From positions 1 to 43,769 of IMG/VR virus record IMGVR_UViG_3300042002_000074: 43,769 bases of DNA. One strand, 5' to 3'. The position numbers and the translations under genes are program-made. The DNA is from a virus. The notes under the pieces are model-generated. The model made no database searches, was not told the DNA's origin, and was given only the letters and a program-made list of their open reading frames with translations. The number at the start of each line of letters is the position of its first letter. Within the stretch, counting starts at the first letter, position 1. Positions 1 to 43,769 of this stretch are shown here, piece by piece.

Positions 1-220
1 CCATATTTTTCCCCCGGCGGGACTTTTTGTAGAAACTTTTTGCCCCCTGGGATTCTCCGGGGGAGAGTTGATACGAACCTTCCTTGTACATACGTGTGGC
101 ATGGGCCAACATGTGCCCAACAAGGAAGGTTCTTATGAACTCTCCCCTCCTTCCCTTTGACCCATCCACCCCTAACCTAAGTTTTCTTGTCATGAACCTG
201 ACTGGAAGGAGTTGAGAACT
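1..220. other. Left-end non-coding region before the packaging genes
   Basis: No convincing gene is seen here. The stretch holds pyrimidine-rich and G-rich runs, a large inverted repeat (61-146), and a good ribosome-binding site (around 204-211) serving the GTG at 221. I see no clear -35/-10 pair. Its position directly before the small terminase and HNH genes makes it a place to look for a packaging start site (cos or pac), but nothing in the bases alone proves that. Confidence 0.6.
61..146. repeat. Long imperfect inverted repeat, possible structured RNA
   Basis: Two nested pairs of arms can be read directly. The outer arm GGGAGAGTT (61-69) is complementary to AACTCTCCC (138-146). The inner arm GAACCTTCCTTGT (75-87) is complementary to ACAAGGAAGGTTC (120-132). 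Unpaired five-base stretches at 70-74 and 133-137 separate them. Inside the loop, GGGC (103-106) can pair with GCCC (115-118) around CAACATGT. No T-run follows, so a simple terminator is unlikely. The inner hairpin has a near copy at 33555-33572. Confidence 0.75.
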
Positions 221-565
221 GTGCCAGCACGCCGACAAAGTGGTCAGGAACCCCGTCCAAGTCGAGGCAGACCAGCCACAACTCCACAGGGTCGTGAGAG
301 TCAGATGGTCGCCAAGGCCATGAGGCTCGCCGAACAACAGCTTGAAGACGGTACAGCGTCGGCTCAGGTCATCACGCACTACCTAAAGCTTGGATCCAGC
401 CGAGAAGTCCTCGAACAAGAGCGTCTCCGTCACGAGAACGAACTTCTTCAAGTCAAGCGCGAGGCGTACGAGGGACAGAAGCGGATCGAAGAGATGTACG
501 TCAACGCCATCCAAGCAATGCGTGCTTACGGCGGACACTCAACGGCTGACGATCAAAATGAGTAG
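221..565 (+). CDS. Probable terminase small subunit
   Basis: A 114-residue, charged, helical protein. After a basic N-terminus it has a GRPATTPQGRE segment, then long helices containing AEQQLEDGTASAQVITHYLK and a coiled-coil-like LEQERLRHENELLQVK stretch. This pattern matches small terminase-like proteins of actinophages and Firmicutes phages that come first in the packaging module; such proteins recognise phage DNA and hand it to the large subunit. GTG at 221 is chosen because AAGGAG (206-211) lies 9 bases upstream; the in-frame TTG at 212 touches that site. The end overlaps the HNH gene by 8 bases. Assignment rests on recalled family pattern and position. Confidence 0.6.
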   Translation: MPARRQSGQEPRPSRGRPATTPQGRESQMVAKAMRLAEQQLEDGTASAQVITHYLKLGSSREVLEQERLRHENELLQVKREAYEGQKRIEEMYVNAIQAMRAYGGHSTADDQNE

Positions 566-965
566 GAGTTACTCAGAGCTGAGACAGTACGGAACGTTCA
601 TCGAACGCTTCCGTTACCTCGCTTTGAGGGGGAACGTCGGCCAATCGACCTTCGGGTTCGATCGCTGGGTGAACCAAGGCTTCTACACATCTCGGGAATG
701 GCGACAGACTCGAGATCAGATCATCGTTCGAGACAACGGCTGTGATCTAGGAATCGAGGGCTACGAGATCCACAGAGGTCTCTACATCCATCATCTGAAT
801 CCCATCACACTCGAGCAACTAGAAGCCGGTGATGACTGTCTTCTCGACCCCAACAACCTGATCACTGTCGCACACCGAACCCACAATGCCATTCACTACG
901 GCGATGAGAAGCTACTCCCACAGCTACCCGTCGACCGTCGGCCTGGCGACACGAAACTCTGGTAA
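558..965 (+). CDS. HNH homing-type endonuclease
   Basis: A 135-residue protein with an HNH nuclease core. The segment RDQIIVRDNGCDLG leads into IHHLNPIT (first His pair), then LDPNNLITVAHRTHNAIHYG supplies the central Asn and the last His residues. HNH proteins beside terminase genes often assist DNA cleavage during packaging; here it sits directly after the small terminase and overlaps it by 8 bases. The ATG is in a TCAAAATG context that recurs at other gene starts in this genome. A free-standing homing endonuclease remains possible, but the tight operon fit favours a packaging role. Confidence 0.75.
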   Translation: MSRSYSELRQYGTFIERFRYLALRGNVGQSTFGFDRWVNQGFYTSREWRQTRDQIIVRDNGCDLGIEGYEIHRGLYIHHLNPITLEQLEAGDDCLLDPNNLITVAHRTHNAIHYGDEKLLPQLPVDRRPGDTKLW

Positions 966-976
966 CAGGAGAACCA

Positions 977-1111
977 ATGACCGAGAAGAAGGACGAGAAG
1001 ACCGAGGGTGCTCCGTGCCCGCCCGTCGAGGACCGGGGTGACGACGCCGACATGCCCAACGAAGCCGAGGCTGACTACGAGGCCGAGGAGAAGGACGAGG
1101 ACCAGGCATGA
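977..1111 (+). CDS. Small acidic protein of unknown function
   Basis: A 44-residue reading frame (MTEKKDEKTEG...) made mostly of Glu, Asp and Lys, with one Cys. ACAGGAG lies just before the ATG, and the stop overlaps the endolysin start as ATGA (1108-1111), which indicates translational coupling. It has no membrane segment or recognisable motif. Its place suggests it is read together with the lysin, but no role can be assigned. It could merely be a coupling leader. Confidence 0.55.
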   Translation: MTEKKDEKTEGAPCPPVEDRGDDADMPNEAEADYEAEEKDEDQA

Positions 1112-1977
1112 CCACCTTCGCACACGCCAGCTCCAAGCTCGGCAAGGTCACCGGCCCCACCAAGTCGAGGGCCAAGGAGATCTTCGACGCAGCGCAGAAG
1201 GCCGGACACGACGTCTGGTTCATGTGGGGCTACGACGGCAACGCCAACAACACCGAGCACCACAGCGGCCGGGCCCTCGACTTCATGGTCCGCAACAAGG
1301 CGGCGGGCGACTGGATCCGGAACTACATCTGGACCAACCGCAAGCGACTCCGGCTCCAGCACGTCATCTGGTACCAGAAGATCACCTCGACCGTCACCCA
1401 GCCTGGCGTCGTTCGCCAGATGGCCGACCGAGGCAGTGTCACCGAGAACCACAAGGACCACGTTCACGCCCTCTTCTTCACCGGCACGTACCAGAAGCCC
1501 GGTTCGGAGAACGATCCCGTCGATCCGACCCCCGAGAAGAAGTCGCTCTCTGAGGTCGCTCAGGACGTTCGCGCGGGCAAGTACGGCAACGGCTACACCC
1601 GCACCCAGAAGCTTCGCTCCGAGGGCTACGACCCGGCGGAAGTCCAGCGTGAGGTCAACCGCCAGATCGCCGGTGACCCGCCGGTCCGGAAGACGATCAG
1701 CCAGATCGCCAGCGAGGTCATCGCGGGCAAGCACGGCGACGGTGCCGCTCGTGTCGAGAAGCTGACTCGCATGGGTTACAACTCCAACACCGTTCAGAAG
1801 GAAGTCAACCGCCTTCTGACGCCCAAGGGCGAGAACAAGCCCAAGCTGACCATCAGTCAAGTCGCTACTCAGGTCATGCGAGGTGACTGGGGTGACGGCG
1901 AAGTCCGCAAGAGCAGGCTCACCCGTGCCGGGTACAACTACAACGCCGTTCAGGCCGAGGTCAACCGCCGGTCCTGA
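1108..1977 (+). CDS. Endolysin: M15-type peptidase with three CW_7 repeats
   Basis: A 289-residue two-part lysin. The N-terminal domain (about 20-130) resembles M15/VanY zinc peptidases: the HxxGxAxD signature is seen as H51-H52-S-G-R-A-L-D58, and DHVH (117-120) supplies the last zinc ligand, so a peptide bond in peptidoglycan is the likely target. Residues about 147-289 hold three repeats of roughly 40 residues, each with an I/L-S-x-V/I-A start, a G-x-x-G-x-G turn and a final GY...VQxEVN. These match the CW_7 (Cpl-7) cell-wall-binding repeat. It has no signal peptide, so export should rely on a holin. It lies in the packaging module, far from the holin candidates near 25 kb. Confidence 0.88.
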   Translation: MTTFAHASSKLGKVTGPTKSRAKEIFDAAQKAGHDVWFMWGYDGNANNTEHHSGRALDFMVRNKAAGDWIRNYIWTNRKRLRLQHVIWYQKITSTVTQPGVVRQMADRGSVTENHKDHVHALFFTGTYQKPGSENDPVDPTPEKKSLSEVAQDVRAGKYGNGYTRTQKLRSEGYDPAEVQREVNRQIAGDPPVRKTISQIASEVIAGKHGDGAARVEKLTRMGYNSNTVQKEVNRLLTPKGENKPKLTISQVATQVMRGDWGDGEVRKSRLTRAGYNYNAVQAEVNRRS

Positions 1978-2009
1978 CGAAACCGTCAAAATGAGAGGAG
2001 GTGTCTCAC

Positions 2010-2381
2010 GTGGAACCAAGCATACTCAAAAGCACCAAGAAGATTCTGGGTATCGGTGAGGCTGATACGTCGTTCGATGTCGACATCGTCACTCACATCA
2101 ACTCGGTGCTGGCCGTACTCGACCAAGTCGGGATCGGACCCGTCAACGGCTACATGATCGAAGACGACACGGCTACGTGGGACACCTTCATCGGTACCGA
2201 CCCCCGGCTGAATCTCGTCAAGACGTACCTGTACCTGAGGGTCCGTCTTCTGTTCGATCCTCCGAGCACGTCATATGCCATCGATGCGATGAAGAATCAG
2301 ATCGCCGAGTTCGAGTGGCGTCTGAACGTCCAGAGGGAGGAGGAATCATGGACCGATCCAACGCTTCCCGTAATCAGCTAG
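2010..2381 (+). CDS. Head-tail connector-like structural protein
   Basis: About 123 residues. The pattern ILKSTKKILGIGEADTSFD, then HINSVLAVLDQVGIGP, AVKTYLYL-like and RLLFDPP segments, matches small all-helical gp6-like connector proteins that ring the portal. GTG at 2010 is preferred over GTG at 2001 because GGAGG (1997-2001) is then 8 bases upstream. The end overlaps the next gene by 34 bases, whose ribosome-binding site lies inside this frame. Its position before the large terminase is unusual for a connector. The family assignment is from memory of similar phage proteins. Confidence 0.6.
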   Translation: MEPSILKSTKKILGIGEADTSFDVDIVTHINSVLAVLDQVGIGPVNGYMIEDDTATWDTFIGTDPRLNLVKTYLYLRVRLLFDPPSTSYAIDAMKNQIAEFEWRLNVQREEESWTDPTLPVIS

Positions 2382-3367
2382 TGATCGTTGCTCTCCCTAA
2401 CGAGCACGATCCTGTTCGAAAAGTTTCAAGTGAGAAAGAACCTCACTTGACTCTTCTCTATCTGGGTGAGAACGACTTCGACGCTACTCAGATGAAGCTC
2501 ATCATGGAGTACGTCGAACACGCATCGTCCACACTCCCTCCGTTCTTTCTCGACGTCAAGCGTCGAGGCGAACTCGGAGAACACAAGGCAGACGTGCTGT
2601 TCTTCGATCAGAAGTGGACCAAGGTCGTCGAGGGTTTTCGTTCGAGACTTCTCTCGTACGACCTCATCTCGCAGGCATACCTCTCGACGGAACAATTCCC
2701 CGAGTGGACCCCGCATCTGACACTAGGTTACCCGGAGAATCCTGCAAAGAAGTCGGACGGCCAAGAGCAGTTCTGGTCTGTGGGTTTCGATCGAATCGCC
2801 ATGTGGGTCGACGACTACGCAGGACCCACCTTTCAGCTCGAACACGGAGAGTACGACATGGAGGTAGCTATGTCTCAGGCTCGAGGCCGCTCCGCCATGG
2901 AAGCCAGCTTGATCCACTACGGCATCAAGGGCATGAAGTGGGGCGTCCGACGTAGTGAGGCTCAACTCGCTCGCTCGAAGAGCTCTCCGAAGCCTCAGTT
3001 GTCGGAAGACGCGAAGAACGTCAACCGACTGCACAACAAGATCGAAACCAAGGGGACCGGATCTCTTAGTAACCAGGAGATGCGTCAGTTCCTCGAGCGT
3101 GTCGATCTGGAGCGTCGGTACAACCAGACGATGTCCAGTCCTCCGGGTAAGTCGCGAATGGACCGAGGGCACGATCAGGTCAAGAAGTACCTGGGTATGG
3201 CCCAGACCTACGATCAAGTCCGGAAGTTCCTCGAAACCGACTCGGGCAAGATGGTCAAGACCGGTCTCAAGACGGCTGCTGCTGCCGGATTCGGTTACGC
3301 GACCGGTGGAGCAGGCCCCGCTGCCGCCGCAGGTGCAGGTGTTCTCGTCCGGCGAATGACTCAGTAG
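2348..3367 (+). CDS. 2H phosphoesterase fused to a HYGIKGMKWGVR-motif head protein
   Basis: A 339-residue fusion. Residues about 10-165 form a 2H phosphoesterase (LigT/2'-5' RNA ligase-like) domain with both signatures: EPHLTLLYLG (H33, T35) and TPHLTLGY (H123, T125). Such enzymes open 2',3'-cyclic or 2'-5' phosphodiester bonds; anti-CBASS Acb1 belongs to the same superfamily. Residues 190-202 carry HYGIKGMKWGVRR, which starts three small proteins downstream. The tail (203-339) is basic and helical, ending in an Ala/Gly-rich, membrane-like stretch and RRMTQ. GAGGGAGGAGG precedes the ATG. The context of terminase and portal genes suggests a particle component. The exact substrate is unknown. 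Confidence 0.75.
   Translation: MDRSNASRNQLVIVALPNEHDPVRKVSSEKEPHLTLLYLGENDFDATQMKLIMEYVEHASSTLPPFFLDVKRRGELGEHKADVLFFDQKWTKVVEGFRSRLLSYDLISQAYLSTEQFPEWTPHLTLGYPENPAKKSDGQEQFWSVGFDRIAMWVDDYAGPTFQLEHGEYDMEVAMSQARGRSAMEASLIHYGIKGMKWGVRRSEAQLARSKSSPKPQLSEDAKNVNRLHNKIETKGTGSLSNQEMRQFLERVDLERRYNQTMSSPPGKSRMDRGHDQVKKYLGMAQTYDQVRKFLETDSGKMVKTGLKTAAAAGFGYATGGAGPAAAAGAGVLVRRMTQ
2913..2949 (+). repeat. Motif repeat copy 1 (HYGIKGMKWGVR)
   Basis: A 37-base stretch encoding IHYGIKGMKWGVR within the phosphoesterase fusion. It is almost identical at DNA level to copies at 5534-5570 and 6017-6053, although the protein regions on either side differ. Confidence 0.85.
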
Positions 3368-3385
3368 TAGAAGGGAGGGCTGACG

Positions 3386-5119
3386 ATGGCTTTGTCCAAC
3401 ACAGCAACACCGCATTACTACGGACTCTTCCGTGCCGCGGTGATTCGAGGCGATATTCCTGTCAACCAGGAAGTCTCTCTGGAGATGAATCGGATTGACG
3501 CACTCATCGCCAACCCGAACATCTACTACGATGCCGATCCGGTAGAGGGATTCGTTCTCTACTGCGAGAAGGAACTTACACTCACCGACGGCAGCGATCT
3601 CCATCTTCTCGACACCTTTAAACTGTGGGCCGAACAGATTTTCTGCTGGTACTACTTCGTCAACCGGAGTGTGTACGAACCGAAAAGCGGAAAGTACGTC
3701 GACAAGGTGATCAAGAAGCGTCTGACGACCAAGCAGTACCTCATCGTGGCTCGAGGTGCGGCAAAGTCTCTCTACGAGTCCTGTCTACAGAGTTATTTCC
3801 TCAACGTAGACACCTCTACCACGCATCAAATCACAACTGCTCCGACCATGAAGCAGGCGGAAGAAGTCATGCAGCCGATCCGCACTGCTATCACTCGGAG
3901 CCGGGGTCCTCTCTTCTCTTTTCTCACAGAGGGCTCTTTGCAGAACACCACTGGTTCTAAGGCCAACCGAGTCAAGCTGGCTGCTACCAAGAAGGGTGTC
4001 GAGAACTTCCTTACGGGTTCGATGCTCGAGGTCCGGCCGATGACCATCAACAAGCTCCAAGGTCTTCGAACTAAAGTCGCAACGGTTGACGAATGGCTTT
4101 CCGGAGATCTCCGAGAAGATGTCATCGGCGCTATCGAACAGGGCGCCTCCAAACTCGACGACTACCTCATCGTGGCTGTCAGTTCGGAAGGTACTGTTCG
4201 TAACGGCAGCGGTGATACGATCAAACTGGAGCTCGCCGACATTCTCAAGGGAGAGTACCAAGCTCCTCACATCTCGATCTGGCATTACAAGCTGGATCAA
4301 TTGGAAGAAGTCGGCAATCCGGCGATGTGGCCCAAGGCCAATCCCAACCTCGGGAAGACCGTAACGTATGACGTCTACCAACTGGATGTTGAACGAGCCG
4401 AAAAGGCCCCGGCGTCCCGGAATGACATTCTGGCGAAGCGCTTCGGTATTCCGATGGAGGGTTACACGTACTTCTTCACTTACGAGGAGACGCTGCCTCA
4501 TCCTTACCGGGAATTCTGGTCGATGCCTTGTGCTATGGGGGCCGACCTTTCCCAGGGTGACGACTTCTGTGCATTCACATTCCTCTTTCCACTGCCAGGT
4601 GGCAAATTCGGGATAAAGACCCGGAGTTACATCACGTCTCTGACGCTGATGAATCTCCCGGGGGCCATGAGGCACAAGTACGACGAGTTCATCAATGAAG
4701 GAAGCCTCCACATTTTCGAGGGCACGATCCTCGACATGATGGAGGTCTATGACGACCTGGATGCACATATCCAGGAATGTGCTTATGACGTGCGCGCATT
4801 TGGCTTCGACCCCTACAACGCTAAGGAGTTTGTAAACCGCTGGGAAGCGGAAAACGGGCCGTTCGGCATCGAAAAGGTTATCCAGGGAGCGCGAACAGAG
4901 TCTGTCCCGCTTGGGGAAATCAAGACTCTGAGTGGTCAACGATTGCTCATATTTGATCAGGCATTGATGTCCTTCGCCATGGGTAATTCGATCACCCTTG
5001 AGGACACGAACGGAAACCGTAAGCTCCTGAAGAAGCGACAAGAGGGTAAGATCGACAACGTCGCCGCCCTGATGGACGCATTCGTGGCTTACAAGCTCAA
5101 CAAAGAGCAGTTCGAATGA
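3386..5119 (+). CDS. terL: Terminase large subunit
   Basis: A 577-residue packaging motor. The ATPase half has a Walker A-like segment VARGAAKSL at about 122-130 (a variant without the classic GKS/T) and a Walker B-like TVDEW near 234-238. The nuclease half shows GADLSQGDDFCAFTF near 390, where an acidic metal ligand is expected, and GFDPYNAKEF near 475. This order matches the Terminase_1 type used by HK97-like phages, which translocates DNA into the prohead and cuts it. The ATG follows AAGGGAGGG. The length is normal for the family. Confidence 0.9.
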   Translation: MALSNTATPHYYGLFRAAVIRGDIPVNQEVSLEMNRIDALIANPNIYYDADPVEGFVLYCEKELTLTDGSDLHLLDTFKLWAEQIFCWYYFVNRSVYEPKSGKYVDKVIKKRLTTKQYLIVARGAAKSLYESCLQSYFLNVDTSTTHQITTAPTMKQAEEVMQPIRTAITRSRGPLFSFLTEGSLQNTTGSKANRVKLAATKKGVENFLTGSMLEVRPMTINKLQGLRTKVATVDEWLSGDLREDVIGAIEQGASKLDDYLIVAVSSEGTVRNGSGDTIKLELADILKGEYQAPHISIWHYKLDQLEEVGNPAMWPKANPNLGKTVTYDVYQLDVERAEKAPASRNDILAKRFGIPMEGYTYFFTYEETLPHPYREFWSMPCAMGADLSQGDDFCAFTFLFPLPGGKFGIKTRSYITSLTLMNLPGAMRHKYDEFINEGSLHIFEGTILDMMEVYDDLDAHIQECAYDVRAFGFDPYNAKEFVNRWEAENGPFGIEKVIQGARTESVPLGEIKTLSGQRLLIFDQALMSFAMGNSITLEDTNGNRKLLKKRQEGKIDNVAALMDAFVAYKLNKEQFE

Positions 5120-5141
5120 GCCCTGAAAGGGGGTATGAAGT

Positions 5142-5528
5142 ATGAGCCAGGAGCTCGTCCACTACGGTGTCAAGGGTATGAAGTGGGGTGTTCGTAAGCA
5201 ACGTACCGGCCGACTCAACGTGCGAGCGTCGAGGCTAGAACGAGTAGCCAGCGGCGAGGGTTCATTCAGAGACAAGGCCACGACTCTTGCTGGGACGTCT
5301 GTTTACGGTGCGGTCAAATCTCGTGGAAGTCTGAAGAAGGAAGCCGCTCGCCGAGCCAAGAACCTTCGCAGCCAAGAGAAGCGACTCGCAACCGGCAAGG
5401 CCAAGACCATGGATCTCCTCAAGGCCTACGGGACCTTTACGGTTGTCGGTTTGAACACCTTTGGTGTGTCGTCCGCTGCCAGCCTTGGTAGGGCTGCCGA
5501 CAAGAAGACTGACCATGAGCTCCGGTGA
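5142..5528 (+). CDS. Small HYGVKGMKWGVR-motif head-region protein A
   Basis: A 128-residue, very basic protein that begins MSQELVHYGVKGMKWGVRK. The rest is Arg/Lys/Ala-rich helix with a short hydrophobic segment near 90-110 (TFTVVGLNTFGVSSAASL). The motif is known from many phage head-module proteins but has no settled function. It sits between the large terminase and the portal, as the first of three small genes sharing the motif. Apart from the motif the three are not obviously alike. A role inside the capsid or in head assembly is inferred from position. Confidence 0.65.
   Translation: MSQELVHYGVKGMKWGVRKQRTGRLNVRASRLERVASGEGSFRDKATTLAGTSVYGAVKSRGSLKKEAARRAKNLRSQEKRLATGKAKTMDLLKAYGTFTVVGLNTFGVSSAASLGRAADKKTDHELR
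5158..5194 (+). repeat. Motif repeat copy 2 (HYGVKGMKWGVR)
   Basis: The most diverged of the four DNA copies: several third-codon positions differ and one codon changes Ile to Val, while the protein motif is otherwise kept. This indicates selection on the protein motif. Confidence 0.8.
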
Positions 5529-5967
5529 ACTCGTCCACTACGGCATCAAGGGCATGAAGTGGGGTGTTCGTCGAGCAGACCGCGATGACACCCCAAATGC
5601 CAACTACACTCGAAGTCAGCGAAACTACGATCGCAACAACTTCGGTAAGGGCGGAGTCAAGCGCGTCAATCGCGACTTGAACAAAGGCTTGGACATCAAG
5701 ACGGCACGTAAGAACGAGTATTCTCGTCGCCGCAAAAAGTACAACGCTATCGCCGCAGGTGTCATCGCTGCTCGGTTCGCTCCACGGGCTATTCGAGTCG
5801 TTTCGATGGTGGCAGGGGTTGCCTCTCAACACGTCGCAGTCAGGGCTGAAACCAAGCGTGGTCAAGCAGCCGCGGCTGCTGCTATGGGTCTCCCTCGTGT
5901 GGCATCCGCAGGTCCGAGCTACTCCAAGCAGAATCGCAGTGGCGCCTACAACATCTCGTCGATGTAA
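5515..5967 (+). CDS. Small HYGIKGMKWGVR-motif head-region protein B
   Basis: A 150-residue protein starting MSSGELVHYGIKGMKWGVRR. It is followed by an Arg/Asn-rich polar region and, from about 80, a hydrophobic Ala/Val segment (KYNAIAAGVIAARFAPRAIR) that could enter a membrane. ATG at 5515 is used because it places the motif at the N-terminus as in its two neighbours; it overlaps the previous gene by 14 bases, and no strong ribosome-binding site is seen, so coupling is likely. Function is unknown; a particle-internal protein is the working guess. Confidence 0.65.
   Translation: MSSGELVHYGIKGMKWGVRRADRDDTPNANYTRSQRNYDRNNFGKGGVKRVNRDLNKGLDIKTARKNEYSRRRKKYNAIAAGVIAARFAPRAIRVVSMVAGVASQHVAVRAETKRGQAAAAAAMGLPRVASAGPSYSKQNRSGAYNISSM
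5534..5570 (+). repeat. Motif repeat copy 3 (HYGIKGMKWGVR)
   Basis: This copy matches 6017-6053 at all but a few bases near the 3' end, and the match extends upstream through the ELV codons. Confidence 0.85.
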
Positions 5968-5982
5968 GGGGAGGTTTTTCAC

Positions 5983-6531
5983 TTGTCTGATTTGGGCCCC
6001 TCCTCCAGCGAACTCGTCCACTACGGCATCAAGGGCATGAAGTGGGGCGTCCGTCGATCCGATCCCTCGGGTATTTCTCGCAGTACGAATCGTGAGGCCC
6101 GCAAGGATGCTAAGGAATTCGCCCGAGCCAAGATGTTCTATGGTGAAGGTGCTGGTACTCGACGAAAACTGATCAAGGCCAAGGTCGAGGGTAAGGCCAA
6201 GAAGGACCCGAACTACAAGAAGGCCTTCGACCAACACCTCGGCAACCAAGACATGTCCAGGCATGCCGAGAAAGCCCGAGGAGAGAGGAAGCGGAAGAAC
6301 GTCAAGAAGAGTGCCGGTAGAGGAATTCGTGGTACGCGCCATATCCTCAACGGTAATTCTCAGTACGCCTCCGCCGCCACCGCCATTCTCGTCGGTGGTG
6401 CCCTCTACGCTCACAAGGCGGGTATCGACAAGACCATCTTCAACGCGGGCAAGAAGGCTTATTCCAAAGCCAAGGATCCCAACGGTCACCAGGCTGCCCG
6501 AAACTTGCTAAAGGACATGGGGATCGGCTGA
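5983..6531 (+). CDS. Small HYGIKGMKWGVR-motif head-region protein C
   Basis: A 182-residue basic protein starting MSDLGPSSSELVHYGIKGMKWGVRR. It continues with Lys/Arg-rich helices and a hydrophobic segment near 125-142 (YASAATAILVGGALYAHKAG). The TTG at 5983 is chosen because GGGGAGG (5968-5974) is 8 bases upstream and no ATG or GTG precedes the motif. It is the third of the set and ends 33 bases before the portal gene. Its high positive charge would suit contact with packaged DNA, but that is inference. Confidence 0.65.
   Translation: MSDLGPSSSELVHYGIKGMKWGVRRSDPSGISRSTNREARKDAKEFARAKMFYGEGAGTRRKLIKAKVEGKAKKDPNYKKAFDQHLGNQDMSRHAEKARGERKRKNVKKSAGRGIRGTRHILNGNSQYASAATAILVGGALYAHKAGIDKTIFNAGKKAYSKAKDPNGHQAARNLLKDMGIG
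6017..6053 (+). repeat. Motif repeat copy 4 (HYGIKGMKWGVR)
   Basis: Copy 4 of the motif-coding repeat. It shares the 3' GGCGTCCG form with copy 1 rather than the GGTGTTCG form of copies 2 and 3, so the four copies do not form a simple tandem series. Confidence 0.85.
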
Positions 6532-6564
6532 CCTATAGCCACACTTTCAGGGAGGAGGTGACTA

Positions 6565-7899
6565 ATGGCAAACTTGTTTTCTCGTATGAAGGAGGGTCTG
6601 AAACACGGCTGGAATCTCTTCCTTGAAGAGAAGTATCTCGGGATTCACTCCCATGGCGGACACGGTTCTTACGGAAGTTATGCTCCTCAGCGAAGTAGGG
6701 GTTCATACTCCAGTGAACGTTCCATCATCTCCTCGATCTACACTCGACTTGGGATCGACGTGTCGGGAGTGGATATTCGTCATGCTCGATTGGATAAAGA
6801 GGGGCGTTATCTCGAGGACATTCGCAGTGAACTTCAGGATTGCCTGACGATAGAACCGAACCTCGACCAGGGGGCTCGGCAATTCCGTCAAGACATAGCG
6901 ATGACTCTGTTCGAGCACGGCGTCGCCGCTATCGTTCCAGTCGATACCGACATCGATCCAGCCGTATCATCCAGCTTCATCATCAACTCTCTCCGGGTCG
7001 GAGAGATTGTGGCGTGGCATCCACAGCATGTCACCGTGAATCTCTACGACGAACGGGATGGACAACGGAAGCAAGTCACCGTTCCGAAGAAGTCCACGGC
7101 CATCGTCGAGAATCCGCTGTATTCGGTGATGAACGAGCCGAACTCGACGCTTCAGCGGCTTATTCGTAAGCTGAACATGCTGGACTCCGTGGATGAACAG
7201 TCCAGCTCCGGCAAGCTCGATCTGATCATTCAGCTTCCATATGTGATCAAGTCCGAAGCCCGACGGCAGCAAGCTGAACAACGGCGTAAGGATATCGAGT
7301 TTCAGCTCAAGGGAAGTCAGTACGGCATTGCCTATACTGACGGAACTGAGAAGATTCAGCAACTGAACCGGCCAGTTGAGAACAACCTTCTCAAGCAGAT
7401 CGAGTACTTGACTGCGATGCTATATTCGCAGCTCGGTCTGACGGAAGAAGTGATGAACGGGACGGCCGATGAAAAGGCCATGATCAACTACTTCAATCGG
7501 ACTATCAAGCCGATTGTTCAGGCGATCACGGAAGCCATGAAGCGCTCCTTCCTGACGAAGACTGCTCGTACTCAGGGTCAGTCGATCGTGTACTTCCGCA
7601 ACCCGTTCGATCTCGTTCCGATGGAGCAGGTGGCAGAAGTCGCCGACAAGTTCACCCGGAACGAAATTCTGTCGGCAAACGAGATCCGTCAAGGTATCGG
7701 GTTCAAGCCCTCCAAGGATCCGAAGGCCGACCAGCTCGTCAACAGCAACATGCCTCAGGCCGATACAGGTGTCGGTATGCCGCCTCCGGAAGAAACCGAC
7801 GAAGAAGACGAGGGAGAAGACCTTCTCCAGAGTGGGCTAGCCGAGGTCAATGATCTCGTCGACTCAATCTTCAGTGATCTCGGTATCGACAATGAGTGA
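6565..7899 (+). CDS. Portal protein
   Basis: A 444-residue protein with the layout of HK97-type portals: a polar N-terminus, a mixed core with SLRVGEIVAWHPQHV and a GIAYTDGTEKIQQLNRPVENNLLKQIEYLTAMLYSQLG-type stem region, then GTADEKAMINYFNRTIKPIVQAI, which is characteristic of the portal helical stem and clip. The C-terminus is acidic (ETDEEDEGED). The portal forms the twelve-fold vertex through which DNA enters. The ATG follows GGGAGGAGGTGA, a near-perfect ribosome-binding site. Downstream of the large terminase and before the protease-capsid gene is its usual place. Confidence 0.85.
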   Translation: MANLFSRMKEGLKHGWNLFLEEKYLGIHSHGGHGSYGSYAPQRSRGSYSSERSIISSIYTRLGIDVSGVDIRHARLDKEGRYLEDIRSELQDCLTIEPNLDQGARQFRQDIAMTLFEHGVAAIVPVDTDIDPAVSSSFIINSLRVGEIVAWHPQHVTVNLYDERDGQRKQVTVPKKSTAIVENPLYSVMNEPNSTLQRLIRKLNMLDSVDEQSSSGKLDLIIQLPYVIKSEARRQQAEQRRKDIEFQLKGSQYGIAYTDGTEKIQQLNRPVENNLLKQIEYLTAMLYSQLGLTEEVMNGTADEKAMINYFNRTIKPIVQAITEAMKRSFLTKTARTQGQSIVYFRNPFDLVPMEQVAEVADKFTRNEILSANEIRQGIGFKPSKDPKADQLVNSNMPQADTGVGMPPPEETDEEDEGEDLLQSGLAEVNDLVDSIFSDLGIDNE

Positions 7900-8410
7900 C
7901 AAACTGGAACATGCCTACGATGCAGCTAAGAGACGCGAGTATTACCTCAAGACTCGAAAGCTGAAGGGTCGTAAGGCAGCAGCAGTTGCGACGTCGAAAA
8001 GTAGGCCTACAGCAAAGCCCAAGCCGCCTACTAAGACAAGGGCTCAGCGACAAGCTGAACGGCGCAGGAAACTCGAAGCCGAGGTAAACGCCCTCAAGGC
8101 TCGCCTGGAAAAGCTACGGACCGCTTTGGCCGAGCTTACCAAGCAAGCCAAGGCTCGGAGCGGTGTCAAGCCCAAGAGTAGTGCTACCAAGAAGACCACT
8201 GCTAAGAAGACGACGGCCAAGAAGCAAACTGCTTCACAGAAGGCCAAAGCTGCTAAGCAGTCGAAGGAGTACTACGAGAAGCACAAGGATGAGATTCTCG
8301 CCGATGAGCTCAAGTCCTTGAAGGGCAAGATCAAAACCATCCAAGAGCGGATCGAGAAGATGCGTAAAGAAGGCTCTGTCGGAGCCCGCAAACCCACGGC
8401 AAAGAAGTAG
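7892..8410 (+). CDS. Very basic, histone-like scaffold or capsid-associated protein
   Basis: A 172-residue protein beginning MSDKLEHAYDAAKRREYYLKTRKLKGR, a motif resembling REYYLRTRxLKGR sequences in other phage head modules. A coiled coil follows (about 55-92, heptad-like LEAEVNALKARLEKL), then an AKKTTAKKTTAKKQTA tract like that of histone H1, and a second coiled coil near 135-155. ATG at 7892 overlaps the portal stop by 8 bases. Position between portal and capsid suggests scaffolding or DNA-binding in the head. The Lys/Ala tract may bind DNA; neither role is shown directly. Confidence 0.6.
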   Translation: MSDKLEHAYDAAKRREYYLKTRKLKGRKAAAVATSKSRPTAKPKPPTKTRAQRQAERRRKLEAEVNALKARLEKLRTALAELTKQAKARSGVKPKSSATKKTTAKKTTAKKQTASQKAKAAKQSKEYYEKHKDEILADELKSLKGKIKTIQERIEKMRKEGSVGARKPTAKK

Positions 8411-8427
8411 GAGGGGAGACGGTCAAA

Positions 8428-10458
8428 ATGGGAGTCATTGAAGCAGACTTCGGCGGCTGGGCCACCAAGGCTGGTCTCAAGTGCACGGATGGGCGAACCA
8501 TCATGCACGGCGCGTTCAAGGACATGCACCACCAACAGGTACCTCTGGTGTGGCAGCACGGTCACTCGAGCGCGGAGAACGTTCTCGGCCACGCCGTTCT
8601 CGAACACAAGGACGAGGGCGTCTACGCCTACGCCTTCTTCAACAAGACCAAGCAGGGCGAGACCGCCCGGGAGTTGGTCGAACACGGCGACATCAAGTTC
8701 CTGTCCATCTACGCCAACAACCTGGTGGAGCGGGCCAAGAACGTCATGCACGGGGTGATCCGCGAGGTGAGTCTCGTTCTCGCCGGAGCAAATCCGGGCG
8801 CCGTGATCGACTACGTCAACATCAAGCACTCCGACGGTTCCGTCTTCGAGTCGGACGAAGAGGCGATCATTCTCACCGGCGTTCCGATCGACCACGCTCT
8901 CGCTCACTCGGAGGAGCCGGACGAGGACGACGAAGAGGATGACGAAGAGGACGAGGACGGTGAAGACGGCGACGAGAACCTCGAGCACGCCGACAAGGAC
9001 ACCACCGTCAAGGACATCTACGACACCCTCAACGAGGAGCAGAAGAACGTCGTTCACTACCTGATCGGCGTCGCCCTGGAGGACGAGAAGAAGTCCGCCG
9101 CCGAACACTCCGCCACCGAGAACACCGAGACCACCATCACCCACGAAGGAGGCGACGAAATGTCGCGCAACGTCTTCGACCAGAACGCTGCCAAGAACGG
9201 CGGCGACACGATCAAGCACAGCCTCACGCAGGAAGACGTCAAGGGCATCTTCGCCGACGCGGTGAAGGTCGGGTCCATCCGTGAGGCCGTCAACAACTAC
9301 GCCCTCCAGCACGGCATCGAGAACATCGACGTCCTGTTCCCGGACGCGAAGATGGCCACCGGGACCATCGACCTCGAGAAGCGCCGGACCGAGTGGGTCT
9401 CGTCCGTCCTCAACGGCACCCGCAAGACCCCGTTCTCCCGGATCAAGACCTTCACCGCCGACCTGACCCAGGACGACGCGCGGGCCAAGGGCTACATCAA
9501 GGGGAACTACAAGGAGGAGGAGTGGTTCGGCGTCAGCAAGCGGACCACGAGCCCGACCACGATCTACAAGAAGCAGAAGCTCGACCGTGACGACATGCTC
9601 GACATCACGGACTTCGACATCGTCGCCTTCCTGAAGGCCGAGATGCGGCTCATGACCGAGGAGGAGGTCGCGCGTGCGATCCTCGTCGGCGACGGCCGTG
9701 CCCCGGGTGCCGAGGACAAGGTCAAGGACCCGCTGGGTGCTTCGGACGGCATCGGTATCCGTTCCATCATCAACGACCACGAGCTCTTCGTCACCACGCT
9801 CAACGTCAACGTCAACGACGCGGACTCCTCCTACGAGGAGGTCGTCGACGCCGTCATGGACGGCATGGAGTTCTACAAGGGCACCGGCACGCCGACCCTG
9901 TACACCACGGTCCGCGAGCTCAACAAGTTCCTGAAGGCGAAGGACGGCATGGGCCGTCGCTACTACGCCAACAAGTCCGAGGTCGCTCAGGTCCTGGGCG
10001 TCAGCAGCATCCAGCTCGTCGAGCCGCTGAACGAGTACCCCGACGTCGTCGGAATCATCGTCAACCTCGACGACTACAATGTCGGCACCGACCGCGGCGG
10101 CGAGCTCACGATGTTCGAGGACTTCGACATCGACTACAACCAGCAGAAGTACCTGCTGGAAACCCGCCTCTCCGGTGCCCTGGTCCGTCCGAAGTCGGCC
10201 CTCGTCATCAAGAAGACCGCCTCGAACAGCGTCCTGGCGACCCCGCAGGAGCCGGGCTACAACGCCTCCACCGGTGTCATCACCATCCCGACCGTCACCG
10301 GGATGACCTACGAGGACGGCGACGGCACCACCCTCACGCCCGGTGCTCAGACCGCCATCCCGGTCGGGTCCTCGGAGACCGTCACCGCGGTTCCCGACTC
10401 CGGCTACCACTTCGCCAACTCGGCCCAGGACTCCTGGACCTTCACCCGTCGCGCCTGA
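8428..10458 (+). CDS. Fused prohead protease and major capsid protein
   Basis: A 676-residue fusion. Residues about 1-135 match HK97-type prohead proteases: VPLVWQHGH with likely catalytic H44, and REVSLVLAGANPGA with likely nucleophile S115. An acidic linker (about 150-185, mostly Asp/Glu) and a helical delta-like region follow. From about 245 the HK97-fold major capsid protein begins (MSRNVFDQNAAK...). The last 70 residues (about 604-676) form an Ig-like domain also found at the end of the major tail protein. Codons are strongly GC-ending, unlike several neighbours, which fits high expression. The ATG follows GGAGGGGAG. An internal start at 9160 probably makes free capsid protein. Confidence 0.88.
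   Translation: MGVIEADFGGWATKAGLKCTDGRTIMHGAFKDMHHQQVPLVWQHGHSSAENVLGHAVLEHKDEGVYAYAFFNKTKQGETARELVEHGDIKFLSIYANNLVERAKNVMHGVIREVSLVLAGANPGAVIDYVNIKHSDGSVFESDEEAIILTGVPIDHALAHSEEPDEDDEEDDEEDEDGEDGDENLEHADKDTTVKDIYDTLNEEQKNVVHYLIGVALEDEKKSAAEHSATENTETTITHEGGDEMSRNVFDQNAAKNGGDTIKHSLTQEDVKGIFADAVKVGSIREAVNNYALQHGIENIDVLFPDAKMATGTIDLEKRRTEWVSSVLNGTRKTPFSRIKTFTADLTQDDARAKGYIKGNYKEEEWFGVSKRTTSPTTIYKKQKLDRDDMLDITDFDIVAFLKAEMRLMTEEEVARAILVGDGRAPGAEDKVKDPLGASDGIGIRSIINDHELFVTTLNVNVNDADSSYEEVVDAVMDGMEFYKGTGTPTLYTTVRELNKFLKAKDGMGRRYYANKSEVAQVLGVSSIQLVEPLNEYPDVVGIIVNLDDYNVGTDRGGELTMFEDFDIDYNQQKYLLETRLSGALVRPKSALVIKKTASNSVLATPQEPGYNASTGVITIPTVTGMTYEDGDGTTLTPGAQTAIPVGSSETVTAVPDSGYHFANSAQDSWTFTRRA
9160..10458 (+). 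CDS. Internal start: free major capsid protein
   Basis: Within the fusion, GAAGGAGG lies 7 bases before an in-frame ATG at 9160, exactly where the capsid part begins (MSRNVFDQN). This would give a 432-residue capsid protein of ordinary length for the family, in addition to the protease-bearing long form. The ribosome-binding site is visible. That it is used, and the ratio of the two products, are inference. Confidence 0.6.
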   Translation: MSRNVFDQNAAKNGGDTIKHSLTQEDVKGIFADAVKVGSIREAVNNYALQHGIENIDVLFPDAKMATGTIDLEKRRTEWVSSVLNGTRKTPFSRIKTFTADLTQDDARAKGYIKGNYKEEEWFGVSKRTTSPTTIYKKQKLDRDDMLDITDFDIVAFLKAEMRLMTEEEVARAILVGDGRAPGAEDKVKDPLGASDGIGIRSIINDHELFVTTLNVNVNDADSSYEEVVDAVMDGMEFYKGTGTPTLYTTVRELNKFLKAKDGMGRRYYANKSEVAQVLGVSSIQLVEPLNEYPDVVGIIVNLDDYNVGTDRGGELTMFEDFDIDYNQQKYLLETRLSGALVRPKSALVIKKTASNSVLATPQEPGYNASTGVITIPTVTGMTYEDGDGTTLTPGAQTAIPVGSSETVTAVPDSGYHFANSAQDSWTFTRRA

Positions 10459-10475
10459 TCTAGGCGGACCCAGTC

Positions 10476-10808
10476 ATGACCCGATTTTCAGGAAAGGTGG
10501 GATACGGCGTAACTGTTGTGACCGCTCCTGGCGTGAACGAAGACCAGATCGTCGAATACCAGTATTACGGCGATATTGTGCGGAATTCGTTGAGTTTCAG
10601 GAACGGTGAGAGTGTCAACAACGACCTCTCTGTGAGTAATTCGATCAGTATCGTTGCGGATGCTTTCGCCAACGAACATTTCTTTGCCATTCGCTATGTC
10701 GAGTGGGCGGGGACCCTGTGGGCCGTTTCTGAGGTCGAAGTAAAGGTTCCCCGCCTCATCTTGCGGCTAGGGGGTGTCTACAATGGCCCCACACCCGAAA
10801 CGCCTTGA
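10476..10808 (+). CDS. Head-closure (stopper-like) connector protein
   Basis: A 110-residue beta-rich protein. The run GKVGYGVTV, EYQYYGDIVRNSL, NNDLSVSNSISIVADAFA, IRYVEWAG and PRLILRLGGVYNG matches a small neck-protein family regularly found just after the capsid gene and before the tail terminator in actinophages and Firmicutes phages. It probably seals the head after packaging and joins it to the tail. Its end overlaps the next gene by 26 bases. The ATG at 10476 has only a weak ribosome-binding site. Confidence 0.65.
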   Translation: MTRFSGKVGYGVTVVTAPGVNEDQIVEYQYYGDIVRNSLSFRNGESVNNDLSVSNSISIVADAFANEHFFAIRYVEWAGTLWAVSEVEVKVPRLILRLGGVYNGPTPETP

Positions 10809-11103
10809 GTTGCAGACACTCCTGGAGGGGGTTCTGGGAAGTACTAACGTATATTTCCAGGCCCCTCCGAATACGGGGATGAGTTATCCCTGTATCATCT
10901 ACGCCCAGGACAATGCAAAGACTGAGTTCGCTGACAACAACCCATACAGTCGCGCCAAGCGATATCAGTTGACGCTGATCGGCCGGAATCCGGATGCAAT
11001 CATGCTCCTCTCCGACGACATCGCTCAGCTACCGTTGTCCAACCTGAATCGCATATTCGTCGCGGACAACCTCCACCACCACGTATACAGCCTCTATTTC
11101 TGA
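10783..11103 (+). CDS. Tail terminator protein
   Basis: About 106 residues. The pattern RLELQTLLEGVLGSTNVYFQAPPN, YPCIIYAQD, NPYSRAKRYQLTLIGRNPD and FVADNLHHHVYSLYF matches tail terminator proteins that cap the tail tube and dock it to the head. ATG at 10783 is preferred to GTG at 10774 because AGGGGGT (10769-10775) then lies about 8 bases upstream. Its place immediately before the major tail protein is the standard order. Confidence 0.7.
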   Translation: MAPHPKRLELQTLLEGVLGSTNVYFQAPPNTGMSYPCIIYAQDNAKTEFADNNPYSRAKRYQLTLIGRNPDAIMLLSDDIAQLPLSNLNRIFVADNLHHHVYSLYF

Positions 11104-11116
11104 GGGGAACAAACTC

Positions 11117-12001
11117 ATGGCAGTCCTCACGTGGGACAAGGCTGGCGAGCGGTACTACGAGACCGGCGTCGACCACGGTGTCCTCTACATTCCCAACGCG
11201 ACCGGCGTCTACAACGAGGGGCACGCTTGGAACGGCCTCACCGCCGTCACCGAGTCGCCCTCGGGTGCCGAGTCCAACCCGCAGTACGCGGACAACATGA
11301 AGTACCTCAACCTCGTGTCGGCTGAGGAGTTCGGCGGCACGATCGAGGCCTTCACCTACCCGCTCGCCTGGGAGCAGTGCGACGGATCCGCCACTCCGAC
11401 CCCCGGCGTCTCGCTCGGCCAGCAGGGCCGGAAGACCTTCGGTCTGTCCTACCGCACCAAGCTCGGCAACGACCTGGACGGCCAGGATCACGGCTACAAG
11501 CTGCACCTCGTCTACGGGGCTCTCGCGGCGCCGTCCGAGAAGGCCTACGCCACCGTCAACGACTCGCCCGAGGCGATCACGTTCTCGTGGGAGTTCACCA
11601 CGACTCCGGTCGAGGTCGGCACGATCGCAGGCCAGACCTACAAGCCGACGGCCACCCTGTCCATCGACTCGACGAAGGTCGACGCCGACGCCCTGGCCAC
11701 CCTGGAGGAGTTCCTCTACGGTACCGCAGGCACCGACCCGTCTCTGCCCGCCCCGGCAGCCGTCGTCGCGATGTTCTCTGGCACGGTCCTCACGGCCACG
11801 CCGACGGAGCCCGCCTACGACGACGCCACCAACACCCTGACGATCCCGACCATCGCCGGTGTGACCTACTACATCGACGACGAGGCGCAGGCTCCCGGCC
11901 CGCAGGTTCTCACCGAGAACAAGATCGTCGAGGCCCGTCCGAACCAGGGCTACAAGTTCCCGAACAACGTCGACACCGACTGGGCCAAGGGCGACTTCTA
12001 G
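11117..12001 (+). CDS. Major tail tube protein with C-terminal Ig-like domain
   Basis: A 294-residue protein. The tube-forming part (about 1-222) has WDKAGERYYETGVDHGVLYIP, a turn-rich middle, GRKTFGLSYRT, and GYKLHLVYGALAAPSEK. Residues about 226-294 are an added Ig-like domain (TPTEPAYDDATNTLTIPTIAGVTY...) resembling the one at the end of the capsid protein. Codon use is strongly GC-ending as in the capsid gene, consistent with very high expression. GAGGGG precedes the ATG. A shorter paralogue without this C-terminal domain lies at 12588. Confidence 0.85.
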   Translation: MAVLTWDKAGERYYETGVDHGVLYIPNATGVYNEGHAWNGLTAVTESPSGAESNPQYADNMKYLNLVSAEEFGGTIEAFTYPLAWEQCDGSATPTPGVSLGQQGRKTFGLSYRTKLGNDLDGQDHGYKLHLVYGALAAPSEKAYATVNDSPEAITFSWEFTTTPVEVGTIAGQTYKPTATLSIDSTKVDADALATLEEFLYGTAGTDPSLPAPAAVVAMFSGTVLTATPTEPAYDDATNTLTIPTIAGVTYYIDDEAQAPGPQVLTENKIVEARPNQGYKFPNNVDTDWAKGDF

Positions 12002-12030
12002 TCGTCACGACGCAGTAAGGAGGTCAGAGA

Positions 12031-12573
12031 GTGCTCATCATTGAAGTCCCGATGAGTGAAGGATTCAACGAATCAACGCAAGAGTTTGTTGTTAAGTCGT
12101 TCAAGCTGGAGTTGGAGCACTCTCTGGTCTCCCTGTCAAAATGGGAGTCATTCTTCGAGAAGCCCTTCCTCGGCAAGGAAGAGAAGACTCCCGAAGAGAC
12201 GTTTTGGTACATCAAAGAGGCGATGACACTTACCCCGGATGTTCCTCCGGAGGTTTTTGCCCGTCTTACGGAAGACAACGTCGTAGCCATCGACAAATAC
12301 ATCTCAGCCAAGATGTCCGCTACTTGGTTCGCGGAGAAGAAGCAACAGAAACACAGCAGAGATGTCATCACTGCTGAGGTGATCTACCATTGGATGATCA
12401 CTCACAACATCTGGCTCGAATGCGAAAACTGGCATTTGAATCGGTTGTTGACTCTCATCCGGGTGTGTATCGAGAAGAATACCCAGCCGAAGAAGATGTC
12501 CAAGGCTGAGATGCTCGCACAGCAGAGGAAACTCAACGCCCAACGACGATCGCAGTTCGGTTCGAGTGGATGA
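12031..12573 (+). CDS. Probable tail assembly chaperone
   Basis: A 180-residue protein with LEHSLVSLSKWESFFEKPFL, MTLTPDVPPEVFARL, KMSATWF, AEVIYHWMITHNIWLECENWHLNRLLTLIRVCIEKN and a basic tail. I recall this pattern from a conserved family placed next to the tail tube gene in related phages. Chaperones of this kind coat the tape measure during tail growth. I looked for a slippery sequence and a second frame at its end and saw none. GTG at 12031 follows AGGAGG. The role rests mainly on position. Confidence 0.55.
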   Translation: MLIIEVPMSEGFNESTQEFVVKSFKLELEHSLVSLSKWESFFEKPFLGKEEKTPEETFWYIKEAMTLTPDVPPEVFARLTEDNVVAIDKYISAKMSATWFAEKKQQKHSRDVITAEVIYHWMITHNIWLECENWHLNRLLTLIRVCIEKNTQPKKMSKAEMLAQQRKLNAQRRSQFGSSG

Positions 12574-12587
12574 AGGGAGGATCTTGA

Positions 12588-13376
12588 GTGGCACGACTCG
12601 AATGGGACACGCCCGGGGAACGGCTCTACGAAGCCGGAGTAGACCGAGGAGTCTTGTATGTCGAAGGACAACCCGGTGTCGCATGGTCGGGTTTGACTTC
12701 CGTTGAAATGGCTCCGACTGGTGGCGGGTCGAAGTCCTATTACCTCGACGGTAACAAGTACTTGCTCGTATCTGCCGCCGAGGAATTCGGCGCCACGATT
12801 AATGCCTTCACATATCCCGATCTGTTTGCTCTGTGTGATGGCTCAAGTCAGATCCGTCCCGGTCTGAGGATCACTCAACAGAGACGAAAGACTTTCGGAT
12901 TCTCCTACCGAACTATGGTGGGCAGTGATCTTAACAACGATCTCGGCTACAAGATCCATTTGGTCTACAACGCCATGGCTGAGCCTTCTCAGAGGTCGTA
13001 TGGCACCATCGGAGATTCACCCGAGCCGCTCGAACTCAGTTGGTCAATCACGACGAAACCGCCTGTGATTCCGGGCTACAAGCGGACGTCGCACATTGAG
13101 ATCGACTCCAGGACTACCGATATTCAGGTCCTGGAGAGTATCGAAGAAGTGTTGTACGGAAACAACGAGAACACGGCAAGGCTTCCTAGCTTCGCCGAAC
13201 TCGAAGAGCTGTACGACGCGTTCTTCGTCTTCGTCGTCACTGACAATGGTGACCACACGTACACGATTTCCGGTCCCGACGAAGCCATTCAGGCTCTCGG
13301 TGAAGACTATCTGCAATTCGACTGGCCCACCGTTATTCCGGTGGACGAACACACCTACACCATCAGCGACGGGTGA
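12588..13376 (+). CDS. Second tail tube-like protein (paralogue)
   Basis: A 262-residue protein clearly related to the major tail protein. Shared segments include WDTPGERLYEAGVDRGVLYV, AWSGLTSV, EEFGATINAFTYP, RRKTFGFSYRT, GYKIHLVYNAMAEPS and EVLYGN. It lacks the first protein's Ig-like end; instead the C-terminus reads HTYTISGPDEAIQALGEDYLQF...HTYTISDG. Codons are less GC-biased than in the major copy, suggesting lower expression. It may form a special ring at one end of the tube. GTG at 12588 follows GGGAGG. Confidence 0.75.
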   Translation: MARLEWDTPGERLYEAGVDRGVLYVEGQPGVAWSGLTSVEMAPTGGGSKSYYLDGNKYLLVSAAEEFGATINAFTYPDLFALCDGSSQIRPGLRITQQRRKTFGFSYRTMVGSDLNNDLGYKIHLVYNAMAEPSQRSYGTIGDSPEPLELSWSITTKPPVIPGYKRTSHIEIDSRTTDIQVLESIEEVLYGNNENTARLPSFAELEELYDAFFVFVVTDNGDHTYTISGPDEAIQALGEDYLQFDWPTVIPVDEHTYTISDG

Positions 13377-13388
13377 GAAAGGAGACCT

Positions 13389-14123
13389 GTGGCGTACACC
13401 CAAACGCTCATTGATAACTTCAATGACGCGGTACTCGATCCGGCCAAGTGGACTGAAACACAGGGACCCGGAACCACCGAATCTGGTGGGACTCTGAACC
13501 TTGCTTGTGTTCCGGATTACCCCAGGGTCGAAGGCGATATCCTCTTCGATCTTTCGAAGGGTATTCTCGCTGCTAAGCTTTCGGTATCCGGAACGAGAAC
13601 CGAAGGCTGTGAGTTCTATATTGGAGCCCATGATACTTCAGGGAATGCGGTATCGGCTCTCGGGGCCCCGAACGGTGCCTACATCACCATTTCCCCTGAC
13701 GGTCTCGCTACGACTAGCAACGAAGTCATCACCGATACAACAGTAGGTGTCGGCTGGGACTGGGTTCCTGGTACCTGGTGGGGTATCGGGAAAATGGGTT
13801 CAGACAACGTCGTCAAGATGTACAACTCCACCGACGGCCAAATCTGGAACGAGATGGCCCGGTGTACGATCGGCGGGACCTTCAACAAGACGTCTGTCGG
13901 TATGCTGTTCATGGCTGGTGTCTGGAACAGCACCACCCCAGACCTGGTTGCAAAGTTCGAAGACGCGTCGTATTGGGCTGAAGAATCGACGACCTTCGTG
14001 ACTCGTAGGGTTCGATGGCAAAACCAATGGGTCGCGGCAACTCCTAAGGTTCGAATCGGAGGAGCCTGGGTTCCAGCAGCGCCCAAACCCCGTATCGGCG
14101 GTGTCTGGGATCCGATGGTCTGA
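13389..14123 (+). CDS. Minor tail protein with lectin-like domain
   Basis: A 244-residue protein. DNFNDAVLDPAKWTETQGPGTTES... followed by alternating beta strands resembles the start of concanavalin/LamG-like jelly-roll domains used for sugar binding. The last 40 residues contain repeats of the type VRIGGAWVPAAPKPRIGGVWDP; a similar pattern ends the protein at 23947. It may help bind the host surface. Unusually for an adhesin, it lies before the tape measure. GTG at 13389 follows AAAGGAG. Confidence 0.6.
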   Translation: MAYTQTLIDNFNDAVLDPAKWTETQGPGTTESGGTLNLACVPDYPRVEGDILFDLSKGILAAKLSVSGTRTEGCEFYIGAHDTSGNAVSALGAPNGAYITISPDGLATTSNEVITDTTVGVGWDWVPGTWWGIGKMGSDNVVKMYNSTDGQIWNEMARCTIGGTFNKTSVGMLFMAGVWNSTTPDLVAKFEDASYWAEESTTFVTRRVRWQNQWVAATPKVRIGGAWVPAAPKPRIGGVWDPMV

Positions 14124-14147
14124 TATTCGACAGAGAAAGGTGGCCAT

Positions 14148-15530
14148 GTGGCTACGGTAGTTGTAGTAGACGCCGAGCGAACGCTCGAGATCGAAGCCGC
14201 ATCGATCACGTCCGGTGAGGTCAACGAGGCGGGCCACCTCATCCTCACCCGACAAGACGGTACTCCGATCGATGTCGGTGCTGTATCCGGCATGCAGCTT
14301 GACACCGGGATAACGTACGCGAAGGTCGACGCTTTCACCTACGTCGGAGACACCGATCCCGGAGCCGTACCGGACGGTTCTGTGTGGCTGGACACGAATG
14401 AAGTCGCCGGTCCGTTCTCGAGTGATACACAGAAAGGTCTCGTCGAACTCGCCACGCTTGCCGAGACCAACGCTTTCACCGACGCCACTCGAGCGGTGAC
14501 TCCTGCTGGTCTGGCTGGGGTTGACAGTCGACTCGACGCTCTCGAACTGACCAAGCTTCAGACTCTCGCAGTCAACGCCAACACCGAAACAGCTCCTCCC
14601 ACCGCATATCCTGTCGGCATCTCTCTGATGACGGTGGGGACGGGTTCGGGCTGGTCACATAACTCGGGTTTCGGTTCGGTCGTCACTACGAAATCTGAAA
14701 GCAGCCGTACTCAGCAGACGTTCTATGCCAACGCCAGCACAACGTCATCCATATCTCGGATGTGGGTCAGGTACGGGATCGCTGACAGTACCGGTTGGAC
14801 TGCATGGTCTCAGGCCCAACTGATGTACACGCTGACGCCTGGTACGCTCGTCCAGACCTCGGCATTCACGTCATATCCGTCTGGTTGGTCGAGGATGTAT
14901 TTCTCCACGGCTAACGGCACGGGATGGGACTTCGCAGGGACCGCAGGTGAGCTTGTAACCTACGTGGACGGCACCACCTTCGCCAAGCAAACGTACGTTT
15001 CTCACGGACACAATTCCACCACTGCACCTGCTGTGTGGACGCGAACCGCGAATGCTGCCAATGGCTGGTCTGCTTGGGCCAAGCAGATTCCTGACACCGG
15101 TTCCTGGTTCACATACACGCCTGCCTGGACCACCTCCACGGGTTTGAATACGCCTTCGTATGGAAATGCGGTCCAAGCCAGTAAGTGGATAAAGCATGGA
15201 CGCTTTGTCACTGTAATGTTCGACATCGCGTTCGGAAGCACCACGAACTTCGGCGGCGGTGGTGGTAGTGATAACTGGCGGCTCGGACTTCCTGTTCCGG
15301 CATCCAGTAGTTCCGGTACGCTCGGTTTCCTGGAGCTCTGGGACGAAAGTGCTTCTGACGCTGTGTTCGCTCGGGCCAGACTGGGAAGTACTACCACTTT
15401 CGAACTGTGTATGTCCGTTGGATTTTCCGGAGCCAAGGGTATCATCGTTGACTCCAGTGGAACCCAACCCTGGGCCTGGGCTACCAACGACTGCATCCGT
15501 GGTGTCCTCACCTACGAATCCGCTGCTTAA
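14148..15530 (+). CDS. Tail fibre-like protein with pyocin-knob-like region
   Basis: A 460-residue protein. The N-terminus (1-75) contains an EVNEAGHLILTRQDGTPIDVG segment often found at fibre starts, and a short coiled segment VDSRLDALEL lies near 125. YPVGISLMTVGTGSGWS and repeated RMWVRYG...WTAWSQ and ANGWSAWAKQ units resemble knob domains of phage fibres and pyocins. The C-terminal part (about 320-460) is beta-rich with Gly-rich turns, suitable for receptor binding. GTG at 14148 follows AAAGGTGG. Confidence 0.65.
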   Translation: MATVVVVDAERTLEIEAASITSGEVNEAGHLILTRQDGTPIDVGAVSGMQLDTGITYAKVDAFTYVGDTDPGAVPDGSVWLDTNEVAGPFSSDTQKGLVELATLAETNAFTDATRAVTPAGLAGVDSRLDALELTKLQTLAVNANTETAPPTAYPVGISLMTVGTGSGWSHNSGFGSVVTTKSESSRTQQTFYANASTTSSISRMWVRYGIADSTGWTAWSQAQLMYTLTPGTLVQTSAFTSYPSGWSRMYFSTANGTGWDFAGTAGELVTYVDGTTFAKQTYVSHGHNSTTAPAVWTRTANAANGWSAWAKQIPDTGSWFTYTPAWTTSTGLNTPSYGNAVQASKWIKHGRFVTVMFDIAFGSTTNFGGGGGSDNWRLGLPVPASSSSGTLGFLELWDESASDAVFARARLGSTTTFELCMSVGFSGAKGIIVDSSGTQPWAWATNDCIRGVLTYESAA

Positions 15531-15543
15531 AAGGAGAACACAT

Positions 15544-15819
15544 ATGGGCCTCGGGCTCGAAGTCAGCAAGCAGAGCCTAGACATGACGGCTGCTCAGGCC
15601 GTACTCGACCTGCGCAGAGCACTGGACAAGCACGAGTCTATCGCTTCGTGGCTCTCGAACCAGCCCGTCGTCGACGGTGTCGATCCTTTGATCGAACAGT
15701 TCGGCTACAGCGTCGATGAAGCCTACGCTCTTCGCATGTACTTCGAGGGCGTGGAAAACATCCGTGTCAACAACCCGAGCCTCATCTCTGTAGGTCGGAA
15801 GATGACCGGTCTGGAGTAG
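15544..15819 (+). CDS. Conserved small phage protein, unknown function
   Basis: A 91-residue mostly helical protein: AAQAVLDLRRALDKHESIASWL, then DPLIEQFGYSVDEAYALRMYFEGVENIRV. Small helical proteins of similar look are common near fibre genes of actinophages, possibly as assembly helpers or tail parts, but I cannot name the family. AAGGAGAA precedes the ATG. It sits between the fibre and the neck-type gene in one operon. Confidence 0.55.
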   Translation: MGLGLEVSKQSLDMTAAQAVLDLRRALDKHESIASWLSNQPVVDGVDPLIEQFGYSVDEAYALRMYFEGVENIRVNNPSLISVGRKMTGLE

Positions 15820-15833
15820 CCAAAGGAGCAAGC

Positions 15834-16211
15834 GTGATTTCGTTCGTAAACAAACGTTCCGGTCGGCGAACGGAAGACTCCCTTCGGAAGATGCGGAGTG
15901 GCGACATCTATAAGTCGCTAGACGCGGCAGCCAAAATGGGAGTAAACGCTTTGGCTTCGGCGGTACCGAAGGACTCTGGACTGGCGGCGGACTCCTGGAA
16001 CTACAAGATCGAACGTTCCGGGAGTTCCGTAAAGATCATCTGGACCAACAATGACGTCGAGAACGGTTTCCCCGTAGCAATCATGCTTCAGTACGGGTAC
16101 GGAACAGGGACTGGCGGCTATGTACAAGGTCGGGATTACATCAATCCGACCATGAAACCCGTCTTTGACAACATTGCAGATCAGGTATGGAGGGTGGTGA
16201 CTTCCGCATGA
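15834..16211 (+). CDS. HK97 gp10-like tail completion or neck protein
   Basis: A 125-residue protein. KMGVNALASAVPKDSGLAADSW, a strand-rich middle, VAIMLQYGYGTGTGGYVQGRDYI and NPTMKPVFDNIADQVWRVV are the hallmarks of the HK97-gp10_like family. These proteins usually sit among the neck genes; here the gene lies just before the tape measure and overlaps it as ATGA. It probably helps join or finish the tail. GTG at 15834 follows AAAGGAG. Confidence 0.7.
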   Translation: MISFVNKRSGRRTEDSLRKMRSGDIYKSLDAAAKMGVNALASAVPKDSGLAADSWNYKIERSGSSVKIIWTNNDVENGFPVAIMLQYGYGTGTGGYVQGRDYINPTMKPVFDNIADQVWRVVTSA

Positions 16212-19200
16212 GCACGGTGGATGAGCGCGTTGTTCAAATGCAGTTCCAGAATGCTGCGTTCGAACGCGGTGTTCAGCAAACAATCGCCTCCCTCGAGAGG
16301 CTCCAGAAGAGTTTGCAGCTTCAGGACGCCAGTAAGGGCATAACCAACGCCGCAACGAAGATCGCAGCCACGAGTCAGCAGTTTGACCGGAACGTACTGC
16401 AAAACCGTGACTCCATGGGAAAGTTCACTAAGTCAGTCGTCGACAGCTCCACGTCTTCGACAGCCTCCCTCGGTAAGATCTCGACCGGTGTCCAGCAGGT
16501 TGCGACGTCTGTCTCGTCCGGATTCGAAAAGGCAAAAACCTCGGTGAGCGGCTTCACCCAGAGTGTGGGTGGATTCGGTGATCGAATTGTTGCTAGCATC
16601 AACAAAATCAAGCCCAGTGCTGACAAACAGGCAGGATCACTCAAGAACCTTGAGAACGGCGTAAACAGCATTGCCACTCGTTTCTCGGCTTTGCAGCAGG
16701 TAGCAACTGGAGCACTACACAACATCGGTGCTCAGGCTGTCACCGCCGGAGGTCAGTTCGTCAAGTCTTTCACTTTCGGACCCGTCATGGAGGGTTTCCG
16801 AGAGTACGAGACAAACATGAACTCGATTCAGACGATTCTGTCCAACACCAAGGCCGCTGGGACAAATCTAAAGGACGTAACACGTGTCCTTGATGATTTG
16901 AACCACTACTCTGACCAGACCATCTATAATTTCTCCGAGATGACTCGGAATATTGGTCTGTTCACTGCTGCTGGTGTTGATCTGGAAACTTCTGCGACTG
17001 CCATCAAGGGTATTGCGAACCTGGCTGCAATGTCAGGAACCAACTCCCAGATGGCTGCTGCGGCTATGACCCAGCTTTCACAGGCCATATCTTCGGGTAA
17101 GGTCACTCTAGAAGACTGGGAATCGGTTCGCACTGCCGGTATGGGCGGCACCGTCTTCCAGCGAGCACTAGCCCAGACAGCCGTGGCTATGGGGAAGCTT
17201 GACTCGGGCGCCGTCAAGTTGACCGGCAAGATGAAGAATCTCAAGGTCAACGGGTTGTCCTTCCGAGACTCTATATCTTCGGACAAGGGGAGTACTTGGC
17301 TGACTTCCGACGTTCTCACCGCAACTCTCCAGCAGTTCGCTGGAGATCTGTCCGACGCTGAACTTGCAGCTCAGGGTTTCACCAAAGCCCAAATCAAGGC
17401 GATTCAAGCTCAGGCCAAGACCGCAGTCAACGCCGCCACCGAAGTAAAAACTCTGTCTGGCCTCATAGATACCACCAAAGAAGGTCTCACTTCGGGCTGG
17501 GCAGAAACGTGGAAGATCGTATTTGGCGACTTTATGCAAGCCAAGGGTCTGTTCACAGGGATTAGCGACGGCATCGGCGGTATGCTTAAGAAGTCCTCAG
17601 AAGCCCGCAACAAGATGCTTAAGGAGTGGGACAAGTTCGGAGGACGCGACGCGCTGATCGATGGTCTCACCAATGCGTTCAAAGCGCTCGCATCGTTCAT
17701 CAAGCCCATCAAAGACGCCTTCCGGGAGATATTCCCCGCCACCACCGGCAAACAGCTTGCCGAGATGACCAAGAACTTCCGGGACTTCACCGAACGACTA
17801 AAGATTGGTAGCCAAACAGCAGACAGACTGAAGCGGACCTTTGCTGGTGTATTTGCTGTATTCAGCATTGTTTGGGAAATCGTCAAAGAAGCAACCAGTG
17901 CTATCTTTGAACTGGTAGGTGTAGCAACAGAAGGCTCCGGGGGTTTTCTGGAGCTGACTGCGAAGATCGGTGATTTCCTGGTCAACCTCCGCGACGCCAT
18001 CGTGGAAACAGACGGTCTGAAGAACACGTTCAAAGCCGTCGTAGCCATCCTGAAGCTCCCCATCAAGGCATTGCAGATCTTCGGAGACGCACTGGCTCGG
18101 ATATTCGGGGATGTGGATGGATCCGCTGTAACAGATGCTGTGGCTGGTGCAGCCGAGAAGATGGAACCCATGGGTCGTTTCGGCGAAATCGCCGCGAAGG
18201 CCTGGGGTAAAGTCGTCGGGGTATTCGAAAATCTCGTAGAGATGGGTTCGAAAGCCCTCGATTTCTTCGAGGACATGGGTCTCTCGATTTCGGACGCACT
18301 GAGCAACCTCGGGCTGGAAGACATATTCGCCGGAACCGGGGTAGGTTTGCTTGCGGGCATCTTCATGATGTTCCGTAATCTCATCGGCGGTGGAGGTCTC
18401 GGGGGCATTCTCGGAAGCCTTGCCGACGCGTTCGATAACATCACCGGTGCTCTGGGTGCAATGCAGAACACACTTCGTGCTGCAACGCTTCTCCAGATTG
18501 CGATCGCTATCGGAATCCTGGCTCTAGCGATGAATACACTGGCCAAGATCCCCAAGGAGAAGCTTCTCGACGCCAGTGCTGCCATGTACCTCATGTTCAC
18601 ACAACTCATGGGGTCTATGCTCATATTCGAGAAGTTCGCCAGCTTCACCGGTTTCGCGAAGATGCCTTTCGTCGCGGTTTCGATGATACTTCTGGCAACA
18701 GCCGTCAACATCCTTGCTTCAGCGATGACTAAGATGGCTGCACTTGACTGGAACGGCGTCGCCAAGGGATTGACCGGCGTTACCGTCCTTCTCGGCGGCC
18801 TTATAATGGTCGCCAAATTCATGCCGCCAATGAAGGGGTTCATTCTTTCAGCGGCCGGTATGGTGGTCATGGCTTTCGCCATCAAGAAGCTGGCTGAGTC
18901 AGTGGTCACATTGTCAGCTCTTAGCTGGGAAGAAATGGCTAAGGGTCTTGTCGGCGTCGGCGCTCTGATCGCTGCGTTGGCTCTGTTTGCCAACACCACG
19001 GCGATCAATGTCAAGGGATTCATTTCCGGTATCGTCATTGCGATGCTGGCAGCGGCCCTTTCTACTCTAGCCGACGCAGTTGAGGAACTGGCTAAGCTCT
19101 CGTGGAGCGAAATGGCGAGAGGCCTGACTGTCATGGCAGGCGGTCTTGCACTCATATCCAGTTCGTTGAAATTCCTCCCACCCGCTTCTCTTCTGAGTGC

Positions 19201-21697
19201 CGCTGCGATATTCATCGTGGCTAGCTCATTGGGGATCATCGGAGACGCTCTCAAGAGCATGGCTGGTATGTCATGGGAGGACATCGCCAAGAGTCTGGTA
19301 ACCCTTGCAGGGGCACTCGGTATTATAGCGGGTTCCCTATATCTCATGCAGGGGGCTCTACCTGGCGCAGTAGCACTCGCTATTGTTTCAGGGGCTCTGG
19401 TGGTCTTGGCCAATTCCATGATCACAACGAGTGGTATGACATGGGAGCAGATAGCTAAGAGCCTGGTCGTTCTGGCTGGTTCACTCGGCATTATTGTCGG
19501 TGCTCTATATCTGATGACCGGTGCTCTCCCTGGTGCTGCTGCTCTGATCATTGTGGCTGGAGCGCTTTCACTTCTTGCTCCTGTCATGGTGGCGCTCGGG
19601 AACATGTCCTGGGAAGGTATCCTCAAGAGTCTCGCCGCATTGGCGGGAGTGTTCCTGATATTGGGTGTGGCTGGTCTACTCCTAACACCGGTCATACCAA
19701 CTCTGATCGGCCTCGCAGCGGCTCTTGTTCTTCTCGGAGCAGGAATGCTTCTCGCTGGTGTTGGCGTACTGGCGTTTGGTGCTGGTATTGCTTTGCTCGG
19801 TGCAGGCATTACTGCTTTGGCTGCATCAGGCGTTGCAGCAGCAGCGGCAATGGTAGCGATCATCGCGGCTCTTCTCGGGGCACTTCCGATGATTGTCGAG
19901 CTCGTGGGCAAGCTGTTGATCGGCGTAATGCAAGTCATCATCAAGGCAGCGCCGAAAATTGCAGAAGCGGTCGTGGTCGTTCTCGAAAGCCTGATCAAGG
20001 CAATCGTGAGAGTCACACCCAAGATCGTAGATGCGGTTCTGCGTATGCTCACGATGCTTCTCCAGAAGCTGGCTGAGTACGTCCCCAAGATGGTTGACGC
20101 CGGTATGCGGCTGATCACCGGTATCCTCAACGGTATTGCCAAGAACATCAACAAGATGGTCACGGCGGCTACCGATGTCGTAGTGAACTTCATCAATGGC
20201 ATCGCCAAGAATCTCCCCCGGGTGATTGATGCTGGCGTGAAGTTGATCATCAGCTTCGTAAATGGTGTAGCCAACGCCATCCGAAGCAACACCGCGGCAA
20301 TGAATGCTGCTGGGCGAAACCTGGCCTCGGCGATCATCGAGGGTATGATCAGCGGTATTTCCAGCGGTATTTCATCGGTCACCGCAGCAGCAGGCCGAGT
20401 CGCCAGCGCCGCTCTTAGTTCAGCTAAGAGTGTTCTCGGGATCAACTCGCCCTCCAAGGAGTTCGAGAAGATCGGTAAGTTCGTCAATGACGGTTTCGTC
20501 AAGGGTCTGGACGGCAACAAGACTCAGGTCTACAAGGCGTTCGACGATTTGAAGAAGATGCTCAAGGATCTCTCGAAGAATTCCAAGGCGTCCGCTTCAG
20601 AGAGGAAGAAGGCTGCGGCTGCCTACACCACTCTGACGAAGCAGTACAACGACGAGAAGACCGCTATCGGCAAGCTCTCGGATCAGTACGACAAGCTGAC
20701 TGAGAAGATCAAGAAGGCGGATGAGGCCTACCAGAACGCCATCAAAACGAGAGACGATTACCGCAAGCAGATCTCCGAGAAGTACTCGGATGTCGCCAGC
20801 CCCACGGGTGAGACGACTCTCACGAGCTACATCACGGACCTCAAGAAGCAAATCGAAGACACCAAGCTGTTCTCGAACGCTCTTCAGAGGCTTCGTGCGT
20901 TCGGTCTCAACGACGAACTCTACAAGGATCTGCTGGAGCAAGGACCCAGTGCTCTGCCGTTCATCAACGAACTTCTCGACAAGGGCATCGCCGGAGTCAC
21001 CGAAGTCAACAAGCTTGGTAAGGATCTCGACGCCGTAGGCGCTCACCTGGGTAAGACGGGCTCTGATGCCCTTTACCAGGCGGGTGTGAACTCGGCTAAG
21101 GGATTCCTCGACGGGCTTAAGCAACAGCAGAAGCTGCTCGAGAAGGTCATGGACAACATCGCTGCGTCGATGGTCCGTGCCATCAAGAAGAAGCTGGGTA
21201 TTAAGTCTCCCTCTCGGGTGTTTATGGAGATCGGCGCATTTTCCGCGGAGGGTCTTGTTAAGGGACTGGACGAAATGTCCGGTATTGTCGAACGGTCTGC
21301 TGAGCGTACTGGTACGGCCGCCGTCGAATCCCTTCGCAAGTCTCTGTCGGGGTTCTCCGACCTCATCACCCAGGATGTCGACAGTCAGCCCATCATCACT
21401 CCTGTACTGGATCTGTCCAGCATCAAGCGAGACGCCGGTCAGATCGGAGGGATATTCGGCGGGAGGTCACTCTCGGTGGATTCCGCTTACGCCAAGGCGA
21501 AGTACGTGGCTGCCGGACACGCAAGTAACCAGGCTGCCTACGAACAGGAAATGGGGGAATTTACCCCGGCGCCTGTGTCGTTCGTTCAGTACAACTACTC
21601 ACCCAAGGCACTGTCTTCGGCGGAAATCTACCGTCAAACCAACAACCAACTATCCAAGGCGAAGGGAGCCCTGACGACCAATGCTAATAGCGGTTGA
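16208..21697 (+). CDS. Tail tape measure protein
   Basis: An 1829-residue protein, the longest in the window, which sets tail length and passes through the envelope on infection. Helical N-terminal region; a conserved TMP start (MNSIQTILSNTK...DLNHYSDQTIYNFSEMTRNIG, MGGTVFQRAL); then about 850-1210 a membrane-like region of repeated units with W-x-x-[IM]-A-[KR]-[GS]-L followed by hydrophobic stretches; two SPS-x-x-F-x-x-IG-x-F units near 1415 and 1668; and a coiled-coil segment between them (about 1450-1520). ATG at 16208 is chosen over 16187 because GGAGGGTGG (16189-16197) precedes it and it forms an ATGA overlap. Confidence 0.9.
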   Translation: MSTVDERVVQMQFQNAAFERGVQQTIASLERLQKSLQLQDASKGITNAATKIAATSQQFDRNVLQNRDSMGKFTKSVVDSSTSSTASLGKISTGVQQVATSVSSGFEKAKTSVSGFTQSVGGFGDRIVASINKIKPSADKQAGSLKNLENGVNSIATRFSALQQVATGALHNIGAQAVTAGGQFVKSFTFGPVMEGFREYETNMNSIQTILSNTKAAGTNLKDVTRVLDDLNHYSDQTIYNFSEMTRNIGLFTAAGVDLETSATAIKGIANLAAMSGTNSQMAAAAMTQLSQAISSGKVTLEDWESVRTAGMGGTVFQRALAQTAVAMGKLDSGAVKLTGKMKNLKVNGLSFRDSISSDKGSTWLTSDVLTATLQQFAGDLSDAELAAQGFTKAQIKAIQAQAKTAVNAATEVKTLSGLIDTTKEGLTSGWAETWKIVFGDFMQAKGLFTGISDGIGGMLKKSSEARNKMLKEWDKFGGRDALIDGLTNAFKALASFIKPIKDAFREIFPATTGKQLAEMTKNFRDFTERLKIGSQTADRLKRTFAGVFAVFSIVWEIVKEATSAIFELVGVATEGSGGFLELTAKIGDFLVNLRDAIVETDGLKNTFKAVVAILKLPIKALQIFGDALARIFGDVDGSAVTDAVAGAAEKMEPMGRFGEIAAKAWGKVVGVFENLVEMGSKALDFFEDMGLSISDALSNLGLEDIFAGTGVGLLAGIFMMFRNLIGGGGLGGILGSLADAFDNITGALGAMQNTLRAATLLQIAIAIGILALAMNTLAKIPKEKLLDASAAMYLMFTQLMGSMLIFEKFASFTGFAKMPFVAVSMILLATAVNILASAMTKMAALDWNGVAKGLTGVTVLLGGLIMVAKFMPPMKGFILSAAGMVVMAFAIKKLAESVVTLSALSWEEMAKGLVGVGALIAALALFANTTAINVKGFISGIVIAMLAAALSTLADAVEELAKLSWSEMARGLTVMAGGLALISSSLKFLPPASLLSAAAIFIVASSLGIIGDALKSMAGMSWEDIAKSLVTLAGALGIIAGSLYLMQGALPGAVALAIVSGALVVLANSMITTSGMTWEQIAKSLVVLAGSLGIIVGALYLMTGALPGAAALIIVAGALSLLAPVMVALGNMSWEGILKSLAALAGVFLILGVAGLLLTPVIPTLIGLAAALVLLGAGMLLAGVGVLAFGAGIALLGAGITALAASGVAAAAAMVAIIAALLGALPMIVELVGKLLIGVMQVIIKAAPKIAEAVVVVLESLIKAIVRVTPKIVDAVLRMLTMLLQKLAEYVPKMVDAGMRLITGILNGIAKNINKMVTAATDVVVNFINGIAKNLPRVIDAGVKLIISFVNGVANAIRSNTAAMNAAGRNLASAIIEGMISGISSGISSVTAAAGRVASAALSSAKSVLGINSPSKEFEKIGKFVNDGFVKGLDGNKTQVYKAFDDLKKMLKDLSKNSKASASERKKAAAAYTTLTKQYNDEKTAIGKLSDQYDKLTEKIKKADEAYQNAIKTRDDYRKQISEKYSDVASPTGETTLTSYITDLKKQIEDTKLFSNALQRLRAFGLNDELYKDLLEQGPSALPFINELLDKGIAGVTEVNKLGKDLDAVGAHLGKTGSDALYQAGVNSAKGFLDGLKQQQKLLEKVMDNIAASMVRAIKKKLGIKSPSRVFMEIGAFSAEGLVKGLDEMSGIVERSAERTGTAAVESLRKSLSGFSDLITQDVDSQPIITPVLDLSSIKRDAGQIGGIFGGRSLSVDSAYAKAKYVAAGHASNQAAYEQEMGEFTPAPVSFVQYNYSPKALSSAEIYRQTNNQLSKAKGALTTNANSG

Positions 21698-22505
21698 AGC
21701 CCGGTCCCCTCAGGGCGACCTTCTTGTATTTCCTCTGGAGGATGATTCCTCTGGATTCCGAGTGGCCGATATTGAGGGGCTAGGGCCCGTCAAGGCAAAT
21801 CTCGTTTCTACGGGGTTCGCCGGTCGCGACGGAGAGCAGTACCAGTCAAGCCGTCGTGAAGCACGCAACATCAAGATCAAACTGGAGCTCGATCCGGATC
21901 CCGAACTGGACACGGTTTGGGATCTGCGAAAGCGTCTCTACAAGATATTTATGACGGAAGCGCAGGTGAAGCTGACGCTCGTCCTTGTGGGTGATCTCAG
22001 TATCGACATCGACGGGGTCGTAGAGACTTGCGACCCCGTTCACTTCGCGCAAGAGCCGACGATGGATATCTCGATCATGTGTTTCGAACCGGACTTCATT
22101 GATCCGGTACCCGTGACCGTGTCCGGGACAACCACCGCGGACGAAACCGTCATATCCGTAGCGTACGACGGAACTATCGAGACGGGCATCCAGCTCGTTC
22201 TCAACGTCGACCGCAGTCTGCCAGAATTCACTGTCTATCACACGCTACCAAACGATGTGATCGAGACGCTGCAATTCGACAACTATCCCTTGGTGGCCGG
22301 AGACACGCTGACTATCAGTACCGTCTTCGGCGCCAAGGCGGCAACCCTGGTGAGATCCGGAGTCAGCAGCTCCGTACTGTACGGCATATCTCCTCAGTCC
22401 AAATACATTGAGCTGAGGCCGGGCAATAACAGCATTCGTGTTTACGCGGAAGGAGCTGCTGTTCCGCTTTCGATCGAGTACATCACGAAGTATGGGGGTC
22501 TGTAG
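21681..22505 (+). CDS. Distal tail protein (Dit-like)
   Basis: A 274-residue beta-rich protein directly after the tape measure, overlapping it by 17 bases. GFRVADIEGLGPVKANLVSTGFAGRDGEQYQSS and NIKIKLELDP resemble the N-terminal belt domain of siphovirus distal tail proteins, and the C-terminal half (about 145-274) is a galectin-like strand series ending IEYITKYGGL. It should form the hub joining tube to baseplate. The family name is from pattern and position. Confidence 0.7.
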   Translation: MLIAVEARSPQGDLLVFPLEDDSSGFRVADIEGLGPVKANLVSTGFAGRDGEQYQSSRREARNIKIKLELDPDPELDTVWDLRKRLYKIFMTEAQVKLTLVLVGDLSIDIDGVVETCDPVHFAQEPTMDISIMCFEPDFIDPVPVTVSGTTTADETVISVAYDGTIETGIQLVLNVDRSLPEFTVYHTLPNDVIETLQFDNYPLVAGDTLTISTVFGAKAATLVRSGVSSSVLYGISPQSKYIELRPGNNSIRVYAEGAAVPLSIEYITKYGGL

Positions 22506-23677
22506 TGGAGCTATACACACTCGACCCCCTTCTTCGTCGAGAGGCGGTCATCGACAAATTCGAATCGCTCATCTGGACTGAACGATGGCAAGAGTTCGGT
22601 GACTTTCAGCTCGATATTCCGTCAACGAGTGGTAGTCGAACTTTGCTCAGGGCCGGAACCCGTCTGGCAATGAACAAGTCGAACTACGTCATGACGGTCG
22701 AATCCATCGAGGATGGCGACGACAGCGAAAATCGTCGTATGCTGACGGTCAAGGGTAGGTCTCTTGAATCACAGCTTCTGGATCGAGTGGCCAAGAACTC
22801 TTTGGCTGACCTGACGACATCCCCCAAGTGGACGATCACACTTCCTCCGGCAGAAGTCGCCAGGAAGATCTTCCACGATATTTGTGTCTTGGGTATCCTG
22901 GATCCTGCTGACGTGATCCCTTTCATCGTCGAGGGACCCTTGTTGTCCCCCGGGACAATCACGGAACCTGTCGACCCCATCACGGTGGAATTGGATCCGA
23001 CCACGGTCTACGACGCGATCGTCGATATTTCCAAAGTCTGGAACCTCGGTTTCAGGATGCTCAGGAATTTCGACGCGTCTGAAATCTACTTCGACGTATA
23101 TTCGGGTAGTGATCGAACGTCGGGTCAGACAGTCCATTCTCCGGTGATTTTTACTCCGGAGCTCGACAATCTACAGAACACCAAAGAGCTCACCAGCATC
23201 GACAAGGCCAAGAACGTTGCGTACGTATTTTCCCCGGCGGGTTTCCAGATGGTGTACGCCATCGGTGTGGATCCGGAAATCGAGGGGTTCGCTCGCAAAG
23301 TCCTAGTCGTCAATGCCAGCGATATTACGAGTGAAAACCCGGATGTCGCTTCCGCGCTTATTCAGCGTGGTAACGAGGAGCTCGCACAGTACCGTACCTA
23401 CCAAGCATTCGACGGTGAGATCAGCCAGCTCAGTCAATACAAGTATGGAACGCATTACCATCTGGGCGATCTTGTCGAGCAGCGAAACCTGAGCGGTGTT
23501 ACGAACAACATGCGGGTGTCTGAACAGATTTTCGTTCAGGACAGAGAAGGTGAACGGGCATATCCGACCCTGACTCTCAACACCTACATCAACACTGGTT
23601 CGTGGCTCTCGTGGTTGAACAACAAGACGTGGCTCGATCTCGATCCGGATCCGACTACTTGGTCGGAGCAACCGTGA
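22505..23677 (+). CDS. ReqiPepy6 Gp37-like tail protein (tail hub or Tal)
   Basis: A 390-residue protein. ELYTLDPLLRREAVIDKFESLIWTERW...GDFQLDIP, RMLTVKGRSLESQLLDR, and QMVYAIGVDP...GFARKVLVVNASDI match the family named after Rhodococcus phage ReqiPepy6 Gp37, a tail-hub protein found in many siphoviruses. The GTG start at 22505 shares its first base with the previous stop codon. A role at the tail tip in host contact is the accepted expectation for this family. Confidence 0.8.
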   Translation: MELYTLDPLLRREAVIDKFESLIWTERWQEFGDFQLDIPSTSGSRTLLRAGTRLAMNKSNYVMTVESIEDGDDSENRRMLTVKGRSLESQLLDRVAKNSLADLTTSPKWTITLPPAEVARKIFHDICVLGILDPADVIPFIVEGPLLSPGTITEPVDPITVELDPTTVYDAIVDISKVWNLGFRMLRNFDASEIYFDVYSGSDRTSGQTVHSPVIFTPELDNLQNTKELTSIDKAKNVAYVFSPAGFQMVYAIGVDPEIEGFARKVLVVNASDITSENPDVASALIQRGNEELAQYRTYQAFDGEISQLSQYKYGTHYHLGDLVEQRNLSGVTNNMRVSEQIFVQDREGERAYPTLTLNTYINTGSWLSWLNNKTWLDLDPDPTTWSEQP

Positions 23678-23698
23678 TATTTGGAAGGGAGGTACACC

Positions 23699-23938
23699 GT
23701 GGCTGAGGGAGACCAGGCAGTCGCGGCAGGATACACAAGGGTACCCGAGACAGGCGAAGAAGGCCGGGTTCGCTGGGGAGCACGGGAGATAAACCGTACC
23801 CGGGATTACATCGCTCTGCTTAAGGCTCTCATCCCGACAGGCAAGTCCGGGTACCGAGACAAGTCAGGTATCTCTTCGGGAACCGCTGATCCAACAGGCG
23901 GTAGCGACGGAGACATCTACTTCAAGATCATCAGTTAG
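23699..23938 (+). CDS. Small tail-associated protein, unknown function
   Basis: A 79-residue protein (MAEGDQAVAAGYTRVPETGEEG...). It ends with SGTADPTGGSDGDIYFKIIS, a Gly/Asp-rich segment typical of tail-tip and fibre proteins. GTG at 23699 is used because AAGGGAGG is placed correctly before it; the in-frame TTG at 23681 is upstream of that site. It lies between the Gp37-like and fibronectin genes and is probably part of the tail tip. Confidence 0.6.
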   Translation: MAEGDQAVAAGYTRVPETGEEGRVRWGAREINRTRDYIALLKALIPTGKSGYRDKSGISSGTADPTGGSDGDIYFKIIS

Positions 23939-23946
23939 CGGCGCCC

Positions 23947-24933
23947 ATGGTCGACTACAAGAAGACTACGGGTGTCAACGGCACCATGATGATCCGGGAC
24001 ACCGGTTCGGATGTTGAGTTCTGGTTCAAGGCGGGATATTCCAGCGACTGGTGGAACGGGATGCCGTTCAACTGGACCGCGAACGGAAACACCACCTACA
24101 AGACCATCAACTATCCGACCGGTGCCGACTGGTACAAGGTCGGCGAAGTCAGGGTAACGGATTCTCAGACGGTCACATTCCGTCTGCTCGAGAAGTCCAG
24201 TGCCACGGGTATTGGTGGGCCTACATCATTCAGCCAAGCCATCAAACGTGACACGAACCCGTCCAAGCCGACTACACCGGTCATATCCAGTATCACGTCC
24301 ACGTCGGTACATGCGACGTTCTCAGACGGGTCCAACGGTGGCGATGCCATCGACGCGAGACAGATCGGCTACGGAACAAGCTCCACCACGGCACAGCACA
24401 CCGTAGCTTCCGACCGGTCTACGACCATATCTGGACTCTCGCCGGGAACGACGTACTACTTCTGGGCACGAACCCATAACTCCGAGGGGTGGAGTTCGTG
24501 GTCTGGCAGAGCGACTGCTAAGACGCTCGAAGCTCCAGACGCGCCCACCGCCCCTCTTTTGGCTGCTGTTCGGATGACCAGCGTTGATGTCGCATTCGGT
24601 GCGAACGACAACGGAGGTTCTCCGATCACGGGGTTCGAAGTCGGATATTCCACCAGCTCAACAGGCTCACCAACCACGACCATACCCGCGACGTCTCCAA
24701 AGACGGTTACCGGACTGACTCCCGGGACCGTATATTACTTCCGGACTCGGGCCAAGAGTTCGGTCGGGTGGAGTTCGTGGTCGTCAGCCACCAGTATCCG
24801 AACGATCGCGGGTGCTTACGTGAAAGTAGGCGCTGTGTGGAAACTCGCGATTCCTTATGTTCGGGTCGGTGGGGTATGGAAGATTGCAGAGCCGTGGACG
24901 AAGTCCGTGGGGATCTGGAAGAGAACTACCTAG
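23947..24933 (+). CDS. Minor tail protein with two fibronectin type III domains
   Basis: A 328-residue protein. After a unique N-terminal domain (1-105, Trp/Tyr-rich) come two fibronectin type III domains (about 108-197 and 198-287), each starting with a PxxP-like segment and ending in GLSPGTTYYFWARTHNSEGWSSWS or GLTPGTVYYFRTRAKSSVGWSSWS. The end (288-328) has VKVGAVWKLAIPYVRVGGVWKIAEPW repeats like those of the 13389 product. Such domains give weak carbohydrate binding. No good ribosome-binding site is visible; it starts 8 bases after the previous stop, so coupling is likely. Confidence 0.75.
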   Translation: MVDYKKTTGVNGTMMIRDTGSDVEFWFKAGYSSDWWNGMPFNWTANGNTTYKTINYPTGADWYKVGEVRVTDSQTVTFRLLEKSSATGIGGPTSFSQAIKRDTNPSKPTTPVISSITSTSVHATFSDGSNGGDAIDARQIGYGTSSTTAQHTVASDRSTTISGLSPGTTYYFWARTHNSEGWSSWSGRATAKTLEAPDAPTAPLLAAVRMTSVDVAFGANDNGGSPITGFEVGYSTSSTGSPTTTIPATSPKTVTGLTPGTVYYFRTRAKSSVGWSSWSSATSIRTIAGAYVKVGAVWKLAIPYVRVGGVWKIAEPWTKSVGIWKRTT

Positions 24934-24959
24934 CACTACATATTTAGGGGAGGGCGAGT

Positions 24960-25352
24960 ATGGAATGGCTGCAAGTGGCCATCACGTCACTCGTGACATT
25001 TGGTGCTTCATCTGGTTTCTGGGCCTACTTGCAGCACAAAGATCGCACGAGGACGGCTACGGCTCGGCTCTTGATGGGCATCGCTTACGAGCACATCATG
25101 ACGTACGGCGTTGCCTATATTCGCCGCGGGTGGGTGGAGAAGGAAGAGTACGAGGAGCTCCAGAAGTACTTCTACGAGCCGTACAAGGCTCTCGGTGGTA
25201 ATGGGGCTGCGGAAAAGGTCATGAACAGAGTGGGTCAACTTCAGTTCGGACCTCCGGGGCAGTACGAAGCGGTATTCCAGAGCAGAGAACTAAGGGAGAT
25301 CAACGATGTCAGTGTCGTCACACGCCAAGCCGCAGAATCCCATGCTGAGTGA
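24960..25352 (+). CDS. Membrane protein of the lysis region, holin candidate
   Basis: A 130-residue protein with one N-terminal membrane segment (about 4-24, LQVAITSLVTFGASSGFWAYL) and a long soluble part with AYEHIMTYGVAYIRRGWVEKEEYEELQKYFYEPYKALGGNG. This is a widespread phage family often found by lysis genes. It may be a holin partner or a tail-end membrane protein. GGGGAGGG precedes the ATG. The last 47 bases overlap the next holin gene. Confidence 0.6.
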   Translation: MEWLQVAITSLVTFGASSGFWAYLQHKDRTRTATARLLMGIAYEHIMTYGVAYIRRGWVEKEEYEELQKYFYEPYKALGGNGAAEKVMNRVGQLQFGPPGQYEAVFQSRELREINDVSVVTRQAAESHAE

Positions 25353-25701
25353 CAGCGCTTACAACGTCGTGAAGAAGTCGGCCACGATCGTCTTCCCCGC
25401 TTCCGCAGCGCTCTACATCGCGTTGGCACAGATCTGGGGGTTTCCTCACGTCGAGGAGGTCGTGGGTACGATCACCGCGGTGAACACCTTCTTCGGAATC
25501 ATCGTCCAGATCTCCAAGAAGTCGTACTACGCCAGCAACGCCCCGTACGTCGGTGAGATCAAGGTCGAGAACTCGGTCGACGGAACCCGGAAGGTGTTCT
25601 CGTTGGTCGTCGACGGTGACCCCGAGGACCTCGAGACGATGGACCAGGCAACGTTCAAGATCAACAGCGACACGGGTAACAACCCGATCGTCAAGCCCTG
25701 A
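25306..25701 (+). CDS. Holin, r1t-like
   Basis: A 131-residue protein. After a polar N-terminus it has SDSAYNVVKKSATIVFPASAALYIALAQIWG and VVGTITAVNTFFGIIVQIS, two hydrophobic segments with the order seen in the r1t-type holin family. The C-terminal soluble half (about 75-131) is beta-rich and longer than in minimal holins. It should permeabilise the membrane and release the endolysin coded at 1108. ATG at 25306 follows AAGGGAG inside the preceding gene; an alternative start at 25342 (ATG, residue 13) would shorten it. Confidence 0.7.
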   Translation: MSVSSHAKPQNPMLSDSAYNVVKKSATIVFPASAALYIALAQIWGFPHVEEVVGTITAVNTFFGIIVQISKKSYYASNAPYVGEIKVENSVDGTRKVFSLVVDGDPEDLETMDQATFKINSDTGNNPIVKP

Positions 25702-25712
25702 GAGGGATATTC

Positions 25713-25955
25713 ATGGCACTGGGTGCTGAAGAGATCGAGAACCGTTTCGGGTTCCACAAGGCCACCATCGAGGGCGACGATGCGACCAAGCCCAAGCACG
25801 CCGATATTCGCGCGGCGTTCAAGGACTTCGCGGAGTACCTGGACGATGTCCTTCCTGACGGGCGGTACAAGGAGCTCATGGAGGATGATCTCGAACGGGC
25901 TTCGATGTGGTCGCACAAGGCCATCGCTGCGACTGCACCGCTGATCGACGAGTAA
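25713..25955 (+). CDS. Acb2/Tad1-hairpin-like small protein, possible anti-CBASS sponge
   Basis: An 80-residue helical protein. The order EEIENRFGFHKA, PKHADIRAAFKDFAEYLDDVLPDGR, and LERASMWSHKAIAATAP fits the Acb2/Tad1 hairpin family as I remember it (RFxxH, xHxxxR, P-x-x-R, then Ala-Met-Trp-x-x-x-AIA). Acb2-type proteins form hexamers that bind cyclic nucleotides made by CBASS-type defence and so block the signal. Many family members are untested, so binding here is inference. It lies after the holin and before the cassette array; an ATATTC word sits just before the start. Confidence 0.65.
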   Translation: MALGAEEIENRFGFHKATIEGDDATKPKHADIRAAFKDFAEYLDDVLPDGRYKELMEDDLERASMWSHKAIAATAPLIDE

Positions 25956-25970
25956 CAACAGCAACAGGGG

Positions 25971-26006
25971 TCGCACATTTTACAAGGCCTATAGTGAGAC
26001 CCCTAC
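25971..26006 (+). promoter_or_regulatory. 36-nt promoter-like element, copy 1
   Basis: First of ten fixed-length elements. All begin TCGCA, have TTACA near position 11, a TATAAT-like hexamer at 20-25, and end GACCCCTAC or AACCCCTAC. Here the hexamer is TATAGT (25990-25995). The spacing from TTTACA to the hexamer is only 5 bases, so this is not a standard sigma-70 pair. AGGGGTC just before and GACCCCT at the end are complementary in this copy. It precedes the gene at 26021. Confidence 0.65.
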
Positions 26007-26020
26007 CGGAAGGAACCGCT

Positions 26021-26314
26021 GTGTTCACTCTGAAGTTCCCCAAGACCAAGCCGACCCAGCTCGAAGAAGAGATCGCCCGCATCCTCGACGAGATGAGTGA
26101 GATGAAGGTCACCGACCCGGAGTACGTCACGTACGCCGACCGTCTCGTCCAGCTCTACAAGCTCAAGGAAGTCGATTCCGACAAGCGCGTGAGCAAGGAC
26201 ACGATGGTCGCCGCCGCGACGAACCTCGCCGGGATCCTCATCATCATCTCGTACGAGCACGCGCACGTGTTCGGTTCGAGGGCTGCCAGCTTCGTCTTGA
26301 AGAACATCAAGTAA
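26021..26314 (+). CDS. Cassette 1: small protein with C-terminal membrane segment
   Basis: A 97-residue protein: a charged helical N-terminal part (QLEEEIARILDEMSEMKVTDPEY...LVQLYKLKEVD), then KRVSKDTMVAAATNLAGILIIISYEHAHVFGSRA with one membrane segment near 71-86. Similar proteins recur in actinophages, but no function is known to me. GTG at 26021 follows GGAAGGA. It has its own 36-nt element upstream and a strong terminator downstream, so it should be transcribed alone. Confidence 0.7.
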   Translation: MFTLKFPKTKPTQLEEEIARILDEMSEMKVTDPEYVTYADRLVQLYKLKEVDSDKRVSKDTMVAAATNLAGILIIISYEHAHVFGSRAASFVLKNIK

Positions 26315-26339
26315 CGCTCGCTCCACCAAAAGGTACGAA

Positions 26340-26387
26340 CAGAAGGCGTGTAGACCCTAACAAGGTTTACACGCCCTCTGTTTTTTT
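26340..26387 (+). terminator. Strong intrinsic terminator after cassette 1
   Basis: GGCGTGTAGACC (26345-26356) pairs with GGTTTACACGCC (26364-26375) around a 7-base loop with one G-T wobble. The stem extends through CAGA/TCTG and is followed by seven T residues. This is the most canonical terminator in the window and differs in sequence from the other cassette terminators. Confidence 0.9.
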
Positions 26388-26398
26388 GCCTGTAGAGG

Positions 26399-26434
26399 TC
26401 GCATATTTTACACGCCCTATAATGAGACCCCTAC
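26399..26434 (+). promoter_or_regulatory. 36-nt promoter-like element, copy 2
   Basis: Hexamer TATAAT at 26418-26423. Identical over all 36 bases to copy 3. It lies 12 bases before the start codon of the gene at 26447, so the GACCCCTAC end would be in or next to the 5' leader. Confidence 0.65.
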
Positions 26435-26446
26435 GAAAGGACCAGC

Positions 26447-26752
26447 ATGGACCTGAAGAAGAAGATCGCCGAAGTTAAGAAGAAGGTCAAGGACAACGCG
26501 CCTGCCGTCATCATCACCACCGCCTCCATCGGATCGACAATCGTTCTCGCCGTTGTGAACCACCGCTTGAAGACTCAGCATGCCGCTGACATCAACGAAT
26601 GGTTGGAGCACGACAAGGCACGAGACCGTGAAATCCATCTCCCCGAGACCTACAGCAAGATGTTGAACGAAGGACACGTGGGACACCTGACCAATCCCTT
26701 CGAGGACTTCTGCCTCACGATTCAGAAGCATGAGCACCCTGAAGAAGACTGA
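26447..26752 (+). CDS. Cassette 2: small membrane protein
   Basis: A 101-residue protein: a Lys-rich start (MDLKKKIAEVKKKVKDN), a single membrane segment at about 18-37 (APAVIITTASIGSTIVLAVV), then a polar, His-rich tail. The arrangement and the APA start of the membrane segment resemble cassette 3, suggesting a duplicated family. The positive N-terminus predicts it stays inside, with the tail outside. GAAAGGA precedes the ATG. Function unknown. Confidence 0.7.
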   Translation: MDLKKKIAEVKKKVKDNAPAVIITTASIGSTIVLAVVNHRLKTQHAADINEWLEHDKARDREIHLPETYSKMLNEGHVGHLTNPFEDFCLTIQKHEHPEED

Positions 26753-26764
26753 TCTCAACGCCTG

Positions 26765-26788
26765 AACCCCTACAAGGGGTTTGGGTTT
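26765..26788 (+). terminator. Terminator-like hairpin after cassette 2
   Basis: AACCCC, loop TACAA, GGGGTT, then TTGGGTTT. The short GC stem with a broken T-rich tail is repeated with varying loops after eight other cassettes. Confidence 0.75.
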
Positions 26789-26793
26789 CGGGT

Positions 26794-26829
26794 TCGCATA
26801 TTTTACACGCCCTATAATGAGACCCCTAC
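26794..26829 (+). promoter_or_regulatory. 36-nt promoter-like element, copy 3
   Basis: Hexamer TATAAT at 26813-26818; sequence identical to copy 2. It starts six bases after the previous terminator. Confidence 0.65.
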
Positions 26830-26847
26830 TATCGATTGGAATCCACC

Positions 26848-27144
26848 ATGGATGACCAGAAGAAGCAGAAGCTCGCCCAGATCAAGCAGAAGATCAAGGC
26901 CGTTGCCCCCGCCGCTATCGCCTTCACCGCTGCCGCCGCCTCCGTGGTGCTCACCATCAACGCCGTCAAGAACGCCTCCCAGAAGGCCGCCGACAACTTC
27001 GTTGAGCCCGAGCCCTTCCGTGAGGTCACCGGAGAGGAGAAGGAGACGCTGCTGGGACGCGACGACATCGTGATCCAGGAACTCGATCAGGGTACCTTCT
27101 ACGCTATCAGCGTCGTACCCAAGGAGACCCAGCCCGAAAGCTGA
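26848..27144 (+). CDS. Cassette 3: small membrane protein
   Basis: A 98-residue protein: MDDQKKQKLAQIKQKIKAV, then one Ala-rich membrane segment at about 19-41 (APAAIAFTAAAASVVLTINAV), then an acidic tail with a predicted strand IVIQELDQGTFYAISVV. It is a likely paralogue of cassette 2. Codons are almost all GC-ending, as in the capsid gene. ATG at 26848 matches the pattern of the other cassettes; the in-frame TTG at 26836 overlaps the GATTGGA ribosome-binding site and is rejected. Function unknown. Confidence 0.7.
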   Translation: MDDQKKQKLAQIKQKIKAVAPAAIAFTAAAASVVLTINAVKNASQKAADNFVEPEPFREVTGEEKETLLGRDDIVIQELDQGTFYAISVVPKETQPES

Positions 27145-27156
27145 CCTCAAAGCCTG

Positions 27157-27180
27157 AACCCCACATGGGGTTTGGGTTTT
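27157..27180 (+). terminator. Terminator-like hairpin after cassette 3
   Basis: AACCCC, loop ACAT, GGGGTT, then TGGGTTTT followed by CCTTTTG, a richer T tail than most copies. Confidence 0.75.
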
Positions 27181-27194
27181 CCTTTTGTACGGGT

Positions 27195-27230
27195 TCGCAT
27201 GTTTTACACACCCTATTATGAGACCCCTAC
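27195..27230 (+). promoter_or_regulatory. 36-nt promoter-like element, copy 4
   Basis: Hexamer TATTAT at 27214-27219. Identical to copy 5 over all 36 bases, so copies 2/3 and 4/5 form two identical pairs. Confidence 0.65.
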
Positions 27231-27243
27231 GAAAGGACCTTCC

Positions 27244-27345
27244 ATGCTGAAGCGAATCATTCGTGCCGTCCGTAACGCCATCGTCAACCGCGATGACCTG
27301 ATGGACCTGCACGACGCCGTCTTCACCAAGGAGATCGAGAAGTAG
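27244..27345 (+). CDS. Cassette 4: 33-residue amphipathic protein
   Basis: A very short frame: MLKRIIRAVRNAIVNRDDLM, then DLHDAVFTKEIEK. The N-terminal helix has alternating basic and hydrophobic faces and could lie on a membrane; there is no full membrane span. GAAAGGA precedes the ATG, and the gene has its own 36-nt element and terminator, which strongly supports that it is real despite its size. Function unknown. Confidence 0.65.
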   Translation: MLKRIIRAVRNAIVNRDDLMDLHDAVFTKEIEK

Positions 27346-27358
27346 GAACAACACCCAG

Positions 27359-27380
27359 ACCCCTCAAGGGGTTTGGGTTT
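27359..27380 (+). terminator. Terminator-like hairpin after cassette 4
   Basis: ACCCC, loop TCAA, GGGGT, then TTGGGTTT. Confidence 0.7.
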
Positions 27381-27390
27381 CGCATAGGGG

Positions 27391-27426
27391 TCGCATGTTT
27401 TACACACCCTATTATGAGACCCCTAC
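27391..27426 (+). promoter_or_regulatory. 36-nt promoter-like element, copy 5
   Basis: Hexamer TATTAT at 27410-27415. AGGGGTC immediately upstream (overlapping the first bases) is complementary to GACCCCT near the end, giving a 7-bp inverted repeat round the element as in copy 1. Confidence 0.65.
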
Positions 27427-27439
27427 GAAAGGCAGCATC

Positions 27440-27688
27440 ATGACCAAGAACGACTGGACCAAGTTCCTCTTCTTCGTCCTGGGCGTGCTCGTCACCACTG
27501 GAATGAACATCGGATCCATTCTCGTCCTCAGGATGAAGATCACCAAGCGCATGAAGCGCTCGGAGACCTTCCTCACCGAGAGCGAGAAGATCATGGAAGA
27601 GTTCCGGAACACCGACGAGAACGACCGGGAGAGGCAGAACGAACTCTCGGAGCAGTACGTCAAGCTCATGGAGCAGTACGGACTGTAG
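27440..27688 (+). CDS. Cassette 5: small membrane protein with coiled-coil tail
   Basis: An 82-residue protein. A membrane segment lies at the N-terminus (about 8-31, KFLFFVLGVLVTTGMNIGSILVL), followed by basic RMKITKRMKR and then a long charged helix (SETFLTESEKIMEEFRNTDEND...). The basic patch after the segment predicts the long tail is cytoplasmic. ATG at 27440 follows GAAAGG at the cassette spacing. Function unknown. Confidence 0.7.
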   Translation: MTKNDWTKFLFFVLGVLVTTGMNIGSILVLRMKITKRMKRSETFLTESEKIMEEFRNTDENDRERQNELSEQYVKLMEQYGL

Positions 27689-27701
27689 CCATCAACGCCC
27701 G

Positions 27702-27723
27702 ACCCCGCAAGGGGTTTGGGTTT
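27702..27723 (+). terminator. Terminator-like hairpin after cassette 5
   Basis: ACCCC, loop GCAA (a stable GNRA tetraloop), GGGGT, then TTGGGTTT. Confidence 0.75.
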
Positions 27724-27724
27724 C

Positions 27725-27760
27725 TCGCATATTCTACACGGCCTATAATGAAACCCCTAC
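27725..27760 (+). promoter_or_regulatory. 36-nt promoter-like element, copy 6
   Basis: Hexamer TATAAT at 27744-27749. This copy has CTACA in place of TTACA and AAACCCC in place of GAGACCCC-type ending, so it is one of the more diverged members. Confidence 0.6.
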
Positions 27761-27775
27761 TGATTGGAAACCGCC

Positions 27776-28024
27776 GTGTTTGGATCCCGTAAGCAGCGCG
27801 AACTCCGCATTCGTATCGGTAAGACTGACGACAACGAAAACACCAATTCCGGAGAGGACAAGATCCTTCGCCCCGAAACTGTTCAACTCATTTCTGAGAA
27901 GAGCAAAGAAGTAGCGAAGTATGTTGCCCTCACCGCGGTTAGTGCCTACGCCGCCGTCAAAGTCATCGATACCCTTAGCAAGATCGCTGTCAAGAAGACC
28001 AAGAGCGCCGACAACAACGAGTAG
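27776..28024 (+). CDS. Cassette 6: small protein with weak membrane segment
   Basis: An 82-residue protein. A polar N-terminal half (MFGSRKQRELRIRIGKTDDNE...) is followed by a helix KEVAKYVALTAVSAYAAVKVIDTLSKIAV (about 45-73) that could span or lie in a membrane. GTG at 27776 sits at the cassette spacing after GATTGGA. Codons are less GC-biased than in cassettes 1-5. Function unknown. Confidence 0.65.
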   Translation: MFGSRKQRELRIRIGKTDDNENTNSGEDKILRPETVQLISEKSKEVAKYVALTAVSAYAAVKVIDTLSKIAVKKTKSADNNE

Positions 28025-28036
28025 TTCCACAACCCG

Positions 28037-28058
28037 ACCCCGCAAGGGGTTTGGGTTT
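28037..28058 (+). terminator. Terminator-like hairpin after cassette 6
   Basis: ACCCC, GCAA tetraloop, GGGGT, then TTGGGTTT, followed directly by CGCCATATTT. Confidence 0.75.
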
Positions 28059-28084
28059 CGCCATATTTCCCCTGGAGGAAAAGT

Positions 28085-28240
28085 ATGCTCGATCGAATCT
28101 CTATTATGTGGTTGATGCTCGCTTCTGTAACCTTTGGAGCCGCTCTCTATCTCGTCTTCGAACTGTGGACTGTGTTCATCATCCTTGCGACTGTCATCTT
28201 GGTCAGGATCTACGAGGCCGTGTACGACAGAAGGACATAG
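28085..28240 (+). CDS. Two-span small membrane protein
   Basis: A 51-residue, strongly hydrophobic protein (MLDRISIMWLMLASVTFGAA, then LYLVFELWTVFIILATVILV and RIYEAVYDRRT) with two membrane segments and a basic C-terminus. It has no 36-nt element of its own; it follows the cassette 6 terminator and an ATATTT word, with CTGGAGGAAA as ribosome-binding site inside a small hairpin (TTTCC/GGAAA). It may be made by readthrough. Holin-like size and topology, but no family recognised. Confidence 0.6.
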   Translation: MLDRISIMWLMLASVTFGAALYLVFELWTVFIILATVILVRIYEAVYDRRT

Positions 28241-28243
28241 AAC

Positions 28244-28279
28244 TCGCACGTTTTACAGGTCCTATAATGAGACCCCTAC
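28244..28279 (+). promoter_or_regulatory. 36-nt promoter-like element, copy 7
   Basis: Hexamer TATAAT at 28263-28268. It begins only three bases after the stop codon of the 51-residue gene. Confidence 0.65.
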
Positions 28280-28298
28280 CTAGATTGGAAACCCTGTC

Positions 28299-28523
28299 AT
28301 GGACGAGAACTTCGAGACCGCCAACGTCGAGACCTCCGAGACCCCTGAAACCAACTTCGGCAAGGAGATCACCAAGACCTTCGCTATCAGCACCGCAGTC
28401 TCTGCCGGTGTTATCGCGGGGTTCATGGTGGTCGGCCTGGCCGTGAACAAGTTCCAGGACTTCAAGGCCCGACGTAACGCCAAGCTGGAAGCCGAACTGT
28501 TCCAGGACCCCACCAAGGACTGA
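28299..28523 (+). CDS. Cassette 7: small membrane protein
   Basis: A 74-residue protein: an acidic N-terminus rich in Thr/Glu (MDENFETANVETSETPE), one membrane segment at about 29-50 (FAISTAVSAGVIAGFMVVGLAV), then a basic helix NKFQDFKARRNAKLEAEL. The charge distribution predicts N-out, C-in, opposite to cassettes 2 and 3. GATTGGA precedes the ATG at the usual spacing. Function unknown. Confidence 0.7.
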   Translation: MDENFETANVETSETPETNFGKEITKTFAISTAVSAGVIAGFMVVGLAVNKFQDFKARRNAKLEAELFQDPTKD

Positions 28524-28537
28524 ACCTCAACTACCCG

Positions 28538-28560
28538 AACCCCGCAAGGGGTTTGGGTTT
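28538..28560 (+). terminator. Terminator-like hairpin after cassette 7
   Basis: AACCCC, GCAA tetraloop, GGGGTT, then TGGGTTT. Confidence 0.75.
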
Positions 28561-28587
28561 CGCCGTATTCTCTATGAGGTGAGTGTC

Positions 28588-28812
28588 TTGCTGGAAGAGC
28601 CCGAGCTGATCACGCTCATCCCCGAAGAGGAACCGGAAGAGCCCCCGCCGCCTCCGAAACTTGGCGCCAAGATCGTCGTCAACCTCATCGTCATCGCTGG
28701 TCTCAAGGTCGCTACGGGGTTCGCCGTCCGAAGTCTGGTGAAGAACATCAGGCAGTTCGATATTCTCTATCCCGAACACCTCGACCGCATCAGATGGAAG
28801 GACATGCCGTGA
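28588..28812 (+). CDS. Pro/Glu-rich small membrane protein
   Basis: A 74-residue protein: an acidic Pro-rich start (EEPELITLIPEEEPEEPPPPP), then one membrane segment at about 29-46 (VVNLIVIAGLKVATGFAV), then a basic and aromatic tail. TTG at 28588 is preferred because GAGGTGA (28576-28582) is then 5 bases upstream; GTG at 28579 lies within that site but cannot be excluded. It overlaps the next gene as GTGA. It has no 36-nt element and lies after a terminator. Function unknown. Confidence 0.6.
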   Translation: MLEEPELITLIPEEEPEEPPPPPKLGAKIVVNLIVIAGLKVATGFAVRSLVKNIRQFDILYPEHLDRIRWKDMP

Positions 28813-29021
28813 GTGATCACTACTGCACTTGCCCTCACCCGAGCCACAAGAACAAGGCCCTGAACAAGCTGAAAGAGGCCTGGAACGAGAACCCGGTTCT
28901 GGTCATCGGAGTGATCGGCGGTGCTCTCGCCGGTGCCGGTAAGTTCATCGACTCCATCAGCGCGGTCCAGGGTCGTCGCGCCTACGCCAAGCACGCCAAG
29001 CTCCGCGCTCAGAAGAAGTAA
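28809..29021 (+). CDS. Small membrane protein with Cys/His N-terminus
   Basis: A 70-residue protein. MSDHYCTCPHPSHKNK places two Cys and three His near the start, which could bind a metal. A helix with a membrane segment at about 30-50 (PVLVIGVIGGALAGAGKFI) and a basic end (YAKHAKLRAQKK) follow. GTG at 28809 overlaps the preceding stop as GTGA, with GGAAGGA 6 bases upstream. Function unknown. Confidence 0.65.
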   Translation: MSDHYCTCPHPSHKNKALNKLKEAWNENPVLVIGVIGGALAGAGKFIDSISAVQGRRAYAKHAKLRAQKK

Positions 29022-29030
29022 GGTACCGCC

Positions 29031-29258
29031 ATGCAGATCAAGATCACCCAGCCCGATGAGGACTATCCTCTCGTCTACGTCCATATTCCGATAACCCACA
29101 ACGAGTTCGATCTCGATTACATGCTGACTCAGCGCAGGGTCAGTCTGCTCGGGAAGTGGGAGAAGGACGAGGACGGTGGCTACAAGGCCCCAGGTCTGCG
29201 TGAGGACCAGCACGTCAAGCCGAAGGCTCCGAGAAAGTCGACCGCTCGTCGCAAGTAG
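29031..29258 (+). CDS. Small soluble protein, unknown function
   Basis: A 75-residue protein with a compact-looking N-terminal part (IKITQPDEDYPLVYVHIPITHNEFDLDYMLTQ) and a Lys/Arg/Pro-rich tail ending STARRK. No membrane segment is seen. AAGGTACC gives a weak ribosome-binding site nine bases after the previous stop. It is the last gene before copy 8 of the 36-nt element. No family recognised. Confidence 0.6.
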   Translation: MQIKITQPDEDYPLVYVHIPITHNEFDLDYMLTQRRVSLLGKWEKDEDGGYKAPGLREDQHVKPKAPRKSTARRK

Positions 29259-29261
29259 AAC

Positions 29262-29297
29262 TCGCAGGAATTACACGTCCTATAATGAGACCCCTAC
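29262..29297 (+). promoter_or_regulatory. 36-nt promoter-like element, copy 8
   Basis: Hexamer TATAAT at 29281-29286. Copies 8 and 9 share GGAATTACA in place of the usual TTTTACA, forming a sub-group. It begins three bases after the preceding stop codon. Confidence 0.65.
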
Positions 29298-29311
29298 CGA
29301 TTGGACGTGTT

Positions 29312-29503
29312 ATGAACGCCAAGCAGAAGCTCGTCTCCGTGAAGAACAAGGTCGCTGCCAACAAGACCAAGATCCTCGGAACCATCGCCGTCGTCGCAAC
29401 GACCGCCGTGGCCATCCAGAGGTACGGCCTGAAGCAGCACGACCAGTTCCTCAAGGAGAAGGGCCTGTACGACGAGTACTACACCGTTACCGAAGAAGAC
29501 TGA
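29312..29503 (+). CDS. Cassette 8: small membrane protein
   Basis: A 63-residue protein: Lys-rich N-terminal helix (MNAKQKLVSVKNKVAANK), one short membrane segment at about 20-35 (KILGTIAVVATTAVAI), then a polar tail with an acidic end (YYTVTEED). The layout repeats that of cassettes 2 and 3. ATG at 29312 follows GATTGGA. Function unknown. Confidence 0.7.
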   Translation: MNAKQKLVSVKNKVAANKTKILGTIAVVATTAVAIQRYGLKQHDQFLKEKGLYDEYYTVTEED

Positions 29504-29515
29504 TCTCAAGACCCG

Positions 29516-29538
29516 ACCCCTACACGGGGTTTGGGTTT
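29516..29538 (+). terminator. Terminator-like hairpin after cassette 8
   Basis: ACCCC, loop TACAC, GGGGT, then TTGGGTTT, followed by CGCCATATTC. Confidence 0.7.
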
Positions 29539-29562
29539 CGCCATATTCACGAAAGGGAAGTC

Positions 29563-29853
29563 GTGACTGACGAAAAGCCCGAAGAAGACACCGAAACTCA
29601 GGATGTTCCGTCGGAAGACTCAATCATCGAGTCTCCCCTCAACGAGGGTTCTGACGCCGAGCCGGACAAAGACGAGGAGTGTCCGCGACCGTATATCCGG
29701 TACACGTCGGCCCCCCGCACGGGCTCGATCTGGAATTCGCCCATCGGTCTCCTCACGACGTTCTTCATCGCCTCCAAGGTGATCGACCTGGCCTACCGGA
29801 CCATGATGGAACGCGAGAAGACCAAGCGAGCCGAGTTCCAGAAGCAGCAGTAG
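29563..29853 (+). CDS. Acidic small protein with C-terminal membrane segment
   Basis: A 96-residue protein: the first half is acidic and probably unfolded (TDEKPEEDTETQDVPSEDS...), the second half has RTGSIWNSPIGLLTTFFIASKVIDLAYRTMMEREK with one membrane segment near 65-80. GTG at 29563 follows AAAGGGAAG. It lacks the 36-nt element and comes after a terminator and ATATTC word, like the genes at 28085 and 29900. Function unknown. Confidence 0.65.
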   Translation: MTDEKPEEDTETQDVPSEDSIIESPLNEGSDAEPDKDEECPRPYIRYTSAPRTGSIWNSPIGLLTTFFIASKVIDLAYRTMMEREKTKRAEFQKQQ

Positions 29854-29899
29854 TACACGGTCCAACAACCACAGCCATATTCCTGAAGGGAATCCCCAC

Positions 29900-30031
29900 A
29901 TGGCCAGCAAGACCACCAAGACCATCTTCTCCATCTCTCTCGTCGTGTTCATCCTCTGGGTCATCGCCCGGATCCGGGATGGGATCGCGTCCGACCCGTT
30001 CGACGTCGAGGAAGACAACCCCGCCGCGTAA
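29900..30031 (+). CDS. 43-residue single-span membrane protein
   Basis: MASKTTKTIF, then SISLVVFILWVIARI forms one membrane segment (about 9-25), followed by RDGIASDPFDVEEDNPAA. The charges predict N-in, C-in ambiguity, so topology is uncertain. CTGAAGGGAA precedes the ATG. An ATATTC word lies just upstream. Too short to match any family by eye, but the start site and hydrophobic design support a real gene. Confidence 0.6.
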   Translation: MASKTTKTIFSISLVVFILWVIARIRDGIASDPFDVEEDNPAA

Positions 30032-30058
30032 CGACGGTGGTCATATTCGGGAAGGGTC

Positions 30059-30094
30059 TCGCAGGAATTACACACCCTATAATGAGACCCCTAC
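30059..30094 (+). promoter_or_regulatory. 36-nt promoter-like element, copy 9
   Basis: Hexamer TATAAT at 30078-30083. GGGTC just upstream is complementary to GACCC near its end. Confidence 0.65.
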
Positions 30095-30111
30095 CAATTG
30101 GACCTATCACC

Positions 30112-30330
30112 ATGAAGAACAAGCTCTCCATCCTCACCACTGCCATGCAGAAGGTTGAGGCCAAGACCGCCAACAAGACCGTTGACGAACTGATCCACAA
30201 CGAAGAAGCCGCTGGCAAGCGCGCTCTCGCGAAGTGGGGATTGGTCGTCGCCGGAACCTTCACCGCGACCATGGCCGCGATCATTCTCACCGGCAGGATG
30301 GACAAGGACGAGACCACTTCCGAAGACTGA
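30112..30330 (+). CDS. Cassette 9: small membrane protein
   Basis: A 72-residue protein: MKNKLSILTTAMQKVEAKTANK, a polar helix, then one membrane segment at about 43-61 (GLVVAGTFTATMAAIILTG) and an acidic C-terminus (KDETTSED). ATG at 30112 follows CAATTGGA at the usual spacing. Codon use is GC-ending. Function unknown. Confidence 0.7.
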   Translation: MKNKLSILTTAMQKVEAKTANKTVDELIHNEEAAGKRALAKWGLVVAGTFTATMAAIILTGRMDKDETTSED

Positions 30331-30357
30331 TACCCACCCACTGGACATCATGACCTG

Positions 30358-30382
30358 AACCCCACAAGGGGTTTGGGTTTTT
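30358..30382 (+). terminator. Terminator-like hairpin after cassette 9
   Basis: AACCCC, loop ACAA, GGGGTT, then TGGGTTTTT, the longest T tail among these copies. Confidence 0.8.
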
Positions 30383-30408
30383 GGTTTGTCCGAGGAAGGA
30401 GTACAACC

Positions 30409-30504
30409 ATGAAGTTCGTCAAGGCACTGGGGATCGCCATCGTCATATTCGCAGTGGCGGCAAGCGGCGGCTTCACCATGAGCTCGTCCAAGCGCAAGAA
30501 GTAG
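30409..30504 (+). CDS. 31-residue single-span membrane peptide
   Basis: MKFVKALGIAIVIFAVAASG, then GFTMSSSKRKK. One hydrophobic segment (about 6-18) with basic residues at both ends. GAGGAAGGAG precedes the ATG, a strong ribosome-binding site that supports translation. The next gene, a lipoprotein, starts 15 bases later, so the two are probably co-transcribed. Could be a toxin-like or regulatory peptide, but nothing specific is visible. Confidence 0.6.
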   Translation: MKFVKALGIAIVIFAVAASGGFTMSSSKRKK

Positions 30505-30519
30505 AAACCAAGGAGAATC

Positions 30520-31074
30520 GTGCGTAAGACACTGGCAGTACTGGCGGCCGTCTCATCCATATCCGTACTGGCAGCCTGCGGGGGTTCGCACGACAACTCC
30601 GCGGGAGTCAGTAAGGATCCGGTCAGCCTGATCGGTGAGTGGCATCAGACCAACACCGAAGAGACCGGCGTCGTCATGAAGGCCTCGATCAGTCCCGGTT
30701 CGATCCAGGTCAACATGGATACGCGGGACCAGAGCGGGATCTACTGGCTCGGTACGTTCGACACGGACAAGGGTACGGTCAAGGGTTTCACGACCGTGTC
30801 CAAGGGGGATCCGGACGCGATGGAGAAGTCGCTCTTCGGTTCTCAGAGCAAGACCAAGTCGTTCACGTACAAGGACGGTGAGATCAGCTACAAGTTCACC
30901 ATACTGGGGACGACCACCACGGTCAGACTCGCTAAGCGGGAGTACGAGAACCCGGACGACGGTACGCCGATGACCGACGACTGGGACTACGACGGAGTCA
31001 AGAAATCGAAGAAGACGACTCCGCCCGCCAAGGTTCCGGACACTCCGAAGAACGCCACCAAGACCAAGAAGTAG
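30520..31074 (+). CDS. Phage-encoded lipoprotein
   Basis: A 184-residue protein with a lipoprotein signal peptide: basic MRKT, hydrophobic core, lipobox LAAC with Cys20. The mature part has SLIGEWHQTN, ASISPGSIQVNM, YWLGTFD, and TKSFTYKDGEISYKFTILGTTTTVRLAK, a beta-rich fold I recall from lipoproteins of other actinophages. The C-terminus is Lys/Thr/Pro-rich. Lipid-anchored phage proteins often block superinfection by a second phage; that role is possible here but unproven. GTG at 30520 follows AAGGAGAA. Confidence 0.8.
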   Translation: MRKTLAVLAAVSSISVLAACGGSHDNSAGVSKDPVSLIGEWHQTNTEETGVVMKASISPGSIQVNMDTRDQSGIYWLGTFDTDKGTVKGFTTVSKGDPDAMEKSLFGSQSKTKSFTYKDGEISYKFTILGTTTTVRLAKREYENPDDGTPMTDDWDYDGVKKSKKTTPPAKVPDTPKNATKTKK

Positions 31075-31084
31075 GTACATCGAG

Positions 31085-31261
31085 ATGATGCGCAAGAAGT
31101 ACAGCTTCCGGCAGCGGCTCATCATGGCGGTCCGTCAGGTGATGGACGTCAACGACGCGGCGAAGTGCTCCGTGACCTGTCCGGGCTGCGGGTCCAGCAA
31201 CGTCAGCGGCGGAGGCGGCGGCCCGTACAGTTGCGGAAACTGCGGGTCCATCTGGCAGTAA
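31085..31261 (+). CDS. Small zinc-ribbon protein
   Basis: A 58-residue protein: a basic N-terminal helix (MMRKKYSFRQRLIMAVRQVM) and a C-terminal zinc ribbon with CPGCG (32-36) and CGNCG (50-54). An extra CSVTC places a further Cys nearby, and a Gly run separates the knuckles. Such ribbons bind nucleic acid or protein partners. Second ATG at 31088 is an equal start. It follows the lipoprotein gene by 10 bases. Confidence 0.65.
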   Translation: MMRKKYSFRQRLIMAVRQVMDVNDAAKCSVTCPGCGSSNVSGGGGGPYSCGNCGSIWQ

Positions 31262-31287
31262 CCGAACAAGCCTAGTTCATTCACGAA

Positions 31288-31302
31288 TCGCCGGTCCGGC
31301 GA
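31288..31302. other. Short perfect hairpin
   Basis: TCGCCG (31288-31293), loop GTC, CGGCGA (31297-31302). It lies in the 58-base gap before the gene at 31320 and just before its ribosome-binding site. No T-run follows, so it is not a typical terminator. Confidence 0.5.
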
Positions 31303-31319
31303 CAAGACAGGAGTTCAAC

Positions 31320-32129
31320 ATGGATCTCAGCGTGCTGTTCAAGCGCGCGGGACAGGTCGCCGCGGAAAATTCACCGGCGATTCTCACCGCGATCGGTGTC
31401 ACAGGCACCCTGACCACCGCATATCTTGCGGCCAAGGGAGCGCTCAAGGCTGCGGAGGCTCTCAAGGAAGCGGAGGAGGCCAAGACCGCTGAGTTCGAGG
31501 CGGAGTCCCCCGCGAACCGTGGGCTGAAGAACGTACCCGAACCGCTCACCACCCAGGAGAAGTTCGAAGCTACCTGGGAGCACTTCGTCCCCGCAGCTAT
31601 GAGCGCTGCGATGACCGTGGCTGCGATCATCTGCTCCAACCGGATCAGCGACCGTCGTACGGCGGCCCTGGCGTCGGCATATTCCGTCGTCAAGGAGAGC
31701 TACACCGAGTACCAGGCGAAGACCGCCGAGAAGGTCGGGCCGAAGAAGGCCCAGGAGATCAAGGACGACGTCGCCGCGGAGATGGTCAAGCGGCATCCGA
31801 TCCGGTCGACCGAGGTCATCATGACCGGTGGGGGCCAGGTCCCGTTCTACGACCGCTGGTCGGGTCGCTATTTCTACAGCGACATCGAGTCGGTCCGCAA
31901 GGGTGTCAATGACTTCAACCAGCGGCTTCTCCACGACATGTACGCTTCGCTGAATGAATTCTGGAGCATGATCAAGGTTCCTTCGGCAGCGTGTGGCGAG
32001 TACCTCGGCTGGACCTCGGACAACTTCCTCGAGATCGATATCACGTGGGTGACGATCGAAGGCGAGCGTGTCGCGGTCGTCGACTTCAAGACCCTTCCGA
32101 TCGCGAAGTACGACCGGAGTAGTTATTGA
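31320..32129 (+). CDS. DUF6353-like membrane protein 1
   Basis: A 269-residue protein. Two membrane regions, about 19-41 (SPAILTAIGVTGTLTTAYLAAKG) and about 91-107 (VPAAMSAAMTVAAIICSN), are separated by a charged helix. Then come RRTAALASAYSVVKESYTEYQAKTAEKVGPKK and a soluble C-terminal half with aromatic-rich segments. The order SPxIL-x-x-x-G-x-x-G-T, then RxAALxxAY, matches the DUF6353 phage family of unknown function. The gene at 37118 is a second, distant member. ACAGGAG precedes the ATG. Confidence 0.65.
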   Translation: MDLSVLFKRAGQVAAENSPAILTAIGVTGTLTTAYLAAKGALKAAEALKEAEEAKTAEFEAESPANRGLKNVPEPLTTQEKFEATWEHFVPAAMSAAMTVAAIICSNRISDRRTAALASAYSVVKESYTEYQAKTAEKVGPKKAQEIKDDVAAEMVKRHPIRSTEVIMTGGGQVPFYDRWSGRYFYSDIESVRKGVNDFNQRLLHDMYASLNEFWSMIKVPSAACGEYLGWTSDNFLEIDITWVTIEGERVAVVDFKTLPIAKYDRSSY

Positions 32130-32143
32130 AGAGCAGGCGACCC

Positions 32144-32209
32144 CTCAGGTGATCCCTATGGGAACCCGTACTGGAAGGCCGCCTACCACTACTGCACTAC
32201 AGACCTGAG
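32144..32209 (+). ncRNA. Structured element between genes, role unknown
   Basis: CTCAGGT (32144-32150) pairs exactly with ACCTGAG (32203-32209). Inside, TCCC-TAT-GGGA forms a small hairpin near 32153-32163. The layout superficially recalls a tRNA acceptor and D arm, but there is no T-arm signature or plausible anticodon stem. It may be a leader structure for the gene at 32231. Confidence 0.4.
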
Positions 32210-32230
32210 CGATATTTACGGAGACCCGGA

Positions 32231-32794
32231 GTGTCCGTGACCTCATATTGCAGGGACTGCCTGATCCGCGATTCCTGTAAACCGGGTACGCCCTGTCGTC
32301 GGATGAGCGATCTGTTCAACAAAAACAAGACCCGTGCACCAAAATCGAAAGGCATGACCAATACCATGGCCAACAACGCCAAGAACAACGTGACCGCCGC
32401 TGACGTCGTCGCCCAGGCCGCCGAGGAGAAGCTCGTCGAGAAGACGGTTCCGGCGCAGAGCGAGAAGACCGAGTCGGTCACGGAGGAGGTCACCGTCACG
32501 ACCACGGAGACCGAGTCGCCGGAGCTGACGGTCCTCGAGGGCGGCAAGAAGACCTTCAAGGAGCGTCTGACGGCCCTGGCCAAGAAGGTCGAGGAGAACA
32601 AGAAGCTCGTCGTCGCCGTGGGTGTCGCTGCTGCGGCTGCCACCGTGGCCATCGCCAAGATCGCTGCGAAGAAGTCCCTCGAGAAGGAAGCGGCCAAGGA
32701 GGAGCTCGAGTACGACGACGAGCTGAACCCGGCCGTCGACCCGGTGACAGGTGACGTCATCAAGACCGACGAGTCCGTCGAGAACGCCGCCTGA
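32231..32794 (+). CDS. Membrane protein with Cys-rich N-terminus
   Basis: A 187-residue protein if GTG 32231 is used (ACGGAG upstream). Residues 7-22 hold four Cys (C-x2-C-x4-C-x5-C) that could bind zinc or an iron-sulfur cluster. A Thr/Glu-rich stretch (about 60-100), a Lys-rich helix and one membrane segment (about 133-151, VVAVGVAAAAATVAIAKIA) follow, then an acidic end. ATG at 32354, with AAAGG upstream, would make a 146-residue form without the Cys motif; codon use becomes more GC-ending from there, so both products are possible. Confidence 0.55.
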   Translation: MSVTSYCRDCLIRDSCKPGTPCRRMSDLFNKNKTRAPKSKGMTNTMANNAKNNVTAADVVAQAAEEKLVEKTVPAQSEKTESVTEEVTVTTTETESPELTVLEGGKKTFKERLTALAKKVEENKKLVVAVGVAAAAATVAIAKIAAKKSLEKEAAKEELEYDDELNPAVDPVTGDVIKTDESVENAA

Positions 32795-32812
32795 TCAACC
32801 CCGCTGACGTAC

Positions 32813-32849
32813 GAGGCGGTGAGTGGGACATATTCCTGCTTACCGCCTC
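32813..32849. terminator. Hairpin between genes, possible terminator
   Basis: GAGGCGGT (32813-32820) pairs exactly with ACCGCCTC (32842-32849) around a 21-base loop that displays an ATATTC word. A short TGTGCGTGTTG stretch follows rather than a T-run, so termination would be weak; an RNA-processing or regulatory hairpin is an alternative. Confidence 0.5.
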
Positions 32850-32886
32850 TGTGCGTGTTGACTAACAGAAAGCTGAGGATATTCAC

Positions 32887-33426
32887 ATGCCCGCTGTCAT
32901 GAGGACGATACGTTACACCGACCTGGACGGTAACCCCCAGGCGGTCGACTACTGGTTCTCGCTCGGAAAGACCGACGCGATCAAGATGGACTTCGTCCAC
33001 CGGGATGACCCCAAGGCATACCTGGAGTCCATCGCCAAGAACCAGGAGAGCCGGAATGTCATGGAGCTCTGGGAAGAGCTCCTCTTCAAGTCCGTCGCCC
33101 TGCGTACGGAGAACCACCTCGTCAAGAACCAGGAGATCCTGGACCGGTTCATCGGCTCCGGCGCCTATGAGCAGCTCTTCAACGAGCTGATCGAGTCCGA
33201 GGACGGCGGCGCGGCCTTCTTCCTGAGCATCATGCCCCAGGAAGTCCAGGAGAACGCGTCCAAGGAGATAGAGCGGAACACCAAGGAGTACACGAACGAC
33301 GAACTCCTCGCTCTGGACGACGAGACGTTCTTCGCGGTGGCCGGTACGAAGAACGTGATGGACATGGACAGGCGCTTCATGCAGATCGCCTGGCAGCGCA
33401 AGGAGAACGGTCGCAAGACGGCCTGA
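32887..33426 (+). CDS. Conserved phage protein, tail-chaperone-like pattern
   Basis: A 179-residue acidic protein starting RTIRYTDLDGNPQAVDYWFSLGKTDAIKMDF. It continues with helical segments and GSGAYEQLFNELIESEDGGAAFFLSIMPQEV. I recall this YTDLDG/FNG-type opening from proteins labelled tail assembly chaperones or unknown in siphoviruses. Here it lies 16 kb past the tape measure among accessory genes, so a tail role is uncertain. The ribosome-binding site is weak (GAGGATATTCAC). Confidence 0.6.
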   Translation: MPAVMRTIRYTDLDGNPQAVDYWFSLGKTDAIKMDFVHRDDPKAYLESIAKNQESRNVMELWEELLFKSVALRTENHLVKNQEILDRFIGSGAYEQLFNELIESEDGGAAFFLSIMPQEVQENASKEIERNTKEYTNDELLALDDETFFAVAGTKNVMDMDRRFMQIAWQRKENGRKTA

Positions 33427-33438
33427 CTCCAATGATGT

Positions 33439-33580
33439 GATGACCGGGGCTCTCAGCAATAACAACGACGCACGTAGGGGTCTCACCCGAGCGTCGAAAC
33501 TTATATTCGGGATGCTGAGAGACAAAACGACAGCCGAGGCCCTATCGCCCCCGTATGGGTAAACATGTGCCCCGGTCATC
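33439..33580 (+). ncRNA. Multi-stem structured RNA candidate
   Basis: Within a 178-base gene-free gap, several stems can be read. Outer stem GATGACCGGGGC (33439-33450) with GCCCCGGTCATC (33569-33580), 12 exact pairs. Second stem CTCTCAGCA (33450-33458) with TGCTGAGAG (33513-33521). Inside that, CGACGC (33466-33471) with GCGTCG (33491-33496), capped by GGGT-CTC-ACCC (33478-33488). A competing hairpin GGGT (33557-33560) with GCCC (33569-33572) uses part of the outer stem. The gene at 33605 starts 24 bases later, so a cis-acting leader or a stand-alone RNA are both possible. Confidence 0.7.
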
Positions 33581-33604
33581 TCATATTCCCGCCAAGGAGG
33601 AACA

Positions 33605-33784
33605 ATGCGTGATGCTCGTACTTACTGCGAAGAGCACGGTGACAAGCGAGTGTTTTCACATCAGTCGACCGACCGTGGCGAGATCGTGAACGTATACGCC
33701 GACGACTGGACTCCGAACTGCCGGATCTACGTCGGGACCGGTAAGTACGTTCGTGACGGTCACCGGCCCGAGCGTACAAGCTGA
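33605..33784 (+). CDS. 59-residue Cys/His protein
   Basis: MRDARTYCEEHGDKRVFSHQ, then a polar region with WTPNCRIYVGTGKY and a basic end. C8, H11, H19 and C39 could form a small metal site, but spacing is irregular. CCAAGGAGGAAC gives a strong ribosome-binding site. It follows the structured RNA candidate directly. Function unknown. Confidence 0.6.
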   Translation: MRDARTYCEEHGDKRVFSHQSTDRGEIVNVYADDWTPNCRIYVGTGKYVRDGHRPERTS

Positions 33785-33802
33785 TTTTCCCGGGAGGGAA
33801 AA
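33785..33802. terminator. Perfect hairpin after the Cys/His gene
   Basis: TTTTCCC, loop GGGA, GGGAAAA starts right at the end of the stop codon. On the + strand the T-run precedes the stem, so this would work better as a terminator for transcription from the other strand or as a 3' protective or leader hairpin for the secreted peptidase gene. Confidence 0.4.
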
Positions 33803-33834
33803 ACCGAAGAAAGTTTTCAGGGGAGGGAACCCGC

Positions 33835-34317
33835 ATGAACAGCGTACACAAGATCACCGTCATACTCGTCCTGGCTCTCGGATTCGTCGTGGGTGGGGTC
33901 TCCAACGCAGAGGCCGCCCCGACGCTCCGATCATCGGCGATGAGTTCCGCCAAGACCCAGAAGGGCGCCCGCTACGTCTGGGGAGCCGAGGGCGGGTACA
34001 GCAAGGGCTACGACTGCTCGGGCCTCGTGTACTGGGCGTACAAGAGACACGGCAAGACGCTTCCGCGAGTCGCCCAGGACCAGTACAAGAAGGCCCCGAG
34101 GAAGATCCGCGCGAGGGACCGCAAGCCCGGCGATCTGATATTCATCGCCGACACCCGTGGGCGCATCTACCACGTCGGGATATTCACCGGCGTCCGGAAC
34201 GGCAAGGGCTACATGCTCAACGCGAACAGCGGTCGCTACCGGGGGTACAAGGTCGTTGAGGCTCCGGTGATCGAGTACACCGCCGGTTCCCCGATCGAGT
34301 TCTATGCGGCATATTGA
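33835..34317 (+). CDS. Secreted NlpC/P60 peptidoglycan endopeptidase
   Basis: A 160-residue protein with a cleavable signal peptide (hydrophobic VILVLALGFVVGG, likely cut near AEA-AP at about 27-28). The NlpC/P60 domain has YVWGAEGG, catalytic DCSGLV (C61), RKPGDLIF, and YHVGIFTG (H113), with the third polar residue probably in MLNANSG. It should cut peptide cross-links in the cell wall after Sec export, without needing the holin. Its place among accessory genes suggests wall remodelling during infection rather than final lysis. GGGGAGGGAA precedes the ATG. Confidence 0.85.
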   Translation: MNSVHKITVILVLALGFVVGGVSNAEAAPTLRSSAMSSAKTQKGARYVWGAEGGYSKGYDCSGLVYWAYKRHGKTLPRVAQDQYKKAPRKIRARDRKPGDLIFIADTRGRIYHVGIFTGVRNGKGYMLNANSGRYRGYKVVEAPVIEYTAGSPIEFYAAY

Positions 34318-34532
34318 TGTGTGCCAACTGCGCGCTGGGTGATCCGCGAACTCACGTAGACGGGACCATATTGGACCGTGATCTGAATCCTCTGACCGAG
34401 GGAACCGAAGATCAGATCATGGACTACATCATGGCTAACCCTCTTGTCGTACACGCGGTATGGGTTGCAGGGGAAGGCGAGCCCATATCCATCGACGAGT
34501 GGACCCAGTGGATAGATGAAACCCAAGCTTGA
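34317..34532 (+). CDS. Small protein, unknown function
   Basis: A 71-residue acidic protein: MCANCALGDPRTHVDGTILD, then TEDQIMDYIMANPLVVHAVWVAGEGEPISIDEWTQWIDE. An N-terminal CxxC pair is present, the rest looks like a small alpha/beta fold. The start shares TGATG with the stop of the peptidase gene, so translation is coupled. No family recognised. Confidence 0.6.
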   Translation: MCANCALGDPRTHVDGTILDRDLNPLTEGTEDQIMDYIMANPLVVHAVWVAGEGEPISIDEWTQWIDETQA

Positions 34533-34559
34533 TTCCTGAGAGCAAACGGAAGGCTAGGT

Positions 34560-34727
34560 ATGAAAACCAAGCTCCGAAGCAATCAGTGCAGCAAGTGTGA
34601 GAACACCCACGAGAAGTGTGCGGACGGAAGACGCTGCAAGAAGTGGCGCCGTTCTTACGAGGTCTGCATCGTGTTCGGGACGAGGCCGTTCAAGCCCGGT
34701 TTCTCTGGAGCGCGCATTTCTCTTTAG
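34560..34727 (+). CDS. Cys-rich 55-residue protein
   Basis: MKTKLRSNQCSKCENTHEKC, then ADGRRCKKWRRSYEVCIVFG and a basic end. CxxC (10-13), C20, C26 and C36 suggest a small zinc site. The body is strongly basic and could contact nucleic acid. GGAAGGCTAGGT gives a moderate ribosome-binding site. Function unknown. Confidence 0.6.
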   Translation: MKTKLRSNQCSKCENTHEKCADGRRCKKWRRSYEVCIVFGTRPFKPGFSGARISL

Positions 34728-34760
34728 AGGACAAATGTCCATAAATGGGAAGGAGGAGAC

Positions 34761-35054
34761 GTGAACGACTACACCTACCAGCAGCAGGAAACCGAATCCG
34801 GAGTCCATATCCTGATCTTCAAGGACGAGGACGGATCACATACCTTCTATCGGAAGGTGTTCGTTCCCGTCTCCGAGTTCCATCCTGACGCTATCGCTTG
34901 CGCGGTGGATGGAAAGTTCCATGAGCTATTCACCGGTTCCCACGAGAACATGGTGAAGTGGCTCAAGGAAAACCCCGGACAGGCAACGATGGTCGGTACC
35001 GGGAAGGACTTCCAGATCCTCTCGGTAGCTGAGTACATATCTCTCCGCGACTAG
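34761..35054 (+). CDS. Small soluble protein, unknown function
   Basis: A 97-residue protein with regular alternation of strands and helices: SGVHILIFKDEDGSHTFYRKVFVP, DAIACAVDGKFHELFTGSHENMVKWLKENPG and DFQILSVAEYISLRD. No motif or membrane segment. GTG at 34761 follows GAAGGAGGAG. Its stop codon abuts copy 10 of the 36-nt element. Confidence 0.6.
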   Translation: MNDYTYQQQETESGVHILIFKDEDGSHTFYRKVFVPVSEFHPDAIACAVDGKFHELFTGSHENMVKWLKENPGQATMVGTGKDFQILSVAEYISLRD

Positions 35055-35090
35055 TCGCAAGTTTTACAGGGGCTTTAATGAGACCCCTAC
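35055..35090 (+). promoter_or_regulatory. 36-nt promoter-like element, copy 10
   Basis: Hexamer TTTAAT at 35074-35079; otherwise follows the pattern (TCGCA start, TTTTACA, GAGACCCCTAC end). It lies 5 kb from copy 9, which shows the cassette can move or be inserted as a unit. Confidence 0.65.
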
Positions 35091-35109
35091 GAAAGGACCA
35101 CCTGTCATC

Positions 35110-35271
35110 ATGAGCCCCAAGACCAAGATGAAGCTCCTCCAGGTCGCCTCGAGCCTTGCGTTCTCCCTCATCCTCGGATCCACGTGGAAGTTGGGAAAGC
35201 AGGTCGACGAGAAGATCAAGGACCACTTCACCGACGAGTCCGATAAGCCCACTGACGAGCAGAACGACTGA
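35110..35271 (+). CDS. Cassette 10: small membrane protein
   Basis: A 53-residue protein: MSPKTKMKLLQVASSLAFSL, ILGSTWKLGKQVDEKIKDHF, and an acidic tail. One membrane segment at about 9-24. GAAAGGA precedes the ATG with the cassette spacing (slightly longer). It is flanked by its own element and terminator, isolated from the other nine cassettes. Function unknown. Confidence 0.7.
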   Translation: MSPKTKMKLLQVASSLAFSLILGSTWKLGKQVDEKIKDHFTDESDKPTDEQND

Positions 35272-35289
35272 CCGTACAACTCACACCCG

Positions 35290-35312
35290 ACCCCTACAAG
35301 GGGTTTGGGTTT
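35290..35312 (+). terminator. Terminator-like hairpin after cassette 10
   Basis: ACCCC, loop TACAA, GGGGT, then TTGGGTTT, the same form as after cassette 2. Confidence 0.75.
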
Positions 35313-35331
35313 ATCGGATTGAGGTAGCTCG

Positions 35332-36033
35332 ATGGAAGAATTCCCGGGGAACAGCTTCGCCGCGAAGAAGATAAAGGTGGCGAAGGTGGAGCCGACCGAA
35401 GAGGGTATCCCCACGGTCGAGGAGAAGGAACGGGAGAAGCTCGAGTCTGTCGTGAACGGTAAGGTCGAGCAGCGCAAGAAGACGCTCGGCGCCAAGTTCA
35501 AGCAGCACTTCGTTACGGAAGGCGAGGGCTTCCTCGACCATCTCGTCGAGAAGGTGGTCATTCCGAAGTCGCTGGAACTGGTGAACACCATCATCCGACA
35601 GACGGCGGACGCCTTCGCTCAGGGTGTTGAGGAGGCTCTCTTCGGGAAGAGCACGCCTCGTCCTACCACTCCCCCGCGACCGGGTTACGGCAACGTGCAC
35701 CGGCCTACCCCTTACCACCAGATGTCGGCCTCGGCTCGACCGGTCACCTCCAACACCTTCCAGCCCGTGATCAGGCGTTCCAACATCGTCAAGGACGTCG
35801 TTGTCGAAATCCGTGAGGATGCCGAGCTGGTGATCGACACCTTGAGGGGTGTCATCGAGAGGCACGGGTACTGCACGCTGGCCGACTTCTACGACCTCGT
35901 CGACATCACGCCCACGAGTACCGACAACGAGTGGGGTTGGACCGACCTCCGAAGCGCTCGGTCCAAGGAACTCAGCAGTGGGGGATATTTGATCGTTCTC
36001 CCTCGGCTTGAGTCGCTCGAAGCCGGACGCTAG
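35332..36033 (+). CDS. Conserved phage protein, unknown function
   Basis: A 233-residue protein. VVNGKVEQRKKTLGAKFKQHF, a helical region FLDHLVEKVVIPKSLELVNTIIRQTADAFAQGVEEALFG, a Pro/Arg/Tyr-rich linker (about 105-140), then NIVKDVVVEIREDAELVIDTLRGVIERHG and ADFYDLVDITPTSTDNEWGWTDL, ending GGYLIVLPRLE. The layout is found in many siphoviruses of Gram-positive hosts, often next to DUF6353 genes, but no function is known to me. GAGGTAG is the ribosome-binding site. Confidence 0.65.
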   Translation: MEEFPGNSFAAKKIKVAKVEPTEEGIPTVEEKEREKLESVVNGKVEQRKKTLGAKFKQHFVTEGEGFLDHLVEKVVIPKSLELVNTIIRQTADAFAQGVEEALFGKSTPRPTTPPRPGYGNVHRPTPYHQMSASARPVTSNTFQPVIRRSNIVKDVVVEIREDAELVIDTLRGVIERHGYCTLADFYDLVDITPTSTDNEWGWTDLRSARSKELSSGGYLIVLPRLESLEAGR

Positions 36034-36046
36034 ACACCCCACTGTC

Positions 36047-36187
36047 ATGGACGGCATGTCTCAGAAGAAGGAGCTGGTCAAGAAGGCCTACCCCCACAGC
36101 AAGACCTGGGCCTCGAAGGTGAACAACATGCCTGAGGCCCAGGTTACGGCCATATTTATCAGACTCAAGCGGGAGGGAAAGATCTGA
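36047..36187 (+). CDS. 46-residue basic protein
   Basis: MDGMSQKKELVKKAYPHSKT, then WASKVNNMPEAQVTAIFIRL and KREGKI. Helical, basic, without a membrane segment. The sequence has the look of a short phage family with KKAYP...W..KV..M...QV.AI. The stop shares TGATG with the next start. Function unknown. Confidence 0.6.
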   Translation: MDGMSQKKELVKKAYPHSKTWASKVNNMPEAQVTAIFIRLKREGKI

Positions 36188-36435
36188 TGAAGAAATTCAT
36201 GCTTTACACCCTCGGTGGTACCACCGTATTCGTCGCTGGTGCTGCAACGGCAACCTGGGTTGTCGGTCGAATGGTTCTTCCGGTGGTCGACACCGACAAG
36301 GTCGTCGACAGGGTCATGCAGGGCTACGACAAGGCGCAACGAGCGATCGAGCGAAGGGTGTTCGGCGAGGAAATCAAGCGCCCTTCTCCGCCGCCGGTTA
36401 TTGGGGTCGGTTATCGCCCCCGGAATCCGAACTAA
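36187..36435 (+). CDS. Small membrane protein
   Basis: An 82-residue protein: one membrane segment at about 5-34 (MLYTLGGTTVFVAGAATATWVVGRMVLPVV), then an amphipathic helix DKVVDRVMQGYDKAQRAIERRVFG and a Pro-rich end. The start is coupled to the previous gene (TGATG) with GGGAGGGAAA upstream. Function unknown. Confidence 0.65.
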   Translation: MKKFMLYTLGGTTVFVAGAATATWVVGRMVLPVVDTDKVVDRVMQGYDKAQRAIERRVFGEEIKRPSPPPVIGVGYRPRNPN

Positions 36436-36447
36436 GGAGAGATCACC

Positions 36448-36630
36448 ATGTTTCGTTTCACCGCGGGCATTGTGTGTGGCGTTCTCATCGGTCGTCCGAT
36501 CGTCGGCATGGTAGGGCGCAGGGTACTGCCTTTCGTGCTCGAGAAGACTCTCATGGGAGCATCCACGACTCTGGGCTACATCGCGGACCGTCTCGACGAG
36601 CTCAACGAGAAGAAGGATCGACGATCATGA
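36448..36630 (+). CDS. Small membrane protein
   Basis: A 60-residue protein: MFRFTAGIVCGVLIGRPIVG, RRVLPFVLEKTLMGASTTLG and a charged end. Hydrophobic segments at about 4-23 and 26-42, the second weaker. GRPIVG/RRVLPF resembles the RMVLPVV region of its neighbour, hinting at duplication. AAGGAGAG precedes the ATG; the stop overlaps the next gene as ATGA. Confidence 0.6.
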   Translation: MFRFTAGIVCGVLIGRPIVGMVGRRVLPFVLEKTLMGASTTLGYIADRLDELNEKKDRRS

Positions 36631-37121
36631 CGAATATTCCCAGGGCATACAACGAACTGGTCGGTACCCTCCTGTCGGAGGAGGACCGTGCAAAGTTCGA
36701 GTGGGCGATCGGGTCGGCTCTTATCAACGGACCTCGAACCGTCCTTCTGATTCACGGTTCTCCGGCCAGCGGGAAGTCTACGCTCCTGAACATCGTCAGG
36801 AAGCTCGTGATGATCCCGGTCAACGGGGGATACGCTCCTCGTGTGCTCATCAAACACGAGGTGGACCGTCTCGAACTCGACCGGGACATGCGTCTCGATT
36901 CCGACTCGTACATCTTCGCGGCGAACAACCAACCCGTCTATATTCCCAAGGGTGTAGAGGTCATCAACACCTCCGGGAACCGAGTCTCGGTTCACAAGCA
37001 TTACGTACTCATGGACGAGATCGGTGACGAAGCGATCGACATCGCCAACCACTGTCTCGACGTCTACCACAACACTCCGAACACCATCAGCTTCAACAAC
37101 CCTCAGGAGAACGACCGATGA
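36627..37121 (+). CDS. Truncated D5/P4-like helicase paralogue
   Basis: A 164-residue relative of residues about 138-345 of the large replication protein. Shared: AYNELVGTLLSEEDRAKFEWAIGS, Walker A GSPASGKST (about 44-52), IFAANNQPV (sensor 1-like), and IANHCLDVYHN. The region between Walker A and sensor 1 is shortened: the stretch holding the Walker B-type acidic residues and the following conserved segment in the large protein is missing, as is the RR pair expected to act as arginine finger. It may bind ATP yet not work as a helicase. ATGA overlaps couple it to both neighbours. Confidence 0.7.
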   Translation: MTNIPRAYNELVGTLLSEEDRAKFEWAIGSALINGPRTVLLIHGSPASGKSTLLNIVRKLVMIPVNGGYAPRVLIKHEVDRLELDRDMRLDSDSYIFAANNQPVYIPKGVEVINTSGNRVSVHKHYVLMDEIGDEAIDIANHCLDVYHNTPNTISFNNPQENDR

Positions 37122-38035
37122 TCAAGACTCTCGCCGGTAGGGTCACCGGCACCTTCAGCAAGCAGATCCTGACCCTCAAGACCAACTCCCCCGCACTGCT
37201 TCTCGGCATCGGCGTCATCGGCGCTACAACCAGTGTGGTGCTCGCCTGCCGGGCTACGCTCAAGCTGAACGACCTGCTCGAAGAGGGCAACGAGCACCTG
37301 GAGAAGGCCGACGAGGCCAAGGACAAGCTCGAGGAGGAAGAGCTCAAGAAGGCCAAGTTCGGGGTTCAGCTCCAGACGGCCATCAAGATCGCTCGCCTCT
37401 ACGCCCCGTCGGCTCTCCTCCTCACCGGGTCCATCGCCTGTCTCGCCGGGTCCCACGTCATCCTCCAGAAGCGCAACGCCAGTCTCATCGCGGCCTACAC
37501 GGTCGTCAGCAAGGGCTTCTCGGAGTACCGCGCCCGGGTCATCGCCGACCAGGGCAAGGAGAAGGACTTCGAGTACCGCTTCGGCAAGGACGAGCGGGAG
37601 TTCGCCGTCGAGGGAGAGACCGGTACCGACGTCGTCACGGCCAAGGGTCCGGACCAGGATGCGATCAAGCACAAGACCCAGTGGACGTACGCCCGGGTCT
37701 TCGATCGCTCCAACCCCAACTGGAACGACACCCCGATGGCGAACCAGAACTTCGTCCACATGGTCGAGAGCTCGATGAACCGCAAGCTCCTGATCAACGG
37801 CTACGTCTTCCTCAACGACGTCTACGAGGCCCTCGGCTTCCCGAAGACGCAGGCCGGTCAGCAGGTCGGCTGGGTCATCAACCCCAAGGAGGGCGAGGGT
37901 GATGGCCTGGTCGACTTCGGCGTTTGGAACGAGGGTACGTACAAGGGTCTCGAGTGGATCAGCGGTCAGCGTGACGCGCTGCTGCTGGACTTCAACGTCG
38001 ACGGCCCTGTCGTGAAGCACTTCCCGAAGGTGTGA
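37118..38035 (+). CDS. DUF6353-like membrane protein 2
   Basis: A 305-residue protein. Membrane segments at about 22-46 (NSPALLLGIGVIGATTSVVLACRAT) and about 95-113 (YAPSALLLTGSIACLAGSHVI) flank a charged coiled-coil-like helix. Then RNASLIAAYTVVSKGFSEYRARV and a soluble C-terminal part with YVFLNDVYEALGFPKTQAGQQVGWV. This is the usual DUF6353 layout. Codons are GC-ending, suggesting good expression. The start overlaps the helicase paralogue stop as ATGA. Function unknown. Confidence 0.7.
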   Translation: MIKTLAGRVTGTFSKQILTLKTNSPALLLGIGVIGATTSVVLACRATLKLNDLLEEGNEHLEKADEAKDKLEEEELKKAKFGVQLQTAIKIARLYAPSALLLTGSIACLAGSHVILQKRNASLIAAYTVVSKGFSEYRARVIADQGKEKDFEYRFGKDEREFAVEGETGTDVVTAKGPDQDAIKHKTQWTYARVFDRSNPNWNDTPMANQNFVHMVESSMNRKLLINGYVFLNDVYEALGFPKTQAGQQVGWVINPKEGEGDGLVDFGVWNEGTYKGLEWISGQRDALLLDFNVDGPVVKHFPKV

Positions 38036-38877
38036 TCTCCGAGATGCTGCGATATTTGCTGTGGGCGGCACTCGGGTCCGGTGCGGGCTACTACGTCGCC
38101 AAGAGGCAACTCTCGGCCGACTACGAGGCTCGTCTTCTAGACGAGGTCGAGGCCACAAGGAAGTACTACAAGACCATCTACGAGAAGCGCCTCGAGACCG
38201 AGATGGCGAAGACCCGGGAGAGCGCCGAGGTTCTCAAGGAGGCCGTCACTGAGTTGACGGATGCTCAGGAAGAAGAGTTCCGAGCGGCTCTCGAGAAGGT
38301 GATGGCACAGACTCTCGAAGACGTCGAGCTCGTGGACGTGGTGTCGGCGCATCCGGATATTCCGGAGCAGGCGCCAGAAGAGCCGATGCCGGAGGAGGCC
38401 GCCGAAGCCCTGACGAACTATCAGGGTATGTCGGCGGCTGCCGAACCGGTCGGGAACATCTCGAGGGTCCTTGAGAAGAAGACCCCCGAGGAAGCCGAAG
38501 AGGAACTCCTCACGAACCCTATCGTGAGGAAGCGTCTGACGCAGGGTGTCGACGAGAAGGACCTCACGTACGTCAAGCCTGGTGGGCCCCGTCTCATCGA
38601 CTTCGACGCGTACGACCAGAACGGCGGCGACTACCAGCAGCAGACGGTCGTCTATTACGTCAATGACAGCGAAGTGACCGACGAGAACGACCAGAAGCTG
38701 GACAAGACGTACGTCGGGAAGCACATCAGCTACGCGAATCTCGCCACGCTGAACGAGAACAACACCACGATCTGGGTTCGGGACGACAAGAACCGGCTGG
38801 ACTTCGAAGTCGTCTTCAGCAAGGGGAGCTACGACTCCGTGGTGCTCGGCAAGACCCCCAAGGAACCAGGGGAGTAA
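38032..38877 (+). CDS. Conserved phage membrane protein, partner of DUF6353 gene
   Basis: A 281-residue protein: one N-terminal membrane segment (about 6-22, LRYLLWAALGSGAGYYV), a long coiled coil (about 25-95), a Glu/Pro-rich linker, and a C-terminal domain from about 185 (PRLIDFDAYDQNGGDYQQQTVVYYVNDSEVTDE...). The C-terminal pattern occurs in many siphoviruses directly after a DUF6353 gene. GTG at 38032 (GTGA overlap) is used; ATG at 38044 is possible. Function unknown. Confidence 0.65.
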   Translation: MISEMLRYLLWAALGSGAGYYVAKRQLSADYEARLLDEVEATRKYYKTIYEKRLETEMAKTRESAEVLKEAVTELTDAQEEEFRAALEKVMAQTLEDVELVDVVSAHPDIPEQAPEEPMPEEAAEALTNYQGMSAAAEPVGNISRVLEKKTPEEAEEELLTNPIVRKRLTQGVDEKDLTYVKPGGPRLIDFDAYDQNGGDYQQQTVVYYVNDSEVTDENDQKLDKTYVGKHISYANLATLNENNTTIWVRDDKNRLDFEVVFSKGSYDSVVLGKTPKEPGE

Positions 38878-38883
38878 CGGATC

Positions 38884-39438
38884 ATGAGCGGCGAACCTCT
38901 GGACGAGCTATATTTCCAATGGCTCTACAGCAAGGTCGCTGATCCTGACATCCAGGAAAAGAATCTGACGTACTGGGGAGTACTGAGGATTCTGTACACG
39001 AAACCATTCGTCTGGGTCGACTCAGTCGTCCATGACGAGGACCGCATCAAGGACGGAAAGGCCCTGCGCATCGAGTTTATCGAAGACCAGGGCTGGAACA
39101 TCTCAGATGTGGATCACTCCTGGATGGAGATGGGTTGCTCGATGCTGGAACTGATGGTGGGGCTTTCTCGTCGGCTGGAATTCCTTGCTGACGGGACGCC
39201 CCACTATTGGTTCTGGGTTCTGATGAGCAACATCGGACTCGCAGGATACAACGACCGGAAGCGTCTGCCGAGGCGTCACATAGATGACGTTCTCGACGAG
39301 ATCATCTACCGAAACTACGAGCCAAGTGGTCTGGGCGGGTTCTTCCCGTTGCAGTACCCAAGGGAAGACCAGCGTGATATTGACCTCTGGACGCAAATGA
39401 ACGAGTACGTCCTAGAGTTCTTGGAGCGGGCTGGGTGA
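38884..39438 (+). CDS. Conserved phage protein before the polymerase, unknown function
   Basis: A 184-residue protein: DELYFQWLYSKV, YWGVLRILYTKPFVWVDSVVHDEDR, MGCSMLELMVGLSRRLEF, HYWFWVLMSNIGLAGY and GLGGFFPLQYPREDQRDIDLWTQM. This Trp/Tyr-rich pattern is a widespread phage family found next to DUF6353-type genes. No catalytic motif is seen. The next gene starts 10 bases after the stop, so it is in the same operon as the polymerase. Confidence 0.65.
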   Translation: MSGEPLDELYFQWLYSKVADPDIQEKNLTYWGVLRILYTKPFVWVDSVVHDEDRIKDGKALRIEFIEDQGWNISDVDHSWMEMGCSMLELMVGLSRRLEFLADGTPHYWFWVLMSNIGLAGYNDRKRLPRRHIDDVLDEIIYRNYEPSGLGGFFPLQYPREDQRDIDLWTQMNEYVLEFLERAG

Positions 39439-39448
39439 AGGGAGGATA

Positions 39449-42400
39449 ATGGATTTCTTTCAGGTTTGCACGAAGCCGCCTCGCAAGGACGGTGGTCCGG
39501 TAGAGGTATATCCTGACTTCATCGTCGGGCGGTCGCGAGACCTCATGGTACGGGGGCAGGCGTTTTATGCCGTGTGGAACAAAGATCTGGGTCTCTGGTC
39601 CACAGAGGAATACGACGTCAAGAACATGGTGGATGAAGCGGTACTGTCTGAAGCTGAAAAGCTGAAGGATGCCGGTACTCCGTGCAACGTGAAACTCCTC
39701 CGCTCACATAGTTCCAACGCGTACACCCAGTGGAAGAAGTACCTCAAGAACGCGAGCGACGCTTACCACCCTCTCGATATGAAGGTGACGTTCGCCAACA
39801 CCGAGGTAAAGCGATCTGACTACGTCAGTCGTCGTCTTCCGTACTCACTGGCCGTCGGCGACATAAGCGCCTATGAGGAACTGGTCGGCACGCTATATTC
39901 TCCCGAAGAAAGGGAGAAGATCGAGTGGGCCATCGGTGCCATCATCTCCGGGGACGCTAAGAAGATCGAGAAGTTCATCGTCTTCTACGGCCCCGGAGGT
40001 ACCGGTAAGTCGACCCTCATGAAGATCATCCAGAAGCTTTTCGGAGGTCTCGTTCCTGACGGTGGGTACGTCGAGACTTTCGAAGCCAAGGAACTCGTCG
40101 GGAACGGCCATGCCTTCGCACTCGAAGCGTTCAAGAATAACCCTCTGGTCGCGATCAACCACGACGGTGACCTCTCGAAGATCGACGACAACAGCAGGCT
40201 GAACTCGATCGTGTCCCACGAGGACATGAAGATCAACGAGAAGTTCAAGTCACAGTACACCGCGAGGGTCAACGCGTTCCTCTTCATGGGTACGAACAAG
40301 CCGGTGAAGATCAGCGACGGTAAGTCCGGTCTTATCCGGCGCATCATCGACGTGGTCCCCACAGGTGTGACGTTCGAAGCCGCGCACTACCACGCCCTCA
40401 TGGATCGCGTCGATTTCGAGCTTGGCTCGATTGCCCAGCACTGTCTCGACGTCTACAAGAGGCTCGGAAAGAGCTACTACAACGGCTATATCCCCGAACG
40501 AATGATGCAGAAGACGAACATCTTCTACAACTTCGTCGAGGAACACTTCGATATTTTCAAGAGTCAGGAGTACACGACACTTTCACACGCCTGGAAGCTT
40601 TACAAGGCATACGCCGAACATGCAGAGCTCGGCTTCAAGATGAAGCATCCTCATTTCCGCGAAGAGTTGAAAGACTACTTCGAGGAATTCCATGACCGGA
40701 AGATGATCAACGGTAAGCACGAGCGAAGCGTCTATATTGGGTTCGCCATGAAGCGCTTCCGGACTTCGGTAATGCCGGAGATCGAGAACGAACCGAAGAC
40801 ATATTCTCTGGTCATGGAAGAAACCGAGTCTCTTCTCGACGAGATGTACGCGGGTCTTCCGGCTCAGTACGCCAACACCGAGGGCAACCCGAAGCTCTAC
40901 TGGGATGACTCGGAGCGCATCAACAAGGACGGCGTGGTCTTCACACCCAAGCCGTCTCAGGTTGTCAGCACCGTGCTCGGGGATCTCGACACGAACAAGC
41001 TTCATTTCCTCAAGCTCCCCGAGAACCATATCGTCATCGACTTCGACCTGACGGATGAAAACGGGAACAAGTCGCGAGAGAAGAACCTCGAAGCGGCTAG
41101 CAAATGGCTGCCCACCTACGCCGAGTTCAGCAAGAGTGGGAATGGTGTTCACCTGCACTATTTCTATGACGGCGACGTCAATGTTCTCGCATCTTCCTTC
41201 GATGACGATGGTGAGATCGAGATCAAGGCGTTCAACGGGAACAGCTCGCTCCGTAGGAAACTGTCGTTCTGCAACAACGTTGCGGTGGCCACCATCAACA
41301 GTGGTTTGCCGTTCAGGGAGAAGAAGACGATGCTCAAGACCAGTAAGCTCCGAAGTGAGCAGGGTCTCCGGAACATGATCGAGAAGGCTCTCAACAACGA
41401 GTACCCTCCGCATCACACCAAGCCCTCGATCGACTTCATCAAGAAGCTGCTCGACGATGCCTACGCGGATGGATATTCGTACGACGTCAGCGACATGCGG
41501 CAGAAGATCCTCCTCTTCGCCATGCAGAGTTCCAACCAGCCCGAGATCTGCCTCAAGACTGTCGCTCGGATGCAGTTCACCTCATCTGAGGAGGCCTCAG
41601 AGAAGGCCAGCGTGGACGACGTCACGGCTGCCGACGAGCGGCTCGTGTTCTTCGACTGTGAGGTCTACCCGAACCTCTTCCTGATCTGCTGGAAGTATCA
41701 GGGTTCGCCTACCGTCGTCTCGATGATCAATCCGACGCCGCAGGAGGTCGAAAAGCTCTTCCAGTTCAAGCTGGTCGGCTACAACAACCGCAGTTACGAC
41801 AACCACATCATGTGGGCTCGTATGCTCGGTGCCAGCAACGAGCAGATCTACAAGCTCTCCAAGCGGATCATCGACGAGAAGGACAACAGCGCCAAGTTCG
41901 GTGAGGCGTGGTCCGTCTCCTACGCCGACGTGTTCGACTACCTCAGGGTGAAGGAATCTCTGAAGTGGTGGGAGATCGAACTCGGGCTCACCCACATGGA
42001 GATGGATATTCCGTGGGACCAGCCGGTGCCGGACGAGAAGATCAACAAGGTCATCGAGTACTGCACCAACGACGTCATCGCTCTGGAGGAGGTGTTCAAC
42101 CACAACAAGCAGGATCTCGCCGCCCGTCAGATTCTGGCGGACCTGAGCGGCCTCACCATCAACCACTCGACTCGACAGCACGTCATGAAGGTTCTGTTCG
42201 GGAACGAGCGGAATCCTCAGAAGTCGTTCGTTTACACGGACCTCTCGGAGATGTTCCCGGGGTACAAGTTCGACGAGTACGTGAAGGTCGACAAGAGCAC
42301 CTACCGCGGCATGTCCGTCGGTGAAGGCGGGTTCGTCTATGCGGAGCCCGGGATCCATGAGAACGTGGCCCTTCTGGATGTCTCGTCGATGCATCCGACC

Positions 42401-43495
42401 TCGATCCAGGAGCTCAACCTCTTCGGACCCTACACTCCGAAGTTCTCCGCCATCATGGAGGCTCGTCTCTCGGTCAAGGAAGGCGACTTCGAGTACGCGA
42501 AGGGTCTTCTGGAGGGCAAGCTCGCTCCTCACATCGAGGCGATCGAGCAGGAGGCCACCCAGGCTCACATGGACGGCAAGTACGAGTCCCTCGAGAAGGC
42601 CAAGAAGGCACTCTCGAAGCCTCTGTCCGAAGCGCTGAAGCTGGTCATCAACTCGACCTACGGCTACACGTGCGCCAAGTTCCCGAACCCCGCCAGGGAC
42701 CCGCGGAACAAGGACAACATCGTCGCCAAGCGCGGTGCTCTGTTCATGGTGGACCTGATGCTCGCAGTCCAGGAGCAGGGCTTCACGGTCGCTCATATCA
42801 AGACCGACTCCATCAAGATCCCGAACGCCACTCCCGAGATCATCGAGTTCGTCAAGAACTTCGGAGAGAAGTACGGCTACTCCTTCAATCACGAGGCCAC
42901 CTACAAGAAGATGTGTCTCGTGAACGACGCCGTGTACATCGCCTACAAGGAGTGGGACTCCGACGGGAACCCTCCCGGGTGGACCGCTACGGGTGCGGAG
43001 TTCAAGCACCCTTACGTGTTCAAGACCATGTTCTCTCATGACCCGATCCACTTCAGGGACCTCTGTGAGACCAAGCAGGTCCGGAACGGCGGTGCGATGT
43101 ACCTCCGGTACACGAAGGAAGACGGCACCCACATCGATCACCACGTGGGGCGTTCGGGTTCGTTCATCCCGGTACGAGAGGGATCACACCAGAGCATCAC
43201 CGGCCGCGAACTTCTCACCGTCAAGGGTGACAAGGCAGGCGCGGTTCAGGGAACCAAGGGGTACCTCTGGGTCGAGTCCGAGATGGTCCGTGAGATCTAC
43301 GGCGACTCCGTCGACCGGATGGTCTTCGAACCTCTCGAGGAGGCTCTAGAGGGTACGGGTTCTCTGGCGGACTTCGTCGATATGGGGTACTTCGCGAACC
43401 TCGTCGAGGATGCCGCTCAGTCGATCGCGGAGTTCGCCCGCAACGAGGAGGACCCGAACGACACGCGGATGACCTTCGAGGAGTTCGTGGCATGA
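39449..43495 (+). CDS. Helicase, primase-like and family B DNA polymerase fusion
   Basis: A 1348-residue replication protein. (1) Residues about 138-400: D5/P4-type superfamily 3 helicase, Walker A GPGGTGKST (181-189), a sensor 1-like FMGTNKP (279-285) and an RR pair soon after. (2) About 515-620: resembles an archaeo-eukaryotic primase core, IDFDLTDE near 530, SGNGVHLHYF near 563, EIKAFNG near 591. (3) About 730-1348: family B polymerase with exonuclease motifs DCE (near 736), NNRSYDN (near 780), YCTND (near 871), and polymerase motifs DVSSMHPTS (977), KLVINSTYGY (1064) and KTDS (1118). It lacks the first Asp of DTDS but keeps the essential second. AGGGAGG precedes the ATG. Confidence 0.85.
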   Translation: MDFFQVCTKPPRKDGGPVEVYPDFIVGRSRDLMVRGQAFYAVWNKDLGLWSTEEYDVKNMVDEAVLSEAEKLKDAGTPCNVKLLRSHSSNAYTQWKKYLKNASDAYHPLDMKVTFANTEVKRSDYVSRRLPYSLAVGDISAYEELVGTLYSPEEREKIEWAIGAIISGDAKKIEKFIVFYGPGGTGKSTLMKIIQKLFGGLVPDGGYVETFEAKELVGNGHAFALEAFKNNPLVAINHDGDLSKIDDNSRLNSIVSHEDMKINEKFKSQYTARVNAFLFMGTNKPVKISDGKSGLIRRIIDVVPTGVTFEAAHYHALMDRVDFELGSIAQHCLDVYKRLGKSYYNGYIPERMMQKTNIFYNFVEEHFDIFKSQEYTTLSHAWKLYKAYAEHAELGFKMKHPHFREELKDYFEEFHDRKMINGKHERSVYIGFAMKRFRTSVMPEIENEPKTYSLVMEETESLLDEMYAGLPAQYANTEGNPKLYWDDSERINKDGVVFTPKPSQVVSTVLGDLDTNKLHFLKLPENHIVIDFDLTDENGNKSREKNLEAASKWLPTYAEFSKSGNGVHLHYFYDGDVNVLASSFDDDGEIEIKAFNGNSSLRRKLSFCNNVAVATINSGLPFREKKTMLKTSKLRSEQGLRNMIEKALNNEYPPHHTKPSIDFIKKLLDDAYADGYSYDVSDMRQKILLFAMQSSNQPEICLKTVARMQFTSSEEASEKASVDDVTAADERLVFFDCEVYPNLFLICWKYQGSPTVVSMINPTPQEVEKLFQFKLVGYNNRSYDNHIMWARMLGASNEQIYKLSKRIIDEKDNSAKFGEAWSVSYADVFDYLRVKESLKWWEIELGLTHMEMDIPWDQPVPDEKINKVIEYCTNDVIALEEVFNHNKQDLAARQILADLSGLTINHSTRQHVMKVLFGNERNPQKSFVYTDLSEMFPGYKFDEYVKVDKSTYRGMSVGEGGFVYAEPGIHENVALLDVSSMHPTSIQELNLFGPYTPKFSAIMEARLSVKEGDFEYAKGLLEGKLAPHIEAIEQEATQAHMDGKYESLEKAKKALSKPLSEALKLVINSTYGYTCAKFPNPARDPRNKDNIVAKRGALFMVDLMLAVQEQGFTVAHIKTDSIKIPNATPEIIEFVKNFGEKYGYSFNHEATYKKMCLVNDAVYIAYKEWDSDGNPPGWTATGAEFKHPYVFKTMFSHDPIHFRDLCETKQVRNGGAMYLRYTKEDGTHIDHHVGRSGSFIPVREGSHQSITGRELLTVKGDKAGAVQGTKGYLWVESEMVREIYGDSVDRMVFEPLEEALEGTGSLADFVDMGYFANLVEDAAQSIAEFARNEEDPNDTRMTFEEFVA

Positions 43496-43662
43496 GCGAT
43501 AAGGTGCCCGTGTACGTGTTCGTCGCTGATGTGCCTATACAGGTAGGCACCTTGGACCTGAACGAGGACGGAACCTTTTCAGGGTCCATCAGGGAGAGTA
43601 TGTACAAGACGCTCACTGCCTCGAAGCGTCGATGGTTCTTCGCCATACACCCGGAAAAGTGA
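43492..43662 (+). CDS. 56-residue protein, unknown function
   Basis: MSDKVPVYVFVADVPIQVGT, then LDLNEDGTFSGSIRESMYKT and LTASKRRWFFAIHPEK. A strand-rich start and basic end, no motif recognised. The start overlaps the polymerase stop as ATGA and its stop overlaps the next start, so it belongs to the replication operon. Confidence 0.6.
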   Translation: MSDKVPVYVFVADVPIQVGTLDLNEDGTFSGSIRESMYKTLTASKRRWFFAIHPEK

Positions 43663-43769
43663 ACCGGGAAACTGAAGATACTGCTGACTCGGCGAAGGAT
43701 GAGGAGTTCGATCCATATTCCTTCGCCGAGCGGTGGTATGCAGAACACCCTGAAGCCTTGAAGGGTTTC
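43659..43769 (+). CDS. Partial gene running off the window end
   Basis: GTG at 43659 overlaps the previous stop (GTGA) with GGAAAA upstream. The 37 codons visible read MNRETEDTADSAKDEEFDPY, then SFAERWYAEHPEALKGF, without a stop. It is acidic at first, then aromatic. The rest lies outside the window, so no family can be named. Confidence 0.5.
   Translation, partial: MNRETEDTADSAKDEEFDPYSFAERWYAEHPEALKGF

Follow-up and report, generated by a model that had tools for sequence, protein, structure and literature searches.

A conserved structured RNA in phages of Streptomyces, Gordonia and Rhodococcus carries a loop complementary to a family of phage promoters and may act as an antisense RNA in trans

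C4, the antisense RNA encoded by phages P1, P7 and P4, has a single target, which lies in its own transcript. The put antitermination RNAs of phage HK022 act on the elongating polymerase, and they are not known to have a loop complementary to promoters. Here we describe a structured RNA from a viral stretch of 43,769 nucleotides (IMG/VR record IMGVR_UViG_3300042002_000074), which is called the window below. Its most telling feature, absent from the initial annotation, is a loop complementary to about ten promoter-proximal sites.

The initial annotation had placed a multi-stem RNA at 33427-33604, with a 12-bp closing stem, a 9-bp second stem and a nested hairpin. All three are found at those places in the minimum-free-energy fold; the interval does contain the element but is slightly too wide, since the conserved part spans about 33436-33588 on the + strand, with ATATTC (33583-33588) at its 3' edge as had been noted. 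The closing stem P1 is formed by GATGACCGGGGC (33439-33450) and GCCCCGGTCATC (33569-33580, with the conserved ...ATGTGCCC), as seen from the pairing and from an alignment of 46 sequences in which its two inner G-C pairs are invariant. The second stem P2, a covarying helix, joins CTCTCAGCA (33451-33459) to TGCTGAGAG (33513-33521). Predicted fold and alignment place the P3 hairpin at 33466-33496, where a variable stem (CGACGC, 33466-33471; GCGTCG, 33491-33496) bears a conserved apical loop, GTAGGGGTCTCA (33474-33485). Two further conserved blocks were identified in the junctions, TTCGGGATGC at 33506-33515 (TTCCGGATGC in most relatives) and AAACGACAGCCG at 33525-33536, in which AAACGAC is invariant.

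The fold of P1, P2 and P3 has a predicted energy of -63.8 kcal/mol (z -2.99), and 1 of 200 shuffled sequences was as stable. Fold energy alone is moderate evidence, and the homologues are decisive for the structure. In the alignment A1, which comprises 46 distinct copies of the RNA, 95.4% of the cells are paired and 85 are double-changed. The covariation score of 0.462 exceeds both controls, as a new RNA family should: 0.158 was obtained with shuffled alignments and 0.02-0.11 when the 3' strand was slid. Covariation is strong in P2, with up to four Watson-Crick types per pair. Covariation in related phages had been named beforehand as the check on the multi-stem RNA, which these data and the covariance-model searches strongly support. 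Because the homologues covary, the closing and second stem are, judged by comparative sequence evidence, real RNA structure, and it is nearly certain that the RNA family is real.

A blastn search returned 35 Streptomyces phage records. The stretch behind the upstream gene was compared in 22 phage records, most of which share the blocks AGGGGTCTC, TTCCGGATGCTG, AAACGACAGCCG and ACATGTGCCC, and a gapped DNA pattern derived from these four blocks was run against IMG/VR. It was found in 49 stretches, two of which look unrelated; the matches L053 and L054, which are without flanking blocks, were excluded. Further named carriers are the Rhodococcus phage ReqiPepy6, its relative ReqiPoco6 and the Gordonia phage Tanis, so that the hosts of RNA-carrying phages span three genera, Streptomyces, Gordonia and Rhodococcus. 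The covariance model R1 (positions 1-137) matches the window with 93.3 bits (E 8.6e-23), the window itself being one of the model's 46 sequences. R1 recovers the RNA in 23 of 36 records, all but one of them taken from the promoter scan and three (G011-G013) having also contributed to the model. Among the records outside its training set are divergent phages (G027, E 1.7e-22; G014, E 1.0e-21; G017, E 5.2e-19). No Rfam 15 family matched in the window at the gathering threshold, and permissive searches gave chance matches only (E <= 10 in the region itself; E <= 3 across 17 homologous loci). The RNA is annotated in none of the phage records examined, and a literature search for such promoters or such RNAs found no paper. 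Bacterial genome contigs contained three matches to the gapped pattern, none of them RNA-like and fewer than the approximately ten expected by chance, and so gave no indication that bacterial genomes carry the RNA. A plasmid search gave no match. The loci L229, L230 and L231 may represent second copies of the RNA core that lack the loop and lie in the same genome as the first, with an adjoining promoter in G022 and G037 and a weak match in G038.

Motif searches revealed, on the + strand of the window, a repeated phage promoter with the pattern TCGCA-N6-ACA-N5-TATAATGAGACCCCTAC. It contains TGAGACCCCTAC, which occurs nine times exactly and a tenth time with one mismatch, each copy lying directly behind a -10 box and before a small gene. 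The first promoter, TCGCA...TATAGTGAGACCCCTAC at 25971-26006, precedes a 97-aa ORF starting at 26021. The promoter-proximal sequence TATAATGAGACCCCTAC follows at 26418-26434 (101-aa ORF from 26447), 26813-26829 (98 aa, 26848), 28263-28279 (74 aa, 28299), 29281-29297 (63 aa, 29312) and 30078-30094 (72 aa, 30112). The form TATTATGAGACCCCTAC is found at 27214-27230 (33 aa, 27244) and 27410-27426 (82 aa, 27440), the mismatched form TATAATGAAACCCCTAC at 27744-27760 with a small ORF behind it, and TTTAATGAGACCCCTAC at 35074-35090 (53 aa, 35110). Most of these small ORFs encode one strongly hydrophobic stretch. Terminator-like hairpins (ACCCCgcaaGGGGTTTGGGTTT) are repeated at 26760-30385 (for example 27705-27723 and 30357-30380), directly before many of these promoters; an ARAGORN tRNA call on the minus strand (28505-28580) lies over a terminator repeat, is without a full anticodon and is probably false.

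Over all fetched loci, 502 distinct sites gave the consensus TCGCA-N6-ACA-N-G-N-CC-TATAATGAGACCCCTAC. The -10 box variants TATAGT, TATGAT, TATTAT and TACTAT keep T1, A2 and T6. When 472 sites were picked regardless of the sequence after the -10 box, GAGA was present at 94-98% and CCCCTAC, which is often followed by the Shine-Dalgarno sequence GAAAGGA, fell from 91 to 65%. Since GAGA stays high while CCCCTAC falls, the motif is bipartite: the promoter proper extends as far as GAGA, and CCCCTAC forms a leader module ahead of the ribosome-binding site. No phage-own RNA polymerase or sigma factor that would explain the promoter was found among the proteins scanned; the sole match of a 1348-aa protein was DUF5906.

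The sequence GAGACCCC(TAC), which follows the -10 box of the repeated promoter in approximately ten copies in the window, is complementary to the P3 loop. The loop is the exact reverse complement of TGAGACCCCTAC and the sole exact minus-strand match of this 12-mer in the window, where about 0.003 matches are expected on one strand by base count. Such promoters are present in 25 of 27 RNA-carrying records tested, mostly several per record and nearly all on one strand, the reversed pattern being almost absent. Predicted energies of the loop-leader duplex are -26.1 kcal/mol in the window, -18.4 in Rima and -19.3 in Gordonia phages. The complement recurs in the loops of variable stems in phages of the three host genera. 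In SendItCS the RNA scaffold is replaced and a strong hairpin with GUAGGGGUCUCACCC is kept at the same place, and in the Gordonia phages and LibertyBell the loop reads GUAGGGGUCCG and pairs with GACCCCUA[CU]. The complementarity to the leaders is conserved, but the predicted folds often pair the first three G of the loop. Presence and absence of loop and leader were compared in Arthrobacter and Curtobacterium phages, with a suggestive outcome in Zeina and a contradictory one in Serenabean: the Arthrobacter phage Zeina carries a loop-less scaffold, and CCCCTAC directly follows GAGA in none of its seven promoters, whereas the Curtobacterium phage Serenabean has CCCC leaders and no RNA at the corresponding place. 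Likewise, G016 and G028 have CCCC leaders but R1 finds no RNA in them, G035 and G043 contain loop-less copies despite intact leaders, and G003 has the loop while promoters are absent by pattern. Rima-type loops (GGAGGGGUCUC) mismatch the TAC that Rima-type promoters mostly keep. As the leader persists in some lineages that have no complementary loop, coevolution is suggestive only; a link between the loop and the promoter-leaders is likely.

The gene preceding the RNA (32887-33426, + strand, 179 aa) encodes a protein with a match to the PF23803 domain 'Phage_TAC_17', and the ORF that ends 30-176 nt, mostly about 45 nt, before the loop likewise encodes such a protein in 40 of 41 loci. The gene 3' of the RNA differs among phages, being for instance an annotated peptidase in Kardashian and ClubPenguin. 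The 59-aa Cys/His protein encoded downstream in the window has no relative in the phage collection. The reading of the RNA as a leader of this Cys/His gene does not hold, as dozens of phages keep the RNA ahead of other genes. Since the downstream gene changes from phage to phage, the RNA is not the leader of one gene class; the constant partner is the upstream PF23803 gene. A common gene order comprises tape measure and minor tail genes, the small-gene array, the PF23803 gene, the RNA and primase/polymerase. PF23803 is named a tail assembly chaperone, and the gene at 32887-33426 is located far downstream of the tape measure gene, beside small non-structural genes; the protein's role may differ from what the name implies. 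Two DUF6353 paralogues (31320-32129 and 37118-38035) flank the region in the window. Across the whole window ATATTC has 41 copies on the + strand and 2 on the minus strand, with 8.3 expected for the two strands combined. The same bias, on the strand of the genes, is seen in 20-kb pieces of relatives (for example 30:0, 34:0, 31:0 and 0:20), ATATTT is biased similarly, and the six + strand copies of ATATTC within the tape measure gene are all in frame as ATA-TTC.

The loop complement beside about ten promoters suggests that the phage controls a whole gene set by RNA. As mode of action we place first, with a probability of roughly 0.4, a phage-encoded, 3'-UTR-derived antisense RNA that would act in trans on the phage's small-gene regulon. 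According to this proposal the RNA would be cut out of the PF23803 gene transcript or act within it. The P3 loop would pair with the 5' leaders of the small-gene mRNAs beside the ribosome-binding site, and this pairing would change their translation or stability together, most likely downward. Action in trans is proposed because no such promoter directly follows the RNA in the window. If TATAAT is the -10 box, transcription would normally start within or after CCCC, which would leave GAGA in the promoter DNA and outside the mRNA. The mRNA could then pair with just a part of the loop, which argues against the antisense reading.

Such a start site also means that the complement covers melted promoter DNA as much as mRNA, which keeps promoter pairing or a 6S-like function viable. 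The loop, which reads like the template strand between about -6 and +5 of the phage promoter, might mimic the promoter, bind RNA polymerase or the single-stranded non-template strand of the open complex, and in this way act on the promoters directly. This is the best placed of the alternatives, if an unlikely one. The complementary stretch lies directly behind the -10 box, in the region that is melted, and the expected start falls within GACCCC, a part that even the loops of the Gordonia phages and LibertyBell (GGGGUCCG) retain. On the other hand, neither the -10 box nor TCGCA is reproduced in register in the RNA, which folds into a branched structure instead of the single long hairpin, opened by a large central bubble, that characterizes 6S RNA; nor does it match the 6S models in Rfam. 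The more specific proposition that the RNA recognizes the promoters by sequence and controls initiation at about ten of them, either via the melted non-template strand or by offering a template copy to the polymerase, seems to us a little more doubtful.

Action in cis is about as doubtful. When transcription reads through, the loop could bind GAGACCCCUAC in the promoter-leader just beyond it and thereby insulate or attenuate the next gene. A promoter does directly follow the RNA in many relatives (L206, L207, L210, L213, L214, L216-L218, L220, L221, L225 and L227), and 83 of the 502 promoter sites have a GGGGTC of their own upstream, compared to 10 for the reversed pattern. However, the loop is still kept in the window, Bing, Rima and Kardashian, where no promoter directly follows the RNA, and the next promoter in the window is 1.5 kb downstream. 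Below these readings we rank, as improbable, the explanation that the complementarity is a by-product, with GGGGUCUC conserved for another role such as a tertiary contact or a protein site, or one DNA-binding protein using both sites. The persistence of the leader without a complementary loop in Serenabean, G016 and G028 is in line with this explanation, as is the predicted pairing of GGG with CCC inside the tip; the low chance expectation for the 12-mer and the recurrence of its complement on variable stems in three host genera speak against it. The proposed switch between two mutually exclusive folds, as a control of the Cys/His gene (33605-33784), is very improbable: an alternative pairing of GGGT (33557-33560) and GCCC (33569-33572) can be written for the window sequence, but all four pairs are present in only 4 of the 46 homologues in A1, this pairing accounts for 70 of 184 cells compared to 143 of 184 in the inner part of the closing stem, and the downstream gene lacks conservation.

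Should the pairing prove real, a single small RNA would set the level of an array of small proteins, mostly of membrane type, and the antisense proposal can be tested in phages from teaching and research collections. What is new here is a structured RNA together with a phage promoter family to which its loop is complementary, common to phages of Streptomyces, Gordonia and Rhodococcus. Like C4, the RNA is phage-encoded and structured and has segments complementary to sequence beside the ribosome-binding site of phage mRNA; unlike C4, its complement recurs about ten times in the genome, beside promoters, and the Rfam searches did not flag C4. With 6S RNA it shares a template-like copy of promoter sequence, but the motif copied is phage-specific and lies behind the -10 box, and both the branched fold and the Rfam result set it apart. 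It resembles the HK022 put RNAs, conserved phage RNAs with several stems that are read as part of a longer transcript, and differs from them in its promoter-complementary loop. Bacterial 3'-UTR-derived small RNAs offer a further parallel, being located directly behind a coding gene and having a seed complementary to several mRNA leaders, whereas the RNA described here is encoded by phages.
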